Origin: Comamonas sp. lk
GTDB taxonomy: Bacteria; Pseudomonadota; Gammaproteobacteria; Burkholderiales; Burkholderiaceae_C
Assembly (NCBI RefSeq): GCF_900564145.1
Contig: NZ_UOOB01000001.1
Span: 3,412,754 to 3,476,753, forward strand
Reading direction: 5' to 3'
DNA length: 64,000 bases
A program made the translations under genes and the position numbers. This document shows positions 1-64,000 of this stretch, in pieces (the stretch's first letter is position 1; each line of letters opens with the position of its first letter). The notes under the pieces were generated by a model. It had not been told where the DNA came from, ran no database searches, and saw only the letters and a program-made list of their open reading frames with translations.

Positions 1-316
1 CAAACGGCGAGGCATAGGTCTCACCAAAAATGGTGGTCTGCTGGTTGCGCTTGGCCACATCCACCATCACCCGGGTGCTGAAGCTGTAGTCCTGAAAGGA
101 CTGGCGATTGGCCTTGAGCGAGATATTGTCTTCGGCCGCACCGGCGATGTAGCCAAAGAGAGGACGCGGCAGATGCTTGCGGGCAGCCGTCTCGAAATCG
201 TCCAGCGACAAAATGTTCTGCAGTCTGCGTGGCAGGTCTGGCCGCTTGCCGTAAGCGGCCTGTGCAGCCACCCGCGCAGGTTGAGACAGGGGCGAGAGGG
301 TGGAGTCAGAGCTCAT
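1..316 (-). CDS. FMN-dependent alpha-hydroxy-acid oxidase/dehydrogenase, N-terminal part (gene runs off the left edge)
   Basis: The minus strand reads open from an ATG at 316 to the window edge and gives about 105 residues. These begin MSSDSTLSPL and include LSLDDFETAARKHLP, then FGYIAGAAEDN and later FGETYASPF. This is the usual N-terminus of the LldD/glycolate-oxidase TIM-barrel family, which oxidises (S)-2-hydroxyacids with FMN; the catalytic His/Arg region lies outside the window. The gene sits 87 bp downstream of glaH on the same strand. GlaH makes (S)-2-hydroxyglutarate, so that is a plausible substrate (inference), but L-lactate or other hydroxyacids are possible. A weak hairpin lies between the two genes. 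The ribosome-binding site is poor. Confidence 0.8.
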   Translation of the reverse strand, partial: MSSDSTLSPLSQPARVAAQAAYGKRPDLPRRLQNILSLDDFETAARKHLPRPLFGYIAGAAEDNISLKANRQSFQDYSFSTRVMVDVAKRNQQTTIFGETYASPF

Positions 317-344
317 CGGAAGTAGCCAAGCAAAAAGGACAGAC

Positions 345-380
345 GAAAAGACCCGGTCTGGCAATCACACCACACCGGGT
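345..380 (-). terminator. Weak hairpin between glaH and the FMN oxidase gene
   Basis: On the minus strand the arms ACCCGGT (380-374) and ACCGGGT (357-351) flank a 16-nt loop and are followed by CTTTTC. The stem is short and the U-tract poor, so it may only reduce read-through from glaH. Confidence 0.3.
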
Positions 381-403
381 ATCACACAAACGAGTACTGA
401 AGC

Positions 404-1345
404 TTAGCGGGCGAAAGTACCGCGCTGGCGCATCAGTTCACGATGCAGATTTTCATTTTTTTCAAAGGGTGCGCGACCATGAACGTAAAAATAATTGTTC
501 AGCACCACCAGATCGCCGATGGGCAGGCGCACGGTCTTGGTACCGCTGGACGACTCCATGGATTCCGACAGCGCCTGCAGATAGCCGGCTTCGGCATCGT
601 TGGCAGGCTGGACGAACTGGTCGATGAAGGACATGGACAGGCCGAATTCGCCGTGGAAGAACACGGGACGCTCCACGCGCTCGTTGACGTTCTTGGAACC
701 CGGAGCTTTGTAAAGCAGCGGCTTGGAGCCCAGAGGATCCATGGCAAAGCGCTGGCATTCGGACCAGTCATCCAGGTGCAGAAAGCGTGATTCGCCGCCC
801 ACGGCATTTTTCTCGTCGAACTTCATCATCAGCAACCAGTCCGTGGCTTCGGTCACGAAAGTGCCGTCGGTATGCATGGTGAACAATCGGTAGGCCTGGC
901 GCAGATAGGAATCGCTGGCGTCCGTGTGCTTGACCAGAAAGCGTGCATAGAAAGTGCCCGACATGGAGTCGTGGTTGCCCGGGCCCAGGATGTGGCCGAT
1001 AGCGGTACCGAACTTCACGTATTCAGCGCTGTCAGTGGTCAGACCTTGCAAGCCCAAAGTGAAGCCGCCATGGTTGCGGTCTTTGACGATGGCGTTGAGC
1101 TTCTCGGCAAAATCGGCGCCCATGTGCTTGACCAACGTGCGCGCCATATGAAAGCGCATGAAGGGCACGTATTCCAGATTCTGGACATCGATGTCACTCA
1201 CATCATCCAGAAAGCCCTGCACCGCTTCTGGATTCAGCTTCAGATGCAGCAGACGAGGATGGTCGGGATGCTCGGACATCTCGTAGGCATTGAGACTCTT
1301 GGAGGCGAGGGCTTGGGATGGGATTGGCGCGTTCATGGCAGTCAT
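404..1345 (-). CDS. glaH: Glutarate 2-hydroxylase (2-oxoglutarate/Fe(II)-dependent, CsiD/GlaH family)
   Basis: The 313-residue product aligns throughout with E. coli CsiD/GlaH (325 aa). Shared blocks are DSYLRQ, the iron-binding HxD in MHTDGTF (about residues 157-160), LLMMKFDE, SKNV, YIDQFVQP-like SFIDQFVQP, the distal histidine in YVHGR and the C-terminal HRELMRQRG. GlaH hydroxylates glutarate, from lysine or cadaverine breakdown, to (S)-2-hydroxyglutarate while decarboxylating 2-oxoglutarate. It is cytosolic. It is divergent from a LysR regulator and followed by an FMN hydroxyacid oxidase instead of the FAD enzyme LhgO that usually accompanies it. The start at 1345 is the first ATG; an in-frame ATG at 1336 is an alternative. 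Confidence 0.92.
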   Translation of the reverse strand: MTAMNAPIPSQALASKSLNAYEMSEHPDHPRLLHLKLNPEAVQGFLDDVSDIDVQNLEYVPFMRFHMARTLVKHMGADFAEKLNAIVKDRNHGGFTLGLQGLTTDSAEYVKFGTAIGHILGPGNHDSMSGTFYARFLVKHTDASDSYLRQAYRLFTMHTDGTFVTEATDWLLMMKFDEKNAVGGESRFLHLDDWSECQRFAMDPLGSKPLLYKAPGSKNVNERVERPVFFHGEFGLSMSFIDQFVQPANDAEAGYLQALSESMESSSGTKTVRLPIGDLVVLNNYFYVHGRAPFEKNENLHRELMRQRGTFAR

Positions 1346-1374
1346 TCGGTAGCAAGGCCTCTATTGCATCGCAT

Positions 1375-1400
1375 CTCATTGATATGATCTATATCGTGAG
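1375..1400. promoter_or_regulatory. Imperfect dyad, candidate LysR operator in the glaH-lysR divergent promoter
   Basis: CTCATTGATAT and ATATCGTGAG form an inverted repeat around GATCT in the 85-bp space between glaH and the LysR gene. AT-rich dyads of T-N11-A type at this place are typical binding sites of LysR proteins that control the divergent gene. No experimental support. Confidence 0.45.
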
Positions 1401-1430
1401 CATTAATTTTTAATCTGCTTTTCTTATCAA

Positions 1431-2348
1431 ATGCTGACCCACCGACAGTTGCAGTACTTTGTCGCCGTTGCCGAAGAGCTGCATTTCTCGCGCGCCGCAG
1501 ATCGCCTTGGCGTGGCTCAATCGGCCATCAGCGTGCAGGTGCAGCAACTGGAGCGCGACCTCAATGTGCGCCTCTTGCTACGCAACAAGCGCCAGCCCAT
1601 CACGCTCACGGACGCGGGAGCCCTGCTGTATGCCGAAGCCGTGGGTGCGCTGCGCCATATGGAGCGCGCCGAGCAGGTTGGCCTGCTGGCGGCCAGCGGC
1701 CTCAGCGGCAGCGTGCGCATGGGCTATGTGGCGTCAGCAGTAACCTCGGGCCTGCTGTCGCGCCTGCTGGGCAGTTTTCGCCTCACCCATGAGCGGGTGC
1801 GCATGCAGGTCGTGGCCATGGAAACGCCCAAGCAGTTGCATGCCATCGAGACCGGAGAGATTGATGTAGGCCTGGTGCGCCCTCGCCGCCACTACCCCGA
1901 TGGAGTGGAGGCCATGCTGCTTCATAGCGAGCCGCTGCTGGTGGCCATGTCTGAAAGCCATGCGCTGGCCAGGCAACCCTCGGTCAAGGCCGCAGAGCTC
2001 AGAGGCCAGACTTTTATTGCACCGCAGTTCAACGAGTCCGAAGGCTTTTCCGAAGTGCTGTCACGCCTGGCGGCAGTGGCGGGCTTCAGCGCCGGCTCGG
2101 AATATCACGTCAACGACTTCATTACCGCAACCAGCCTGGCCGCTGCGGGCTATGGCGTGGTGATCGTGCCGGAATCGATACGTTTGTTCGGCCAGCCCGG
2201 CGTTACCTTCAGGCCCATCAGCGATTTTCACGAACTGGTACATCTGGTGCTGGCCTATAGAAAGCGGGAGCACTCACCGGCCATCCGCTTTTTTGTGGCC
2301 TCCGCCCAGGCCCAGCAGCCCAAGCAGTCCAGCGCTTACGGCGCATGA
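1431..2348 (+). CDS. LysR family transcriptional regulator
   Basis: The product has 305 residues. The N-terminal winged helix-turn-helix spans roughly residues 1-60: MLTHRQLQYFVAVAEELHFS, then AADRLGVAQSAISVQVQQLE and LLLRNKR. A periplasmic-binding-like effector domain follows from about residue 90 to 295. It is divergently transcribed from glaH, 85 bp away, which is the usual arrangement for a LysR activator of the neighbouring operon, so control by glutarate or 2-hydroxyglutarate is a reasonable guess. In Pseudomonas and E. coli the glaH operon is instead controlled by the GntR protein CsiR. No good ribosome-binding site is seen before the ATG. Confidence 0.88.
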   Translation: MLTHRQLQYFVAVAEELHFSRAADRLGVAQSAISVQVQQLERDLNVRLLLRNKRQPITLTDAGALLYAEAVGALRHMERAEQVGLLAASGLSGSVRMGYVASAVTSGLLSRLLGSFRLTHERVRMQVVAMETPKQLHAIETGEIDVGLVRPRRHYPDGVEAMLLHSEPLLVAMSESHALARQPSVKAAELRGQTFIAPQFNESEGFSEVLSRLAAVAGFSAGSEYHVNDFITATSLAAAGYGVVIVPESIRLFGQPGVTFRPISDFHELVHLVLAYRKREHSPAIRFFVASAQAQQPKQSSAYGA

Positions 2349-2380
2349 GCAGGCCAAGGCACGCCTCAAACCGTTAGTGC

Positions 2381-2410
2381 ATCAATTTCGATAGCACACA
2401 GCGCTTTATC
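2381..2410 (-). repeat. Short Comamonadaceae-type intergenic repeat (copy G)
   Basis: The reverse complement reads ATAAAGCGC-N4-TGCTATCGAAATTGAT, a match to the AAGCGC-N4-AGCTAT repeat seen elsewhere in the window. It lies between the convergent LysR and aldo/keto reductase genes. Confidence 0.5.
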
Positions 2411-2440
2411 CGAATGGGCTAAAGCCTGTTCAGCCACCAA

Positions 2441-3535
2441 TTACAAGGCCGGATCGCGGATTTCCCAGCGAATCTGGTCAATGGCGGCCAGCACTTCGGG
2501 CGAGAGTTGCGTGCCCCAGGCGTTCAGGTCTTCATCGAGCTGCGCCACCGAGGTCACGCCGATGATGGTGCTGGCCACCTGCCACTTGGTATAGCAAAAC
2601 GCCAGAGCCATCTGCACTTCCGTCATGCCATGTTCGCGGGCCAGAGCGTTGTAGCGGCGCGCAGCGGCCAGCGCATCAGGACGGCCCCAACGCTGCTTTT
2701 GCACCGATTCATATTTCGCAATCCGCGCATCCTGCGGCGCACCGGCCTCATGGGGTGCGAACTGGTCGAACTTTCCCGTCAGCAGACCAAAGCCCAGCGG
2801 CGAATAGGCCAGCAGCGACACGCCCAGGCGGTGGCAGCTTTCGTCGAGTCCGTTTTCATAGGTGCGGTTGACCAGGCAATACGGGTTTTGCGTGCTCACC
2901 ACGCGCGGCAGGCCGTGCTGCTCGGCCAGGCGCACAAACTCATGCACGCCATAAGGCGTCTCGTTGGACAGGCCGATGTGGCGAATCTTGCCCTCTTTCA
3001 TCAGCCGTCCCAGCACCTGCAGCTGCTCGTGAATCGAGGTCTCAGATTTTTCGTTTTGCGGGTTGTAGTAAAGCGTGCCGAAAGCCGGCACATGGCGCTC
3101 GGGCCAATGAATCTGGTAGAGGTCGATCACCTCGGTCTGCAGGCGCTTCAAGCTGGCTTCGCAGGAGTTTTGGATGTCCTGCCCCGTCAAACCCATGCCT
3201 TCACGTACCCAGGGCATGCCGCGCGCGGGGCCGGCCACCTTGCTGGCCAGCGTGAGCTTTTGGCGCATGCCTGGGCGGGCCTGCAACCAGCGGCCGATGA
3301 TGGTTTCCGTCGCCCCGCAAGTGGCGGCACGCGCGGGCACAGCATACATCTCGGCGGTATCGAAGAAGTCCACCCCCCGCTCCACGGCGCGATCCATGAT
3401 GCGAAAGGCCTGGGCTTCATCCACCTGCTCGCCAAAAGTCATGGTGCCCAGGCAGATCGGGCTGACGCGCAGATCGCTGTGACCCAGGGTAACGGGATGC
3501 ATGGAAAGACGGGAGGAGCCGGCAGAGGAATTCAT
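2441..3535 (-). CDS. NADP-dependent aldo/keto reductase, Tas-like
   Basis: From the ATG at 3535 the product has 364 residues. It begins with the AKR strand LGHSDLRVSPICLGTMTFGE, then shows DFFDTAEMY (catalytic Asp and Tyr), SKVAG (catalytic Lys region), DLYQIHWPE (catalytic His) and a C-terminal cofactor segment around STIIGVT. The sequence resembles E. coli Tas over its whole length, including AEMY, QIHWP, GLSNETPYGV and TQNPYCLVNR. Family members reduce aldehydes or ketones; the substrate is unknown. The reading frame is open further upstream, but residues before 3535 look non-coding and overlap the divergent hydrolase leader. An ATG at 3502 is an alternative start. Confidence 0.85.
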   Translation of the reverse strand: MNSSAGSSRLSMHPVTLGHSDLRVSPICLGTMTFGEQVDEAQAFRIMDRAVERGVDFFDTAEMYAVPARAATCGATETIIGRWLQARPGMRQKLTLASKVAGPARGMPWVREGMGLTGQDIQNSCEASLKRLQTEVIDLYQIHWPERHVPAFGTLYYNPQNEKSETSIHEQLQVLGRLMKEGKIRHIGLSNETPYGVHEFVRLAEQHGLPRVVSTQNPYCLVNRTYENGLDESCHRLGVSLLAYSPLGFGLLTGKFDQFAPHEAGAPQDARIAKYESVQKQRWGRPDALAAARRYNALAREHGMTEVQMALAFCYTKWQVASTIIGVTSVAQLDEDLNAWGTQLSPEVLAAIDQIRWEIRDPAL

Positions 3536-3678
3536 GCGCTCTAGTGTATGCCGCCACAGGGCAAGACCCTGGCGAAACCGAGGGTGTTTACCAATGGCCC
3601 ACTGTCCCGTGGCGGACGGCTGATGGCGGCACAACCGCAATAATTGAAGCCAAGCACCAACCCACAAGCCAGCAGACC

Positions 3679-4626
3679 ATGAGCACAGACCAAGACACCG
3701 CCCCCTACCAACCCCAGCGCCTCTGGCAATCGCAGATGCTGCCCGTGCGCAATATGCACTACCACCTGCGCAGCTGGACGCCCGAGAACCACAATCCCGA
3801 GCTGCCCCTGCTGGTGCTGGCCCATGGCTGGATGGATGTGGCCGCCTCCTACCAGTTTGTGGTCGATGCCTTCAGCGACGCTTTTGTTGAGGGCCGCCGT
3901 ATCGTGGCCGCCGACTGGCGCGGTTTTGGCCTGAGCCGCCCGCCCGTGGCCTGCGACAGTTATTACTTCACCGACTATCTGGCCGATCTCGATGTGCTGC
4001 TCGACCAGCTCTCGCCCGACAAGCCCATCGATCTGGTCGGCCACAGCATGGGCGGCAATATCTCCTGCTTTTATGCCGGTGCGCGCGCCGAGCGCATACG
4101 CCGCTTTGTCAGCCTGGAAGGCTTTGGCATGCCCGAGACCTCGGCCAGCCAGGCACCCAAGCGCCTGGCGCAATGGATGGACGAGCTGCGTGCGCAACGC
4201 GAGGGCGGTATGGAGCTGGCGCCCTACGACAGCGTGGAGGCCGTGGCCAACCGCCTGCAAAAAACCAATCGCCGCCTGCCGCGTGACAAGGCCTTGTGGC
4301 TGGCCCACCACTGGGCCGCACCCGATGCGAACGGCCAGTGGCGCATTCTGGGCGATGCCTCGCACAAGATCACCAACCCCTATCTGTACCGCGTGGAAGA
4401 AGCCCTGGCCTGCCTGGCCCAGATCAGCGCCCCCATGCTGTCCATCGAAGCCTCGGACGACAGCCTGGGCCAGTGGCACAAGGGCCGCTATTCGCTGGAG
4501 CAATACCACGCGCGCCTGCAGCAGGTGAAAAACTGCGAAATCGCCGTGGTCCAAGATGCCGGCCATATGCTGCACCACGACCAGCCCCAGGCCGTGGCCC
4601 GGTTGATAGAGAACTTCCTGCGCTGA
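3679..4626 (+). CDS. Alpha/beta-hydrolase fold protein
   Basis: The product has 315 residues. It shows the oxyanion-hole stretch LAHGWMD near residue 50, the nucleophile elbow GHSMGG near residue 120 and a late histidine in DAGHMLHHDQP, so the Ser-Asp-His triad looks intact. The DWRGFG motif is typical of the family. The substrate cannot be told; esterase, lactonase or epoxide-type chemistry would all fit, though the serine nucleophile argues against epoxide hydrolase. It is divergent from the aldo/keto reductase and convergent with the penicillin acylase homologue. The frame is open upstream, but the ATG at 3679 begins the conserved part. Confidence 0.82.
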   Translation: MSTDQDTAPYQPQRLWQSQMLPVRNMHYHLRSWTPENHNPELPLLVLAHGWMDVAASYQFVVDAFSDAFVEGRRIVAADWRGFGLSRPPVACDSYYFTDYLADLDVLLDQLSPDKPIDLVGHSMGGNISCFYAGARAERIRRFVSLEGFGMPETSASQAPKRLAQWMDELRAQREGGMELAPYDSVEAVANRLQKTNRRLPRDKALWLAHHWAAPDANGQWRILGDASHKITNPYLYRVEEALACLAQISAPMLSIEASDDSLGQWHKGRYSLEQYHARLQQVKNCEIAVVQDAGHMLHHDQPQAVARLIENFLR

Positions 4627-4637
4627 AATTAGCTCTC

Positions 4638-4664
4638 AAATCAATAGCTTCATGCGCTTGATTT
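4638..4664 (-). repeat. Short intergenic repeat (copy A1), inverted partner of A2
   Basis: The reverse complement reads AAATCAAGCGC-N4-AGCTATTGATTT. With copy A2 at 4705-4734 it forms an inverted pair between two convergent genes, so the transcript of either gene could fold here. Confidence 0.6.
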
Positions 4665-4704
4665 CAATTGAGATCAGATACCTTCATATTTGAAATCAAT
4701 ACAT

Positions 4705-4734
4705 ATCAAGCGCAAGAAGCTACCAAATTCATAG
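4705..4734 (+). repeat. Short intergenic repeat (copy A2)
   Basis: Reads ATCAAGCGC-N4-AGCTACCAAATTCATAG on the plus strand, in opposite orientation to A1. It ends 3 bp from the stop codon of the penicillin acylase homologue. Confidence 0.6.
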
Positions 4735-4737
4735 GCA

Positions 4738-7317
4738 TCAAGGCGCAGCTTTTGGCCGCAGCTGCAGGCTGTGCGCCCAGTGCTGCGGCTGCATCTGCAG
4801 GGCGCGGTAACGCCCATCGGCCCATTGCTGGCGCATATCGGCATAGCGGCCGGACAAAGGCAGGCCGTTCTGTCCCGTCTGGTAGATAAAGCGCGACGCT
4901 TCCAGATCCGACAGGTCGTAGATCGCCCTCAACGAAGCCGCATGGCGGTTGGCAAAACGGTTGCCCAGCGGGCCTTTGGCATCGGCGGGCACCGGATTGG
5001 CGTTGAACTGACCCACGTTGACGGTATAGCCGTCGCCACTGGAGGGCTGGCTGACATTGAACAAGGCCGATAGGCCCGCGACACCGCCAAACGGCCGGTG
5101 TGCGCTCAAGGCCGCATGGGCATCGCCCCAGCGCCAGCGGCCGGGATCGGCTCCGTAAGCCGATTGCAACGTGTCCAAGGTTCGGGTCAGCGCCGCCCCG
5201 GCTTGTTCGGCGCAGCTTTGCGGCGCGCACCACCAAGCGTCATTGCGCTCCAGAATGCCTTCCAGCCCCGCGCGCAGATCGCGTTTGCCGTAGATTGCCT
5301 TGAAGCTGGCCTCGCCAATGCGGGGCATCACCATGCCGCGCACCAGCTCATCCGACCAGAGCGAGAAGATCAGCGGCTCGGCGCTATCCCTGTCCATGCG
5401 GCCGTCGAAATCGCGCAGCATCTGTTGCACGCGGGCCGCCAGGGGGTGGGCCGATGGCGCCGCCCGCAGCACGGGCAGCAATTTGACGGTGGCAGGCGAC
5501 AACACATCGTTTTGAATCGCGGCCATGCTGTCCGCCGTGTGCTTGGGCGTGGCCTCAATCAGCTGGGCAATGCGCTGGTAGCGATAGGGCAGGCTCCAGT
5601 CCTGGGTCAGAAAATGCGCATAGCCTTCGGCCGTGACGCGCTGGTTGGCCGTGGCCACATAGCCGCGCGCGGCGCCATCGTCTTGCGGCGTCTGCGCATG
5701 GCTGAGCCAGCCCTGCCAGTCATAGCGGGCCAGCCAGCCCGGAGCCGGTGCCACGCCGCGCAAATCGTTATCCGCTGCACGCACCGGCACCTTGCCTGCG
5801 GCCTTGAAGCCAATATGGCCCTGCACATCGGCGGCCACAATGCTTTGCATGGGCGAGTGGTAGCCGGCAAAAGCTGCGAACAGCTGCTCCACCGTGTGCG
5901 CGCCATTGGCCTTGAGCCCGGCCTCTATGGTGCCGTTGTCGGTGTCGAGCGCGGCCCAGCGCAAGGCCACGGCATATTGGCGGCGCTCCAGAAACTGGCT
6001 GTAGACGGCCTGCACATCGCTGAGCACCGGACCGTGGCGCGTGCTGCGCAGCGGCAGTTGAAGATCAGGCTGGCCCTTGATCTTGAACACCTCGTTGCGC
6101 ACCTCGAATGACTCCCAGCCCGTGGGCGTTCTATAGCGGCCGGGATCGTCGGGGTCGATCAGCTCCAGATACAGATCCTGCACATCGGGATTGGTGTTGG
6201 TAAAGCCCCAGGCCACCTCACGCGTGCGGCCCAGCACCACAAACGGCAGGCCAGGCAAGCTGGCGCCCACCACATCCAGGGCCGCCAGCTCGGCACCATC
6301 GGCCGCCTTGCCTGCCGGTGCCTGCAAATGCGTGAAGTACCAGATGGCCGGCGCCGACAGGGCCAGATGCGGATCATTGGCCAGCAGCGGCTTGCCGCTT
6401 TGCGTGCGGCTGCCCGCCAGCACCCAGTTGTTGCTGCCCTTGCCGTCGTTGCTGCCCATGTCCTGCACGGTTTGCGCTGCCCATTGCTGCAGCGCGCTGG
6501 CAGCCAGATCGGCGACCCGCGTATCGGCCTGTGGAGCCTGCGGTGCATGGGCCTGTATTGCCTGCGGCTTGTACACGCCCAGCTCACGGTACAGGCCGGC
6601 CAGATCCACAGACGTGGCCGGAGCCTCGCCCGGGTAGGCAGGCATGAGTTGCCATAGCTGTTCGGTGCTCAGGGTTTGCAGCAGATTGAGGCGCGCGGCC
6701 TCATTGCCCCAGTTGCCGCCCAGATCCAGCGCCATCATCAAAGCCCAGCCCACGCTGTCCAGCGCCGACCAGGGCACGCTATCGCCACCACTGGTGCCAC
6801 CACCGGCCTGGGTGCCCAGCAGCAGAAATTCGGGGGCCTTGGCCTGACTTTGGCCGGCGTAAAACGCGGCAATGCCTTCGCTGTACACCGTTAGCGCCTC
6901 GCGCACCGAGGCCGGCATGGCCGCGTACTGGCGCCGGGCCGCTCCGTGGATATCCAGCAAGCGCATCAGCTTGTCCAGCTCCAGTGTGGCAGGGCCCAGG
7001 ATTTCAGACAAGCGGCCTTGCATCAGGCGGCGGTTGAACTCCAGCTGCCAGCCGCGTTCCTGTGCATGGACAAAGCCCAGGGCACGCCAGGCATCCTGCG
7101 GCGACTGTGCCTGAATATGGGTGATATCTGCGGCATCGCGCCGCAGCTGAACATTGCCGGCAAGCCCGGCAACAGCCAGCGTGCCATCCAGCCGGGGCTG
7201 GGCCTTGACGCCATAGATCGCCGCCACACTGCCGGCCAGCAAGGCCACCCCCACGGCCACGGCACCGGCGTTCAAACCCAGCCGAACCCAGCGCTGTGAT
7301 GCTGTCTTGTCTCCCAT
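4738..7317 (-). CDS. Penicillin acylase family (Ntn) amidohydrolase
   Basis: The 859-residue product has an N-terminal membrane/signal segment (about residues 12-36), an alpha-subunit region, and the autoprocessing site GSNNWVLAGS near residue 294. The serine of GSNNW becomes the N-terminal nucleophile after self-cleavage. LLANDPHL and the later GVAP/GRTR-type blocks are family hallmarks. Members hydrolyse amides such as penicillins, acyl-homoserine lactones or other N-acyl compounds in the periplasm. Substrate cannot be assigned: no luxI/R or beta-lactam genes are nearby. The length fits a single-chain precursor. It stands alone between a convergent hydrolase gene and a divergent small gene. 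Confidence 0.87.
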   Translation of the reverse strand: MGDKTASQRWVRLGLNAGAVAVGVALLAGSVAAIYGVKAQPRLDGTLAVAGLAGNVQLRRDAADITHIQAQSPQDAWRALGFVHAQERGWQLEFNRRLMQGRLSEILGPATLELDKLMRLLDIHGAARRQYAAMPASVREALTVYSEGIAAFYAGQSQAKAPEFLLLGTQAGGGTSGGDSVPWSALDSVGWALMMALDLGGNWGNEAARLNLLQTLSTEQLWQLMPAYPGEAPATSVDLAGLYRELGVYKPQAIQAHAPQAPQADTRVADLAASALQQWAAQTVQDMGSNDGKGSNNWVLAGSRTQSGKPLLANDPHLALSAPAIWYFTHLQAPAGKAADGAELAALDVVGASLPGLPFVVLGRTREVAWGFTNTNPDVQDLYLELIDPDDPGRYRTPTGWESFEVRNEVFKIKGQPDLQLPLRSTRHGPVLSDVQAVYSQFLERRQYAVALRWAALDTDNGTIEAGLKANGAHTVEQLFAAFAGYHSPMQSIVAADVQGHIGFKAAGKVPVRAADNDLRGVAPAPGWLARYDWQGWLSHAQTPQDDGAARGYVATANQRVTAEGYAHFLTQDWSLPYRYQRIAQLIEATPKHTADSMAAIQNDVLSPATVKLLPVLRAAPSAHPLAARVQQMLRDFDGRMDRDSAEPLIFSLWSDELVRGMVMPRIGEASFKAIYGKRDLRAGLEGILERNDAWWCAPQSCAEQAGAALTRTLDTLQSAYGADPGRWRWGDAHAALSAHRPFGGVAGLSALFNVSQPSSGDGYTVNVGQFNANPVPADAKGPLGNRFANRHAASLRAIYDLSDLEASRFIYQTGQNGLPLSGRYADMRQQWADGRYRALQMQPQHWAHSLQLRPKAAP

Positions 7318-7513
7318 GCTGCTGCCTCGCTTTGTCGTTGTCTACAAGCACTGCCGCATCGCGGAAGCTGACGGCTTTTGTAGCACAGCGGTTGGCATTC
7401 GACACTGCTGGACGAACCGGATTGCCTGCGCGGCAAGACCCCGGCTTGCGCGACAATCACCACCTCGCGCCAGGAAGCCATCCATGCGCTGTCACCCGTG
7501 AAGGATTTTGCCC

Positions 7514-7897
7514 ATGTGGCCGTTCAGCTTGCTCAAGAAACTCAGCCAGGACCCGCCCGTGGGCCAGACCCGCGGCGACTATATAGGCTGCTATCTGCTG
7601 GGCACGCACACCGCCGGCCGCGATGACGATGTGAGCTATATCTCCCTGGCCACCACCCGCGAAGCCCTGGAGCAGGACGCTTTGCAATACTTGCACGGCT
7701 TTTTGCAAAGCCACCCGCAACTCAATCCCGAAGAGCGCAGCACTATCGAGAGCCTGATTGAGCACTGGAAGGAACGCGCCGACGCCCACCTGGCCGCCGC
7801 CAGCGGCAAGCCTTTGGCGCTGCAAGGCGGCGCCGTGCTGTTTTTGCGCACCGGCATGCGGGCCCGCAAAAAAGAAAAAGGCGTCTACCTGGAGTGA
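7514..7897 (+). CDS. Conserved-looking hypothetical protein, 127 residues
   Basis: I do not recognise the family. The product starts MWPFSLLKKL, is soluble-looking, with an acidic middle (EERSTIESLIEHW) and a basic C-terminus (RARKKEKG). AAGGA lies 8 nt before the ATG at 7514, which favours this start over the in-frame TTG 6 nt earlier. Its 3' end overlaps a likely minus-strand terminator of the next gene. Coding character (GC-rich third positions, good ribosome-binding site) supports a real gene. Confidence 0.65.
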   Translation: MWPFSLLKKLSQDPPVGQTRGDYIGCYLLGTHTAGRDDDVSYISLATTREALEQDALQYLHGFLQSHPQLNPEERSTIESLIEHWKERADAHLAAASGKPLALQGGAVLFLRTGMRARKKEKGVYLE

Positions 7898-7901
7898 CGC
7901 C
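7868..7901 (-). terminator. Intrinsic terminator for the small gene at 7935-8183
   Basis: On the minus strand GGCGTC, a 10-nt loop and GACGCC are followed by TTTTTCTTTTTT. It lies inside the 3' end of the convergent gene. Confidence 0.5.
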
Positions 7902-7934
7902 TAGGAGCAGGGAAGGTGTGCCAAAACTGTGGCT

Positions 7935-8183
7935 TCACTGCGCGAAGTCCAGCGCAAAGCCTTCTTCCGTCAGCTGGATTTCGCCCTCAGCCCCGGTTTG
8001 CAGCCAGCCTTGGCTGATCGCCTGTGCCAGCGCCGCCTGCTGGTCGCCATGGCTTATGCCGTGTCTATCCAGGTCTTGGGCCAGAAACTGCGGCGCCATG
8101 CCCTCGCCGGCGCGCAAGCCCTGCTCTACGACCAGGATGTAGAGCAGCTTGTGGGCCGCAGTCTGCTGGGTGGGATCTGTCAT
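7935..8183 (-). CDS. Small hypothetical protein, 82 residues
   Basis: The family is not recognised. The sequence (MTDPTQQTAAHKLLYILVVE, then an amphipathic middle and ITL-type end LTEEGFALDFAQ) looks like a small winged-helix fold: helix, helix with QAALAQAISQGWLQ, and a beta-type IQLTEEG wing. That is an impression only. It is convergent with the previous gene and followed by a plausible terminator. Confidence 0.55.
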   Translation of the reverse strand: MTDPTQQTAAHKLLYILVVEQGLRAGEGMAPQFLAQDLDRHGISHGDQQAALAQAISQGWLQTGAEGEIQLTEEGFALDFAQ

Positions 8184-8301
8184 GCTCGAAACTCCTTGGA
8201 TTGGTGCCCGCTACCAGGCCTCATAGCTGGCCGCTCAACACCACTTAGGTTCACCTGATCGCTGGTATCAAGGGCCGGGAAAAACCGCGTGTTCGATGTG
8301 T

Positions 8302-8667
8302 TCAGACTGTCTGCAACCACTGCAGCGCCAGCTCGTCGTCGGCAAACGGAAAGTGCCGGACCTGGGCCCCCGTGAAATGTTTGCCGAAAAATTCGGCCAC
8401 GCCCGCCAGCTGGCTGTCGGTCACCAGGGCAATACGCTCCACCTGCTTGTGGTGGTCGCGGACAAAGCCCAGGTGGGCGCTCAGCCCGGCCCAGTTTTCC
8501 CAGCCAGGAAAGTCTTTGGCCTGGATCATCACGCCATGCAGCTTGGCGTGCTCCGCCAGATAGGCGTTCACATCCAGGTTCATGCGTTCAAAGTCCTGCT
8601 GCGTCAAAGGCCCCCGGGGTTGCAGCAGCAAAAGACCTTCGGGCTTCATCAAAGAGTAGTTCAACAT
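8302..8667 (-). CDS. STAS/SpoIIAA-like protein
   Basis: The product has 121 residues. It begins LNYSLMKPEGLLLLQPRGPLTQQDFERM, carries VMIQAKDFPGWENW in the middle and ERIALVTDSQ, AEFFGKHF and VRHFPF later. This pattern is that of the SpoIIAA-like STAS family common in proteobacteria (DUF3478 type), small proteins of unknown role, some lipid-binding. AGGAG lies 6 nt before the ATG at 8667. It stands alone with non-coding gaps on both sides. Confidence 0.7.
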   Translation of the reverse strand: MLNYSLMKPEGLLLLQPRGPLTQQDFERMNLDVNAYLAEHAKLHGVMIQAKDFPGWENWAGLSAHLGFVRDHHKQVERIALVTDSQLAGVAEFFGKHFTGAQVRHFPFADDELALQWLQTV

Positions 8668-8759
8668 GTGCAACTCCTGCAGTCAGACCCCCACTGTACG
8701 GCGTTAGGGGCTCAATAGCAGCCTTTTAAAAATGCCCGCGAGACCGGCCTTGGAACTGT

Positions 8760-8792
8760 AAAAAAGCCCGCCCTGTGGATGCTCAAGGCGGG
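8760..8792 (-). terminator. Intrinsic terminator of the quinone oxidoreductase gene
   Basis: On the minus strand CCCGCC, a 14-nt loop and GGCGGG are followed by CTTTTTT, starting 8 bp after the stop codon at 8801. Confidence 0.65.
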
Positions 8793-8800
8793 AAGGCTGG

Positions 8801-9790
8801 CTACTCCTGATCGCAGCGAATCACCACCGTGCCGACTTTGGCCTTGGCTTCCACCGCCTGATGGGCCAGGCCGGTTTGCAGCAGAGAAAACACGCTGTCC
8901 ACCGCATGGCGCGCGTGCTGCACTTCCTGCAGCCAGCGCGCAATGCCTTGCTGGGCCTCGCGGCGCCTGGATGCTTGCAAGCCCGAGAGATACAGGCCTT
9001 GCAGCCTCAAATTCTTGCGAATGATGCTGGCCATGGGCAAGGCCGCCGTTGCCTGCGAGCCGATGGCATAGCTGACCCAGACGGCATTGTCATGGGCGGC
9101 ACCCAGCACCAGCTGGCTGTTGGCAACCACATCCACATCGACAATGCGCTGCACGCCATCCACGGCCGCCTGTTGCAACTGATCTCCGGCCGAGGCTTGG
9201 GTGTAATCAATCACCACATCGGCACCGGCATCCAGCGCATGCTCGGCCTTGGCGCTGGAGCTCACCGTGGCGACCACACGCGCACCGCCCCATTTCGCCA
9301 GCTGAATCGCGTAATGCCCCACGGCACCGGCACCGCCCGTGACCAGCACCGTCCGGCCCTTGATGGGTTCCGAATCAAAAAGCGCGCAATAGGCCGTCAC
9401 ACAGGGAATGCCCAGGCAGGCGCCTTGCTCCGCGCTCATCTGCGCAGGAAGCTCGGACGCCAACTCCTCGGGCAGGCAGACATATTCAGCCGCCGTGCCA
9501 AACGCGCGGCCTCTCTGGGCGAAATACACCCACACGCGGGTGCCGACCCGGGCGGCGCTGACACCTTCGCCCACCGCATCGATGACACCTGCGCCATCGC
9601 TATTGGGAATGATGCGGGGAAAGTCCATGGCATGCAGACGCCCGGCTCGCCGGTTGACATCGGCCGGGTTCACGGCCGAGGCCAGCAGCCGCACGCGAAC
9701 TTCTCCGCGCGCGGGCACCGGGGTTGGCATCTCGCCATACTGCAAGACTTCTTGCGCCAGACCTTGTCGTTCATACCAAACAGCCCGCAT
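8801..9790 (-). CDS. NADPH:quinone reductase-type zinc-independent medium-chain dehydrogenase
   Basis: The product has 329 residues from the ATG at 9790 and begins MRAVWYERQG. It has the N-terminal GroES-like domain (SAVNPADVNRRAG, RIIPNSDGAGVI) and a Rossmann domain with VLVTGGAGAVGHYAIQLAKW and later GADVVIDY. No zinc-ligand pattern (GHE) is present, so it belongs with QOR/zeta-crystallin-like enzymes that reduce quinones or enones with NADPH. The frame continues open upstream into a Gly/Arg-rich stretch that is antisense to the next gene and is not credible protein. It has its own terminator. Confidence 0.87.
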   Translation of the reverse strand: MRAVWYERQGLAQEVLQYGEMPTPVPARGEVRVRLLASAVNPADVNRRAGRLHAMDFPRIIPNSDGAGVIDAVGEGVSAARVGTRVWVYFAQRGRAFGTAAEYVCLPEELASELPAQMSAEQGACLGIPCVTAYCALFDSEPIKGRTVLVTGGAGAVGHYAIQLAKWGGARVVATVSSSAKAEHALDAGADVVIDYTQASAGDQLQQAAVDGVQRIVDVDVVANSQLVLGAAHDNAVWVSYAIGSQATAALPMASIIRKNLRLQGLYLSGLQASRRREAQQGIARWLQEVQHARHAVDSVFSLLQTGLAHQAVEAKAKVGTVVIRCDQE

Positions 9791-9930
9791 TGCCTCATTC
9801 CTTCCGAATTGGTGGTCCCAAGCACGCTGCCTGCATCTTGGTGGCGGCAGTCGCGGCCCGCGATTATGGTGCAACCAGAAGATTTGGCCGCACTGGTTTT
9901 GGCAGCGCTGGTGCGCCGGTCGGCCATGCC

Positions 9931-11703
9931 TTATTCGCAGCCCAGCGCCTGGCTCATGCTGTCCAGCTGCGCGCCCAGAGCGGCCTGCAGATCTGCACGC
10001 ATGGCGTCGCGCGTGAGCAGCTCCTCGGCATACAGCGCCGCCCAGTCCACGCCCACGCCGATCACGGCACCGGCCAGCGCGCCCACCACAGCCCCGGCCA
10101 CCGTGCCCACGCCGGGCACGACCGAGCCCAGCGCCGCACCGGCCGCGGCAGCTCCGGCCTTGCCAATGCCCTGCTTGGCCGCCGCCTTGGCCAGAACCTT
10201 GCTGGCCGCCTTCATGGAGGTTTTGGCCATGGCCTTGGCCGCTACCACCGCCGCCAGGGCTCCGGCTCCCGTGCCGGCCACGGCACTGGCAGCCAGCCGC
10301 TGGCGTGCCTCGCCCAGCAAATCCAGCGCCGGTAGCTGGGGCACTTGCACCCGCACAATGCATTGGCTGGCATCCAGCGCCAGATGGTGGCGAGCCAGGG
10401 TTTCGTTGATGCGCTGCTGCCCCTCTTGCAGCGCTGCGCCGCTGCGTGCGCCCTGCTGCTGCACGGCTTGCATCCAGGCGTCCAGCCCCTTGGCCTGGCC
10501 CAGGGTGGAAGTCAGCTTGTCCTGCAGGAACACGCCCACATCGCCCGTCAACAGGCTGAAAATGCGCCCCCACTCGGCTCCCAGGCTGAAGTACCAGTCC
10601 AGATAGCGTTCAATGGCGGCGTCCATCTCCTTGCGCACCTCGCCCGCGCCGGTGCACAACGCCTGGCCCAGCTGTGCCTGCTTGATTTGCCCCAAGGCCT
10701 GCAGCGCCTGCTGGCGTGTGGCCTCCAGCGTGCCCAGACGGTAGAGCTGCTGACCTATGCGTTCGCACTCGGGCAGGCGCTGCAGGGCCAGCGGGCTTTC
10801 ATGGGTGCGCAGCAAGCCATCGACGCTGGCGCCGGTCTGCACCAGAAGGCCGGCCAGCAACACACCCACCAGGCCCAGCAACACCGCCGTGCCGCGCCTG
10901 TCTTGTGCCGGCGGTCTGGCCTGAAGCCAGATGGCACGCCCGCCTGCCGCCCCTTGCAGGGCGCAGCCCAGACACAGCAGCACGCCCACGGGGCCGAACA
11001 GCGCCAGCAGCAGCAAACGCAAGGCCGGCAGCTGGGGCAGTTCTGTCACTGCGCCGCCAGCCACTTGCAGTGCCAGCAAGCTATCCAGCCCCCAGCGGAC
11101 CCAGCCCGACGGCGCCTGACGGATGCTGGCAATGGCCGCATCCAGCGCCTGGGCGCTCATGCCCGTGGCCAGAGCCCGGCCATAGTCCACGCTGCGCGCC
11201 ATGCTCCACAGCCACAGTCCGCCCTGCACGGCCACCAGCAGCCAGCGGGCCAGACGCTGGCACCAGGCCCAGGTAAAAGCAGGCTGTGAAAATTCGGAAT
11301 CCAGACGGGTTTGCAGCCAGCCGAACAGCAGGCCATGCAGCAGGGGCGCGGCGGCCAACAGTGCCCATTCCCAGGGCGCAAGAAACCAGGCTTGCAGCAA
11401 GCTGCTGCCGCTGAGCAGCAGCGCCAGCACCAAGGCTTTGATGGCAGGCCACCAGCCCCCTGACAAGCACCGACGAATGCGGCCTTGCGGCGCAAACTGG
11501 TGGTGTAGCACGCGCTTGCGCAGCATGAAGGCCAGCCACAGCCCCCAGGCGGGCAGTGCCCCCAGCGTCGCCACGGCCAGCAACCAGGCCCAGGGCGGCA
11601 AAAACACCAGCCAGTGGCTGGCGCCCCCGAGCAGGGCCAGCCACAACCAGCCCAGCATGGCCGCCGTCATGCCCTGTCTGGCCATGGCGGGCAGGCGCCT
11701 CAT
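9931..11703 (-). CDS. Large polytopic membrane protein with C-terminal glycine-zipper region
   Basis: The product has 590 residues and the family is not recognised. Roughly the first 350 residues hold several hydrophobic segments (for example about 13-50, 80-130, 150-165, 225-260, 280-300). A soluble, Gln-rich helical part follows (about 300-470), then a long Ala/Gly region with repeated GxxxG steps (GSVVPGVGTVAGAVVGALAG) near residues 540-565. Glycine zippers of this type pack membrane helices or form channels. Its ATG overlaps the stop of the upstream triple-repeat gene (ATGA at 11703-11700), so the two proteins are translationally coupled and probably act together. Function unknown. Confidence 0.72.
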   Translation of the reverse strand: MRRLPAMARQGMTAAMLGWLWLALLGGASHWLVFLPPWAWLLAVATLGALPAWGLWLAFMLRKRVLHHQFAPQGRIRRCLSGGWWPAIKALVLALLLSGSSLLQAWFLAPWEWALLAAAPLLHGLLFGWLQTRLDSEFSQPAFTWAWCQRLARWLLVAVQGGLWLWSMARSVDYGRALATGMSAQALDAAIASIRQAPSGWVRWGLDSLLALQVAGGAVTELPQLPALRLLLLALFGPVGVLLCLGCALQGAAGGRAIWLQARPPAQDRRGTAVLLGLVGVLLAGLLVQTGASVDGLLRTHESPLALQRLPECERIGQQLYRLGTLEATRQQALQALGQIKQAQLGQALCTGAGEVRKEMDAAIERYLDWYFSLGAEWGRIFSLLTGDVGVFLQDKLTSTLGQAKGLDAWMQAVQQQGARSGAALQEGQQRINETLARHHLALDASQCIVRVQVPQLPALDLLGEARQRLAASAVAGTGAGALAAVVAAKAMAKTSMKAASKVLAKAAAKQGIGKAGAAAAGAALGSVVPGVGTVAGAVVGALAGAVIGVGVDWAALYAEELLTRDAMRADLQAALGAQLDSMSQALGCE

Positions 11704-12185
11704 GGACCCTCGGTTAAAGCCGCTCCCGCCGAATCGCCCTTGCCTGCGCTGCCACGCGCAGCGGCGGCAATGCCTCTGGACACGCGGGCGTTGTAGACGC
11801 TCAGGCGGCTCAAGCCCAGTTGCTCGGCCACTCGGGCATCCGACGCCGTGCCCAGCAAGGCCACGGCCGCTGCGTCCCACTCAAATGCGGCATGACTGCT
11901 GCCGCTGACGGGTGCAATGCCCAGCTCGCCGCGCTTGGCCACCACACTGGCCTTGCTGATGCCCAGCTGGCCGGCCACCTGCGCATCGGAGTGCCGGCCC
12001 AGCAGGGCCAGCGCCTCATCCGTCCATTGGAAATGCCCGAAGGCAGGAACACCCAGTGCGTTGCGCTTGAGGTTGACGGTCTTGGCCGAGGTGCCCCAGC
12101 GCTGGGCCAGCACGGCATCTTTTTCCTGGCCCAGCTGAGCCAGCATCTCATCGGTCCATTGCAACGCCGCTTTGCCCATTTCCAA
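11700..12185 (-). CDS. Triple-repeat helix-turn-helix-like protein coupled to a membrane protein
   Basis: The 161-residue product is built from three repeats of 37 residues at W10-V46, W54-I90 and W103-I139. Each has the form W-T/D-x3-L/V-x2-LG-x3-DA-x-V/L-A-x2-L/W-G-x-S-x3-V-x3-R, ending LG[IV] or RG[IV]. The part D-A-x-V-A-x-x-L-G-x-S-x-x-S-V looks like a helix-turn-helix, as in small Myb/HTH-type modules of phage and bacterial DNA-binding proteins. A Gly/Ala-rich tail follows. It overlaps the downstream membrane-protein gene by 4 bp. DNA binding is inferred from the pattern only; protein-protein binding is possible. Confidence 0.7.
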   Translation of the reverse strand: MEMGKAALQWTDEMLAQLGQEKDAVLAQRWGTSAKTVNLKRNALGVPAFGHFQWTDEALALLGRHSDAQVAGQLGISKASVVAKRGELGIAPVSGSSHAAFEWDAAAVALLGTASDARVAEQLGLSRLSVYNARVSRGIAAAARGSAGKGDSAGAALTEGP

Positions 12186-12242
12186 CCTCTATAAATAAAA
12201 CATGCGCCCAGCCCATATGAAGAATGCGCCAGGCGCTATGAA

Positions 12243-13430
12243 TCAGTGAGTATGACCCCAGTAAATCAGAGCCTCGCGGCCTTCAACCGACAGCGATACC
12301 TGCGCGCCCACGGGCAGCAGCACCTTGGTGGGCACATGGCCAAACGGCAGGCCTTGCAGCACCGGGCGTTTGACTTGCATGCGCAGCCAGTCGATCACGG
12401 TCTGCAGCTTGAAGCCCTTGTCATGCGCGCCCAGCTTGAATTCAGTGAACTGGCCGAAGACAATGGCTTTTTGCTTGGCCAGCACGCCGGCCAGCAGCAG
12501 TTGGGTGAGCATGCGCTCGATTTTGTAGGGATGCTCGCCCACGTCTTCGATGAACAGGATGCCGCCTTCAATCTGCGGCATATACGGCGTGCCCAGCAGG
12601 GACACCAGCACCGCCAGATTGCCGCCCCACAGCGTGGCAACGCCGGGCACATAGAAATCCTTGAGCTGGGGCTTGCCATTGGGCAGCTCGCCCAGCTTGG
12701 GCATTTGCCAGCCTGCGCCCTCGCCCTGGCCGCTGAGCAGATCGGCAAAGCAGTCGAGCATGATGTCGTCCACTTCACCGCCATGCTTGGTGTCCACGCC
12801 GAAGTCGGCGTTCAGCGCCGGGCCGGCCCAGGTGGTCGCTCCCGTCTGGGCCAGCATGGCCAGCTGAAAAGCGGTGAAATCACTCAGGCCCACAAACTGC
12901 GTGCCCTTGGCAATCGCCTTGGCCACGGTCTTGTATTTGATGCCCGGCAAGATGCGCGTGAGGCCGTAGCCGCCGCGCGAGATCAGCGCCACATCGGCAC
13001 CGCTGGCGGCCGCGCGGTGAATGGCGGCCAGACGGGTTTCATCATCGCCGGCAAAACGCAGATGGCTGCTCAGCGCATCGGCATCCACTTCCACTTCATG
13101 GCCAAGGGCCTCAAGGCGCTTGATGCCGCGCTTGAAAGCAGCCTTGTCGCGCACCGCTCCCGAAGGTGAGTAAATATAAATGTGCCTGGGGCCGTGGCTG
13201 TGATCATGGCCGCAGCAGCTGCCGTCAGCGGCATGCACATGGTCTGCATGATCGTGATGGTGGTGATCATGGCTATGTCCATGGTCGGCAGGCTTGCCGT
13301 GATCATGGTTGCAGCCTTCCGTGCCGCAGTCATGCCCGGCAAGATGTTCGTGATCGTGCTGCGCTGCAAGAACTGCCTTGCCTGGGGTCTTGCTAGAAGC
13401 TTTGCTCGACAATTTACGCGTGGTGGCCAA
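12243..13430 (-). CDS. LD-carboxypeptidase (peptidase S66, LdcA type) with His-rich N-terminal extension
   Basis: The 395-residue product has an S66 catalytic region from about residue 84: the strand IYIYSPSGAV, the RGGYG segment, the serine nucleophile in VGLSDFTA, the glutamate in LFIEDVGEHPYKI and the histidine in LPFGH. These give the Ser-Glu-His triad of L,D-carboxypeptidases that cut the terminal D-Ala from recycled cytosolic murein tetrapeptides. Residues about 24-84 are an unusual extension with about 20 His and 4 Cys in HDH/HxH runs, resembling the metal-binding loops of nickel or zinc chaperones. No signal peptide is seen. The start at 13430 covers the extension; a shorter form cannot be excluded. 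Confidence 0.85.
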   Translation of the reverse strand: MATTRKLSSKASSKTPGKAVLAAQHDHEHLAGHDCGTEGCNHDHGKPADHGHSHDHHHHDHADHVHAADGSCCGHDHSHGPRHIYIYSPSGAVRDKAAFKRGIKRLEALGHEVEVDADALSSHLRFAGDDETRLAAIHRAAASGADVALISRGGYGLTRILPGIKYKTVAKAIAKGTQFVGLSDFTAFQLAMLAQTGATTWAGPALNADFGVDTKHGGEVDDIMLDCFADLLSGQGEGAGWQMPKLGELPNGKPQLKDFYVPGVATLWGGNLAVLVSLLGTPYMPQIEGGILFIEDVGEHPYKIERMLTQLLLAGVLAKQKAIVFGQFTEFKLGAHDKGFKLQTVIDWLRMQVKRPVLQGLPFGHVPTKVLLPVGAQVSLSVEGREALIYWGHTH

Positions 13431-13530
13431 AACCTGTTCATGCAGGCTATGGCCTGCATGCTCCGAAAAAAGGGGGTGAACTGTGCTGCTCGGCGCACAA
13501 CGCCGGCCGAGCGAAGATCGTATTTACGAA

Positions 13531-14919
13531 CTAAAGCGCAAAGTATTCCACAGCCGCTCGCGCCATGTCCGCTGACAGCCAAGGAACCAGCGGCCTCTGC
13601 CGGGTTAGTTTCCAGGCGCTTGCATGGCCGTCCAAAGCCGGCAATGCCTGCATCCAGGCCGCTTGCCAGTCCTGAGCCGACACCTGCTGCTCCGTTGCAG
13701 GAGCTTGCAGCCACAGCTTATTGCGCTGCGCCCACTGCTGCAGCAATGCGGCCGGCAGCGGCGGCATTTCGGTCTGCACGCGAGACCAGGCCTTGAGCGC
13801 AGCCCTGTGGCCGGCATCCGGAAAAGGTGTATTCCATGCCATATCCTTTGCCGCCAGGCCTTCCACCTCCTGCATGGCCTGCGCCACATCCCAGGAGGGT
13901 TTGCGCGCGGCCTGTTCAAACCATTGCTGGCGCTTGGCAGGCTGTGCGGCCCCAGGCCAGACATCGGCCAGCCAGGCACCCACAAAGTTTTGCGGCCTGC
14001 GCTCGGCCAGCGCCAGACCCAGGCGGCCGCCATCGCCCTGGCCCAACAGCACCAGATGGCGCAAATCCATGGCCGCCAGCAGCTGCTCCAGCTGCTGGAC
14101 ATAGCCCTCGGCCGTGATGGCCTTGTCTTTCTTAGGCTGATCGCTGCGGCCAAAGCCCGGCAGATCGGGCACGACCACACGGTGGCCTTGGGCGGTCAGC
14201 GCAGGCAGCACGTGGCGAAACACATAAGCCCAGGCCGGACTGCCATGCAGGCAAAGCCAGGTCAGCGGCGCATCTGCCGGACCTTCATCCACCACGGCCA
14301 GGCGCAGGCCGTCCAGCGCCGGCAAATCGCTGCGCCATTGCGGCTGCCAGGGCCAGTCGGCCAGACCGGCAACAGCTTCAAAAGCGCTATCGGGGTTGCG
14401 CAAGGCCACGTCCTTGAGCGGATGCGGCTGCAGCGCCTTGTTCTGGGCCTTGTTCTGTGCGCGCCGCTGCTGGAAAAAGTCGGCCATCAGCGCCGCGCAT
14501 TCCTCGGCCAGAACACCGCGCAGCACCTGGGTCTGGTGGTTGATCTGCGCATAGCCGAACACGTTGAGCACCGAACCTGCGGCCCCCGTCTTGGGCTCGG
14601 CCGCGCCATAGACCACGCGATCCACCCGCGCATGCAACATGGCGCCGCTGCACATGGTGCAAGGCTCCAGCGTGACATACAGGGTGCAGCCTTCCAGGCG
14701 GTAATTGCCCATCGCCTGCGCCGCCTCGCGCAAGGCCATGACCTCGGCATGTGCCGTGGGGTCCTGGCTGGCCAGAGGACTGTTGCGGCCACGGCCTATG
14801 ACGCGTCCCTGATGCACGACCACGGCCCCCACCGGCACCTCGCCCGCCAAGGCGGCCTCGCGCGCCTGCTGCAAGGCCTCGCGCATAAAGTGTTCGTGCG
14901 TTGAACTATCAAAAACCAT
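13531..14919 (-). CDS. tadA: tRNA adenosine(34) deaminase TadA fused to an alpha/beta-hydrolase domain
   Basis: The product has 462 residues. Residues 1-165 are TadA: EVPVGAVVV, the zinc/catalytic AHAEVMAL (H-x-E) and PCTMCSGA (PCxxC), then KTGAAGS and NHQTQVLRGVLAEECAAL. This enzyme makes inosine at position 34 of tRNA-Arg(ACG). After a polar linker, residues about 185-462 form an alpha/beta hydrolase like haloalkane dehalogenases: LHGSPAWAYVFR, DLPGFGRSDQP and the nucleophile elbow GQGDGG with aspartate. The final catalytic histidine is not obvious, so this domain may be inactive or structural. E. coli TadA has 167 residues. The start codon lies within a short intergenic repeat. Confidence 0.9.
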   Translation of the reverse strand: MVFDSSTHEHFMREALQQAREAALAGEVPVGAVVVHQGRVIGRGRNSPLASQDPTAHAEVMALREAAQAMGNYRLEGCTLYVTLEPCTMCSGAMLHARVDRVVYGAAEPKTGAAGSVLNVFGYAQINHQTQVLRGVLAEECAALMADFFQQRRAQNKAQNKALQPHPLKDVALRNPDSAFEAVAGLADWPWQPQWRSDLPALDGLRLAVVDEGPADAPLTWLCLHGSPAWAYVFRHVLPALTAQGHRVVVPDLPGFGRSDQPKKDKAITAEGYVQQLEQLLAAMDLRHLVLLGQGDGGRLGLALAERRPQNFVGAWLADVWPGAAQPAKRQQWFEQAARKPSWDVAQAMQEVEGLAAKDMAWNTPFPDAGHRAALKAWSRVQTEMPPLPAALLQQWAQRNKLWLQAPATEQQVSAQDWQAAWMQALPALDGHASAWKLTRQRPLVPWLSADMARAAVEYFAL

Positions 14920-14938
14920 AGCTATCAGCGCTTATCTA
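14911..14938 (-). repeat. Short repeat (copy B) overlapping the tadA start codon
   Basis: The reverse complement reads ATAAGCGC-N4-AGCTATGGTTTTT. The ATG of tadA (14919-14917) is inside the motif, so the first residues (MVF) are encoded by repeat sequence. Confidence 0.55.
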
Positions 14939-14967
14939 TATTGGGTAACAGCGTTGCTTCGTTCAAA

Positions 14968-16149
14968 TTACTTGCCCGCTGGACGCAGTTGCTGGCGCTC
15001 GCCGCTGGCATAGCTGTAGATGGTGACCTGCGGCTCCTCCAGCTCGCCTTGCGAGGTGAAGCTGATGGTGGAGGTCACGCCCTGGTGATGGGTCTGGCGC
15101 AGCTGGGGCAAATAGGCTTCGGGCTGGCTGGAATCGGCACGCAACATGGCCTGGGCCAGCACCATGGTGGCGTCATAGGCATAAGGGCTGAAAACCTGGA
15201 ACTGGCCGGGGAAGCGCTTGTCATAGCTTTGCTTCCAGGCCGTGCCGCCCGGCATGCTGGCCAAGGAGCTGCCGCCCACCACGCAGGTCACGTTTTTCAG
15301 TGCCGCCACCTTGCCTGCCATGGTGGGCAGGCGCTCGCTGCACTGGGCATCGCCGCCCAGAAACTTCAGATCGTTCATGGCCAGCTGCGACATCTGGCGC
15401 AAGAGGGGCCCGGCCTGGGCATCCACGCCGCCAAAGAAGATGGCATCGGGCTTTTTGCCCTTGATGGCCGTGAGAATCGGGGCGAACTCCGTGGCCTTGT
15501 CGCTGGTGTACTGCTTGTCCACGATCTGCACGTCGCGCTCGCGCGCTGCTGCTTCGAACAGTTTGACTATGCCCTGGCCATAGGCCGTGCGGTCGTCAAT
15601 GATGGCCACGCGCTTGATGCCCTGGCGCTTGACAGCGTCGTCGAGCAAGGCGTTGACCATGGCCTCATCGCTGGCGATCACGCGAAAAGTATCGTCATAG
15701 CCGGCATCGGTGATGGCCGGATTCGTCGCTGCCGGCGTGATGTTGGGAATGCCGCACTCGTTATAGATCCTGGCCGCAGGCAAGGTGGTGCCCGACTGCA
15801 GATGGCCGACCACGGCTGCCACTTTCTTGTCGCAAAACAGGCGCGCCAGCGAGGCAGCCTGACCGGGGTCGCCGCCATCATCGCCAGCTTCCAGCTTCCA
15901 CTGCACGGCCCGGCCGCCGATCTGCAGATTTTTGGCGTTCAGCTCTTCTATGGCCATGCGCACGCCGTTCTCCTCGTCCTTGCCCAGGGGAGCAATCGGG
16001 CCGGAAACCGGGCCGCCATGGGCGATGCGCACCACCAGCGGCTTGCCTTGCTCGCTGCTCCCGGCCGTGGCGCAAGCGCAGGCCAGGGCGGCGGCAGAGC
16101 CCAGAAATGCGTAACGAAAGGCAATGGAGCGGGGAACTGCACAACGCAT
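14968..16149 (-). CDS. ABC transporter substrate-binding protein, branched-chain amino acid type
   Basis: The product has 393 residues from the ATG at 16149, preceded by AAGGAA at good spacing. Residues 1-32 form a signal peptide (RYAFLGSAAALACACATA); it could also be read as a weak lipobox. The mature part follows the LivJ/LivK pattern: VRIAHGGPVSGPIAPLGKDEENGVRMAIEELN, then AVVGHLQSGTTLPAA, GIPNITPAATNP and DDTFRVIASDEAM. These proteins bind leucine-type amino acids, amides or aromatic acids in the periplasm. No permease or ATPase genes are adjacent, so it is an orphan receptor here. The frame continues upstream but contains no credible protein. Confidence 0.88.
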   Translation of the reverse strand: MRCAVPRSIAFRYAFLGSAAALACACATAGSSEQGKPLVVRIAHGGPVSGPIAPLGKDEENGVRMAIEELNAKNLQIGGRAVQWKLEAGDDGGDPGQAASLARLFCDKKVAAVVGHLQSGTTLPAARIYNECGIPNITPAATNPAITDAGYDDTFRVIASDEAMVNALLDDAVKRQGIKRVAIIDDRTAYGQGIVKLFEAAARERDVQIVDKQYTSDKATEFAPILTAIKGKKPDAIFFGGVDAQAGPLLRQMSQLAMNDLKFLGGDAQCSERLPTMAGKVAALKNVTCVVGGSSLASMPGGTAWKQSYDKRFPGQFQVFSPYAYDATMVLAQAMLRADSSQPEAYLPQLRQTHHQGVTSTISFTSQGELEEPQVTIYSYASGERQQLRPAGK

Positions 16150-16726
16150 GAAGATTCCTTTAATTAATCGATGGGCCGCCGGCGCAGGAAACATGCCGTG
16201 CACCGGGGCTGAAAAAGACGCCGCGCCGCAGCGCGATAAAGAAAATTGCCCGAGTATCTCGCCCAGGAACAGGGCAGGCAATCAGAAGATGAAGACAGAG
16301 GCGCAAATGCTGGCATGCGCTCTGAACTAAGAACGTGTTTGCGCTCTCTACGCAGCCGCGTTGAGGCGCAATCGGGATGAGTTCGAAGCGGTGTGGAGCA
16401 GCTTGCACCGGGGTGCAAGCAAGCCGCAGCGCGAAGAAATCGCCCGATTTCGCCTCAACCCTTCGGGCCAATGCCTTTGCGGGCGGCTTGCGGCGTTGCG
16501 GTCACTTGCAAGGCAACAGCCTTGCTGCGCACCCGCGCCTAGCATTCCATCCCGCAAAGACACTGGCGCGGCGCCGAGGAGATCGTAAACACGTTCTAAG
16601 CATTGTGGACCAATTGTCTATGTCAATATGTACAGCTGCGGCAAGCCCGTAAGCGATGGCTTACCCCAGGCGCCAGAAATCCCGCCACAGGCAGCAATTG
16701 CAAGGGGCGGCGATAATCCTGCCCCT
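16150..16726. other. 577-bp intergenic region holding element copy 1
   Basis: This gap lies between the binding-protein gene (minus) and rlhA (plus). It contains the structured repeat element at 16330-16597. The remaining sequence shows no tRNA, no credible small ORF and no clear terminator; the rlhA promoter must lie in the last 130 bp or inside the element. Confidence 0.6.
16330..16597. repeat. Structured repeat element, copy 1 (268 bp)
   Basis: Its ends are inverted: AGAACGTGTTTGCGCTCTC at the left and, read on the other strand at the right, AGAACGTGTTTACGATCTCC. Inside are three serial stem-loops: GTTGAGGCG...CGCCTCAAC, GCTTGCACC/GGTGCAAGC, and TGCCTTTGCGGG...CCCGCAAAG. Copy 2 at 23548-23801 shares everything except a variable part between the last pair of arms (about 16485-16548), and copy 3 at 30130-30184 keeps only the two ends. 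This is the architecture of a non-autonomous mobile (MITE-like) or structured intergenic repeat. Confidence 0.8.
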
Positions 16727-18745
16727 ATGTCTCTCCTGCCCCACCAGCTCGAACTCCTGTCCCCGGCCCGCGATGCCGATATCGGCATTGAAGCCATCAA
16801 CCATGGAGCGGACGCCGTCTACATCGGCGGCCCGGCCTTTGGTGCGCGCGCCACGGCGGGCAACGACATCCGCGATCTGGAGCGGCTGATCAAGCATGCC
16901 CATCGCTTTGGCAGCCGTATCTTCATCACGCTCAACACCATCTTGCGCGACGATGAACTTGAAGGCGCACGCCAGATGGCCTGGCAAATCTACAACGCCG
17001 GAGCAGACGCGCTGATCGTCCAGGACATGGGTCTGCTGGAGCTGGACCTGCCGCCGATTCAGCTGCATGCCTCCACCCAAACCGACATCCGCACGCCCGA
17101 AAAAGCGCGCTTTCTGCAGGATGCTGGTCTGTCGCAAATCGTGGTGGCCCGCGAGCTGGATCTGCAGCAGATCGCCGCCATACGTGCCGCCACCGACCCG
17201 GCCCGCACCACGATTGAATTTTTCGTGCACGGCGCGCTGTGCGTGGCCTACTCCGGCCAGTGCTACATCACCCACGCCCATACCGGCCGCAGCGCCAACC
17301 GCGGCGACTGCAACCAGGCCTGCCGTCTGCCTTACGAGGTGACGGATGCCAGCGGCCGCATCATTGCCCATGAAAAGCATGTGCTGTCCATGAAGGACAA
17401 CAACCAGAGCGACAATCTGCGCGCCCTGATCGATGCCGGCGTGCGCAGCTTCAAGATCGAGGGCCGCTACAAGGACATGGGCTATGTGAAGAACATCACC
17501 GCTCATTACCGCAAACTGCTCGATGAAATCATCGAAGAGCGCGAATTCTCCGAGCAGCCGCTGGCGCGCTCCTCCTCGGGTACCACCAGCTTCAGCTTCG
17601 AGCCCGATCCCGACCAGAACTTCAACCGCGAGTTCACCGACTATTTTGTCAACGGCCGCAAAGACGATATCGGCGCCTTCGACACGCCCAAGACTCCCGG
17701 CCGCTCTATTGGCTGGGTCACGCAAGTGGGCGACAAATGGTTCGAGATCGAAGCCAGCGACAAGGCCACCGAGCTGCACAACGGCGACGGCCTGTGCTAC
17801 TACGATCTGCAAAAAGAACTGGTGGGCGTGCACATCAACCGCGTCGAATGCATGCATGCCAAGAAAGGCATCTGGCGCCTGTTCCCCAAGAACGAAATTG
17901 CCGAGTTCAAGGACTTGCGCAAAGGCCTGGAAATCAACCGCAACCGCGACATGGACTGGGTGCGTATGCTGGAGAAGAAATCCAGCGAACGCCGCATCGG
18001 CCTGTGGGCCGAGTTCAAGGAAGCCGTGAATGGCACGACGCAGGGCTTTGCGCTGACGCTGACCGATGAAGACGGTTTTACCGCCACCGCGTCCATCGAG
18101 CACGAGCATCAGAGCGCCACCGACGCTGCCAAGGCCGAAGCCACGCTGCGCGAGCAGCTGGGCCGCTTCGGTGCCAGCATCTTCTCGGTCAACGACATCA
18201 GCCTGCAGCTGTCCCAACCCTGGTTTGTGCCGGCCTCGGCCCTGAACCAGCTGCGCCGCGATGCACTGGCCGCGCTGGAAGCCGCCCGCGCCAATGGCTT
18301 TATCCGCCTGCCGCGCGCCAAGCCTGTGGAGCCGCCTGCACCCTTCCCCGAAGACACGCTGACTTACCTGTCCAATGTCTTCAACCAGAAGGCCCACGAC
18401 TTCTACGTCAAGCACGGCGTGAAGGTGATCGACGCGGCCTACGAGAGCAAGGAAGAAGAAGGCGAAGTCTCGCTGATGATCACCAAGCACTGCGTGCGCT
18501 TTTCCATGAGCCTGTGCCCCAAGCAGGCCAAGGGCGTGATCGGCGTCAAGGGCACGATCAAGGCCGAGCCGCTGCAGCTGATCAACGGCAAGGAAAAGCT
18601 CACCCTGCGCTTTGACTGCAAGCCCTGCGAAATGCATGTGGTGGGCAAGATGAAGAAATCGGTGATGAACCAGCATGCCAAGGAAATGCAGGAGCACCCC
18701 ATGCAGTTCTTCCGCACCCGACCTGCTCCCAACGCCAAGCCGTAA
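16727..18745 (+). CDS. rlhA: 23S rRNA 5-hydroxycytidine C2501 synthase (U32 peptidase family)
   Basis: The 672-residue product starts MSLLPHQLELLSPARDADIG and matches E. coli RlhA (YdcP, 653 aa) closely, including HGADAVYIGGPAFGARA, IFITLNT, LHASTQTDI, FVHGALCVAYSGQCY and the cysteines in RGDCNQACRLPYE. RlhA hydroxylates cytidine 2501 in the peptidyl-transferase centre of 23S rRNA; the U32 cysteines and further CxxC-type residues near the C-terminus (FDCKPCEMH) probably bind an iron-sulfur cluster. It stands alone, starts 130 bp after a repeat element and ends at a strong terminator. The frame is open upstream to 16628 but without family similarity. Confidence 0.92.
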   Translation: MSLLPHQLELLSPARDADIGIEAINHGADAVYIGGPAFGARATAGNDIRDLERLIKHAHRFGSRIFITLNTILRDDELEGARQMAWQIYNAGADALIVQDMGLLELDLPPIQLHASTQTDIRTPEKARFLQDAGLSQIVVARELDLQQIAAIRAATDPARTTIEFFVHGALCVAYSGQCYITHAHTGRSANRGDCNQACRLPYEVTDASGRIIAHEKHVLSMKDNNQSDNLRALIDAGVRSFKIEGRYKDMGYVKNITAHYRKLLDEIIEEREFSEQPLARSSSGTTSFSFEPDPDQNFNREFTDYFVNGRKDDIGAFDTPKTPGRSIGWVTQVGDKWFEIEASDKATELHNGDGLCYYDLQKELVGVHINRVECMHAKKGIWRLFPKNEIAEFKDLRKGLEINRNRDMDWVRMLEKKSSERRIGLWAEFKEAVNGTTQGFALTLTDEDGFTATASIEHEHQSATDAAKAEATLREQLGRFGASIFSVNDISLQLSQPWFVPASALNQLRRDALAALEAARANGFIRLPRAKPVEPPAPFPEDTLTYLSNVFNQKAHDFYVKHGVKVIDAAYESKEEEGEVSLMITKHCVRFSMSLCPKQAKGVIGVKGTIKAEPLQLINGKEKLTLRFDCKPCEMHVVGKMKKSVMNQHAKEMQEHPMQFFRTRPAPNAKP

Positions 18746-18769
18746 TCCAGGCCAGCCAGTAGAAAAAAA

Positions 18770-18802
18770 GCCCGCGCATCGATTTCGATGAGCGGGCTTT
18801 TT
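18770..18802 (+). terminator. Intrinsic terminator of rlhA
   Basis: GCCCGC-GCATCGA and TCGATG-AGCGGGC form a stem followed by TTTTT, 25 bp after the stop codon. An A-tract on the left side may let it work on the minus strand too, although no gene needs that. Confidence 0.85.
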
Positions 18803-19022
18803 GCTGACAGGGAGAACAGAACTTACCCTGGTGCTAACCCTTGGATTTTGCGTAGCAATGGAATCGATTATTTTTTAAGCATTCCGTGGAAAGCACCATC
18901 TGGCGCGGGTTTCGAGACTTTCAAGCGAGCTTTTCCACAAGAGCGTCCACATGAAGCGGGGATAAGAATTTAGGCCTCCACGCCTCTTCAGCTGTATGAA
19001 GCAACAGTTGAAGATTTCCATC

Positions 19023-19955
19023 TCACGCCGTGCTGGCTGTCTGAGCCGATGGCAGGGCAGCGCAGGCTTGCTCCAGCAGCTGGGCGATATGCGGCAGCAT
19101 GGTGCTGAAGTTGGCAAAACCGTGCAGCATGCCTTGGGCGCGCATCAGCGAAACCGCTACGCCCGCATCCTGCAAACGCTGGGCAAAAGCCTCGCCGTCA
19201 TCGCGCAACACATCCAGCTCCGCCGTCACCATCACCGCCGGCGGCAGGCCGCTGAGGTCGGCGTATTGCATCACGGAGGCCAGCGGGTGCATGGGCGTTC
19301 GGGGATGGTAGTGGCGCCACATCATGGCCATGTCATCGCGGCTGAGCATGGGCATCTGACCGAACTGGGCATAGGACGCGGTTTGCATGCGTGCATCGCA
19401 GACCGGATACAGCAACAGCTGCTGCGCTATGCCGCCCCATTTGTCTTCCTTGGCATGCAAGCAGGTGGCAATGGCCAGATTGCCGCCGGCGCTGTCGCCC
19501 GCCACCGTCAGTTGCCCGGCATCGCAGCTCAGCTCGGCGGCATGCGCGGCCACCCAGCGCGTGGCGGCATAGGCGTCATCCAGAGCGGCAGGAAACACAT
19601 GCTCGGGCGCCAGGCGATAGTCCACCGAAACTACATTCATGCCGGTGATCTGCGCCAGATGGCGGCACAGATTGTCGTGGGTGTACAGCGTGCCCACACA
19701 CCAGCCGCCGCCATGAAAAAATACCATCACCGGCGCTGCTGCATGGTCGCTGGCGCGGTACAGGCGGGCAGCCATGCTGCGCTGCCCTGCAGCAATCCGC
19801 AGCTCGCGCACCTCATGCAAAGGAATATCGGCGGGAGCAAAGCCCATGTGATCCAGCACCTGGCGAATCTCGGTCACCGCCATGGTGGTGAAGTTCAGCG
19901 GCGGCGCGTCCTTGAAAGCCTCAAGTGCTGCCGCCAGCTCCGGGTGAATTTGCAT
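19023..19955 (-). CDS. Alpha/beta hydrolase of the hormone-sensitive lipase (family IV) esterase group
   Basis: The product has 310 residues from the ATG at 19955, with AAGGAC upstream. It carries the oxyanion motif VFFHGGGWCVG near residue 78, the nucleophile GDSAGGNLA near residue 150, DVLRDDGEAFA and HGFANF for the Asp and His of the triad. Family IV enzymes hydrolyse short esters and lactones. It is the last of three genes (SDR, flavin monooxygenase, esterase) on the minus strand; the order suggests that it hydrolyses the ester or lactone made by the monooxygenase, as lactone hydrolases of this family do in cyclohexanol pathways. Confidence 0.88.
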   Translation of the reverse strand: MQIHPELAAALEAFKDAPPLNFTTMAVTEIRQVLDHMGFAPADIPLHEVRELRIAAGQRSMAARLYRASDHAAAPVMVFFHGGGWCVGTLYTHDNLCRHLAQITGMNVVSVDYRLAPEHVFPAALDDAYAATRWVAAHAAELSCDAGQLTVAGDSAGGNLAIATCLHAKEDKWGGIAQQLLLYPVCDARMQTASYAQFGQMPMLSRDDMAMMWRHYHPRTPMHPLASVMQYADLSGLPPAVMVTAELDVLRDDGEAFAQRLQDAGVAVSLMRAQGMLHGFANFSTMLPHIAQLLEQACAALPSAQTASTA

Positions 19956-20022
19956 GATTCGTCCTTGTCCGTTGAAAGTGAAGCCGCAGGCCTGTGGCCC
20001 GTGGGTCTTGAAAGCGTGGAAG

Positions 20023-21486
20023 TTATGCGGCGACGTTTTCCAGCGCGTGCACGGTGTAGTCCTGCCATTGCGGCGTCTGCATTTCCTGCCTGAAGCGCGA
20101 CTGCGACCAGGGCCAGGTATTTGGTACGCCGTTCTTGTCCAGATACCAGCTGTTGCAGCCCGAACCGAAGACCGAGGTTTTGGCAGCCGACAGCCGCTCT
20201 GCGTCATAGCGGGCCAGAGCCTGGGCCTTGGCCGAAAGCCCGGCAATCCCTTGCTGTTGCACCCGCTCGATGAGCTGCCAGATATAGCCCCATTGCATCT
20301 CCGAGGTATCGATCAGCGAGAAATTTCCCACGGGCGACGTCGGCCCGTTCATGAAATAGAAGTTGGGAAAATCCGGCACCGAAATCGACTTGTATGCCGT
20401 GGGCACATCGCTCCAGGCCTGCTCCAGCGTCTTGCCATACAAGCCTGTCACCTGCATGGGACGCACATAGCGGTCGGTTTTGAATCCCGTGGCCAGCACG
20501 ATCACATCCATTTCGTGCAGCGCTCCATCGCTGGTGCGAATGCCGTTTTTCTCGACCTGGGATATGCCCTCGCTGATCAGCTGGGCGTCGGGATGTTGAA
20601 TGGCCCGGTAGTAATCGGGCGAGTAGATGAGGCGTTTGCAGCCCGCGCGGTAATTGGGCTGCAGCTTCTGGCGCAGCGCCGGGTCGGTGACGGTGTTGTC
20701 CAGATTGGACTGGCACAGGATCTGGATCTCCTGAATCTGCTCGGAGTCCGGGTCCAGCACGCCCTCGGTAAAGCGCTCCACATTGGCCAGATAGGTCGGT
20801 TCGCGCTGCAGATAGACAAGCAAATCACGGTTGCTGCGAAATTCGGCCCGTTGCTCTTCGCTGAACAGCGGATTCTCGACCGGGAAAATCCATTGCGGTG
20901 TGCGCTGAAAATGCCGGACCTTGCTGCGCGCGGCCAGGGCCGACACGATTTGCACGCCCGTGGAGCCATTGCCGACAACGGCTACCCGCTTGCCGTCCAG
21001 CGGCACGGAGTGATCAAATCGCGCACTGTGAATGGTCTGCCCTTCAAACTCTTGCAGCCCCTTGATCTGGGGGTAGTTGGGGTGGTGCAGCACGCCGGTG
21101 GCGGCCACCACGCTGACTCCCTCATAGCATTTGCCCTGCTGATCCGTGAGCTGCCAGGCCTCGCCCAGCCATTGGGCGCTGCTGATCTCGCTGTTGAAGC
21201 GCACAGATTCGGCCAGGCCGTATTTTTCAAATACCGCTTCAAAATACTGCTGAATCTCGGCACCGGGTGGCAATACCCGCGACCATTCAGGATTGGGCTC
21301 AAATGAATAGGTATAGGCATGCGATGGCACATCGCAAGTCAAACCCGGATAAGTGTTATCTCTCCAGGTTCCACCCAGGGTTTCTGCCTTTTCCAGAATA
21401 ATGAATTTCTTTCCGGCATTTTTCAGATGAATACCGGCCAGTATTCCCGACATGCCGCAACCAATAACAATGACATCGTACTTCAT
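20023..21486 (-). CDS. Flavin-containing / Baeyer-Villiger-type monooxygenase
   Basis: The product has 487 residues. It has an FAD Rossmann motif (VIVIGCGMSGILAG, residues 5-18), the GGTWRDNTYPGLTCDVPSHAY block, an NADPH Rossmann motif VVGNGSTGVQI and the ATGF motif (VLATGFKTD). The class fingerprint reads FEGQTIHSARFDH, with Phe where classical type I Baeyer-Villiger enzymes have Trp. Such enzymes insert oxygen next to a carbonyl and give an ester or lactone; some act as N- or S-oxygenases. It is 67 bp upstream of the esterase and 9 bp downstream of the SDR gene, consistent with one operon. Confidence 0.85.
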   Translation of the reverse strand: MKYDVIVIGCGMSGILAGIHLKNAGKKFIILEKAETLGGTWRDNTYPGLTCDVPSHAYTYSFEPNPEWSRVLPPGAEIQQYFEAVFEKYGLAESVRFNSEISSAQWLGEAWQLTDQQGKCYEGVSVVAATGVLHHPNYPQIKGLQEFEGQTIHSARFDHSVPLDGKRVAVVGNGSTGVQIVSALAARSKVRHFQRTPQWIFPVENPLFSEEQRAEFRSNRDLLVYLQREPTYLANVERFTEGVLDPDSEQIQEIQILCQSNLDNTVTDPALRQKLQPNYRAGCKRLIYSPDYYRAIQHPDAQLISEGISQVEKNGIRTSDGALHEMDVIVLATGFKTDRYVRPMQVTGLYGKTLEQAWSDVPTAYKSISVPDFPNFYFMNGPTSPVGNFSLIDTSEMQWGYIWQLIERVQQQGIAGLSAKAQALARYDAERLSAAKTSVFGSGCNSWYLDKNGVPNTWPWSQSRFRQEMQTPQWQDYTVHALENVAA

Positions 21487-21495
21487 ATAAAACCT

Positions 21496-22248
21496 TTAGG
21501 CCATTTCAATAACTTTGGCTGCAGAAAATCCGCCATCCACGGGCAAATTAATACCGGTCACAAAAGAGGACAAATCCGACAATAAAAAGGCCGCCGCATG
21601 GGCCACCTCTTGTGCCAGACCCACGCGGCCCAGCAAATGCTGTTTGACGAAGGCCGCCAGTGCAGGGCTTTGATCCAGCATGGCCGTCATCGGCGTGTGA
21701 ATCAGACCGGGGCTGATGGCATTGACGCGCACGCCGCTGCGGCTCAGATCCGCGGCTAGGCTGCGCACCATCTGGATTACCGCCCCCTTGGAGGTGCAAT
21801 AGGCCAGATTGCCGGCATTGCCCAGCATGCCGTTGATGCTGGCAAGCGCCACGATGGAGCCCTGCTTGCGCCGGCACATATGGGGCGCCACGGCTTTTGC
21901 CGAATACATGCTGCCCGTGAGATTGACTTGCAGCACCTGATCCCAGTCTTGCAGCGTCATCTCCTGCACATCGCCCACCCGTGAAACACCGGCCGAAGTG
22001 AGCAGACCATCAATCCGGCCATGACGCGCCACCAGATCGTCCACCAGCGCCTCGGTGGCTTTCCAGTCCGTGACATCCAGCGCCCTGAACTCGCAACCCT
22101 CGGGCAGCTTCTGCGCCGGTTGCAAGTCGGCGCAAACCACGATGGCGCCGTTGGCCGCAGCGACTGCCGCGCTGGCCAATCCGATCCCCGACGTACCGCC
22201 GGTGACCAGCACGACCTTGTCTTTCAACCCACCCATCAACTGATTCAT
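21496..22248 (-). CDS. Short-chain dehydrogenase/reductase
   Basis: From the ATG at 22248, preceded by GAGG at 5-nt spacing, the product has 250 residues. It shows the cofactor motif VTGGTSGIG, an acidic residue after beta-2 (CADLQ) that points to NAD(H), the catalytic Ser region LASING and YCTSK (Tyr-x3-Lys). The C-terminal LPVDGGFSA is typical of classical SDRs. It begins the three-gene operon with the monooxygenase and esterase and probably oxidises an alcohol to the ketone substrate. The frame extends two codons upstream from a GTG that is less well placed. Confidence 0.87.
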   Translation of the reverse strand: MNQLMGGLKDKVVLVTGGTSGIGLASAAVAAANGAIVVCADLQPAQKLPEGCEFRALDVTDWKATEALVDDLVARHGRIDGLLTSAGVSRVGDVQEMTLQDWDQVLQVNLTGSMYSAKAVAPHMCRRKQGSIVALASINGMLGNAGNLAYCTSKGAVIQMVRSLAADLSRSGVRVNAISPGLIHTPMTAMLDQSPALAAFVKQHLLGRVGLAQEVAHAAAFLLSDLSSFVTGINLPVDGGFSAAKVIEMA

Positions 22249-22557
22249 TCTCACCTCAACAGATATTCAAATCGCCGCCTATTGACCGGGTGCCCATTCT
22301 TCTCATTCTGGCGATTCAAACCACTATGAATTTTCCTCTTTACAAAACCGCAAGCTGTTTACAGTCTCCGGCATAAACCCTTATAAAAATCGACCGTACT
22401 GTGGACCTACTCAAAATATGTCAATACGGGGTTTGTATTTAATCCATTCAGACACACTGTAAATACCGGATAAAACTGTCAAGCGTATTTTTATGCTTGA
22501 TATTGCAGACTCAAGGCGGTTCAAATCAATTCCATGAATCACACAAAGGAAAGCAAT
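22249..22557. promoter_or_regulatory. 309-bp divergent promoter region of the monooxygenase cluster
   Basis: This AT-rich region separates the SDR-monooxygenase-esterase operon (minus) from a second SDR gene (plus). On the plus strand TTTACA (22358-22363), a 17-nt spacer and TTATAA (22381-22386) form a possible sigma-70 promoter. No regulator gene lies beside the cluster, so the controlling protein is unknown. Confidence 0.4.
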
Positions 22558-23367
22558 ATGACAGTGGCAGTCATCACAGGCGCAGCCAGCGGCATAGGGG
22601 CCGGTCTGGCCAGGCTGGCAGCGGCAAAAGGCATGCAGGTGGTGCTGGCCGATCGCGACCTCGCCGGTCTGGAACAAGTGGCACAAGCCATCAAGGCCTG
22701 CGGTGGAACGGCTTTGGCCGTCCCTACCGACGTGACCGAGCAGGCATCGCTCAACGCCTTGGCCGAGCACGCCTATACCGCTTTCGGTCAGGTGGATTTG
22801 CTGTTCAACAATGCGGGCGTGCTGTCCACCGGCAATTGCTGGGAGATCAGCGAGGCCCAATGGCAGCAGTCCTGGCAGGTCAATGTGAACGGCATCGTCA
22901 ATGGGCTGCGCGCTTTTGTACCCCGGCTGCTGAAGGCTGATCGCCCCGCACGCATCATCAACACGGCGTCGGTGGGCGGCTTTATGCCCAGCCCCTATAT
23001 GGCGCCCTACACGGCCACCAAGTTCGCCGTCGTGGCGCTGACCGAAAGCCTGGCCAGCGAACTGGCGGCCGTCAATCCGCAGATCAAGGTGTCCTTGCTG
23101 GCCCCCGGCCCGGTCAAGACGGCCATCTTCCGCGAAACACCGACGCAGGCGTCCACACAGTTTCACGGCATGATGACCAGCTTGCTGGAGCAAAACGGAC
23201 TGAGCAGCGACGAATTCGCCCAGCGCGTGTTTGCCGCCATAGCGCGCGGCGACTACTGGATCGTGCCCCAGCCGGAAATGTTGGACCCGCTGCTGCAGAC
23301 ACGCAGCAAGATGATCGAATCGCGCTCCGACCCCGTGTTTGCCTGGGCGCCCGAAGCCGCGCATTGA
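22558..23367 (+). CDS. Short-chain dehydrogenase/reductase
   Basis: The 269-residue product starts at the ATG at 22558, which has AAAGGA 7 nt upstream; an earlier in-frame ATG at 22534 lacks a site. It shows ITGAASGIGAGLA, an acidic LADRD after beta-2 (NAD preference), NNAGV, the catalytic serine in NTASVGG and YTATK (Tyr-x3-Lys). The longer C-terminus resembles SDRs acting on bulky alcohols or acyl substrates. It is divergent from the monooxygenase operon, 309 bp away, and likely belongs to the same catabolic module. Substrate unknown. Confidence 0.87.
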   Translation: MTVAVITGAASGIGAGLARLAAAKGMQVVLADRDLAGLEQVAQAIKACGGTALAVPTDVTEQASLNALAEHAYTAFGQVDLLFNNAGVLSTGNCWEISEAQWQQSWQVNVNGIVNGLRAFVPRLLKADRPARIINTASVGGFMPSPYMAPYTATKFAVVALTESLASELAAVNPQIKVSLLAPGPVKTAIFRETPTQASTQFHGMMTSLLEQNGLSSDEFAQRVFAAIARGDYWIVPQPEMLDPLLQTRSKMIESRSDPVFAWAPEAAH

Positions 23368-23411
23368 GCCCCGAGCACATGAGGGCCTCAAGGCCGCTGG
23401 ATTTTCAACTA

Positions 23412-23430
23412 CCGGCACTGCCGGCTTTTT
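23412..23430 (+). terminator. Short intrinsic terminator after the SDR gene
   Basis: CCGGC, ACT, GCCGG, then CTTTTTG. The stem has only five base pairs, all G-C. Confidence 0.45.
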
Positions 23431-23547
23431 GCTCTGCGCCCCATGATTGACTCAATTTGAGGCACAGACCGCAAAGCCAGCACTGGCGCCGCTTTCCGGA
23501 CTTACCCCATGACTTGCCCACAGGCCCATCCACATTGCATGGGGATA

Positions 23548-23801
23548 AGAACGGGTTTGCAATCTCTACGCAGCCGCGTTGAGGCGCAATCGGGATGAGT
23601 TTGAAGCGATGTGGAGCAGCTTGCACCGAGGTGCAAGCCAGCCGCAGCGCGAAGAAATCGCCCGATTTCGCCTCAACCCTTCAGGCCAGTGCCTTTGCGG
23701 GCGCCCGGCTAGGGGCGCCCTGCGGTGTTGCCTCGCCGGCCGCGCGAATCCCATCCCGCAAAGGTACTGGCGCGGCGCCGAGGAGATCGTAAACACGTTC
23801 T
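23548..23801. repeat. Structured repeat element, copy 2 (254 bp)
   Basis: It has the same ends and three serial stem-loops as copy 1 (16330-16597). In the conserved left half only about six positions differ. The part between the arms GTGCCTTTGCGGG and CCCGCAAAGGTAC (about 23702-23753) is unrelated to that of copy 1, so it acts as a variable loop. The left end is slightly degenerate (AGAACGGGTTTGC); the right end CGTAAACACGTTCT is identical in both. Confidence 0.8.
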
Positions 23802-23862
23802 AAGGCCTGCCGGCGGCAGCTGCAGCGTGTACGCTTGCGCTCTGCATCCATTACGCCTTGCC

Positions 23863-24540
23863 ATGCCCAGACTCCAAGCCCCCAGCAAAGAAGCCAGCGC
23901 CCTGCTGCCGCCTTACCCCGCCCTGCCCGATCAGGCCATCTTCACTCCGCAGACCGAGCAGCAGTTCGAGCAAGCGCGCCAAGCCTTGCTGGCCGCCAGC
24001 GTGCTGGGTTTTGATACCGAGAGCAAGCCGCTGTTCAGCGTGAACCAGACGGACACCGGCCCGCACCTGGTGCAATTGGCCACGCCTCAGGCGGCCTGGC
24101 TTTTGCAGCTGCACCATCCGCAGGCCATGGCATTGGCACGCGAAGTGCTGGCCAGCACGACGATCTGCAAGGTGGGCTTTGGCCTGGATAACGACAAGCA
24201 TGCCCTGCCGCGCAAGCTGGGCGTGGAGCTGGCGCATATCGTGGATCTGGACCGCCGCTTCAAGCAACATGGCTACGGCTCCTCGATTGGCGTGCGGGCA
24301 GCGGTGGCCCTGGTGCTGGGGCAGTACTTTCGAAAGTCCAAGAAAACCACCACCTCCAACTGGGCGGCGCGCGAGCTCAGTGATGCGCAACGCCGCTATG
24401 CCGCCAACGACGCCCATGCGCCGGCCTTGCTGTATGCCGCCTTGCCCGCCTGGGAAGCAACTCAGCCCCAGCCTGCCCCGCGCAAAAAGCCCAGGCCGCA
24501 AGCTGAAAAAACGGCTTCCAGCGGCAGAATTCTCACTTAA
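23863..24540 (+). CDS. 3'-5' exonuclease domain protein (RNase D / DnaQ-like DEDDy)
   Basis: The product has 225 residues from the ATG at 23863. ExoI is LGFDTESKPLF (D-x-E), ExoII lies around VGFGLDNDKHAL, and ExoIII is RYAANDAHAPALL, which fits the DEDDy pattern Y-x3-D. Only the nuclease domain is present, without the HRDC domain of full RNase D, so substrates may be RNA or DNA ends. A basic tail (PRKKPRPQAEK) follows the domain. The open frame continues upstream into the repeat element and is not counted. It is convergent with the diguanylate cyclase gene. Confidence 0.82.
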   Translation: MPRLQAPSKEASALLPPYPALPDQAIFTPQTEQQFEQARQALLAASVLGFDTESKPLFSVNQTDTGPHLVQLATPQAAWLLQLHHPQAMALAREVLASTTICKVGFGLDNDKHALPRKLGVELAHIVDLDRRFKQHGYGSSIGVRAAVALVLGQYFRKSKKTTTSNWAARELSDAQRRYAANDAHAPALLYAALPAWEATQPQPAPRKKPRPQAEKTASSGRILT

Positions 24541-24560
24541 AACAGGTCAATCCCGTTTAT

Positions 24561-24592
24561 TTACAAGCGTCAGAAGCTATTTATTTAATAGC
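24561..24592 (+). repeat. Short intergenic repeat (copy C)
   Basis: Reads ACAAGCGTCAGAAGCTATTT then TTTAATAGC, between the convergent exonuclease and GGDEF genes. Confidence 0.55.
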
Positions 24593-24597
24593 ATTCA

Positions 24598-25971
24598 TCA
24601 GATTCTGATTTCCTCGTCCTGCGACTGCAAACGCATGTCCTGCACATGAATGCAGTCGCGCCCGGCCTGCTTGGCGCCATAAAGCAAGAGATCCGCGCGG
24701 TGCAATGCATTCGCCAAATCCGGCAAGTCCAGCACTTCGGTGATGCCAAAGCTCACCGTCACCCGCATCCGGGCATCGGGCACGGCAATCGGATTGGCGT
24801 GCAGATCGGAGCGGATGCGCTGCACGATGGTCTGCGCTTCCTGCAGGTTGACGCAGGCCAGCAGCAAAACGAACTCCTCGCCGCCAAACCGTGCGACCAG
24901 ATCGCCTTCACGCACCTGCGTGACCAGCACATGCGCTATGTTCTGCAGGACCCGGTCACCGCAGGCATGACCCCAGCTGTCATTGACGCGCTTGAAGTGA
25001 TCTATGTCGCCCACCACCACCGCCCAGGGCGCAGACAAGCGGTCTGCCATCAGCACCTGGGCCGACTCCATGAAAGCGCGGCGATTGAGCAGCGCCGTCA
25101 GCGAATCCCGGTTGCGCTCCTCGCGCAGCGTGACAAGCATGTCGCGCACCGAGCAGGCCAACAGCACCAGCGAGAACCACATGCTGAACAGCAGCGCGCC
25201 AGCCAGTGTGATCAACCAGTAGCCCGAGCGCGTCAGTGTCTCTATATCCTGGCGCGAGGCAATCACCAGCACCACCAGCGCCCTGAGCAAGGCATAGACG
25301 GCAAAGGCCACATAAGTCCAGCGCAACATGGATTCGAGCCGGTCGCGCGCGGGCACGGCGCACAGCACGCTGCGTAGCGTCAGCAGCTGCATCAAACCCA
25401 GGCTGATGCAAAGCAGCTGCACACGCATCCACAGTTGCTCATCAATGCGCGAGTAGTAGTAGAGACTGACCAGACAGAACAGGCCCACCGAGGCACCTAC
25501 CCACCAGGGCTGAGGCATTCCCGTGGTGCGCAGCGTCATGCCCTGGGCGATGCCCCAGGCTCCACCCAGATACAGCACGCCGGTATGCAAGGCCCACTGG
25601 GCCAGTTGCGCATTGTTCATCAGACTCTGCAAGGCCACGGCCGTGGCGGGCAAGACATAGCCTGCCGCCATCCACAGCAGATATTGCGCCTTGCCCTGGC
25701 GCCGCTGCAGCCACCAGCAGGCGAACAACACCATGCCCAACAAGAAGACGCAGGCCGGTGCGAGCAACGCAAAATAAGGATCGGCAGGCAGATTCACAAA
25801 AGATGAGGTCTGAGGATGGACCGGAATAGGGCAAGGAGCAAGCAGCAGCAAAAGCGTTGCTGAGTGTATCTTTCCATAAGATGGCAGCGAAATGTCGGGG
25901 CTCGACCAGGGACGGGCTCCATGGAAGACGCCTGCATCGTCTCGGCATGCGAGCAGGCTGGGTCTGCGCAT
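24598..25971 (-). CDS. Membrane-anchored diguanylate cyclase (GGDEF domain)
   Basis: The N-terminal half has about six or seven hydrophobic segments beginning with FALLAPACVFLLGMVLFACWW and ending with LITLAGALLFSMWFSLVLLA. A GGDEF domain follows: DSLTALLNRRAF, GDIDHFKRVNDSWGHACGD and the active-site FGGEEF. An RxxD inhibitory site (REGD) lies five residues before it, so product inhibition is expected. It should make c-di-GMP in response to an unknown membrane signal. The start is uncertain: the ATG at 25971 gives 457 residues, but the first 55 look unlike protein, and a GTG at 25797 next to the first membrane segment is a likely alternative. No EAL domain. Confidence 0.85.
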   Translation of the reverse strand: MRRPSLLACRDDAGVFHGARPWSSPDISLPSYGKIHSATLLLLLAPCPIPVHPQTSSFVNLPADPYFALLAPACVFLLGMVLFACWWLQRRQGKAQYLLWMAAGYVLPATAVALQSLMNNAQLAQWALHTGVLYLGGAWGIAQGMTLRTTGMPQPWWVGASVGLFCLVSLYYYSRIDEQLWMRVQLLCISLGLMQLLTLRSVLCAVPARDRLESMLRWTYVAFAVYALLRALVVLVIASRQDIETLTRSGYWLITLAGALLFSMWFSLVLLACSVRDMLVTLREERNRDSLTALLNRRAFMESAQVLMADRLSAPWAVVVGDIDHFKRVNDSWGHACGDRVLQNIAHVLVTQVREGDLVARFGGEEFVLLLACVNLQEAQTIVQRIRSDLHANPIAVPDARMRVTVSFGITEVLDLPDLANALHRADLLLYGAKQAGRDCIHVQDMRLQSQDEEIRI

Positions 25972-25992
25972 AAGCACATAGCCAATACGTGG

Positions 25993-26021
25993 TTGAGCAT
26001 TGCAGAACCGCCTTCCATAAT
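25993..26021 (+). promoter_or_regulatory. Candidate sigma-70 promoter of metY
   Basis: TTGAGC (25993-25998), exactly 17 nt, then CATAAT (26016-26021), ending 55 bp before the metY start. Confidence 0.5.
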
Positions 26022-26076
26022 GGCTGCGGCCTGGGCCTGCCCAGTTCTGTCAGTCATCACAGGAAAGAGCATCTGC

Positions 26077-27354
26077 ATGCGTATCGAGACATTGGCGGTT
26101 CACGCCGGCTACTCCCCCGACCCCACCACCAAGGCCGTGGCCGTGCCCATCTACCAGACGGTGGCCTATGCCTTTGACAGCGCCCAGCATGGCGCCGACC
26201 TGTTCGATCTGAAGGTGCCCGGCAACATCTACACCCGCATCATGAATCCCACAACCGACGTGCTGGAAAAGCGCGTGGCAGCACTGGAAGGCGGTATCGC
26301 CGGGCTGGCCGTGGCCTCGGGCATGGCGGCGATCACGGCGGCCATCCAGACCCTGGCCGAAGCCGGTGACAACATCGTGTCTGCCAGCACGCTCTACGGC
26401 GGCACCTACAACCTGTTTGCCCATACCTTTCCGCAGCAAGGCATAGAAGTGCGCTTTGCCGATCCGCGCGATCCGGCCAGCTTTGGCAAATTGATCGATG
26501 CCAAGACCAAGGCCGTGTTCATCGAGTCCATCGGCAACCCGCTGGGCAATGTGACCGATATCCGCGCCCTGGCCGACGTGGCCCACCAGCATGGCGTACC
26601 GCTGATCGTGGACAACACCGTGCCCTCGCCCTATTTGCTGCGCCCCATCGAGTATGGCGCCGACATCGTCGTGCATTCGCTGACCAAATACCTGGGCGGT
26701 CACGGCACCAGCGTGGGCGGGGCGATTGTGGACAGCGGCAAGTTCCCGTGGGCCGAGCACAAAGCCCGCTTCAAGCGTCTGAACGAGCCTGATGTCAGCT
26801 ATCACGGCGTGGTCTACACCGAGGCTCTGGGCCCGGCCGCCTTCATAGGCCGCGCCCGCGTGGTGCCGCTGCGCAATATGGGCGCTGCCATCTCGCCGCA
26901 AAACGCGTTCCAGATCCTGCAAGGCATAGAAACTCTGGCCTTGCGCATGGACCGCATCTGCGAGAACACGCAAAAGATTGCCGAGACGCTGCAAAACCAC
27001 CCCAAGGTTCAATGGGTGCGCTATGCCGGTCTCAAGGATCATCCCGATCACGCCATCGTGCAAAAGCAGTCCGGCGGCCGTGCCTCGGGAATTTTGTCGT
27101 TCAGCCTCAAGGGCGATGAAGGCCGCGCCGCTGGTGCGCGCTTCCTCGATGCGCTGCAACTGTTCCCCCGTCTGGTGAATATTGGCGATGCCAAGTCGCT
27201 GGCCACCCACCCCGCCTCCACCACCCACCGCCAGCTCGACGCCGCCGAACTGGCCAAGGCCGGCGTGACCGAGGGCATGGTGCGCCTGTCCGTGGGCATA
27301 GAGCACATCGACGACTTGCTGGCCGATCTGCACCAGGCGCTGGAACAGGTCTGA
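26077..27354 (+). CDS. metY: O-acetylhomoserine sulfhydrylase (PLP-dependent, Cys/Met metabolism family)
   Basis: The 425-residue product begins MRIETLAVHAGYSPDPTTKA, the standard start of O-acetylhomoserine aminocarboxypropyltransferases. It shows IYTRIMNPTTDVLEKRVAALEGG, SASTLYGGTYNLF, and the PLP lysine in HSLTKYLGGHGTSVGG. The C-terminal VNIGDAKSLATHPASTTHRQL is typical. The enzyme makes homocysteine from O-acetylhomoserine and sulfide in methionine synthesis; some relatives use O-succinylhomoserine. It is divergent from the diguanylate cyclase gene and convergent with egtB. The upstream open frame is not conserved sequence. Confidence 0.92.
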   Translation: MRIETLAVHAGYSPDPTTKAVAVPIYQTVAYAFDSAQHGADLFDLKVPGNIYTRIMNPTTDVLEKRVAALEGGIAGLAVASGMAAITAAIQTLAEAGDNIVSASTLYGGTYNLFAHTFPQQGIEVRFADPRDPASFGKLIDAKTKAVFIESIGNPLGNVTDIRALADVAHQHGVPLIVDNTVPSPYLLRPIEYGADIVVHSLTKYLGGHGTSVGGAIVDSGKFPWAEHKARFKRLNEPDVSYHGVVYTEALGPAAFIGRARVVPLRNMGAAISPQNAFQILQGIETLALRMDRICENTQKIAETLQNHPKVQWVRYAGLKDHPDHAIVQKQSGGRASGILSFSLKGDEGRAAGARFLDALQLFPRLVNIGDAKSLATHPASTTHRQLDAAELAKAGVTEGMVRLSVGIEHIDDLLADLHQALEQV

Positions 27355-27399
27355 ACACGGCCTGCTTCAGGGCATGACGGCTGCGCCGGCGCAAGACGT

Positions 27400-28764
27400 T
27401 CAAGCGTCGCGCGCCAGACGCAGCCCGCTCATCTGCCAGCGGGCAGTCGCCGGAAAAAAGTTGCGGTAGCTCAGGCGTGAATGGCCAGTGGGCGTCAGGC
27501 AAGAGCTGCCGCGCAGCACATACTGGTTGACCATAAATTTGCCGTTGTACTCACCTACCGCCCCTTCGGCGACGCGAAAGCCCGGATAGGCGGCATAAGA
27601 CGATTGCGTCCACTCCCAGACCTGGCCGGTTGCCGGTGCGGCATCGCCGGCCATGGGCTGCGGGTGCAGGTGCAAGTTCGGCTGGGTGCGATGCGCATCG
27701 CTTGCCCCGGCTTGCCAGCCATGCTCGGCATGCGCGGCCATGGCCACCTCCCACTCCATCTCCGTGGGCAAACGCGCGCCGGCCCAGCGGGCATAGGCAT
27801 CGGCTTCGTAGTAGGAAAGATGGCAGACCGGTCGCTGCCCATGCAGCGCAAGCGCACCGTAAAGGCTGAACTCCTGCCAGTCCTCCAGGCGGCTGCCGCC
27901 CTGTGGTGCACGCCAGTACCAGGGGTGGCTCAGCTGCTGGGCCTGGCACCAGTCCCAGCCCTCGGCCAGCCACCACTGGGGCTGGCTATAGCCGCCGTCC
28001 AGTACAAAGCGCAAAAACTCACCATTGCTGACCGGCCGCAAGGCAATCTGCGCTGCCTGCACATAAACGCCATGGCGGGGGCTTTCATTGTCAAAAGCAA
28101 AACCCTTTCCCGAGTGACCAATGCTGTAGAGGCCCTCTGCCACCGATTGCCAGGCAGTTTCGGCAATGCCGGCAATCGTCAGTTCAACCTTCTGCGGCTC
28201 TTCCATATAGGCAGGCCATAAGGGATGGCAGGACAGCAGATGTTTGAGATCGGTGAGCAGCAGCTCCTGATGCTGCTGCTCATGCTGCAAGCCCAAATTA
28301 ATCAGCTGCGCCACCGTCTGCTGCAGCGCCACAGGCTTGGCTTCCATGGTGCGGAGTAGCGCCAGCATCCGCCCATCCACCTGCGTGCGGTAAGCCATGA
28401 CCTGCGCCAAAGGCGGCCGCGTCAGCAAACCACGCTGGGCCCTTGGATGGCGCGCCCCCACCTGCTGGTAGTAGGAGTTGAACAGCATGCGAAAACTGGC
28501 ATCAAAAGGCCGGTGATCCGGCTCGTGGAGCGCAAGCACAAAGGTTTCGAAAAACCAGCTGCTGTGCGCCAGATGCCATTTGGCCGGGCTGGCATCGGGC
28601 ATGGATTGCACGCAGGCATCTTCGGCCGACAGTGGTGCTGCCAGGCTTTGCGTGGTTGCGCGCACCGCCGCAAACTGCGCCGTCAGCGCAGACCAGTCGA
28701 TGGGAGCGGCATGCGCGGCGACCGCAGAAGGCAGCTCTTGATACACGGCTTCAAGCCTGGGCAT
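27400..28764 (-). CDS. egtB: Ergothioneine biosynthesis protein EgtB (sulfoxide synthase)
   Basis: The product has 454 residues from the ATG at 28764. The N-terminal DinB-like half holds the iron ligands: KWHLAHSSWFFETF and HEQQHQELLL (HxxxHxE). The C-terminal half is a formylglycine-generating-enzyme (FGE-sulfatase) domain with PVCHLSYYEADAYARWAGARLPTEMEWE, VWEWTQSSYAAYPGF and VLRGSSCLTP. EgtB joins hercynine to a thiol donor (cysteine or gamma-glutamylcysteine) with oxygen. Its start overlaps the end of egtD by 14 bp, so the two are co-translated. An ATG at 28791 is an alternative. No gene for the final C-S lyase is in view. Confidence 0.92.
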   Translation of the reverse strand: MPRLEAVYQELPSAVAAHAAPIDWSALTAQFAAVRATTQSLAAPLSAEDACVQSMPDASPAKWHLAHSSWFFETFVLALHEPDHRPFDASFRMLFNSYYQQVGARHPRAQRGLLTRPPLAQVMAYRTQVDGRMLALLRTMEAKPVALQQTVAQLINLGLQHEQQHQELLLTDLKHLLSCHPLWPAYMEEPQKVELTIAGIAETAWQSVAEGLYSIGHSGKGFAFDNESPRHGVYVQAAQIALRPVSNGEFLRFVLDGGYSQPQWWLAEGWDWCQAQQLSHPWYWRAPQGGSRLEDWQEFSLYGALALHGQRPVCHLSYYEADAYARWAGARLPTEMEWEVAMAAHAEHGWQAGASDAHRTQPNLHLHPQPMAGDAAPATGQVWEWTQSSYAAYPGFRVAEGAVGEYNGKFMVNQYVLRGSSCLTPTGHSRLSYRNFFPATARWQMSGLRLARDA

Positions 28765-29809
28765 GAATGACGGCAAACCACTGCTGCTCATCGGTCCAGA
28801 CCTGACTGCGGCCAAAGCCGGCACTGGCCAGCATGGAGAGAAATTCAGGCAAGGGATATTTGTAGCTGTTTTCCGTATGAATGCTCTCGCCTTGCGCAAA
28901 GCAGCGCAGGCCCTGTGGCCAGCGCACCATGACGGGATGGCGGGCGCGCAAATGCATTTCAATGCGGGAATGCTGCACATCGAAGCGCGCCTCATGCACC
29001 CAGTCCGTTGCCCTGAAATCGCTGCCCAGCAAGCTGTTCACATGGCTGAGTACATTGAGATTGAACTCGGCTGTAACGCCCTGCGCATCGTCGTAGGCAG
29101 CTATCAAAACAGGAAGTGATTTGGGCAGATCTATGCCTATCAGCAGTCCGCCATCGCCGTTCAAAAGCGAGCGCATATGCTGCAGCATATGCAGGGCCTG
29201 CAAGGTATCAAAGTTGCCTATGGATGAGCCGGGATAGAACAACTCGCGCCGGGCCAGCGGTACATCGGGCGGCAGTTGCCAATCGGCGGTGAAATCGGCG
29301 GCCACGGCGCTTGCCTTCAGCTGCGGAAAATCCTGGCCCAGGCGCGCCACCGCCGCCTGCAGAAAATCCCCAGCAATGTCCACGCCCACAAACTGCTGCG
29401 GCGCCAGACTGCGGCACAGACGCCGAACTTTTTCGCAGTTGCCCGCGCCCATCTCGATCAACACCTGACAGCCGCTCATGGCCTGCGCCATGGCGCTCTC
29501 ATACCGGGCCATGATCGCGGCCTCGGTACGCGTGGGGTAATACTCGGGCAGCTGCGTGATCTGCTCAAACAAGGCGCAGCCGCGTGCGTCGTACAGAAAT
29601 TTGGGTGAGATCTGCGCCTGCTGCTGCATCAGGCCTTGCGCCAGCTCATGGCGCAGCAGGCATGACGCATCGTCCTGATGTCCGGCGCCGTTGGCGGCGA
29701 CAACTGGCGGCGAGGAAGACGCCAGAGGCAGGGGAATACGCCCGGCACGGGAAAAAAACTCTATGGATGTTGCCTGCCTATCCGATACCAAACGTGATGC
29801 CAAACGCAT
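28751..29809 (-). CDS. egtD: L-histidine N-alpha-trimethyltransferase EgtD
   Basis: The product has 352 residues from the ATG at 29809, preceded by GGAGAGG. Motifs are FLYDARGCALFEQITQLPEYYPTR-type (split FLYDARG and LPEYYPTRTE), the SAM site IEMGAGNCEKVRRL, FYPGSSIGNF with the substrate-binding Asn, and IHTENSYKY near the C-terminus. EgtD trimethylates histidine to hercynine, the first step of ergothioneine synthesis, in the cytosol. It is the first gene of a two-gene operon with egtB. Confidence 0.93.
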   Translation of the reverse strand: MRLASRLVSDRQATSIEFFSRAGRIPLPLASSSPPVVAANGAGHQDDASCLLRHELAQGLMQQQAQISPKFLYDARGCALFEQITQLPEYYPTRTEAAIMARYESAMAQAMSGCQVLIEMGAGNCEKVRRLCRSLAPQQFVGVDIAGDFLQAAVARLGQDFPQLKASAVAADFTADWQLPPDVPLARRELFYPGSSIGNFDTLQALHMLQHMRSLLNGDGGLLIGIDLPKSLPVLIAAYDDAQGVTAEFNLNVLSHVNSLLGSDFRATDWVHEARFDVQHSRIEMHLRARHPVMVRWPQGLRCFAQGESIHTENSYKYPLPEFLSMLASAGFGRSQVWTDEQQWFAVIHAQA

Positions 29810-30036
29810 GCTGCCTCTCCTGATGAGTTGATCGCACAAGGCGGCTGTCTGCCAAACCTGGGCCATCACTGCCAAGCCATGATTGCGACCCCGGCACCAA
29901 GCCCAAGCCAGCAAAGCACCAGCCTATCGCCGCCAGCGCTGGACAGAAGTAGGACTGAGCCCAGCGATATTTTTCACATCATGAGATATCGGACGTTTGA
30001 ATGAAGCCGGCATTTGTTGCTAGCCATCTCCAGAGC

Positions 30037-30071
30037 AAAAAAAATCGGTAGCCGCCAAAGCGGATACCGAT
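30037..30071 (-). terminator. Intrinsic terminator, probably of ompW
   Basis: On the minus strand ATCGGTATCCGC, a TTTG loop and GCGGCTACCGAT (one mismatch) are followed by a run of T. It lies about 200 bp after the ompW stop codon, with repeat copy 3 in between. Confidence 0.7.
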
Positions 30072-30129
30072 CAAATACATACACCCAAGCCAGAGAAATG
30101 GCTGCCGCGCAAACAGCAGCCACCCCTTT

Positions 30130-30184
30130 AGAACGTATTGACGATTTCTACGCAGCCGCGTTGAGGAGATCGTCAACACGTTCT
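30130..30184. repeat. Structured repeat element, copy 3 (55-bp internal deletion derivative)
   Basis: Only the two ends remain: AGAACGTATTGACGATTTC with CTACGCAGCCGCGTTGAG at the left, joined directly to GAGATCGTCAACACGTTCT at the right. The ends now form one hairpin of about 19 bp. It lies between ompW and its probable terminator. Confidence 0.75.
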
Positions 30185-30266
30185 TACACCGCAACCACTT
30201 GCGGTGCGTGTTTCAAGGCAGAAAACGCTTCACCTCATCTGCCCTGAAAAACACGGTTTGCCGCTA

Positions 30267-30866
30267 TCAGAAGCGATAGCCCACGCCCACGCCCACCAGC
30301 CATGGATCGACCTTGAACTTACCGATTCCGCCGCTGACCTGGGTGTCGATATACACCTTCTTGACGTCGAAGTTCAGCGACCAGTTCTTGTCCAGAGCGT
30401 AGTCAAAGCCCAGTTGCAACGCACCGCCAAAGCTGTTTTTCTTGACGCTCAGGGCACCGTCCAGAATGTCCACGTTCGAGAAGCGCGTGTAGTTGATACC
30501 GGCACCCACATAAGGCTTGAAAGCGCCGAAGTTGGTGAAGTGGTATTGGGCCAGCAAGGTGGGCGGCAGATGCTTGAGCGAACCGATCTTGCCGCCGTTG
30601 AGGCGCACATCATGCTTTTGCGGATAGGTCAGAACCAGCTCGGCAGCGATATTGGGCGTGAAGAAGTAGGACACATCCAGTTCGGGCATCCACTTGTTGT
30701 TGATGCTCACGCCCGCAGCACCGGCGGCACCGCCGTTGTCGCTGTCCAGATTCACTGCACGCATACGCACCAGCCAGGGGCTGCTGCCGTCAAAGGATTG
30801 GGCAAAAGCAGTACCGGCAGTCAGGGCGCTGGCAGCGGCAGCAATCGCGATCAGAGTCTTTTTCAT
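30267..30866 (-). CDS. ompW: OmpW family outer-membrane protein
   Basis: The product has 199 residues from the ATG at 30866, with AAGGA upstream. Residues 1-22 form a signal peptide (MKKTLIAIAAAASALTAGTAFA). The mature protein shows the OmpW pattern: WLVRMRAVNLDSDNG, LDVSYFFTPNIAAELVLTYPQKHDV, LPPTLLAQYHF, KPYVGAGINYTRF and a C-terminal aromatic residue (GVGYRF) for BAM recognition. OmpW forms a small eight-stranded barrel linked to uptake of hydrophobic small molecules and to stress responses. It is monocistronic. A GGAGC-GCTCC hairpin lies in its 5' leader. Confidence 0.9.
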   Translation of the reverse strand: MKKTLIAIAAAASALTAGTAFAQSFDGSSPWLVRMRAVNLDSDNGGAAGAAGVSINNKWMPELDVSYFFTPNIAAELVLTYPQKHDVRLNGGKIGSLKHLPPTLLAQYHFTNFGAFKPYVGAGINYTRFSNVDILDGALSVKKNSFGGALQLGFDYALDKNWSLNFDVKKVYIDTQVSGGIGKFKVDPWLVGVGVGYRF

Positions 30867-30983
30867 TGGCTTTTTTCCTTGAAGAAAATCCGGGGAGCGC
30901 TGTGCTCCTTCCTTGACATTGATTGAAACAAAGCCCTGCACACTCGGGTTTGTCCCAGGTCAATCCAGCCGGGCTCGCCGCAA

Positions 30984-31022
30984 AGAAAAAAGCGGGCGTT
31001 GCCCTTTGGCTACGCCCGCTTT
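30984..31022 (-). terminator. Intrinsic terminator of the DUF808 gene
   Basis: AAAGCGGGCGT and ACGCCCGCTTT flank a 12-nt loop and are followed on the minus strand by TTTTTTC, about 55 bp after the stop codon at 31077. Confidence 0.75.
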
Positions 31023-31076
31023 AGCTGCTGATACAACGCAAAGCGCTGCCAATACTTCGGTGTTAGATATACATTT

Positions 31077-32090
31077 TTAATGCCCGGTCTTGGCCGGGCG
31101 CAGCTTGTGCCAGAGCTCCACGCACACCACTACGGCCGCGCCGATGACGGCGCCCACCAGCACATGCACCAGCACCGCGCCCAGTGCGGCGGCAATTCCG
31201 CCCACGGGAGCGATCACGGCCTGCACCCAATGCTCTATCGGTGCCATGCCATGCACCAGCAAGCTGCCGCCCACCATGAACATGGCCGCCGTGCCCACAA
31301 CGGACAGCCCGCGCATCAACCAGGGAGTGAACGCAATCGTGCCGCGGCCAATCGCTTGCAGGGCCGCGCTTTTCTTGGCCATCAGCCAGCCGCCCACATC
31401 ATCCATGCGCACAATGCCGGCCACCAGGCCGTAGACAAACACGGTGATGGCCAGCGCCACGGCCACCAGCACGGTGAACTGTTCCCACAGCGGCTTGCTC
31501 GCCACCGTGCCCAGGGCAATGGCCATGATTTCGGCCGACAAGATGAAGTCGGTGCGCACCGCACCTGCGATTTTTTCTTTTTCGTACTGCGCCGGGTCCA
31601 ACTGCTTTTCATGCGCAGCCCGCACCGAAGACGGCGCCACGCCGATCTGCGCCGCCTCGACAGATTCGGCCACTACCTGCTTGGCACCATGCTGTTGCCG
31701 TTTGCGAAACAGCTCCAGAATTTTTTCCACGCCTTCAAAGCACAGAAAAGCACCGCCGACCATCAGCAGCGGGATGATCAACCAGGGCGCAAAAGCGCTG
31801 ATCAGCATGGCCGCCGGCACCAGATAGGCCTTGTTCTTGAGCGAGCCCTTGGCCACCGCCCAGACCACGGGCAGCTCCCGGTTGGCGCTCACGCCCGTGA
31901 CCTTCTCGGCATTGAGCGCCAGATCGTCGCCCAGCACGCCGGCGGTTTTTTGCATGGCAACCTTGGTCTGGGCCGCCACATCATCCAGGATGGCCGTGCT
32001 CTTGCCGGCGGCCGTCTTGGTCATCAAGGCCACGTCGTCGAGCAAGGCTGCAATGTCGTCGAGCAGCATTAAAAGGCCAGCAACTGCCAT
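31077..32090 (-). CDS. yedI: DUF808 (YedI) family inner-membrane protein
   Basis: The product has 337 residues from the second ATG (32090), which has GGAG 8 nt upstream; the ATG 6 nt earlier is too close. It matches E. coli YedI: LLDDIAALLDDVALM, KTAGVLGDDLALNAEKVTGV, NRELPVVWAVAKGSLKNK, GGAFLCFEGVEKI, EKEKIAGAVRTDFILSAEIMAI and APWLMRGLSVVGT-type segments. It has about six to eight membrane segments. No function is established for the family. It follows the vWA gene of the next operon by 135 bp on the same strand and may be read through from it. Confidence 0.88.
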   Translation of the reverse strand: MAVAGLLMLLDDIAALLDDVALMTKTAAGKSTAILDDVAAQTKVAMQKTAGVLGDDLALNAEKVTGVSANRELPVVWAVAKGSLKNKAYLVPAAMLISAFAPWLIIPLLMVGGAFLCFEGVEKILELFRKRQQHGAKQVVAESVEAAQIGVAPSSVRAAHEKQLDPAQYEKEKIAGAVRTDFILSAEIMAIALGTVASKPLWEQFTVLVAVALAITVFVYGLVAGIVRMDDVGGWLMAKKSAALQAIGRGTIAFTPWLMRGLSVVGTAAMFMVGGSLLVHGMAPIEHWVQAVIAPVGGIAAALGAVLVHVLVGAVIGAAVVVCVELWHKLRPAKTGH

Positions 32091-32225
32091 GCACATTTCT
32101 CCGGAGTTGAATCAGCAGCCATCATGAAGGCAAGCCCGGCCCGCAGCTGTTGGATTTTGGGGAAGGTCTTGCACGGCCCCCGCGCTTTGGGCCTGGCACG
32201 ACCTCGACTGCAACTTGGAAGGTGA

Positions 32226-33446
32226 CTATTTGCTGGTCTTGAAGCCCTGGGTCGCCGCCCAGGCCGCCACATCGTCGCGGCGAATGGCGGCCGCCATCAG
32301 TTGGGGAAACGCATCGGGCGTGCAGGCAAACGAAGGCACGCCCAGGGCGGCCAGCTTGGCGGCCAGTTCGGCGTCATAGGCCGGAGCACCCTCGTCGCTC
32401 AGCGCCAGCAAGGTGATGAACTGCACGCCGGACTCGACCAGCTCGTTGGCACGGCGCAGCAGGCCAGATTCGACGCCGCCCTCGTACAGGTCCGAGATCA
32501 GCACCAGAATGCTGTTGCGCGGCTCGCTGATCAGGCTCTGGCAATAGCCGACGGCGCCGTTGATATCGGTGCCGCCGCCCAGTTGCACGCCAAACAGCAC
32601 ATCGACCGGATCGTCAAGCTTGTCGGTCAGATCCACCACCGCCGTATCGAACACCACCAGCTTGGTGGCCACGGCCGGCAAGCTGGCCATCACCGCACCA
32701 AAAATGCTGGAATACACCACCGAGTTGGCCATGGAGCCGCTTTGGTCTATGCACAAAATCACTTCGCGCTGTGGGCGTCTGGCCTTGCGGCCGTAGCCAA
32801 TCAAAGTCTCGGGGACTATGGTCTGGTACTCAGGCTGCCAGTGGCGCAGATTGGCACGTATGGTGCGATTCCAGTCAATCTCGGCATGGCGCGGGCGGCG
32901 GTTGCGCTGGCTGCGGTCCAGCGCCCCGCTGACGGCGCTGCGCATGGGTTCCTCCAGCTTTTTCATCAGCTCATCGACCACCTTGCGCACCACCAGACGG
33001 GCCGTGGCCTTGGTGTTTTGCGGGATCACCGAGCCCAGCGAGATCAGATCGGCCACCAGATGCACATCGGGCTGCACGTTCTCCAGCATCTCGGGCTGCA
33101 GCAGCAGCTCGCGCAGATTCAGGCGCTCCATGGCATCGCGCTGCATGACCTGCACCACCTGGCTGGGAAAGTACTTGCGGATATCGCCCAGCCAGCGCGA
33201 CACCGAGGGCGAGGAATTGCCGCGTCCGCCCTTGCGCGACGAGAGCTTGCTGTCTTCCTCATACAGTGCGGCCAGCGCCTGATCCATTTCCTGCAGGCGG
33301 CCGCCAACGCCACCGCAGCTGGCATCAGCCGGGCTGCCCAGCACCATGCGCCAGCGTTGCAAGCGGGTGGTGGGCTCCAGCGACTCCTGCGCCGGCTCTT
33401 CGTCTTCTTGCGGCATGGCAGCCAAAGCATTGCTTGTTTGATTCAT
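32226..33446 (-). CDS. vWA (MIDAS) domain protein of the SWIM-MoxR operon
   Basis: The product has 406 residues. The N-terminal 200 residues are helical with an RGNSSPSVSRWLGDIRKYF segment. The vWA domain occupies about residues 220-400: VILCIDQSGSM supplies DxSxS, GGGTDINGA the MIDAS threonine and LISDLYEGG the aspartate, so divalent-metal-dependent ligand binding should be intact. Such proteins act as substrate adaptors for MoxR AAA+ ATPases. The gene starts 2 bp after the DUF5682 gene ends, at the distal end of a five-gene operon. Function of the whole system is unknown. Confidence 0.88.
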   Translation of the reverse strand: MNQTSNALAAMPQEDEEPAQESLEPTTRLQRWRMVLGSPADASCGGVGGRLQEMDQALAALYEEDSKLSSRKGGRGNSSPSVSRWLGDIRKYFPSQVVQVMQRDAMERLNLRELLLQPEMLENVQPDVHLVADLISLGSVIPQNTKATARLVVRKVVDELMKKLEEPMRSAVSGALDRSQRNRRPRHAEIDWNRTIRANLRHWQPEYQTIVPETLIGYGRKARRPQREVILCIDQSGSMANSVVYSSIFGAVMASLPAVATKLVVFDTAVVDLTDKLDDPVDVLFGVQLGGGTDINGAVGYCQSLISEPRNSILVLISDLYEGGVESGLLRRANELVESGVQFITLLALSDEGAPAYDAELAAKLAALGVPSFACTPDAFPQLMAAAIRRDDVAAWAATQGFKTSK

Positions 33447-33448
33447 GG

Positions 33449-36004
33449 TCAGGCCCTGGCAGCAAAAACATCAAAATCAGGAGCATCTTGCGCTGCGTCC
33501 ACAAGCGCCTGCGGCAGATTCAGCCCCAGCAATTGGCCCAACACGGGCAGAGCCAGCAAGGCACGCTGCTCATCCCAGGGCGGCGGCTCACCGGCCGCCC
33601 CCGCAGGCCGCAGCGCCACCACGGCCGCGCCACCGCCTACGGGCGTGCGCTTGGCCTTGTCACCCAGGCTTTGGCGGTCGTGCTTGCTGAAGTTGGCAAA
33701 GCTGCGGCGCACCAGGGGCAGGATTTGCGCAAACTGCAGCTCGCCCAGATCGCTGAGCCAGGCATCGATAGCGCCCCAGATGGCTTCGTCGTGCAGCAGC
33801 ACCAGGGCCTGCTGGTTGAGGAAACCGTCCAGCCAGGCCGCCACATCCATGGGAGCAGCACCCAGCGAAAGATTGCGGTTGAACTGCTGCACCACCTCGG
33901 CACTTTCCAGCAAATGCTCGTCCAGCAGCAAGCGGCAGGCCATACCGCGCAGCAAGGCAGCGGCCGCATCGCCCATGGCCAGGCTTTTGAGGGCAGCACG
34001 CCAGGCCTGGCGCGTCTCGTCGGCATCGGCCCCGCCTTCACCACCGCGCAGGCGCAGCGCATCGTGGGCGGCCAGCACCTTGGTCTTCATGGCTGCGGCG
34101 GCATCCTCGTCCATGGCCATGCAGGCCACAGGCAGGCCGATGGCCGCGCGCAGTACCAGCGAATCAATCACCGTGGCCAGCAGCGCGGTATCAGTCTGGC
34201 GCACGCTGCCGTAGCGGTACACATTGGCCAGCGGTGGCAAGGCCTGCAGCAGCTGGGCCACATCGTCGGTGGTCGCCGCGCGCTCAGCCAGGGTTTCAAT
34301 CAGGGCCTGCACCAAGACCGGTAAATTGGCCAGCAGCGCATCGTCGATGGCCTGGGCAATTTCGGGCAAATCCGTCTCGGGCGTGAGGCTGGCGCGCAGC
34401 TTGGTCGTGGCGGCCTGGGCCACGGTGGCTCCGTGCACGCTGGCTTCGATGATGCGCACCGCCAGCTCGGGCTCCCACTGCAGTTGCCAGCTTTCGCGGA
34501 AGGTGCCGCGGTTGCGCTGCGCATCCTGGCTGGGCACGCCCCAGTCAATGCCCAGCAGGCGCAGCCGGTGCAGAAAGTGGCTGCGTGCCAGATCAATGTC
34601 CTTGCGCAAATCCAGGGCCAGCAATTTGCTGGCCGCCTCGGGCTTCATGCGCAAGGATTTTTGCTGCTGCTCGATATCGCGCTGCAGCGGCACCTGGGGC
34701 ACATCGGCGGGCACGCTGCCCAGCACGTCGCCCACGATCAGCTCACGCTCAATCAGCCTGAGCGGCGCGCTCTCGCCCATGCAGATGACGGTGGCAATGG
34801 CTTCGTTGAGTTCCACCAGCCCCGGCGTGGGCTGACCACGCAAGGCGGCCAGCCCCTCGGCCAGGCGCGTGGCCTCAATGATGTGGGCGCTGGAGCAATC
34901 GAGATCCTTGGAACGCAGCAGATGCGCCACGCGCGTCAGCCAGCCCGCCGTGCGCAGCGTGGCGGCCGACACTATGGTTTTAGTAGCTTGCTGCGCAATA
35001 CCATCCTGGGCTGGTGCCTGATTTTTCTCAAAACACTGCCAGAGATGCTCATACCAGCCCGGCGAGGTGACGCCCGCACCATAGCCGCTGCTGCTGGCCA
35101 GATTGCGATAGGTCCACGGCGCCCAGGTGGCTTGCACCTTGGCCTTGGGCAAGCCCTTGAGCACAGCCGCATCGGCCTTGGCCGTGACGTTTTGCTGCAG
35201 CGCCGGCACATGCCAGGCCCCGCAGACCACGGCAATACGCTGGTAGCCGGCCTTGAGCGCTTCGCGCATGCACTGGCGCATCCAGGCTTCGCGCAGCGCT
35301 TCCCGCCGGGCGTAGTCTTCGCCGCGCCAATGCTGCTCGTCCTTGTCGACTTCAGCACGAACGGCCGTCATGGCTTCGTTGATGCCCTCGAACAGCGCCT
35401 CGCTGTCGCCGCGCTCCTCCACCATGCGGTTCCACCAGCTTTCGCCATCTTCAAAGCCGGCGGCCAGCGCCAGCCAGTCCAGCGGATCGCCGGGCATGGG
35501 GTTGGCCGGTTCCTGCGCTGGCTCAGCTTCTGGCGCATCATCGACCACGGCAATGGCATCGCCGGCCGCAGCTTCCGCCTCCTCTGCGGCTTCTGGTTCT
35601 TCCAAAGCTTCAGGCGCACCGTCCTCCTGCTCTGCCAGGGCCTGCTTCAAAGCCGCGCGCCGCGACGCCTCCAAGGCCATGGCATGGGTCTGGGGCAGGT
35701 CAAAAAACCGCACCGGCACCTGGTTGCGCCCCGCCCACTGCAGCGCCTGCCACTCGGGCGAAAACTCGGCAAACGGATAGAAAGCCGCATGGCTGGGCTC
35801 GTCCTGCATATAGACCAGCATGGCCACGGGCGGCCGCAGATCGGGGCTTTGCAGCATGGGCAGCAGGGCTTCGCCCTCGGGCGGGCCCTCGACCAGAATG
35901 CAGTCGGGCTGCAAAGCGCCCAGCGCCTGCAGCAAGCTGCGCGCGCAGCCCGGCCCGTGGTGGCGTATGCCAAAAAAATGAATCGAATCAGCGGAAGTGG
36001 CCAT
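33449..36004 (-). CDS. DUF5682 family protein (GxxH motifs reminiscent of TraB/TIKI)
   Basis: The product has 851 residues. The N-terminus reads FFGIRHHGPGCARSL (GxxH at 12-15), then CILVEGPPEGEALL (Glu 39), and later VVCGAWHVPAL (GxxH at 262-265). Two GxxH motifs with an early glutamate recall the TraB/TIKI/EreA/ChaN-type superfamily, so a metal-dependent hydrolase is a possible activity (inference). Residues about 130-175 are an acidic low-complexity insert. The C-terminal 500 residues are helical. Residues about 335-345 are encoded by a short repeat insertion. It follows the MoxR gene after a 171-bp structured gap. Confidence 0.8.
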   Translation of the reverse strand: MATSADSIHFFGIRHHGPGCARSLLQALGALQPDCILVEGPPEGEALLPMLQSPDLRPPVAMLVYMQDEPSHAAFYPFAEFSPEWQALQWAGRNQVPVRFFDLPQTHAMALEASRRAALKQALAEQEDGAPEALEEPEAAEEAEAAAGDAIAVVDDAPEAEPAQEPANPMPGDPLDWLALAAGFEDGESWWNRMVEERGDSEALFEGINEAMTAVRAEVDKDEQHWRGEDYARREALREAWMRQCMREALKAGYQRIAVVCGAWHVPALQQNVTAKADAAVLKGLPKAKVQATWAPWTYRNLASSSGYGAGVTSPGWYEHLWQCFEKNQAPAQDGIAQQATKTIVSAATLRTAGWLTRVAHLLRSKDLDCSSAHIIEATRLAEGLAALRGQPTPGLVELNEAIATVICMGESAPLRLIERELIVGDVLGSVPADVPQVPLQRDIEQQQKSLRMKPEAASKLLALDLRKDIDLARSHFLHRLRLLGIDWGVPSQDAQRNRGTFRESWQLQWEPELAVRIIEASVHGATVAQAATTKLRASLTPETDLPEIAQAIDDALLANLPVLVQALIETLAERAATTDDVAQLLQALPPLANVYRYGSVRQTDTALLATVIDSLVLRAAIGLPVACMAMDEDAAAAMKTKVLAAHDALRLRGGEGGADADETRQAWRAALKSLAMGDAAAALLRGMACRLLLDEHLLESAEVVQQFNRNLSLGAAPMDVAAWLDGFLNQQALVLLHDEAIWGAIDAWLSDLGELQFAQILPLVRRSFANFSKHDRQSLGDKAKRTPVGGGAAVVALRPAGAAGEPPPWDEQRALLALPVLGQLLGLNLPQALVDAAQDAPDFDVFAARA
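34972..35000 (-). repeat. Short repeat (copy H) inside the DUF5682 coding region
   Basis: The reverse complement reads TGCGCAGCAAGCTACTAAAA then CCATAG, closely matching intergenic copies A2 and F. It is in frame and encodes IAQQATKTIV. Confidence 0.5.
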
Positions 36005-36028
36005 GGGCTAGGTCAATCAGAAATTCTT

Positions 36029-36172
36029 GGTGAACGGCTGCGTTCCAGGCGGTTGGCACAGCCCAGCGAATCAAAGATTCGCGTTTGAGACGAGGCGTCT
36101 TTGTCGAAGACAGTAGCAGCGCTACGGCGAGACAAAGCAACGAAGTATCAAGGGCTGTGGCAGCCGCTCGCC
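36029..36172. repeat. Nested multi-stem fold-back element between the MoxR and DUF5682 genes
   Basis: Paired arms from outside to inside: GGTGAACGGCTGC (36029-36041) with GCAGCCGCTCGCC (36160-36172); GGCACAGCCC (36055-36064) with GGGCTGTGGC (36152-36161); GCGAATC-AAA-GATTCGC (36066-36082); CTTTGTC with GACAAAG (36099-36137); GTAGC-AGC-GCTAC (36113-36125). Together they would fold into a branched RNA of about 144 nt that fills the whole gap. No coding character. Confidence 0.7.
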
Positions 36173-36175
36173 AAA

Positions 36176-37258
36176 TCAGAGCTGCTCTCTGCAAGCGCGG
36201 TACAGATCCTTCCATTCCGCCCGTTCTTTCACCACGGTCTCCAGATATTCCTTCCAGACCACCGTGTCCTGCACCGGGTCCTTGATCACCGCACCCAGCA
36301 GGCCCGATGCCACATCGCCGGCGCGCAGCACGCCGTCGCCAAAGTGGCCGGCCAGTGCCATGCCGCTGTTGATCACCGAAATCGCTTCGGCCGTCGACAA
36401 GGTGGAACTGGGCGACTTCACGCGTACCGTCTTGCCGTCCTCGGTCTGGCCGTTGCGCAGCTCGCGGAAGATCTGCACCACGCGGCGCACCTCTTGCAGC
36501 GCGGGCGGCTCGGCCGGCAGGGCCAGCGCCCGCCCTTGTTCGGCCACGCGCTTGGTGACGATCTGCACCTCTTCCTCCTGCGAGGCGGGCACGGGCAGGA
36601 TGACGGTGTTGAAGCGACGCTTCAAGGCACTGGACAACTCGTTGACGCCCTTGTCGCGGTTATTGGCCGTGGCAATCACCGAGAAACCCTGCACGGCCTG
36701 GAATTCGCTGGACAGCTCGGGCACGGGCAGCGTTTTTTCAGACAGCACGGTGATCAGTGTGTCCTGCACATCGGCAGGAATACGGGTCAGCTCTTCGATG
36801 CGGGCGATCTTGCCCAGCTTCATGGCATGTACCAGAGGGCTGGGAATCAGTGCCTTCTCGGACGGGCCGTGGGCCAGCAGCTGGGCGTAATTCCAGCCAT
36901 AGCGCAGCTGCTCTTCGCTGGTGCCGGCGGTGCCCTGGATCAGCATGGTCGAATCGCCGCTGACGGCGGCCGACAAATGCTCGGACACCCAGGATTTGGC
37001 CGTGCCCGGCACGCCGTACAGCAGCAGGGCGCGGTCGGTGGCCAGAGTGGAGACGGCAATCTCCATCAGACGCGGGCTGCCGATATATTTGGCGCTGACC
37101 TCAAAACCGTTGCTGAGCTTGCCGCCCATCAAATACTGCAACACCGCCCAGGGCGAGAGCTTCCAGTTGGGCGGGCGCGGACGGTCATCCACTTTCTGCA
37201 AGGCATCCAGTTCCTCGGCAAATTGCTGTTCGGCGTGCTGACGTAGTACTTGGCTCAT
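36176..37258 (-). CDS. MoxR-type AAA+ ATPase
   Basis: The product has 360 residues from the ATG at 37258. Walker A is LLYGVPGTAKSW (about residues 80-92); the Walker B position reads IARIEELTRIP, with Glu-Glu in place of the usual Asp-Glu; sensor 1 is VIATANNRD and an arginine finger lies in SSALKRRFN. MoxR ATPases work with vWA proteins to mature or remodel partner proteins. It is the third gene of the operon, 34 bp after the DUF5691 gene. The frame is open 26 codons upstream, but GGAAG before 37258 and family length favour this start. Confidence 0.9.
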   Translation of the reverse strand: MSQVLRQHAEQQFAEELDALQKVDDRPRPPNWKLSPWAVLQYLMGGKLSNGFEVSAKYIGSPRLMEIAVSTLATDRALLLYGVPGTAKSWVSEHLSAAVSGDSTMLIQGTAGTSEEQLRYGWNYAQLLAHGPSEKALIPSPLVHAMKLGKIARIEELTRIPADVQDTLITVLSEKTLPVPELSSEFQAVQGFSVIATANNRDKGVNELSSALKRRFNTVILPVPASQEEEVQIVTKRVAEQGRALALPAEPPALQEVRRVVQIFRELRNGQTEDGKTVRVKSPSSTLSTAEAISVINSGMALAGHFGDGVLRAGDVASGLLGAVIKDPVQDTVVWKEYLETVVKERAEWKDLYRACREQL

Positions 37259-37292
37259 GGTGTGCTTCCGGTTTGAATTCAGAAATAAGGGA

Positions 37293-39068
37293 TCAGCTGC
37301 GCAGCTCGGCATGCAAGGCCAGGCGCAGATCGACAATGCGGTTCAGCCGCGCCAGCACCTGCTCGTCATCCCAGGGGCGCAGACGGGCGCGATCGAGCTT
37401 GGCTTGCTGCTCTGGCGTCAGGGTGCTGCCGGCTGCATCAATGGCTGCGGCCTCTGGCTCCACGGCATCGGTCTTGGAGACCAGCTTGCGCCAAAGCTGG
37501 GTCAGCCTTGGGATGACAGCGGCTTCGGAGGCCAAAGCGGCTTCGGATTGCGCTTCTACCGGCGGCTCAGCAGCGGGCTCAGGCAGACGCCACAGGCGCA
37601 CAAAACGCGGCAACACGGCCGCATGCAGTCTGCGGGCGCAAGCCAGCACCGCCTGATCGGCCTGCCAGCTATGCCAGCTGCCCGTGACCTGCTTGCCGCC
37701 CAGCGCCTTGTCCAGCTCGTCCATCAGGCGCTCGGACATGGACAGTGAAAACTCACCCACCACCGGCATGCCGTTTTCAACGGTGTTGATTCGCTCGACC
37801 AGCGTGCCCTTGGCCTGCTGCAGCTGCCGCAGCCAATGCGCCTCGCGCTGCTGCGGGTCAAGCTGATCCAGCAAGGCGGGCAACAAAGACTCGGCTCTGG
37901 CATCGCGGTCCATGGTCTGCAACAGATCGATCCAGCGCACATCATGCTGACTACGCAAGGCCGCCAGCCAGCCCTGGCGCAGCGCCGTCTTCCAGTCGCT
38001 GCGGCGGCTCCATTCCCATAGCTGCTCAGGCGTCATGCCCAGTTGCTGCAGCCAGAAGTCCAGCGGCGCCAGCTCCACCATCTGCTGCAGCCACCAGGCT
38101 TTCACACCTTTGATATAGGCCGGTGGCTGCAGCGCAATGCCGTCGCGCTCCCATTCCTTGAGGCCTTCCTCGGGCGGCTCGATCTGCCACTGCCCCTTGG
38201 CATCCTGGCTGAGCATGGACTGCAGCCAGGCGCTGATGCGCTGGCTGTGCGCGCTTTGCGGCAGGCTCGACAGCAGCCGTGCCGCCGTCTCGCGCACTTC
38301 CTTGCTGCGGTCGGCCAGCAGTTTTTCCAACAGCGGCTCGTCCGCCATGGTCAAGCCGGTCTCCAGCGCCTGCACCATGGGCAGGCGCTCCTTGGCATTG
38401 AGCTCCTTCAAACTGGCTTCCAGCCGCTGGCGCGCCTTGGCCGGATCGCTCTCGCGCTCGGCAGTCAGCAAATCCACACGCTGGTTGATGGAGCCTTCCT
38501 GCCAGATCAGCTCCGGATCGGCGGTTTCCTGTACCCCGCTGGCAAAACCCCATTGCGCATTGATGCCGGCCAGCCAGCGGCCGCGCTCACCCAGCACCGG
38601 CGTGAGCCACTGGCGCATGTCTATGGATTGGCGGCCCTGCTCCAAAGCGGCCACCAGCAAGCCATGCGGCAAACGCTGACCGGCCTGATCCAGGGCATGG
38701 AACATGGGAGCCAGCAAATCCTGCGGGCCATCGTGAAGCACCTCGCCCATCAGCTGTTGCAAGCGTGGACTGGTGGGCGCGGCGCGCGATTCCGCGGGAG
38801 CGGCGCTCAGCACGGGCAAGACCGCAGCAGCCCTGGCCTGCAGGCCGGGAACCCAGCCTGCGCGCTCCATGACCGCAGCCACGGCACTGGCGCGCAAGAC
38901 TTGCTCGGCCGTGGAATTCGCGGGAGCCACCAGGGCCGACTGCAGCAGCTGCTGCGAGACAGGCGCCGAGGCATCGACCGCCGAAGTGAAGACCGCCGGC
39001 ACAGCCAAGCGCTGTGCGCCCACCATGGCCGATTGCTGCAACGCAGCCCAGATTTGTGCATGGCTCAT
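37293..39068 (-). CDS. DUF5691 family protein (helical-repeat type)
   Basis: The product has 591 residues. Its ATG overlaps the SWIM gene stop (ATGA at 39068-39065). The sequence is almost wholly helical and Leu/Ala-rich, with HEAT-like stretches such as EVRETAARLLSSLP and LLEKLLADRSKEV. Conserved-looking landmarks are ERGRWLAGINAQW, REDLLTAERE-like DLLTAERESDP, and WHSWQADQAVLACA near the C-terminus. I recognise it as the DUF5691 protein that regularly neighbours SWIM, MoxR and vWA genes. No enzymatic motif is visible; a scaffold or substrate-binding role is a guess. Confidence 0.78.
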   Translation of the reverse strand: MSHAQIWAALQQSAMVGAQRLAVPAVFTSAVDASAPVSQQLLQSALVAPANSTAEQVLRASAVAAVMERAGWVPGLQARAAAVLPVLSAAPAESRAAPTSPRLQQLMGEVLHDGPQDLLAPMFHALDQAGQRLPHGLLVAALEQGRQSIDMRQWLTPVLGERGRWLAGINAQWGFASGVQETADPELIWQEGSINQRVDLLTAERESDPAKARQRLEASLKELNAKERLPMVQALETGLTMADEPLLEKLLADRSKEVRETAARLLSSLPQSAHSQRISAWLQSMLSQDAKGQWQIEPPEEGLKEWERDGIALQPPAYIKGVKAWWLQQMVELAPLDFWLQQLGMTPEQLWEWSRRSDWKTALRQGWLAALRSQHDVRWIDLLQTMDRDARAESLLPALLDQLDPQQREAHWLRQLQQAKGTLVERINTVENGMPVVGEFSLSMSERLMDELDKALGGKQVTGSWHSWQADQAVLACARRLHAAVLPRFVRLWRLPEPAAEPPVEAQSEAALASEAAVIPRLTQLWRKLVSKTDAVEPEAAAIDAAGSTLTPEQQAKLDRARLRPWDDEQVLARLNRIVDLRLALHAELRS

Positions 39069-40498
39069 GCGGCCTCTCCCTGGTTTTGCCAGACGCATTG
39101 CAGATCGGCCGCGTTCGCGGCAGGGGCCTCTTGCCAGGCACTGAGCAAGCGCCAGCGCCCTTCCTCCCATTCGCCAAAAAACTGCAGCGGCTCACCGCCT
39201 GTCAGCGCCAGCAGGCGCCAGGCCTCGTCGTCGGCAATCGCCACGGGCACCGGTGCCCAGGCCTGATTTCCCTCTTCTTGCGTGCTGCTCTCGCGCGGCC
39301 AGGCCAGCTGCCACTGGCCGTCCACCGGCAGCAAACGTGAGTTGGCGCACCACAGCGGCTGCACCGCCTGCAAAGGATTGGCTGCCACGCGCTGGGCCAG
39401 CCGCATCAAAGGCTGGGCCGCCACTGCGGCGCTCAAAGGCAAGCCGTCCTGCTCCACCAAGGTCGCCGCATTGCTGCCGGCCAGCAGCGCACGCTGCGCC
39501 GCCTGGCCCGGATAGAAATGCAGGCCGCAGCGGTAGCTGCGCCCTGCCAGCCAGGCCGTCTCGAAGCCGCGCCCGCCTTGCGCATAGTCCAGCACCAGCG
39601 CCATGCGCCCGGTTTGCAGACCCTGCAGCCACACGCGCCGCTCCATCAAGCGGCCTTCGCGCTCCATCAGGCGCAAGCCCACCACCAGCCATTCATCGGC
39701 TACCGCCTGGCCTTGCGCCAGCACCTCGGTCTTGTCCACAGGCCAGCCCAAAGCAGCCATGACATCGGCTTTCACCTCGGCCGTCAGGGATTCGCGGCGC
39801 TGCACGGCATCGACCAGCAACTGCCAATGCGCCAGCTGCACCAACACATCTCTAGGCCAGCCGGGGTGACTATCCACCAGTTGCCAAGCCTCCTTGATAC
39901 GGGTCGACATGGCCGGCACCTGGGCATCCACCATGCGGGCGGCCATATTGCTCCACTGGGCCCTGGCTTGAGCGTCGCCTGCCAGATTGGCCAGACCGCT
40001 ACTGACCATGTCCTGCATCCACAGCGACAGCTCCTGCATGCCTGCCGCCATCTTGTCCCAGCGCTTGTCTTCCCGCTTGGCCTGCTGCTTGGCCGCGACT
40101 TCGGGGTCCGGCGGCGGCGCGGCAGCAATGGCGGCCGCCTTGGCCTCTTTTTTCTCCGCCTTGTCCTGGCGTCCGCCCAGCCAGTTGCTGACCCACTCGG
40201 GCTGCGCTGCGCCGCCCTCTGGCACTTGACCGGCAGCACGCAGCAGCATCAGCGCCAGTCCATGCTTGCAGGGAAATTTGCGGCTGGGGCAGGAGCATTT
40301 GAAGGCCGGCCCGCTCAGATCGACCTGGGTTTGATACGGCTTGCTGCCGCTGCCCTGGCATTCGCCCCAGACCGCGACTTCATCGCTGCCGACGCTAGGC
40401 CATTTGCTGATGGATTGCAGCCCCTTGGCTGCCTTGGACGAAGCAGCATCGGGCGACATGGCCAGAACCTCTGCTTCCGTTGCTAGTACACGCGACAC
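39065..40498 (-). CDS. SWIM zinc-finger protein
   Basis: The product has 477 residues and a GTG start at 40498 with GGAGG 5 nt upstream; no in-frame ATG is as well placed. The SWIM motif CxCxnCxH is FKCSCPSRKFPCKHGLAL (about residues 68-85). A charged linker (KAEKKEAKAAAIAAAPPPDP) and a long domain follow. SWIM fingers bind DNA or proteins. It is the first gene of the five-gene operon and is translationally coupled to the DUF5691 gene. Transcription should start within the 329-bp gap upstream, where a short repeat lies just before the start. Confidence 0.85.
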   Translation of the reverse strand: MSRVLATEAEVLAMSPDAASSKAAKGLQSISKWPSVGSDEVAVWGECQGSGSKPYQTQVDLSGPAFKCSCPSRKFPCKHGLALMLLRAAGQVPEGGAAQPEWVSNWLGGRQDKAEKKEAKAAAIAAAPPPDPEVAAKQQAKREDKRWDKMAAGMQELSLWMQDMVSSGLANLAGDAQARAQWSNMAARMVDAQVPAMSTRIKEAWQLVDSHPGWPRDVLVQLAHWQLLVDAVQRRESLTAEVKADVMAALGWPVDKTEVLAQGQAVADEWLVVGLRLMEREGRLMERRVWLQGLQTGRMALVLDYAQGGRGFETAWLAGRSYRCGLHFYPGQAAQRALLAGSNAATLVEQDGLPLSAAVAAQPLMRLAQRVAANPLQAVQPLWCANSRLLPVDGQWQLAWPRESSTQEEGNQAWAPVPVAIADDEAWRLLALTGGEPLQFFGEWEEGRWRLLSAWQEAPAANAADLQCVWQNQGEAA

Positions 40499-40530
40499 CC
40501 ATGCCTCCCGTCCGAAACCGTTGCTGCATT

Positions 40531-40557
40531 TATTTTGATAGCTGGATGCGCTTATAC
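40531..40557 (-). repeat. Short intergenic repeat (copy D) in the SWIM operon leader
   Basis: The reverse complement reads ATAAGCGC-N4-AGCTATCAAAATA. It is close to the copy inside purL. Confidence 0.6.
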
Positions 40558-40725
40558 ACCATGGGCTTGAGGCAGTTTTCTCTCAAAAATCCATGATTGC
40601 GCTTGTGTTTCCAGCCCGCTGGCGAACCCCGCCATGGATGGCCAATGACGGGCTGCTTTGCGACCTTCACCAGCCTATCATCTGGATGCGGCACGCAGAC
40701 GAAAAAATACCAGAATCCCGGGCAT

Positions 40726-40757
40726 GAAAAAAGCCGGTTGACTTGCGTCAACCGGCT
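40726..40757 (-). terminator. Intrinsic terminator of purL
   Basis: AGCCGGTTGAC, loop GCAA on the minus strand, GTCAACCGGCT, then TTTTTTC. The 11-bp stem is perfect. Confidence 0.85.
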
Positions 40758-40827
40758 TTGGGCTGCTATTGAAAGTTTTTAACTTTTCAAGGCCGCTGAA
40801 ACATCAGGTCGGCCCTGGGCCCAGCCC

Positions 40828-43800
40828 TTAACCCAACCACTTGCGCGCGTTGCGCCACACGCGCAGCCATGGGCTGAATTCGGACTTGTCACCCGAAGTC
40901 CAGCTCATCTGCACGTTGCGGAATACGCGCTCGGGGTGGGGCATCATGGCCGTGAAGCGGCCGTCGGCCGTGGTCACAGCGGTCAAGCCACCGGCAGAGC
41001 CGTTGGGGTTGAACGGGTACTGTTCGGTAGGCTGACCAAAGTTGTCTACATAGCGCATGGCGCCAATCACCTGATCCGGGTTGCCACGGAACTTGAAGTT
41101 GGCATAGCCCTCGCCGTGAGCTACGGCGATGGGCAGACGCGAACCGGCCATGCCTTGCAGGAACAGGCTGGGCGATTCCAGCACTTCCACCATGGACAGA
41201 CGCGCTTCAAAGCGGTTGCTCTGGTTTTGCGTAAAGCGCGGCCAGTCCTGTGCACCGGGAATGATGTCGGCCAGTTCGGCAAACATCTGGCAGCCGTTGC
41301 ACACGCCCAGACCGAAGGTGTCCTGGCGGCCGAAGAAGGCCTGGAACTGCTCGGACAGGCGATCGTTGAAGGTGATGGAGCGCGCCCAGCCAATGCCGGC
41401 ACCCAGAGTGTCGCCATAGCTGAAACCGCCGCAGGCCACGACACCGGCAAAGTCCTTGAGCTGCGCACGGCCCGACTGCAGATCGGTCATGTGCACGTCC
41501 ACCGCGTCAAAGCCGGCCTCGGTGAAGGCATAGGCCATTTCCACGTGGGAGTTCACGCCCTGCTCACGCAGCACGGCCACGCGGGGTCGTGCTGCATTCA
41601 GCGACGGCACGGCCACGCCAGGCTTGGCGGCCACGTTGATAAAGGGCGCGGCCACATTCTCTTGCGGATCGAAGGTCAGCTGCACATGCATGCCCGGGTC
41701 GTTCGCCACGCCAGCGGCGGCGTGCTCGCTATCGGCACAGACCGGGTTGTCGCGCTGCTGAGCAATCTTCCAGCTCACGGCATCCCAGACCTGATGCAGA
41801 TCGCTCAATGTGGCGCCAAACACCTTCTTGGCATCGCGCCAGACCTGCAGCTCGCCCTTGCCCATTTCCACGGGCGAGGATGCGGGGCGTGTCTTGCCCA
41901 CGATGTGGCTGCATGTGGCCAGGCCATGCTCACGCAGGGTCTGCAGCACTTCGGCGCGGTCGGCCGTCTTGATCTGCAGCACGGCGCCCAGTTCTTCGTT
42001 GAACAGTGCGCGCAGCGTCAGATCTTCGCGGCGGCCGGAGACCTGGTTGCCCCAGTTCTTGCCTTCGCCGCTGTCCATGCGGCTGTCGGAGATGCCGTCG
42101 CCTTCGGTGATCAGCATGTCCACATTCAGCGCCACGCCCACATGACCGGCAAAAGCCATTTCGGCCACGGTGGCCAGCAGGCCGCCGTCACCCTTGTCGT
42201 GGTAGGCCAGGATCTGGCCCTTGGCGCGCAGTGCATTCACTGCGTCCACCATGGCGATCAAGTCCTTGGGCTGGTCCAGATCCGGCGTTTCGTTGCCGGA
42301 CTGATTGAGCACCTGACCGATGATGGAGCCGCCCATGCGCATCTTGCCGTGCGACAGGTCGATCAGCACCAGGGTGGTGTCTTCTTCGGTGGCGTTCAAC
42401 TGAGGTGTCAGCGTGGTACGCACATCGTCGATGCTGGCAAAGCCGGTGATGATCAGGCTGACGGGCGAAGTCACCTTCTTGGTCACGCCGTTCTCGTTCC
42501 ACTGCGTGCGCATGGACAGGCTGTCCTTGCCTACGGGAATCGAGATGTTCAGCGCCGGGCACAGCTCCATGCCCACGGCCTTGACGGTGGCGTACAGGTC
42601 GGCGTCTTCACCGGCTTCGCCGCAAGCAGCCATCCAGTTGGCCGACATCTTGACCTTGCTCAGCTCGATGGGCGCAGCCAGCATATTGGTGATGGCTTCG
42701 GCCACGGCCATGCGGCCCGAGGCAGGAGCGTTGATGGCCGCCAGCGGCGTGCGCTCGCCCATGGCCATGGCTTCGCCCTTGAAGCCCTGGTAGTCAGCCA
42801 GCGTCACGGCCACGTCGGCCACAGGCACTTGCCAGGGGCCGACCATCTGGTCGCGGTGGGTCAAACCACCCACGGCGCGGTCGCCGATGGTAATCAGGAA
42901 GCGCTTGGAAGCCACGGTGGGGTGCGCCAGGACGTCAATGACTGCCTTTTCCAACGGCACGCCGGTCAGGTCGATAGCGGGCAGCTCGCGCACCACCGTC
43001 GTCACGTCCTTGACCATCTTGGGCGGCTTGCCCAACAGCACGTTCATGGGCATGTCGACCGGGAACTTCTGGTCGCCCGACTCCACAGCCGTGTCTTCCA
43101 GCACCAGCTGACGCTCTTCGGTGGCCGTGCCGATCACGGCAAACGGGCAGCGCTCGCGCTCGCAGAAAGCGGTGAACTGGGCCAGCGATTCGGGCGCAAT
43201 CGCCATCACATAGCGCTCTTGCGATTCGTTGGACCAGATTTCCTTGGGTGCCAGGCCGGACTCTTCCAGGTTGACCTTGCGCAGATCGAAGCGTGCGCCA
43301 CGGCCGGCATCGTTGGTCAGCTCGGGGAAGGCATTGGACAGGCCGCCCGCGCCCACATCGTGGATCGCCAGGATGGGGTTGGCCGCGCCCTGCTGCCAGC
43401 AGTGGTTGATGACCTCCTGCGCACGGCGTTCAATTTCGGGGTTACCGCGCTGCACCGAGTCGAAGTCCAGTTCGGTGGCATTGGTGCCGCTGGCCATGGA
43501 GCTGGCCGCACCGCCGCCCATGCCGATGCGCATGCCGGGGCCGCCCAGCTGGATCAGCAGCGTGCCGGCAGGGAACAGAATCTTTTGGGTCTGTTCGGAG
43601 TCGATCACGCCCAGACCGCCGGCGATCATGATGGGCTTGTGGTAGCCGCGGGTGATATCGCCGACTTGCTGCTCGTATTCGCGGAAATAGCCGGTCAGGC
43701 TGGGACGGCCGAATTCGTTGTTGAAAGCCGCGCCACCCAGCGGGCCTTCGATCATGATCTGCAGCGGGCTGGCAATGTGCTCGGGCTTGCCGACTTCGCT

Positions 43801-44913
43801 GCCCCAGAGCTTAGAGACCGTAAAGCCGGTCAGGCCGGCCTTGGGCTTGGAGCCGCGGCCAGTGGCGCCTTCGTCACGGATTTCACCGCCGTTGCCGGTG
43901 GAAGCACCGGGGAAGGGCGAGATGGCCGTGGGGTGGTTATGTGTTTCCACCTTCATCAGCACATGGTTGATGGCGCTTTGCTTTTGATAGCTGGGAGCGT
44001 TTGTACCTTCTGCGCCTGCGGCCGATACGCCTTCAAACGGGGCGATGAAACGCTCCACCTGATGGCCTTCCATGATGGAGGCATTGTCCGAGTACGCCAC
44101 CACCGTGTGCTGGGGCGAGACGGCTTCGGTGTTGCGGATCATGCCGAACAGCGATTTTTCCTGGGCCACACCATCAATGGTGAAGTTGGCATTGAAGATC
44201 TTGTGGCGGCAGTGCTCGGAGTTCGCCTGAGCGAACATCATCAGCTCCACGTCGGTGGGGTTGCGCTTCAAGCCCTTGAAAGCATTTTCCAGGTACTCGA
44301 TCTCGTCTTGCGCCAGCGCCAGACCCCACTGCTTGTTGGCTTTCTCCAAAGCAGCAGCGCCACCGCCCAGCACATCCACAAACTCCATGGGCGCGGCTTG
44401 CAGGGCAGAGAACAGCTTTTCCGCTTCGGCGCGGGTGGCGAAGACCGATTCCGTCATGCGGTCGTGCAGCAAGGCGGCGATCTGGGCCGTTTGCTCGGCC
44501 GACAGCTCGGGCGAGTGACCCAGAACATTGCCCAGCAGGCCGCTCTTGAGGCTGACGCGGTATTCGGTGATGCGCTCCACGCGAAACACGTTCAAGCCGC
44601 AGTTGCGGGCAATGTCGGTGGCCTTGGAAGCCCAGGGCGAGATCGTGCCCAGGCGGGGGGTGACCACAAAGGCCGCGCCCTCGCTGCCACCTTCAAAGGG
44701 GTCGCCATAGGTCAAGAGCGCCGAAAGGCGCTCTTGCAGCTCAGGCGCAGGAGCAGCGGCTGAAGCGCCTCCCTCTGTAGCCACCAGATGCACAAAGCGC
44801 GCGCAAACGCCTGTGATCTTGGGGTGGATGGCGACCAGGTCGGTCAAAAGCTGTTGGGCGCGGAACGAGCTCAGGGCGTTTCCACCCTCAAACTGTGTCA
44901 GATGCAAGGTCAC
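40828..44913 (-). CDS. purL: Phosphoribosylformylglycinamidine synthase, single-chain
   Basis: The product has 1361 residues from a GTG at 44913. It joins an N-terminal PurS-like part, two ATP-grasp-like synthase repeats ([56 protein letters not shown]) and a C-terminal glutamine amidotransferase with the nucleophile in [10 protein letters not shown] (about residue 1205) and MPHPERVFR. It converts FGAR, Gln and ATP to FGAM in purine synthesis. Residues about 303-312 ([10 protein letters not shown]) are an insert not found in E. coli PurL and are encoded by a short repeat. It is monocistronic with its own terminator. Confidence 0.96.
43981..44007 (-). repeat. Short repeat (copy I) inside purL
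   Basis: The reverse complement reads GGTACAAACGCTCCCAGCTA then TCAAAAG, matching copy D (ATAAGCGC-N4-AGCTATCAAAATA). It is in frame and encodes GTNAPSYQK in a surface loop before the conserved LMKVETHNH block. Confidence 0.6.
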
Positions 44914-45089
44914 TTGGCGGCCTGTTTATGTGAAGGCTGGTGAAGAGCGCCACGGCCGGCCTCTGCGTGAGAGGGCCAGACCAAGGCGCTGAATCGGTGA
45001 ACCTCGGATTTTAACTTGCCTAGCACTAACCCTGGGTCTCACGTCCACAAGCCCTGCATGTTCACGCCCGCAATGGGATAATTCCGGCC

Positions 45090-45902
45090 ATGAGCATCAC
45101 ACTGAAGACTCCCGAAGACATCGAGCGCATGCGCGTGGCAGGCCGTTTTGCTTCGGATGTGCTGGACTACATCACCCCCCACATCAAAGCCGGCATCACC
45201 ACGCAGCAGATCGACGATTTGTGCGCCGAACGCATGGCCCAGCAAGGCACCAAGACCGCCTGCCTGGGTTACCAGCCGCCGGGCATGACGCCCTTCCCGG
45301 CCTATGTCTGCACCTCGGTCAACCATGTGGTCTGCCACGGCATTCCCAATGACAAGCCTTTGAAGAAGGGCGATATCGTCAATGTGGACGTGACCATCAT
45401 CACCGACGACGGCTGGTTTGGCGACAACAGCCGCATGTTCATCATCGGCGAGGGCACGATTGCTGCCAAACGCCTGTGCCAGCTCACGTTTGAAGCCATG
45501 TGGAAGGGCGTGCAGCAGGTCAAGGCCGGTGCCACCCTGGGCGATGTGGGCCATGCCATCCAGACGTTTGCCGAAGGCCACAACCTGTCCGTGGTGCGCG
45601 AGTACTGCGGCCACGGCATCGGCCAGGTGTTCCACGACGAGCCCCAGGTGCTGCATTACGGCCGCCCCGGCGAAGGCGTGCGACTGGAAGAAGGCATGGT
45701 CTTCACCATCGAGCCCATGCTCAATCTGGGCAAGCGCGACATCAAGGCCATGCCCGACGGCTGGACCGTGGTCACCAAGGACCGCAGCCTGACCGCCCAA
45801 TGGGAGCTGATGCTGGCCGTCACCAAGACCGGTTATGACGTGCTGACCTGGTCGGACGGCTCGCCCACGCCGCCGGACTTCATCACCGCCATCCGCACCT
45901 GA
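45090..45902 (+). CDS. map: Methionine aminopeptidase, type I
   Basis: The product has 270 residues. It shows TTQQIDDLCAERM, SVNHVVCHGIPNDKPLKKGDIVNVDV with the first metal Asp, GDNSRMF with the second, GHGIGQVFHDEPQV with the metal His and FTIEPML and TAQWELMLAVT with the two Glu ligands. It removes the initiator methionine from new proteins, next to peptide deformylase in the same pathway (def lies 5 kb away). GATAAT lies 7 nt before the ATG and no ribosome-binding site is present, so the mRNA could be leaderless. It ends at a strong terminator. Confidence 0.95.
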   Translation: MSITLKTPEDIERMRVAGRFASDVLDYITPHIKAGITTQQIDDLCAERMAQQGTKTACLGYQPPGMTPFPAYVCTSVNHVVCHGIPNDKPLKKGDIVNVDVTIITDDGWFGDNSRMFIIGEGTIAAKRLCQLTFEAMWKGVQQVKAGATLGDVGHAIQTFAEGHNLSVVREYCGHGIGQVFHDEPQVLHYGRPGEGVRLEEGMVFTIEPMLNLGKRDIKAMPDGWTVVTKDRSLTAQWELMLAVTKTGYDVLTWSDGSPTPPDFITAIRT

Positions 45903-45924
45903 AGCCCGACCTGCACTGAACACC

Positions 45925-45965
45925 ACATGCCGCACCTCCCCCCAAGGGAGTGCGGCATGTTTTTT
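45925..45965 (+). terminator. Intrinsic terminator of map
   Basis: ACATGCCGCAC and GTGCGGCATGT form an 11-bp stem followed by TTTTT, 22 bp after the stop. Confidence 0.9.
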
Positions 45966-46079
45966 GCATGTCTTTGGTGAATTCACCGGCACGGTTTCTA
46001 ATGGGCGAGCACTGCATCGCTGGCCTGCACAATAGGAGCTGCCTGCCTATGCCTTGTTGAACCGAATCCCCTGCTGCGC

Positions 46080-48716
46080 ATGACCTCCCCTGCTTCCCAC
46101 CCGACTCCCTCCCCTGACGAGCCTTCGCTGGAGCAGCTGCGCGAGCGCTATCGTGAAGACAAGGCCAGGCAGATTGCACTGCTCAAGAACTCCGCGCTGG
46201 GTCGGCGCAGCGTGCGCGGGGTCTTGCACCATTTCAGTGAATTGGCCGACGGCCTGCTGCGCAAGCTTTGGCAGCGGGCCGATATTCCGGCGCAGGCCGC
46301 GCTGGTGGCGGTAGGTGGTTTTGGCCGCGCCCAGCTGTTTCCCTATTCGGATATCGATGTGCTGGTGCTGTTGCCCACCGAGCTGCAGCAGAGCGCAAAC
46401 GAAGCGCTGACGCAGCGCATGGAGCAATTCATCAGCAGTTGCTGGGATGCGGGACTGGAGATCGGCTCCAGCGTGCGCAGCATAGAAGAGTGCTTGCAGG
46501 ACGCCGCCGAGGATTTGACGCTGCAGACCGCCATGCTGGAATCGCGCCGTATCTGCGGCAATGCAGCGCTGTTTGAGGACTACCAGAGCCGGTACCGGGC
46601 CCAGCTGGACCCTCAGGCTTTTGTGGAGAGCAAGCTGCTGGAGATGCGCCAGCGCCATGCCAAGCATGATTTCACGCCCTACGCGCTGGAGCCCAACTGC
46701 AAGGAATCGCCCGGCGGTCTGCGCGATCTGCACACCATGCTGTGGCTGGCCAAGGGCGCGGGCTTTGGCAACAGCTGGCGCGAACTGGCGGAAAAAGGCC
46801 TGATCACTCCGTTCGAGGAGCAGCAGCTTGACGCCAACGAAGCCCTGCTCAGCCTGATCCGCGCCCGCCTGCACGCCGTAGCGGGCCGTCATGAGGACCG
46901 GCTGGTGTTTGACTTGCAGACCACCGTGGCCGAGGCTTTTGGCTATAGCTCCACCACGCCCGAAGGCAAAAAGCTGGCCATGCGCGCCAGCGAGACGCTG
47001 ATGCGCCATTACTACTGGGCGGCCAAGGCCGTGACCCAGCTGTGCCAGATCGTGCGCATGAGCATAGAGGAGCGGCTCAACCCCAGCTCCTATGAGCCGA
47101 TTGCCCTGAACGAGCGCTTTTACGAGAAGGCCGGCACCATCGAAGTCGCCAGCGACGATCTGTATGAACGCGAGCCACATGCCATTCTTGAGACTTTTCT
47201 CATGTATGAGCACAACGAGGGCTTCACCGGACTGTCCTCGCGCACGCTGCGGGCGCTGTATGGCACGCGCGATCTGATGGATGCGGCCTTCAGGCGCGAT
47301 CCGGTCAACCGCGCCACCTTCATGAAGATCCTGCAGCAGCCGCGCGGCATCACCCATGCCATGCGGTTGATGAACCAGACTTCGGTGCTGGGCCGCTATC
47401 TCTGGCCGTTTCGCCGCATCGTGGGCCAGATGCAGCACGACCTGTTTCACGTCTACACGGTGGATCAGCACATTCTCATGGTGCTGCGCAATGTGAGGCG
47501 CTTTTTCATGGCCGAACATGCGCACGAGTATCCGTTTTGCTCCCAGCTGGCCGGCGGCTGGGACAAGCCCTGGATTTTGTATGTAGCCGCCCTGTTTCAC
47601 GATATCGGCAAGGGCCGTGGCGGCGACCATTCCGTCATCGGTGCCGTCGAAGTCAAGCGTTTTTGCCGCGCCCATGGCATTGCCAAGCCCGATGCCGAGC
47701 TGATCGAATTTCTGGTGCGCGAGCATCTGACCATGAGCCAGGTGGCGCAAAAACAGGACTTGTCCGATCCCGAGGTCATCAAGGCCTTTGCCCAGCGCGT
47801 GGGCAATGAACGCCATCTCACGGCCCTGTATCTGCTGACCGTGGCCGATATCCGCGGCACCAGCCCCAAGGTCTGGAGCGCCTGGAAGGGCAAGCTGCTG
47901 GAAGACACCTACCGCCTGACGCTGCGCGTGCTGGGCGGCCGCGCACCCGATGCGGCTGCTGAAATCGAAGCCCGCAAGCGCGAGGCCCTGGTGCAGCTGG
48001 CGCTGTCGGCCCAGCCTTTCGAGTCGCACAAAAAACTCTGGGAAACGCTGGACGTGAGCTACTTCATGCGCCACGAAGCAGCCGATATTGCCTGGCACAC
48101 CCGCCATATCTCGCGCCATGTGGGTTCGGACAAGCCTGTGGTGCGTGCCCGCCGCTCGCTGGCCGGCGAAGGCCTGCAGGTGCTGGTCTATGCGCCAGAC
48201 CAGGCCGATCTGTTTGCCCGCATCTGCGGCTATTTCGACCGCGCGGGCTTTTCCATTCTCGATGCCCGCGTGCACACGGCCCACAACGGCTACGCCCTAG
48301 ACACCTTCCAGGTGATTGCCCCGGCCATGCAGGAGCAGTACCGCGAGCTGATGCACATGATAGAGAGCGACCTCGCGCAAACGCTGGTACGCGGCGGGCC
48401 GCTGCCCGAGCCTTCGCGCCGGCGCATTTCGCGCCGGGTCAAGAGCTTTCCTTTCGCGCCACGCGTGCTGCTGCGCCCCGATGAAAAAGCCCAGCACTGG
48501 CTGCTGGCCATCTCGGCATCGGACCGTGCGGGCTTGCTCTACATCATCGCCCGCATCCTGGCCCAGCACGGACTGAGCGTGCAGCTGGCCAAGATCAGCA
48601 CTCTGGGCGAGCGCGTGGAAGATACCTTTCTGATCGAAGGCGCCGAGCTGCAGGACAACCAGCAGCAGCTGCGCATAGAAACCGAGCTGCTCAAAGCGCT
48701 GTCCCTCAACGCCTGA
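46080..48716 (+). CDS. glnD: Bifunctional [protein-PII] uridylyltransferase / uridylyl-removing enzyme
   Basis: The product has 878 residues. The nucleotidyltransferase motif is [20 protein letters not shown] (about 79-98), the HD phosphohydrolase domain carries [16 protein letters not shown] (about residue 505), and two ACT domains follow (about 695-770 with [20 protein letters not shown], and 800-878 with [19 protein letters not shown]). GlnD adds UMP to PII proteins when glutamine is low and removes it when glutamine is high, setting nitrogen control. It stands between map and a nucleobase permease, both with terminators. Length and domain order are standard. Confidence 0.95.
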
Positions 48717-48718
48717 GC

Positions 48719-48750
48719 ATTTTTCATAGCAGCAAGCGCTTTATCAATAA
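48719..48750 (-). repeat. Short intergenic repeat (copy E)
   Basis: The reverse complement reads TTGATAAAGCGCTTGCTGCTAT, then GAAAAA. It follows the glnD stop by 3 bp. Confidence 0.55.
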
Positions 48751-48772
48751 GATCTGCGCCTTGATTTGAGCC

Positions 48773-48806
48773 AAAAAAAAGCCGCTACCCCATCAAGGAT
48801 AGCGGC
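48773..48806 (-). terminator. Intrinsic terminator of the NCS2 permease gene
   Basis: GCCGCTA and TAGCGGC flank a 12-nt loop; on the minus strand eight T follow. Confidence 0.75.
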
Positions 48807-48855
48807 CCAATACACGGCAGGGCCTGCACCCTGCCGCGCGCACTTTCTCGTCAAC

Positions 48856-50343
48856 TCAGTGTCCGTGTGCAGCCACGGGAAGAATCGGCACTTCCTTGCC
48901 ATCCTTGTCATAGACCTTGCCGCCCTCCACGCGGTCGCCATCGGCCAGCGCATCCAGCACCGTCTTGCTCAAGGCGCGGCCGTAGCCGGCTTCAAACACG
49001 GAGGGCTGATCGGAATTACCCCGCTTGAAGTGGTTAAAGACCAGGTTCAAGGTCACGGCCACCAGCGCTGTGGCACTGATACCGGAGTGGAAAATCGTGG
49101 CAAACCATTCGGGGAACTGGTCATAGAACTTGGGTGCAACCACCGGCAGCAGGCCTGCGCCTACCGAGGTAGCCACAATGATCAGGTTCATGTTGTTGGT
49201 GTATTCCACCTTGGCCAGGGTACGGATGCCGCTGGCAGCCACGGTGCCGAACAGCACCAGGCCTGCACCGCCAAGCACCGAGGGCGGCACACAGGCCACG
49301 ATGCGACCCATGATGGGCAGCACGCCAAACACGATCAGGATCAGGCCGCTGAATGCCACGACATAGCGGCTCTTGATGCCCGTCACCGCCACCAGACCCA
49401 CGTTCTGGGCAAAAGCGCTCTGGGTGAAACCGCCAAAGATCGGGGCAACAATGCTGGAGAGCATGTCGGCACGCAGACCGTCACCGAGGCGGCGACCGTC
49501 CACAGGGCTGCCCACAATCTCGCCCACCGCGAGGACGTCGGCCGAGGTCTCGACCAGGATGACCAAAATCACGATGAACATGGAAATGGTGGCCGCCATG
49601 TTGAAAGTGGGCCAGCCGAAATGCAGGGGCGCTGGCATGGCCATGACCGGGCCGTTGAACACCTGCGAAAAATCGGCCTTGCCCATGATGACTGCCGCCG
49701 CCGTGCCCACCAGGATCGCCACCAGAATCGAGAGGCGCGACAGCGTGGCACTGCCCAGTTTGCTGAACAGCAGCACCATGAACAGCGACAGACCTGCCAG
49801 GCCCACATTGCCCATGCTGCCGTAATCGGGCGAGGAAGCATTGCCCCCCATGGCCCAATGCGCCGCCACAGGCATCAGAGACATGCCGATCACGGTGATC
49901 ACGCAGCCATTGACCAGTGGTGGAAAGTATTTGGTGATGCGCGAAAACACGGGGGCGATGACCAGTCCCAGAACCGAGGCATACATCACCGCGCCCAGGA
50001 CGCCGCTGATACCGCCACCGGTATGCAAAATGCTCACCATGGTGGCCACACCGGCAAAGGACACGCCTTGCACCAGGGGCAGGCGGCAGCCAAAAAACGG
50101 CAGGCCCAGAGTTTGCAGCAAGGTGGCCACGCCGCCCATGAACAGACAGGCTGTTACCAGCAAACCAGCATCGGCGGCCGACATGCCCGCAGCCTCGGCC
50201 ACGATCAGCGGCACGGCGACGATGCCGCCGTACATGGTCAGAACATGCTGCAAGCCATACATCAGGTTGGCTGCAACACCCAGGTTTTCGTCCTCTGGCC
50301 TTGACACGCTTTGGCCTTGCGACGATCCGGTGTGATCGCTCAT
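48856..50343 (-). CDS. NCS2 (NAT) family nucleobase permease, purine/xanthine-urate type
   Basis: The 495-residue product starts at 50343 after GGAGA. It has about 12-14 membrane segments with the family signature QNVGLVAVTGIKSRYV and the substrate/proton site around ILVETSADVLAVGE. MYGGIVAVPLIVAEAAG and LPLVQGVSFAGV are typical of xanthine/uric acid carriers (XanP/UacT side of the family) rather than UraA. It should import purine bases by proton symport. It is monocistronic. A palindromic TTTGTATACAAA about 190 bp upstream may be a GntR-type operator. Substrate is inferred from family resemblance only. Confidence 0.88.
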   Translation of the reverse strand: MSDHTGSSQGQSVSRPEDENLGVAANLMYGLQHVLTMYGGIVAVPLIVAEAAGMSAADAGLLVTACLFMGGVATLLQTLGLPFFGCRLPLVQGVSFAGVATMVSILHTGGGISGVLGAVMYASVLGLVIAPVFSRITKYFPPLVNGCVITVIGMSLMPVAAHWAMGGNASSPDYGSMGNVGLAGLSLFMVLLFSKLGSATLSRLSILVAILVGTAAAVIMGKADFSQVFNGPVMAMPAPLHFGWPTFNMAATISMFIVILVILVETSADVLAVGEIVGSPVDGRRLGDGLRADMLSSIVAPIFGGFTQSAFAQNVGLVAVTGIKSRYVVAFSGLILIVFGVLPIMGRIVACVPPSVLGGAGLVLFGTVAASGIRTLAKVEYTNNMNLIIVATSVGAGLLPVVAPKFYDQFPEWFATIFHSGISATALVAVTLNLVFNHFKRGNSDQPSVFEAGYGRALSKTVLDALADGDRVEGGKVYDKDGKEVPILPVAAHGH

Positions 50344-50785
50344 CGTTGTCTCCTTGTCCTTCTAACGCTCTGAAGGGCTCTTAAGGCCCTCTATTCCACT
50401 TCCCGCAGTGCACACTGCGCGCATCACGGCCACCTGGAACGATTTCAAGAAATCGCGCGGATGCCACCGCCATACCGATGACCTCAATGCTGCCTAGCAA
50501 TGTACGTGCATTGCGCGTCAAAATTGTCTACAGTTTTGTATACAAAGAGCTGACCGGAACGGAGAATCAAGGGAAAATACCTAGCCAAATCAAGGATTTC
50601 GCTGCGCGCTCAGGCTATTGAGGCGATGTGGATGGTGTTAGATGCGCGGACAGCAATGAAGCGCGCAAGACGGCGCCCCTCCAGGAAGCAAACCGTGCGC
50701 TGGAGCCGCGTTGCACGACGCCAGGAAACGATCTCTATATATAGAGCAGCCTGCACCCGCTGCTGTCCGGTCGCGGCAATGGAGC
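50344..50785. other. 442-bp gap between def and the permease gene
   Basis: Both flanking genes are on the minus strand. It contains the permease promoter region and a likely operator pair (50524-50546). The part near def (50600-50785) shows no terminator that I trust and no convincing small gene. Confidence 0.5.
50524..50546. promoter_or_regulatory. Paired TTGT-N2-ACAA sites, candidate GntR-type operator
   Basis: TTGTCTACAG (50524-50533) and the perfect palindrome TTTGTATACAAA (50535-50546) lie side by side with centres 12 bp apart, about 180-200 bp upstream of the permease start. TTGTATACAA is a common core of FCD-type GntR operators. The regulator is not in the window. Confidence 0.4.
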
Positions 50786-51325
50786 TCAATCTTCCTCGGC
50801 AGCATTGATCCCGGGAAAAAGCACCTCGGTAAATCCGAACTGGCTGAAATCCCTCATCCGCATGGGATACAGCTGGCCCCAGAGGTGATCGCACTCATGC
50901 TGCACCACGCGCGCATGAAAGCCGTCCACCATCCGGTCTATGGGGTCGCCATACACATCAAAGCCGGTATAGCGGATCCGGTTCCAGCGCGGCACCATGC
51001 CGCGCATGCCGGGCACCGACAGGCAGCCTTCCCAATCGAGTTGCTCCTCGTCGCCCTGCGGCGTAATGACGGGATTGATCAGCACCGTGCGCGGCACGAC
51101 CGGAGCATCGGGATAGCGGGGGTTGGCCTGCCCCGAGCCGAAAACCACCATTTGCAGATCCACGCCAATCTGGGGCGCCGCCAGCCCTGCTCCGTTGGCG
51201 GCATGCATGGTGTCCAGCAAATCCGTGAGCAGCAGATGCAAGGCATCGCTATCAAATTCGGTAACCGGCTTGGCGATGCGCAGCAAACGTGCATCGCCCA
51301 TTTTCAAGATGGCTCTAACAGTCAT
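50786..51325 (-). CDS. def: Peptide deformylase
   Basis: The product has 179 residues from the ATG at 51325. It has all three family motifs: [19 protein letters not shown] (metal Cys) and HECDHLWG (HExxH metal site and catalytic Glu). It removes the formyl group from nascent N-termini. The C-terminus ([11 protein letters not shown]) is the longer form seen in proteobacterial secondary deformylases. fmt is not adjacent, unlike the main def gene of many bacteria, so this could be a second copy. The frame is open upstream but lacks a better start. Confidence 0.93.
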
Positions 51326-51498
51326 GTTCTTTATTTCTTCAGGAAGCAAATTGCCTGGTGCTGATCGTCCCAGGCAAGCAGATCTCATATATAAAGCATA
51401 GCGCGCTACGCATGCTGCAGGCGGGCTGCCCAAAAATGCATCACCCGGGCCCGAGTCACAAAAAATTCACGATTTCCGCAGGAAATTCTCACGAACTT

Positions 51499-51527
51499 CT
51501 TTAGGGCCTCATTTTCCAGCCTATAAT
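51499..51527 (+). promoter_or_regulatory. Promoter of the tRNA-Asn array
   Basis: A perfect TATAAT (51522-51527) lies 12 bp before the first tRNA. A weak -35 (CTTTAG, 51499-51504) is 17 nt upstream. Confidence 0.55.
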
Positions 51528-51539
51528 CGAGGTCTTCAT

Positions 51540-51615
51540 TCCTCAATAGCTCAGTTGGTAGAGCGCCGGACTGTTAATCCGTAGGTCCCTGGTTCGAGCC
51601 CAGGTTGAGGAGCCA
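51540..51615 (+). tRNA. tRNA-Asn (GTT), first of four
   Basis: A 76-nt cloverleaf with encoded CCA. The acceptor arms TCCTCAA and TTGAGGA pair, the anticodon loop is CTGTTAA with anticodon GTT, and GGTTCGAGCC gives the T-loop. Identical to the next three copies. Confidence 0.97.
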
Positions 51616-51662
51616 AGAATTCCATTGCTCTGCAATCGTTCAGAGCAATCAAAACCAAATTT

Positions 51663-51738
51663 TCCTCAATAGCTCAGTTGGTAGAGCGCCGGACTGTTAA
51701 TCCGTAGGTCCCTGGTTCGAGCCCAGGTTGAGGAGCCA
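51663..51738 (+). tRNA. tRNA-Asn (GTT), second of four
   Basis: Identical to the first copy over all 76 nt. The 47-nt spacer before it contains the hairpin TTGCTCTG-CAATCGTT-CAGAGCAA. Confidence 0.97.
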
Positions 51739-51784
51739 AAATTTAACGCCTTGCAATCGTTCAAGGTATTGTCAAAAGACATCT

Positions 51785-51860
51785 TCCTCAATAGCTCAGT
51801 TGGTAGAGCGCCGGACTGTTAATCCGTAGGTCCCTGGTTCGAGCCCAGGTTGAGGAGCCA
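51785..51860 (+). tRNA. tRNA-Asn (GTT), third of four
   Basis: Identical to the other copies. The 46-nt spacer before it has the hairpin CCTTG-CAATCGTT-CAAGG, with the same loop as the first spacer but a different stem. Confidence 0.97.
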
Positions 51861-51907
51861 AAATTTAACGCCTTGCAATCGTTCAAGGTACTGTCGAAAA
51901 GACATTT

Positions 51908-51983
51908 TCCTCAATAGCTCAGTTGGTAGAGCGCCGGACTGTTAATCCGTAGGTCCCTGGTTCGAGCCCAGGTTGAGGAGCCA
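51908..51983 (+). tRNA. tRNA-Asn (GTT), fourth of four
   Basis: Identical to the other copies. The 47-nt spacer before it is nearly the same as the previous spacer. The array ends at a strong terminator 6 bp downstream. Confidence 0.97.
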
Positions 51984-51988
51984 AACTA

Positions 51989-52020
51989 AAAAGCCTGTAT
52001 GCATGCATACAGGCTTTTTT
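51989..52020 (+). terminator. Intrinsic terminator of the tRNA-Asn array
   Basis: AAGCCTGTATGC and GCATACAGGCTT form a perfect palindrome followed by TTTT. Flanking A and T runs make it usable on both strands, so it may also end the small minus-strand gene at 52048. Confidence 0.92.
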
Positions 52021-52047
52021 CTTTTGGATCTCCATATCCATCAAAGA

Positions 52048-52368
52048 TCAGGCTGCCCGCACCATGCCAACCGAGCCACCCGAAGGACTGGGCGCCGGCT
52101 CCATAGCCACCGGCTTGGGTGCAACGGCTCCATGCACCGCTCGGCGGTGCATGAATTCAGGGACATGCTGCTCCCCTCGCTCCCAGGCCATCAGCTCATC
52201 TTCCAGACGGGCAGCACGCTCGGCGTACATTTCTGCCGACGACTGGTAGTACTCTGCGGCAATCGAATGCTCGAGCATGGCCATGCGCGCCTCCTGCAGG
52301 TAGGCACGCATGCGACGGATGTAACGCGGCTCGGCAAGGCTTCGACCAAAGATCCTGCTGAAAAACAT
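52048..52368 (-). CDS. Small hypothetical protein, 106 residues
   Basis: I do not recognise the family. The start at 52368 has an ideal AAGGAGGA site, which supports expression. The sequence has a basic N-terminus (FFSRIFGRSLAEPRYIRRMRAYL), a long helix rich in Ala, Glu and Tyr (ARMAMLEHSIAAEYYQSSAE then MYAERAARLEDELMAWERGE) that may form a coiled coil, and a Pro/Ala tail. No signal peptide or membrane segment. It sits between the tRNA array and aat and shares the bidirectional terminator. Confidence 0.7.
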   Translation of the reverse strand: MFFSRIFGRSLAEPRYIRRMRAYLQEARMAMLEHSIAAEYYQSSAEMYAERAARLEDELMAWERGEQHVPEFMHRRAVHGAVAPKPVAMEPAPSPSGGSVGMVRAA

Positions 52369-52570
52369 CGTTCATCCTCCTTAGCCAGAGGGCGAAGCGC
52401 ACGGATTGCCTTCGTCCCGTCCGTCACGGCTCGAGATTAAACGAGCAGCCCCTAAAGCTCTGTCCCATGAAAAGAGTTCAACGCGTAGGAGCCCGACCTA
52501 CTCTGATCAGCCGCACAATGGCTCAAAGCTCAAATTGACTTCGTATCGACCGATTGGCACATTTCCGTAC

Positions 52571-53317
52571 ATGTCGCACTCACTTCCCTGGCTGCAGCCG
52601 GAACAAGATTTCCCCCCAGTCGAAAGCACCTGGGGCGAGCAAGACCCCATTCCCGGCCTGCTGGCTGCGGGCGGCACGCTGGATGCCTCAAGGCTGCGTG
52701 CAGCTTATGGCCAAGGCATATTTCCCTGGTTCAGCGATGGGCAGCCCGTGCTGTGGTGGTCACCCAATCCGCGAATGGTTCTGACAACTGCGCAATTTCG
52801 CCTACACCGCAGCCTGCGCAAGACCTTGCAGAACTTCCGCCACTCAGCGCACTGCGAAATCCGCATAGACAGCGCTTTTTCCACGGTGATGCAGCACTGC
52901 GCCCAAACGCCGCGCACAGGACAAAACGGCACCTGGATTGTGCAAAGCATTGTGGATGCCTACACAGAGCTGCACCAACAAGGTGCCGCCCACAGTGTGG
53001 AAACCTGGGTCGACGGAGAACTGGTCGGCGGCCTGTATTGCGTGGCCCTGGGCCGAGCCGTCTTTGGCGAATCCATGTTTGCTCTGGCCTCGGATGCTTC
53101 AAAAATCGCCTTGTCGGCACTGGTTGCGCTGTGCCGGGCCCAGGGCGCACCGCAAATCGATTGCCAGCAGGCCACCGCCCACCTGTCATTCATGGGCGCC
53201 AGAGAAATTCCCCGCGCCCAATTTCTGAAGACGGTGAGCGAGCAGCGCGCGCAACCCGATATGCAGTGGAAATTCGCCCCCGTATACTGGGATCAACTAC
53301 TTTCGGACAGCCCCTGA
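52571..53317 (+). CDS. aat: Leucyl/phenylalanyl-tRNA-protein transferase
   Basis: The product has 248 residues from the ATG at 52571, beginning MSHSLPWLQPEQDFPP. Family landmarks are GLLAAGGTLDASRLRAAYGQGIFPWF (split by GQG), WWSPNPRMVL, THTAY-like TWIVQSIVDAYTELHQQG, HSVETWVDGELVGGLYCV and FGESMFALASDASK. Aat adds Leu or Phe to proteins starting with Lys or Arg and so marks them for ClpS/ClpAP. The bpt gene follows 30 bp later, so both N-degron transferases form one operon. The open frame continues upstream without similarity. Confidence 0.95.
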   Translation: MSHSLPWLQPEQDFPPVESTWGEQDPIPGLLAAGGTLDASRLRAAYGQGIFPWFSDGQPVLWWSPNPRMVLTTAQFRLHRSLRKTLQNFRHSAHCEIRIDSAFSTVMQHCAQTPRTGQNGTWIVQSIVDAYTELHQQGAAHSVETWVDGELVGGLYCVALGRAVFGESMFALASDASKIALSALVALCRAQGAPQIDCQQATAHLSFMGAREIPRAQFLKTVSEQRAQPDMQWKFAPVYWDQLLSDSP

Positions 53318-53347
53318 CCAGGGATAGCCTCTGGCCGCCGCCTGACC

Positions 53348-54088
53348 ATGACGCATCCAAACGATCTGCCCCTGCACGCCCTGCAGTTCTACGCCACTGC
53401 AGCCTACCCCTGCAGCTATCTGCCGGGGCGGCTGGCCCGCTCTCAAGTGGCAACGCCCAGCCATCTGATTCAGAACACGGCCTATTCCGAGCTGGTGAGC
53501 CTGGGCTTCAGGCGCAGCGGCATGTTCACCTATAGACCCTATTGCGATGGCTGCCAGGCCTGCGTCCCCCTGCGCATACGCGTGCAGGAGTTTGTGCCCA
53601 GCCGCAGCCAGCGACGGGCAGCCAAACTGCATGGAAACCTGATCACCTCCATTCAGCGCCTGCACTACTCGGACGAGCATTACCAGCTTTATCTGCGCTA
53701 TCAGCAGCACCGCCATAGCGGTGGCGGCATGGACCATGACAGCGTGGATCAATACACCCAGTTTCTGCTGCAAAGCCGCGTCAACTCACGACTGCTGGAA
53801 TTTCGCGAACCGACCAGCGATGGCAGCACTGGCGCACTGAAGATGATCTCGATTCTGGATGTACTGGAAGACGGCCTGTCTGCCGTCTATACCTTTTACG
53901 ACCCGGACGATCACGCCAGCTACGGCACTTTCAATGTGCTGTGGCAAATCGATCAGGCCCGCGCCATGAACCTGCCCTATGTGTATCTGGGCTACTGGAT
54001 TGGAGACAGCCCCAAGATGAATTACAAGGCCAAGTTTCTGCCGCACGAGGTGCGCATTCACGAAAAATGGGAGCGCGTGGACCGCTGA
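53348..54088 (+). CDS. bpt: Aspartate/glutamate leucyltransferase (bacterial ATE1 homologue)
   Basis: The product has 246 residues. The N-terminal cysteine motif of the family is present: [14 protein letters not shown] and [16 protein letters not shown]. The C-terminal part shows [21 protein letters not shown] and [18 protein letters not shown]. Bpt adds Leu to proteins with N-terminal Asp or Glu. With aat upstream it gives a complete pair of N-degron transferases. Standard length, and an intact gene. Confidence 0.95.
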
Positions 54089-54183
54089 ACTTGCCGCCCA
54101 CAGCGCTCAAAGGCGAAACAACGCTGCTTTGAGCTCGCATCTATACGGAGATAGCATGGTCTCGCGCGGTTTGCACCGCTAGA

Positions 54184-55035
54184 ATGCCTCATCCCGAAAT
54201 GCACCCCCACGGTATGAAAAAAGAAGATCTGTCGACTTCCGCAAAGCCCAGCGTTCAGGTTCTGGAACGCATGTTCACGTTGATCGACGTGTTGGCCTCG
54301 CGTGAGGAAGCGGTATCTCTGAAGGAGATCAGCGAGCGCACAGGCCTGCACCCCTCCACCACGCACCGCATTCTCAATGATCTGGCCATGGGCCGGTTTG
54401 TGGACCGCCCCGAGTCGGGCAGTTACCGCCTGGGCATGCGTTTTCTGGAACTGGGTAATCTGGTCAAGGCCCGCCTGAACGTGCGCGAAGTGGCCCTGAC
54501 ACCCATGCGCCAGCTGTACAAGCAGATCCAGCAGCCCATCAGCCTCTCGGTACGCCAGGGCGATGAAATTGTGTATGTGGAGCGCGCCTACAGCGAACGC
54601 TCCGGCATGCAGGTGGTGCGCGCCATTGGCGGCCATGCGCCGCTGCACCTGACCTCCAACGGCAAGCTGTTCCTGGCTGCCGATGATTCCCAGCAAGTGC
54701 GCGCCTACGCCACACGCACCGGCCTGCCCGGCAAAACCCATTTCAGCATCACCCAGCTCAACAGCCTCGAACATGAACTGGAAAAAGTGCGCCAATACGG
54801 CATTGCCCGCGATAACGAAGAGCTGGAGCTGGGCGTGCGCTGCATGGCTGCAGGCATTTATGACGACCAAAGCAAGCTGATTGCCGGCCTATCCATTTCC
54901 GCGCCGGCAGACCGCCTGGATGAAGCCTGGGCTCCCAGACTGCAAGCCACCGTACAGGAAATTTCCCTGTCACTGGGCTTTAGCGGCACCCACCCCGCCG
55001 CACAGACCGGCGGCGCTTACGCACGCCACCCCTGA
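54184..55035 (+). CDS. IclR family transcriptional regulator
   Basis: The product has up to 283 residues. An N-terminal winged helix-turn-helix covers about residues 22-85 (SVQVLERMFTLIDVLAS, LKEISERTGLHPSTTHRIL, YRLGMRFLELG), and an IclR effector domain follows (QQPISLSVRQGDEIVYVERA, GGHAPLHLTSNGKLFLA, GVRCMAAGIYD). No target operon is adjacent, because the next genes are convergent. The start is unsure: 54184, 54199 and 54214 are all in-frame ATGs without a clear ribosome-binding site; MKKEDL at 54214 gives the usual family length. Confidence 0.9.
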   Translation: MPHPEMHPHGMKKEDLSTSAKPSVQVLERMFTLIDVLASREEAVSLKEISERTGLHPSTTHRILNDLAMGRFVDRPESGSYRLGMRFLELGNLVKARLNVREVALTPMRQLYKQIQQPISLSVRQGDEIVYVERAYSERSGMQVVRAIGGHAPLHLTSNGKLFLAADDSQQVRAYATRTGLPGKTHFSITQLNSLEHELEKVRQYGIARDNEELELGVRCMAAGIYDDQSKLIAGLSISAPADRLDEAWAPRLQATVQEISLSLGFSGTHPAAQTGGAYARHP

Positions 55036-55054
55036 TCAAAGCACTCATAGCAAC

Positions 55055-55089
55055 AAAAAAGAGCAGCCCGATGGCTGCTCTTTTTTTTT
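55055..55089. terminator. Bidirectional intrinsic terminator between iclR-type gene and cytochrome gene
   Basis: AAAAGAGCAGCC, loop CGAT, GGCTGCTCTTTT, with A- and T-runs on both sides. It serves the regulator gene on the plus strand and can serve the cytochrome c gene on the minus strand. Confidence 0.88.
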
Positions 55090-55180
55090 AACCAATTTAC
55101 CTGCTGCACATTCCGATTGAGCCTCGCACCTACGGCGATGAAGACTGAATAGACGGCTGGCCGGCAGGACCACAATGCAT

Positions 55181-55579
55181 TCAATGCGGGGGCGCTCCAG
55201 ATGCGCGGCATTCCGGTGAATCATTGGCGTGCTTGAGGTAGGCAATCAGGTCGCTGCGCTCCTTGGAATCCGGGATTCCGTCGTAAGTCATCGTTGTGCC
55301 TGGAAGCACCTTCATGGGCTGGGCCAGAAAGCGGTCCAGTGTTTTTTCATCCCAGGTAAGACCGGAGTTTTTCATGGCAGCTGAGTAAGCAAAGCCGGGC
55401 ACCGTACCCGCGCGCCTACCCAACAGGCCACAATGGTGTGGACCCACCCGGTCGTAAGCCAGCGCATGGCAGGCTGCGCAACGGGCGTAGACCTGCTCGC
55501 CCGACAGCTTATCTTGGGCTGCATGCGCTATCACGGCGAAGGACAGCACACCTAACAAGCACCACGGTGTGACGCTCAT
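55181..55579 (-). CDS. Class I cytochrome c
   Basis: The product has 132 residues. Residues 1-20 are a signal peptide (MSVTPWCLLGVLSFAVIAHA). The heme site is CAACH (about residues 34-38) and the distal Met is in GTTMTYDGIPD, typical of soluble cytochrome c550/c552-like electron carriers in the periplasm. Its ATG overlaps the stop of the ferritin-like gene (ATGA at 55579-55576), so it is co-translated with it. Partner oxidase or reductase unknown. Confidence 0.88.
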   Translation of the reverse strand: MSVTPWCLLGVLSFAVIAHAAQDKLSGEQVYARCAACHALAYDRVGPHHCGLLGRRAGTVPGFAYSAAMKNSGLTWDEKTLDRFLAQPMKVLPGTTMTYDGIPDSKERSDLIAYLKHANDSPECRASGAPPH

Positions 55580-56145
55580 GATACGAACGCCACAGGGACC
55601 GGCACTTCGCCCACCGCTTGGCGCAGCACGGCCCAGTGCATGGCCTCATCACCCAGAATACTGGCGGCAGCCTTGGACAGCTCTCGATTGCCGAATAAAG
55701 GGATAGCTCCCAGATAAGCACTGACAGCCCCCTGCTCCAGACGCGCGGCAAAGCGCAGCACATCCTCCTGCGATTTCAGCTGGTTCACCGGGAAGTTGTA
55801 AGCAGTTTTCGGGAGGACCGGTTTCCCACCCAATTTTTCAATCGTCTTTGCCAACAACTTGGCATGCGCTTTGTGATGGCCTTGAAAAGTCACAGCCAGA
55901 TCCAGCACCGGTGCTTGCAGCAGCTTGCTCTCAGCTCCCAGCTGATAAGCAGCGATGGCCTCCAGTTCAGCGCCCAGAGCAGTATTCAGGATTTGCGTGT
56001 CCTGTGTTTTCCCATCGCCGGACTTGGCCGCCAGAGCCTCACGGCCAGCCAATAGTGCAACAGCCGCCCCGGAAAGCAGCAGCCCAGACTGGCCAAGAAA
56101 GAGGCGACGCGCCTCTTGTGGGTGAGTGATATGTAAGAACGACAT
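55576..56145 (-). CDS. Exported ferritin-like domain protein
   Basis: The product has 189 residues from the ATG at 56145, after AAGGAG. The N-terminus has RRLFLGQSGLLLSGAAVALLAG, a twin-arginine-type signal (RRxFL). The mature part has four helices with di-iron-like residues: NTALGAELEAIAAYQLG, FQGHHKAHAKLLAKTIEKLGG, ARLEQGAVSAYLGAIPLF and LGDEAMHWAVLRQ. This is the Rds1/ferritin-like (DUF4439-type) pattern. It is the first gene of a pair with cytochrome c and is divergent from an ECF sigma gene, which suggests the sigma factor controls it. Confidence 0.82.
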   Translation of the reverse strand: MSFLHITHPQEARRLFLGQSGLLLSGAAVALLAGREALAAKSGDGKTQDTQILNTALGAELEAIAAYQLGAESKLLQAPVLDLAVTFQGHHKAHAKLLAKTIEKLGGKPVLPKTAYNFPVNQLKSQEDVLRFAARLEQGAVSAYLGAIPLFGNRELSKAAASILGDEAMHWAVLRQAVGEVPVPVAFVS

Positions 56146-56335
56146 GAGGCACTCCTTCGTGGGTGACGAGGCCTGCGTTGGCCACCCGGAAATTCGGCGC
56201 CCAAGGCAAGCACTCATCCATTGGATGGATGGCCGCATCGCCATGTTCCGCCCCTGCCGGCAACAGGGGCGGCTATCAGATCATCACGGGAACGCTTGGC
56301 GTGAGTACACCATCCAATGGTCATAGGAGGCGTAC
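56146..56335. promoter_or_regulatory. Divergent promoter region of the ECF sigma / ferritin-like pair, with palindrome
   Basis: The 190-bp region contains CCGCCCCTG (56248-56256) and CAGGGGCGG (56264-56272), a perfect 9-bp inverted repeat with a 7-nt spacer. GGGAAC at about 56288 resembles an ECF -35, but I could not find a firm -10. The palindrome may be an operator or the end of a leader RNA. Confidence 0.4.
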
Positions 56336-57031
56336 ATGCCGCACACCCCACCTTCGAGCCACCGCCCTGCGACTGCCGATGCGTCAGATTTGGAGCTGAC
56401 TTTTCGGGCGATCAGTGGTGACGAGGTGGCCTTCGAGGCCATCATGCGGCGCCACAATCGCCTGCTGTTTCGCACTGCGCGAGCCATTTTGAAAAGTGAT
56501 ATGGATGCCGAAGATGCAGTGCAGCAGGCGTATTTGCAGGCTTGGCAGGCTTTAGGTGATTTCAGGGCAGATGCCAAGTTGTCGACATGGCTGGTGCGCA
56601 TTGTGGTCAACGAAGCGTTAGGACAGCTGAGACGCCGTCAGCTGAAGATCGTGCCGCTGGAGTCCGCACTGGCATCGACGGAAGCCATGGATTCCGACTG
56701 GCAGCAAGACGATATGGAGCGCAGCCCCGACCGCGCAGCCATGCGTTCGGAGTTGCGTCAGATCATGGAAGCACGCATTGACATGCTGCCCACCGACTTC
56801 CGCCGGGTTTTCATGTTGCGCGGCGTGGAAGAGATGAGCGTGGAGGAGGTATCGCAGATACTGGAAATCCCAGAAGCCACAGTGCGCACACGCTTTTTTC
56901 GCGCTCGCAGCATGCTCCGTGAAGGACTCTCACAAGACCTGGACATGGCCCTCAGTGATGCATTCACCTTCGATGGAGAGCGCTGCAATCGCATCGTGTC
57001 ACTGGTTCTGGCGCACCTATCGCCGCGCTAG
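56336..57031 (+). CDS. ECF-type RNA polymerase sigma factor
   Basis: The product has 231 residues and AGGAGG 6 nt before the ATG. Region 2 is AFEAIMRRHNRLLFRTARAI, DAEDAVQQAYLQAW and STWLVRIVVNEAL; region 4 is LPTDFRRVFMLRGVEEMSVE, then EVSQILEIPEATVRTRFFRARSML split over the helix-turn-helix. A 25-residue C-terminal tail (FDGERCNRIVSLVLAHL) ends it. No anti-sigma gene is next to it; the divergent pair encodes a ferritin-like protein and a cytochrome c, a plausible regulon linked to envelope oxidative or metal stress (inference). Confidence 0.92.
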   Translation: MPHTPPSSHRPATADASDLELTFRAISGDEVAFEAIMRRHNRLLFRTARAILKSDMDAEDAVQQAYLQAWQALGDFRADAKLSTWLVRIVVNEALGQLRRRQLKIVPLESALASTEAMDSDWQQDDMERSPDRAAMRSELRQIMEARIDMLPTDFRRVFMLRGVEEMSVEEVSQILEIPEATVRTRFFRARSMLREGLSQDLDMALSDAFTFDGERCNRIVSLVLAHLSPR

Positions 57032-57134
57032 GCATGCCCGCTTGCAATGTCTTCGCAAAAGGCAATCAAGACGGCCTGCACCGGCACCCATCACTCGCCA
57101 TTTTTTGGATTATTTTTGCCTATAGCCCTTATCA

Positions 57135-57164
57135 GAGAAGCGCAGAAAGCTACAAAATCAATAG
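57135..57164 (+). repeat. Short intergenic repeat (copy F)
   Basis: Reads AGAAGCGCAGAAAGCTACAA, then AATCAATAG, between the convergent sigma factor and PBP7-type genes. Confidence 0.6.
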
Positions 57165-57174
57165 TATTTAAGCG

Positions 57175-57200
57175 AAAAAACGCCACCCGAAGGTGGCGTT
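57175..57200 (-). terminator. Intrinsic terminator of the PBP7-type gene
   Basis: AACGCCACC, loop TTCG on the minus strand, GGTGGCGTT, then TTTT. It lies 24 bp after the stop codon at 57224. Confidence 0.85.
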
Positions 57201-57223
57201 TGGGTATTTGGAAGATGTGTCAA

Positions 57224-58471
57224 TCAACCTTTGACACGCCCCAGCATGGCGGTGCTGGTGCTGCCGCCATTGCTCTCGACCCAATGGCGCACCCGCTCGG
57301 CATCGGCCAGACGGCTGAATTTTCCGGCTGAATCCAGGAACACCATGATGAGCTTGCGGCCGGCCACATGCGCTTGCATGACCAGGCAACGACCGGCCTC
57401 GGAGATATAACCCGTTTTTTGCAGACCGATATCCCAGTGATCGCTCTTGACCAGACGGTTGGTATTGTTGAACTGCAGCGTGCGGCGACCCACAGCCACT
57501 TCATAGCCGGGCGAGGTGCTGTATTCGCGCACCAGAGGATCGCCGTGGGCCACGCCTACCAGCATTGCCAGATCGCGCGCACTGGACTGATTGCTGCTGG
57601 ACAAGCCTGTGGGCTCCACATAGCGGGTGTCCTTCATGCCCAGTTGGCGGGCTTTGCTGTTCATCAGCTGCACAAACTGCGACAAGCCGCCAGGATAGGT
57701 GCGACCCAGGGCATGGGCGGCGCGGTTTTCGCTGGACATCAAGGCCAGATGCAGCATCTCGCCGCGCGTCAGCGTGGTACCCACACGCAGGCGCGAGCTG
57801 CTGTTTTTCTCGGTGTCCACATCATCTTGGGTGATGGTGATCATCTCATCCATGGGCAAACGTGCCTGAGAGATCAGCAGACCCGTCATCAGCTTGGTCA
57901 GCGAAGCAATGGGCAGCACTGCCTGATCGTTTTTGCTGAGCAGGACTTCATGGGTATCCTGATCCACCACATAGGCCACGCTGCTTTGCAGATCCAGCGG
58001 GTCGTTGACGGAATGCAGACCGGCCATCTGGCCATAAGAGAGTCGAGCCGGCTCGTAAGCTGCCGCGGCTGCAGCAGCCACTACAGCAGCACGTGCGGGC
58101 GCCGCAATGCCTCTGGCGACACGGGTCTTGCCAGCGGATTTTTCAGCCTTGGCCAGTTCACGCCGCTCGGCCTTGCTGAGATTCTTGCCTGCCTTGGCCG
58201 TTTTGGTATCTGCCTTATCGCTCTTGCCCCGGGCAGCCTTGTCCGATTTTTCCGCCTTGGCGCTTTTGCCAGACTTGATTTCGGCCACTACGCGGGTTTT
58301 GCCCGCGGGTGCTTTGGCACCTTTTTTGGTAGACACCTCGGCAGCAGGCTTTTTGACCTCTTTTTTGGAGCTTGCCGCATGCGAAAGCGGTGCCGCCAAC
58401 GCGCAGCTGAGCAAGGCCAGCGACATCACCTGGGTGAGTCTTGCAAGGCGGAAAGGGCGAAGCAGCGGCAT
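57224..58471 (-). CDS. pbpG: D-alanyl-D-alanine endopeptidase (PBP7/8 type, peptidase S11)
   Basis: The product has 415 residues with GGAG before the ATG at 58471. Residues 1-32 are a signal peptide. A Lys/Ala-rich low-complexity linker covers about 33-135 (repeats of KSAKAEKSDKAARGK type), longer than in E. coli PBP7 (about 310 aa in total). The peptidase domain holds SLTKLMTG (SxxK), SSEN (SxN) and KTGYISEAG (KTG), so it should be active on murein cross-links in the periplasm. The basic linker may bind teichuronic or lipopolysaccharide phosphate or simply span the periplasm. Confidence 0.9.
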   Translation of the reverse strand: MPLLRPFRLARLTQVMSLALLSCALAAPLSHAASSKKEVKKPAAEVSTKKGAKAPAGKTRVVAEIKSGKSAKAEKSDKAARGKSDKADTKTAKAGKNLSKAERRELAKAEKSAGKTRVARGIAAPARAAVVAAAAAAAYEPARLSYGQMAGLHSVNDPLDLQSSVAYVVDQDTHEVLLSKNDQAVLPIASLTKLMTGLLISQARLPMDEMITITQDDVDTEKNSSSRLRVGTTLTRGEMLHLALMSSENRAAHALGRTYPGGLSQFVQLMNSKARQLGMKDTRYVEPTGLSSSNQSSARDLAMLVGVAHGDPLVREYSTSPGYEVAVGRRTLQFNNTNRLVKSDHWDIGLQKTGYISEAGRCLVMQAHVAGRKLIMVFLDSAGKFSRLADAERVRHWVESNGGSTSTAMLGRVKG

Positions 58472-58512
58472 GCGATACTCCAGACAACAAGATGTTAGGA
58501 TTTATTTCAATC

Positions 58513-58550
58513 AAAAAAGTTGTGCAGCGACAAGCACTTACACAACTTTT
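58513..58550 (-). terminator. Intrinsic terminator of leuA (type 1)
   Basis: AAAAGTTGTG and CACAACTTTT flank a 16-nt loop; on the minus strand TT follows to give six T. It lies 34 bp after the stop at 58584. Confidence 0.7.
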
Positions 58551-58583
58551 CCGATAATCTGAGTGAAATTATAAATCCAGTGT

Positions 58584-60122
58584 TCAACCTTGTGCTGCTA
58601 CAACCTCTTTATTGCTATGCAATTTGTTCAAAGCACTGAGGTAAGCCTTCGCTGAAGCCACCACGATATCGGGGTCTGCACCCACTCCGTTGACCACCCG
58701 GCCGTTGCGCTGCAGGCGCACCGTCACCTCGCCCTGGCTCTCGGTCGAGCCGCTGATGGCATTGACGGAATACAGCACCATTTCCGCACCGCTTTGCACC
58801 TGGGTTTCGATGGCTTTGAAAGAAGCATCCACCGGGCCGTTGCCGTCCGATTCGGCCTTGACTTCCTTGCCTTCCTTGCTGAATACCACGACCGCATGTG
58901 GGCGCTCACCGGTTTCACTTTGCTGCGCCAGAGAAACAAACTGGAACGGATCTTCCTGGTGCGAGCTTCCCTGCACGCTCACCAGCGCCAGAATGTCCTC
59001 GTCAAAGATTTCACTCTTGCGGTCGGCCAGCTCCTTGAAGCTGGTGAAAGCCTGGTTGATGGCGGCCTCGCTATCGAGCTCCACTCCCAGCTCCTGCAGG
59101 CGCTGCTTGAAGGCATTGCGGCCGCTGAGCTTACCCAGCACGATCTTGTTGGCAGCCCAGCCCACATCTTCGGCGCGCATGATTTCATAGGTATCGCGGG
59201 CCTTCAATACGCCATCCTGGTGAATGCCGGACGCGTGAGCGAAGGCATTGGCACCCACTACCGCCTTGTTGGGCTGCACCACAAAGCCGGTGGTCTGGCT
59301 GACCAGGCGGCTGGCGGCCACGATGTGCTGGGTATCAATGTTGACATCCAGGCCGAAATAATCCTTGCGGGTCTTGATGGCCATCACCACCTCTTCCAGC
59401 GAGCAGTTGCCAGCGCGCTCGCCAAGGCCGTTGATGGTGCACTCGATCTGGCGCGCACCGCCGATCTTCACGCCGGCCAGCGAGTTGGCCACCGCCATGC
59501 CCAGATCGTTGTGGCAGTGCACCGACCACACGGCCTTGTCGCTATTGGGCACGCGCTCACGCAGATTCTTGATGAAGTTGCCATACAGCTCTGGAATGGC
59601 ATAGCCCACGGTGTCTGGCACATTGATGGTGGTAGCACCTTCGGCAATCACGGCTTCAATCACACGGGCCAGAAAATCGGGCTCGCTGCGGTAGCCGTCT
59701 TCGGCGCTGAATTCGATGTCATCAATCAGATTGCGCCCAAAGCGCACCGCCTGCTTGGCCGGCTCCAGCACCTGCTCGGGCGTCATGCGCAGCTTTTTCT
59801 CCATATGCAGTGGGCTGGTGGCGATAAAGGTGTGAATACGACCGCGATTGGCCTCCTTGAGCGCCTCGGCCGAGCGCGCGATGTCACGATCATTGGCACG
59901 CGAAAGCGAGCAGATGGTCGAATCCTTGATCGCCCGCGCAATGGCCTGAATCGACTCAAACTCCCCGTTGGACGCCGCAGCAAAGCCCGCCTCGATCACA
60001 TCCACCCTCAGCCGCTCCAGCTGGCGCGCAATGCGCAGCTTTTCATCACGCGTCATGGAGGCGCCAGGCGACTGTTCGCCATCGCGCAAAGTGGTGTCAA
60101 AAATGATGAGTTGATCGGACAT
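58584..60122 (-). CDS. leuA: 2-isopropylmalate synthase, type 1
   Basis: The product has 512 residues. It starts [23 protein letters not shown], with the catalytic Arg-Asp (LRDGEQ) and metal-binding [16 protein letters not shown]. It continues through [29 protein letters not shown] and the C-terminal leucine-sensing domain ([32 protein letters not shown]). It condenses acetyl-CoA with 2-oxoisovalerate, the first step of leucine synthesis. It follows a type 2 leuA on the same strand, separated by a terminator, so it is expressed separately. A citramalate-synthase role is not excluded, but the sequence is classical LeuA. Confidence 0.93.
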
Positions 60123-60183
60123 GGTGGGGTCTCTTTGGATTGATGGCGCGGGTCAGCGCCGGTTGTAATGAAGAATCGCCGAT

Positions 60184-60217
60184 AAAAAAGCCGGTGCGCT
60201 TTTGACGACACCGGCTT
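60184..60217 (-). terminator. Intrinsic terminator after leuA (type 2)
   Basis: AAGCCGGTG and CACCGGCTT with a 12-nt loop are followed by TTTTTT on the minus strand. It separates the two leuA genes. Confidence 0.82.
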
Positions 60218-60228
60218 GCATGGAAAAC

Positions 60229-61899
60229 TTAGGCAGCTACCGCCTCTTGAACGGCCGGGACACGTTGCAATCCCGAGATGATGGCCCGGAGCGAGGCCGA
60301 GACGATATTGGCATCCACCCCGACACCGTAGTAAACCTGGGACTCGTCCACACGCAGTTCCACATAGGCGATGGCCTTGGCATTCGCGCCCTCACCAATC
60401 GCGTGTTCGGCATAGTTGAGCACGCGCACATTGCGACCAATCTCTTGTGACAAGGCCTGGACAAAGGCATCAATGGGACCCGTACCTTCTCCGCCCAAAA
60501 AATATTTCTCGCCTTCCACCTCGATTTCGGCCGTCATGCTGACCACGCCATCGGCCTCGCTCAAGCGGTAATGCGGGGCCTTGACCGTGTTCACGCCATA
60601 TTCACGCTGGAACAGCTCCCACAAATCAGCGGCGGCCAATTCCTTGCCGCTGGCATCCATCTCGCGCTGCACCACCTGGCTGAACTCGATCTGCAGGCGA
60701 CGTGGAAGTTGCAAGCCGTATTCGCTCTCGAGCAGATACGAGATACCGCCCTTGCCCGACTGGCTGTTCACGCGAATCACGGCTTCGTAGCTGCGTCCCA
60801 GGTCCTTGGGGTCAATGGGCAGGTAAGGCATATCCCAGATATCGCCTTCCTTGTGGGCCGAGAATGCCTTTTTGATGGCGTCCTGGTGCGAGCCCGAGAA
60901 CGAGGTGTAGACCAGCTCACCCACATAGGGGTGACGTGGGTGCACGGGCAACTGGTTGCAATACTCCACCGTGGCGCGAATGCCGTCGATATCGGAGAAA
61001 TCCAGGCCGGGATTCACACCCTGGATATACATATTCAACGCCACGTTGACCACATCCAGGTTGCCGGTGCGCTCGCCATTGCCGAACAAGCAGCCTTCCA
61101 GGCGATCAGCCCCGGCCATCAAGGCCAGTTCAGCCGTAGCCGTACCGGTACCGCGGTCATTGTGGGGATGTACACACAGCACAATGCTGTCGCGGCGCTC
61201 GATGTTGCGGTGCGTCCACTCCACCATATCGGCAAACACATTGGGTGTGGAATGCTCCACCGTGGTGGGCAGGTTGATGATGCACTTGTTCTCGGGTGTG
61301 GGCTGCCACACGGCGGTCACGGCATCGATCACGCGCTTGGAAAACTCCAGCTCGGTGTCCGAATACATTTCGGGCGAGTACTGGAAAGTCCATTGGGTTT
61401 GGGGATAGGTGGCCGCGATGTCGGAGAACATCTGGGCATTGGTGGTGGCGAGCTCGACGATTTCGTCTTCGCTCATGTTCAGCACCACACGGCGCATCAC
61501 CGGTGCGGTGGCGTTGTAGAGATGAACAATGGCGCGGGGCACGCCTTCCAGCGCTTCGAAAGTGCGACGCACCAGATGCTCGCGCGCCTGGGTCAGCACC
61601 TGCACGGTCACATCATCGGGAATGCGGTTTTCCTCGATGAGCTTGCGCATGAAGTCAAATTCGATTTGCGAAGCCGAGGGAAAACCGACTTCGATTTCCT
61701 TGAAGCCAATCTTGACCAACTGCTCGAACATGCGCACCTTGCGCTCGATGTCCATGGGCTCGATCAAGGCCTGATTGCCGTCACGCAGATCCACGCTGCA
61801 CCAGACCGGAGGCTTGGAAATCACCGCATCGGGCCAGGTGCGATCGGTCAGGCGCACAGGAGCGAAAGGACGGTATTTGGTCGAAGGGTTTTGCAACAT
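60229..61899 (-). CDS. leuA: 2-isopropylmalate synthase, type 2
   Basis: The product has 556 residues from the ATG at 61899. It begins [15 protein letters not shown] and then shows [16 protein letters not shown] (catalytic Arg-Asp), [20 protein letters not shown] (metal-binding His pair), [10 protein letters not shown], and [15 protein letters not shown]. The C-terminal regulatory domain includes [17 protein letters not shown]. This is the longer LeuA class found in actinobacteria, yeast and many proteobacteria, only distantly like the type 1 enzyme next door. Both make 2-isopropylmalate. The leader upstream encodes a Leu-rich peptide and an attenuator, so this copy is the leucine-regulated one. 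Confidence 0.94.
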
Positions 61900-61954
61900 G
61901 GTGAGTCTCTGTAGTCGAAATTGCAGGAAATTGAGCCCATTTCCAGCGACACCC

Positions 61955-61991
61955 AAAAACAAAACGGCCCGTCGCTGGTGCTACGGGCCGT
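61955..61991 (-). terminator. Leucine attenuator (terminator stem of the leuA leader)
   Basis: On the minus strand ACGGCCCGT, a 10-nt loop and ACGGGCCGT are followed by TTTGTTTTT, between the leader peptide and leuA. Upstream, AAGTAG (at the leader stop codon) can pair with CTACTT just before the stem and so act as antiterminator. CCAGCGAC in the loop can also pair with GTCGCTGG downstream. Confidence 0.85.
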
Positions 61992-62018
61992 GAAGTAGGG
62001 TGTGTTTGTACGCGCGCG

Positions 62019-62072
62019 CTACTTGATCTGCCCGTTGGACATTAGTAGTAGAGCTAGCGACAGGTTTTGCAT
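62019..62072 (-). CDS. leuL: leuA leader peptide
   Basis: A 17-codon ORF reads MQNLSLALLLMSNGQIK. Five codons are leucine (CTG, then CTA four times, three of them consecutive), and CTA is a rare codon in such a GC-rich genome. The stop codon TAG is part of the antiterminator arm AAGTAG. The terminator hairpin follows 27 nt later and leuA starts 119 nt after the leader stop. This is the classical layout of amino-acid attenuation: when charged tRNA-Leu is scarce the ribosome stalls at the CTA run and frees the antiterminator. The ribosome-binding site (AAAGTGA) is weak. Confidence 0.85.
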   Translation of the reverse strand: MQNLSLALLLMSNGQIK

Positions 62073-62125
62073 GCGGATCACTTTAACACAAGAAGTTTGA
62101 TACGGTCCGATTTTTTCCGAGCCGC

Positions 62126-62995
62126 TCAATCGTCGTGCAGGCCGCGCTCATCGGGCTCATCCTTGGAGGTCGCCACGATGCTGACATGCTCGCCCTTGGA
62201 ACGGCGCCAGGCATAGATGACATAGCCCGAGACCGAGTAGCCCACAAAGATCAGGAACAGCATGGTGGCCGGCTCCACGCTCACAATGGCCATCAGCAAG
62301 GCCACTACCACCAGGCTCACGAAGGGCATGCTCTTGGCGCCGCCAATATCCTTGAAGCTGTAATAGGGAATGTTGGTGACCATGGTCAGGCCAGCAAACA
62401 GCGTGATGGCGAACATGATCCACGACAGATCGGCTCTGTCCGTGGGATAGCCGCCAAACCAGGAGATCACATCACCAAAGATGGGGACATCGCGGTGCGA
62501 GACCATGAGCGCGCTGGTCAGCCAGATGAAGCCTGCCACCAAGGCAGCGGCAGCTGGCGAGGGCATGCCCTGGAAGTAGCGCTTGTCCACCACGCCGGTG
62601 TTCACATTAAAGCGCGCCAGGCGCAGCGCGGCACAGGCGCAGTACACAAAGGCGGCAATCCAGCCCCAGCGTCCCAGCGGGCGCAGCGCCCATTCATAGG
62701 CAATCAGTGCCGGAGCAGCGCCAAAGGACACCATGTCGGACAGCGAATCCATCTGCTCGCCAAACGCACTTTGGGTGTGCGTCATGCGAGCCACGCGACC
62801 GTCCAGGCTGTCGAGCACCATGGCGCAGAACACGCCGACGGCGGCCAGCTCGAACTTGTTGTTCATGGCCATGACGATGGAGTAGAAACCACCAAAAAGT
62901 GCAGCCAGGGTGAACAGATTGGGCAGTACATAAATGCCCTTGCGCAGCTTGCGCGGCACGCCGCTGATCTCGCCAGACTCATTGCTGTTTTGCAT
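62126..62995 (-). CDS. pssA: CDP-diacylglycerol-serine O-phosphatidyltransferase
   Basis: The product has 289 residues from the ATG at 62995, with GGAGG 8 nt upstream. The CDP-alcohol phosphatidyltransferase motif is DSLDGRVARM, then FGEQMDSLSDM (DG-x2-AR-x8-G-x3-D-x3-D). About eight membrane segments follow the family layout, starting GIYVLPNLFTLAALFGGFYSI with the N-terminal cytosolic tail. It makes phosphatidylserine, the precursor of phosphatidylethanolamine. It lies between ilvC and leuA on one strand; ilvC-pssA-leuA is a common order in beta-proteobacteria. A terminator separates ilvC from it. Confidence 0.94.
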   Translation of the reverse strand: MQNSNESGEISGVPRKLRKGIYVLPNLFTLAALFGGFYSIVMAMNNKFELAAVGVFCAMVLDSLDGRVARMTHTQSAFGEQMDSLSDMVSFGAAPALIAYEWALRPLGRWGWIAAFVYCACAALRLARFNVNTGVVDKRYFQGMPSPAAAALVAGFIWLTSALMVSHRDVPIFGDVISWFGGYPTDRADLSWIMFAITLFAGLTMVTNIPYYSFKDIGGAKSMPFVSLVVVALLMAIVSVEPATMLFLIFVGYSVSGYVIYAWRRSKGEHVSIVATSKDEPDERGLHDD

Positions 62996-63120
62996 TAAAC
63001 AGACCTCCAGTGCTTGCATGTCAATCGCATGCAGCTATTAAAACCATAGTATGTCAAGCTTTACCCGCAAGGCAAAGCCCATGGCGCCAGTGTACCCGGC
63101 TGCTTGCTGCGTTCGGCATG

Positions 63121-63144
63121 AAAAAAGCCACCCCAAGGGGTGGC
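63121..63144 (-). terminator. Intrinsic terminator of ilvC
   Basis: GCCACCCC-TT-GGGGTGGC on the minus strand followed by TTTTTT, 48 bp after the stop codon. Confidence 0.88.
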
Positions 63145-63192
63145 CTCTTGCCGACATGATCTCATCCGGCTTGCACCGGATGAAAACCGGTC

Positions 63193-64000
<808 letters not shown>

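Follow-up and report, generated by a model that had tools for sequence, protein, structure and literature searches.

Leucine-dependent attenuation of leuA is known from the leuL leader of Escherichia coli and Salmonella, a Leu-rich leader with consecutive CTA codons followed by a terminator before leuA, and the element described here follows the same logic. Four consecutive CTA codons are present in E. coli K-12 leuL, and the use of this rare Leu codon is therefore not the betaproteobacterial trait that an initial annotation of the locus had proposed. The 2004 work of Vitreschak reportedly covered alpha- and gammaproteobacteria. In the Salmonella leu leader, CUG in place of CUA lowered sensitivity (Carter 1986, as reported in an excerpt of PMC1183508). 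Leaderless leader ORFs are described, in excerpts of the respective articles, for trpL of Sinorhizobium meliloti, in which the RNA begins at the leader-ORF ATG (PMC7298713), and for ilvB of C. diphtheriae (PMC5784534). Leaders with Leu codons also precede leuA in actinobacteria, including the leaderless LeuL1 of Streptomyces lividans (excerpt of PMC8079986), and the actinobacterial LEU element, compared here by its description only, shares pseudoknot pairing around the leader; for S. coelicolor leuA, leader mutations were inconsistent with classic attenuation (both in an excerpt of PMC1262725). The present element was not recognized in the retrieved portions of open-licence full texts on betaproteobacterial leucine attenuators, leaderless leaders, and post-terminator pairing, and the main text of PMC2965389, in its retrieved portion, does not contain "leuA."

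Layout of the element upstream of leuA

The window is the whole analyzed stretch of 64,000 nucleotides from Comamonas sp. lk. The element lies on its minus strand between pssA (named by eye; ends at 62126) and a gene for 2-isopropylmalate synthase that is followed by a second such gene. These are of what we take to be type 2 and type 1, respectively, and the name type 2 fits the first gene, whose best segment is 93% identical to a Comamonas testosteroni locus. The parts of the element are as follows:

62080..62088, minus strand: extended -10 promoter element TGTTAAAGT, with hexamer TAAAGT at 62085-62080, 7 nt 5' of the leader ATG
62019..62072, minus strand: leader ORF MQNLSLALLLMSNGQIK, 17 codons, from ATG at 62072 to TAG at 62019
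62043..62057, minus strand: control codons CTA 6, 8, 9, and 10 (segment 1)
62019..62035, minus strand: segment 2, ACGGGC (62035-62030) plus AAGTAG (62024-62019)
61983..61998, minus strand: segment 3, CTACTT (61998-61993) plus the terminator 5' arm ACGGCCCGT (61991-61983)
61964..61972, minus strand: segment 4, the terminator 3' arm ACGGGCCGT
61955..61963, minus strand: terminator T-tract, TTTGTTTTT, following the arm
61971..61978, minus strand: CCAGCGAC, first strand of the 4:5 helix, consisting of a portion of the terminator loop and nt 1 and 2 of the 3' arm
61943..61950, minus strand: segment 5, GTCGCTGG, 3' of the T-tract and complementary to 61978-61971
60229..61899, minus strand: leuA type 2 (2-isopropylmalate synthase, 556 aa, LeuA_dimer domain), the regulated gene, ATG at 61899
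58584..60122, minus strand: leuA type 1 (512 aa), the gene after leuA type 2, with which it may be cotranscribed

The terminator is 64 nt from leuA2, and the end of segment 5 is 43 nt from the leuA ATG. The LeuA_dimer domain was found at three places in the genome, in the adjacent leuA2 and leuA1 and at G000:C1:1275446-1275847. Elsewhere in the window (51540-51983, plus strand), four tRNA-Asn(GTT) genes with equal Rfam scores stand in tandem at a spacing of 122 to 123 nt.

Distribution and regulated genes

A scan with the LeuA2 protein gave 100 confirmed stretches, from which 80 loci were kept; a scan of viral contigs gave no relative of this protein. Parsing recovered a leader and terminator at 60 of these loci, including those of Comamonas, Delftia, Variovorax, Polaromonas, Azohydromonas, Sphaerotilus, and Lautropia. 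The motif was missing in the other 20 LeuA2 loci, which include Pseudomonas, Hydrocarboniphaga, one Burkholderiales MAG, and more distant organisms. In a set of six of these stretches viewed by eye (L066 to L069, L052, and L056), Pseudomonas carried a different short ORF holding ..SLCLVS.. before type-2 leuA, without the terminator motif, and Hydrocarboniphaga had a leucine-rich short ORF of its own upstream of leuA. Upstream of ilvB (named by eye), a simple ORF scan gave one Leu/Ile/Val-rich short ORF, about 650 nt before the gene.

A covariance model built from 41 sequences, the window included, matched the window at 7.6e-29 within its own genome, with five other places at only 0.006 or worse. 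In the same family, matches below a threshold of 1e-4 were found in 259 of 299 sampled genomes and 112 of 126 genera. Order-wide, 56 of 399 genomes had a match at E ≤ 0.01 and only 16 at about 1e-9 or better, 12 of these belonging to the same family and 4 to one genus of another family; in that other family, matches were found in 6 of 53 genomes, all of that single genus (genome completeness floor, 85 for the order sample and 90 for the two family samples). Not all model matches are this element; the exceptions, at least three, include L199 and L200 from one genome, which resemble plain terminators by eye. The initial annotation had read the locus as a leucine attenuator of leuA and had made this reading depend on conservation of the leader ORF and stems in relatives; leader, antiterminator, and terminator are conserved there.

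With 60 further stretches fetched, 204 (L004 to L206 and the window) went through parsing, which succeeded for 183: 114 before type-2 leuA, 42 before type-1 leuA, and 27 without a leuA match. A set of 145 loci was kept after identical and low-scoring entries, model-fetched entries without a leuA match (except four), and entries without a -10 motif (except six that were hand-listed) were dropped; 103 of these loci are of type 2, 38 of type 1, and 4 are unassigned. The assignment of the attenuator to a type 2 leuA is thus right for the window but too narrow for the element, which other lineages carry in front of a type-1 leuA. As in the window, a leuA1 is found within 2 kb behind leuA2 at 46 of the 57 named type-2 loci, so that leuA2 looks as if it had been inserted between an older attenuator and leuA1, or else lost in other lineages.

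Leader ORF and predicted transcription start

The window leader contains one CTG (codon 4) and four CTA (codons 6, 8, 9, and 10) as Leu codons. The parsed loci yielded 136 distinct leaders of 15 to 21 aa with 3 to 7 Leu codons each (the parser demanded at least two Leu). Consecutive Leu codons were nearly universal among them (LL in 135 of 136, LLL in 107), and CTA was present at least once in all 136. CTA made up 341 of 606 leader Leu codons (56%) versus 12 of 1,431 (0.8%) in 26 ORFs of the window. Leader stop codons were TAG in 107 distinct leaders, TGA in 23, and TAA in 6.

The motif CGGGC was found in one reading frame in 100 of the 136 distinct leaders, in another in 12, and in the third in 1; 7 had GGGC only and 16 had neither by this search. 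Because CGGGC is kept in differing leader frames, it is the RNA and not the peptide that is conserved. By eye, the end of Variovorax/Polaromonas-like leaders, CGGGCGGAGACGGTAGCGCACGCG (GRRR, stop), varies little, seemingly beyond what the antiterminator demands. CGGGC starts 11 to 20 nt past the start of the last CTA and 11 to 29 nt past that of the first (50 of 66 distinct loops, where found). Judged against the usual size of a ribosome footprint, a ribosome stalled at an early CTA would leave the CGGGC of segment 2 free, and a stall at the last CTA is borderline.

For 132 of the 136 distinct leaders, the end of an extended -10 element (TGnTAnnnT) falls 6 to 10 nt upstream of the ATG, and the other four are without the motif; since the parser searched 4 to 13 nt and the motif was compulsory except in the six hand-listed loci, only the narrowness within that range is informative. 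The usual gap between a -10 element and the transcription start is 6 to 7 nt, which places the start on the ATG or immediately 5' of it; with a gap of 10, the start would fall about 4 nt upstream. Predicted Shine-Dalgarno duplexes had a median of +0.2 kcal/mol for the leaders (1 of 136 at -5 or lower) and -4.3 kcal/mol for leuA (33 of 73 at -5 or lower). The -10 spacing and the missing Shine-Dalgarno sequence predict that the leader transcript is probably nearly leaderless. A simple consensus scan called neither a promoter nor a terminator at the window element, because it accepts terminator loops of 3 to 8 nt, whereas the loop here has 10, and calls promoters only where there are two hexamers.

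Terminator and antiterminator helices

The terminator in the window is a perfect 9-bp hairpin with a 10-nt loop (ACGGCCCGT, 61991-61983, with ACGGGCCGT, 61972-61964), followed by TTTGTTTTT. The antiterminator combines ACGGGC/GCCCGT, which joins leader codons 13 to 15 to the terminator 5' arm (62035-62030 with 61988-61983), and AAGTAG/CTACTT, in a geometry of 6 plus 6 bp with an internal loop. The initial annotation gave correct coordinates and pairs for the 17-residue leader with four CTA codons (to which one CTG is to be added) and for the 9-bp terminator with its T-tract. It named AAGTAG/CTACTT as the antiterminator; this pair exists and leaves the terminator arm untouched, and the pair that excludes the terminator, ACGGGC/GCCCGT, had been overlooked.

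Folding z scores versus shuffles were -2.73 for RNA from the leader through segment 5 and -2.89 for the terminator region. Across 66 sequences 98.3% of terminator cells were paired, although parsing demanded a terminator and counts on parsed loci are for that reason not independent. RNAalifold on alignment A1 recovered the terminator alone, probably because alternative helices overlap and distant rows are misaligned.

The pairings between segments 2 and 3, labeled 2:3a (ACGGGC/GCCCGT) and 2:3b, were compared with permutations of strands among 129 loci. For 2:3a, the mean length of a locus's own pair was 5.53, above all 3,000 permutations (at most 5.48), and pairs of at least 5 bp occurred in 117 of 129 loci (permutation mean, 114.0), a count that equaled but did not beat the permutation maximum of 117; the margin is small because the strands hardly vary. 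For 2:3b, the mean pair length was beaten by 0.03% of permutations, and 62 of 129 loci had pairs of at least 5 bp (permutation mean, 51.3), which is below the maximum of 68. A 1:2 pause hairpin can fold in the window, and both of its strands hardly vary. When the leader tail was used, the 1:2 helix had no support in the 129 loci (97.7% of permutations as high or higher), and when the post-stop stretch was used, support was weak (1.1%). As controls, Leu codons versus downstream sequence gave 0.074 and post-stop versus downstream sequence gave 0.995. A further candidate, a pair between the pre-terminator sequence and sequence past the T-tract (ACACCC/GGGTGT here, CCGGAT/ATCCGG in Aquincola), was rejected, as 71% of permutations equaled it despite its good appearance by eye and in the fold. 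As read from sequence, the element has several features of leader-peptide attenuators, namely, consecutive Leu codons, a predicted intrinsic terminator, and a predicted antiterminator that would exclude it and whose 5' strand would lie under a ribosome at the stop codon.

A fifth segment downstream of the terminator

CCAGCGAC (61978-61971) and GTCGCTGG (61950-61943) are exact 8-bp complements. In the initial annotation, this extra pair was described as competing with the terminator loop. The pair is real and covaries; its first strand is made up of loop nucleotides and two from the start of the 3' arm, and the second strand is located past the T-tract. Since segment 5 is transcribed only after the terminator, it cannot act on a polymerase that is deciding, and competition at that point is not supported.

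A Watson-Crick complement of at least 7 bp within 60 nt following the T-tract was found for 38 of 66 distinct loops, compared with a mean of 9.1 and a maximum of 20 in 5,000 reassignments; with a span of 48 nt, 37 loops had such a complement versus at most 19 in 3,000 permutations. Examples include ACCAGCAGC/GCTGCTGGT (L026), ATTCGCAAC/GTTGCGAAT (L182), GCAACCTGC/GCAGGTTGC (L205), and CGCAAGCAGC/GCTGCTTGCG (L190). The span between the two strands is 16 to 47 nt (median, 23). An alignment of the 4:5 helix was made from 66 of 84 stretches preselected for at least 5 bp at an offset of 5 to 16. In it, 92.0% of cells pair, a percentage inflated by the preselection, and 68 cells are changed on both sides, with neither value reached in 500 shuffles; the covariation score of this preselected set (0.343 versus 0.156) was likewise reached in none of 500. 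Further pair types were reached in 8 of 500 shuffles, pairs with a double change (6 versus 4.8; 83 of 500 shuffles) were less telling, and slid versions of the alignment gave 24 to 48% pairing. The permutation tests on the 66 distinct loops are the unselected evidence. The complement was shorter than 7 bp in 28 of the 66 distinct loops and lacking in L024 (C. denitrificans) and L060 (a Comamonas MAG), and a helix that is weak or lacking in some loci is not indispensable.

Predicted energies of the two folds were compared for 28 loci, all with loops having at least 7 bp of complement. With the RNA cut at the U-tract, the terminator fold was favored in all 28 (median, 8.05 kcal/mol; window, 5.3), and with segment 5 included, the median terminator advantage was 1.5 kcal/mol (window, 0.0), with 17 of 28 loci still favoring the terminator. 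Fifty of the 66 loops were foldable, and among these, taken without selection for a complement, segment 5 shifted the fold by +3.25 versus -0.43 for shuffled downstream DNA, and the shift was larger in 44 of 50. RNAfold ignores pseudoknots, and pairing confined to the loop thus lies outside this scoring. As modeled, the fold-energy shift fits a lock on the read-through fold. The 4:5 helix was also considered as a second terminator, which was rejected because a T-rich stretch does not generally follow segment 5 (0 to 1 T of 7 in 16 of 38 cases).

Proposed mechanism and alternatives

The element is likely to be a ribosome-mediated leucine attenuator of leuA, a reading from sequence that includes a leaderless start and a 4:5 lock. 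From the observed sequence, conservation, and covariation, we infer stalling, termination, the response to leucine, and the leaderless start. Transcription would start on the leader ATG or only a few nt away, as the promoter position suggests, and a ribosome would load on nearly leaderless RNA. When charged Leu-tRNA is short, the ribosome would stall at the CTA codons and leave ACGGGC...AAGUAG free; the free segment 2 would pair with CUACUU...GCCCGU (2:3), the terminator would be blocked, and leuA2, perhaps with leuA1, would be transcribed. When leucine is plentiful, the ribosome would reach UAG and cover segment 2, and the 9-bp hairpin 3:4 and the U-tract would end transcription. After read-through, segment 5 would emerge and pair with the terminator loop, by then released, and with the upper part of segment 4, holding the read-through RNA in the 2:3 plus 4:5 fold. 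This lock on the antiterminator fold is the weakest step and is put forward tentatively, at somewhat less than an even chance. Put more generally, and a little more doubtfully still, a regulatory strand located after its own terminator may switch that terminator a second time, once the read-through RNA is complete, by capturing the loop and 3' arm, and may so set the fate of leuA mRNA (its fold, life, or processing). If true, most of the family would have retained a post-termination checkpoint, even through an exchange of the regulated gene.

Segment 5 might instead pair with the loop of a formed terminator as a pseudoknot, protecting read-through mRNA or marking it for processing, which we regard as unlikely but as deserving weight. 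Of the 38 strong cases, 14 have a complement that ends short of nt 2 of the 3' arm and hence fits in the loop, and the spacing of the strands given above is compatible with such a structure; in the other 24, however, the complement enters the 3' arm. In the preselected set, the first nt of the arm (A or G) is matched by segment 5 as AU in 37 sequences, GC in 19, and GU in 3 (other, 4; gap, 3), and by its terminator partner as UA in 38, UG in 16, and CG in 7 (other, 5), so that compensation is commoner with segment 5. The complementarity and covariation of loop and segment 5 would also suit an action in trans, in which the loop of terminated leader RNA binds segment 5 in the mRNA of leuA; a precedent is rnTrpL, the trp leader sRNA of S. 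meliloti, which acts on trpDC mRNA (excerpt of PMC7298713). We consider such trans action improbable, since leuA mRNA has an identical loop of its own, and this cis copy should outcompete one supplied in trans.

Control of leuA translation, with the downstream helix exposing or masking the start, is held to be just as improbable. The distance from segment 5 to the leuA ATG (about 25 to 45 nt in loci viewed by eye) would allow it, in the actinobacterial LEU element, Leu codons and the Shine-Dalgarno sequence of leuA are paired (excerpt of PMC1262725), and predicted openness of the leuA start rose by >0.1 in 8 of 31 loci and fell by as much in 1. Mean openness, however, hardly changed from one fold to the other (0.555 versus 0.518), with a median difference of 0.021 (31 of 66 distinct loops testable), and the window goes the opposite way (0.593 versus 0.686). 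That the hairpin, which sits between pssA and leuA, is a plain pssA terminator next to a chance ORF is very improbable: two matches in one genome do look like plain terminators, but model matches occur in 112 genera, the Leu-rich leader, CTA bias, and promoter spacing recur in the 136 distinct parsed leaders, and leuA lies downstream in 156 of 183 parsed stretches.

Comparison with known attenuators

Relative to E. coli leuL, the window element has a shorter leader (17 versus 28 aa) and a promoter that abuts the leader ATG. Its 8-bp loop-to-downstream complement compares with at most 4 bp in E. coli leuL; other E. coli K-12 controls had 4 (thrL), 5 (trpL), 4 (hisL), and 6 bp (ilvL). In ilvL (L211), the loop sequence AAGGTC complements GACCTT directly after the U-tract, perhaps by chance and perhaps as a similar fifth segment. 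Rfam family RF00512 (Leu_leader) had no match above threshold in the window or in L004, L028, L042, L044, L054, and L154, and the element was thus missed in all seven sequences tried, whereas the control E. coli leuL (L207) matched at 145.8 bits; in the window, Rfam gave just a subthreshold suhB match (17 versus 41 bits). The leaderless S. meliloti trpL differs in responding to tryptophan and in belonging to an alphaproteobacterium, and a pairing strand after the terminator is not mentioned in the excerpt of PMC7298713. The S. lividans leuA leader differs in being without a typical Rho-independent terminator.

With this element, leucine attenuation would extend to the majority of the genera sampled in a large betaproteobacterial family; its transcript is probably nearly leaderless, and one element is kept before two different types of leuA. 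The covarying segment 5 poses the question of what use is made of a helix that can form only once the termination decision is past. The basic switch is of the ordinary kind, and the departures from the classic design are the probably near-leaderless transcript and the strand after the terminator.
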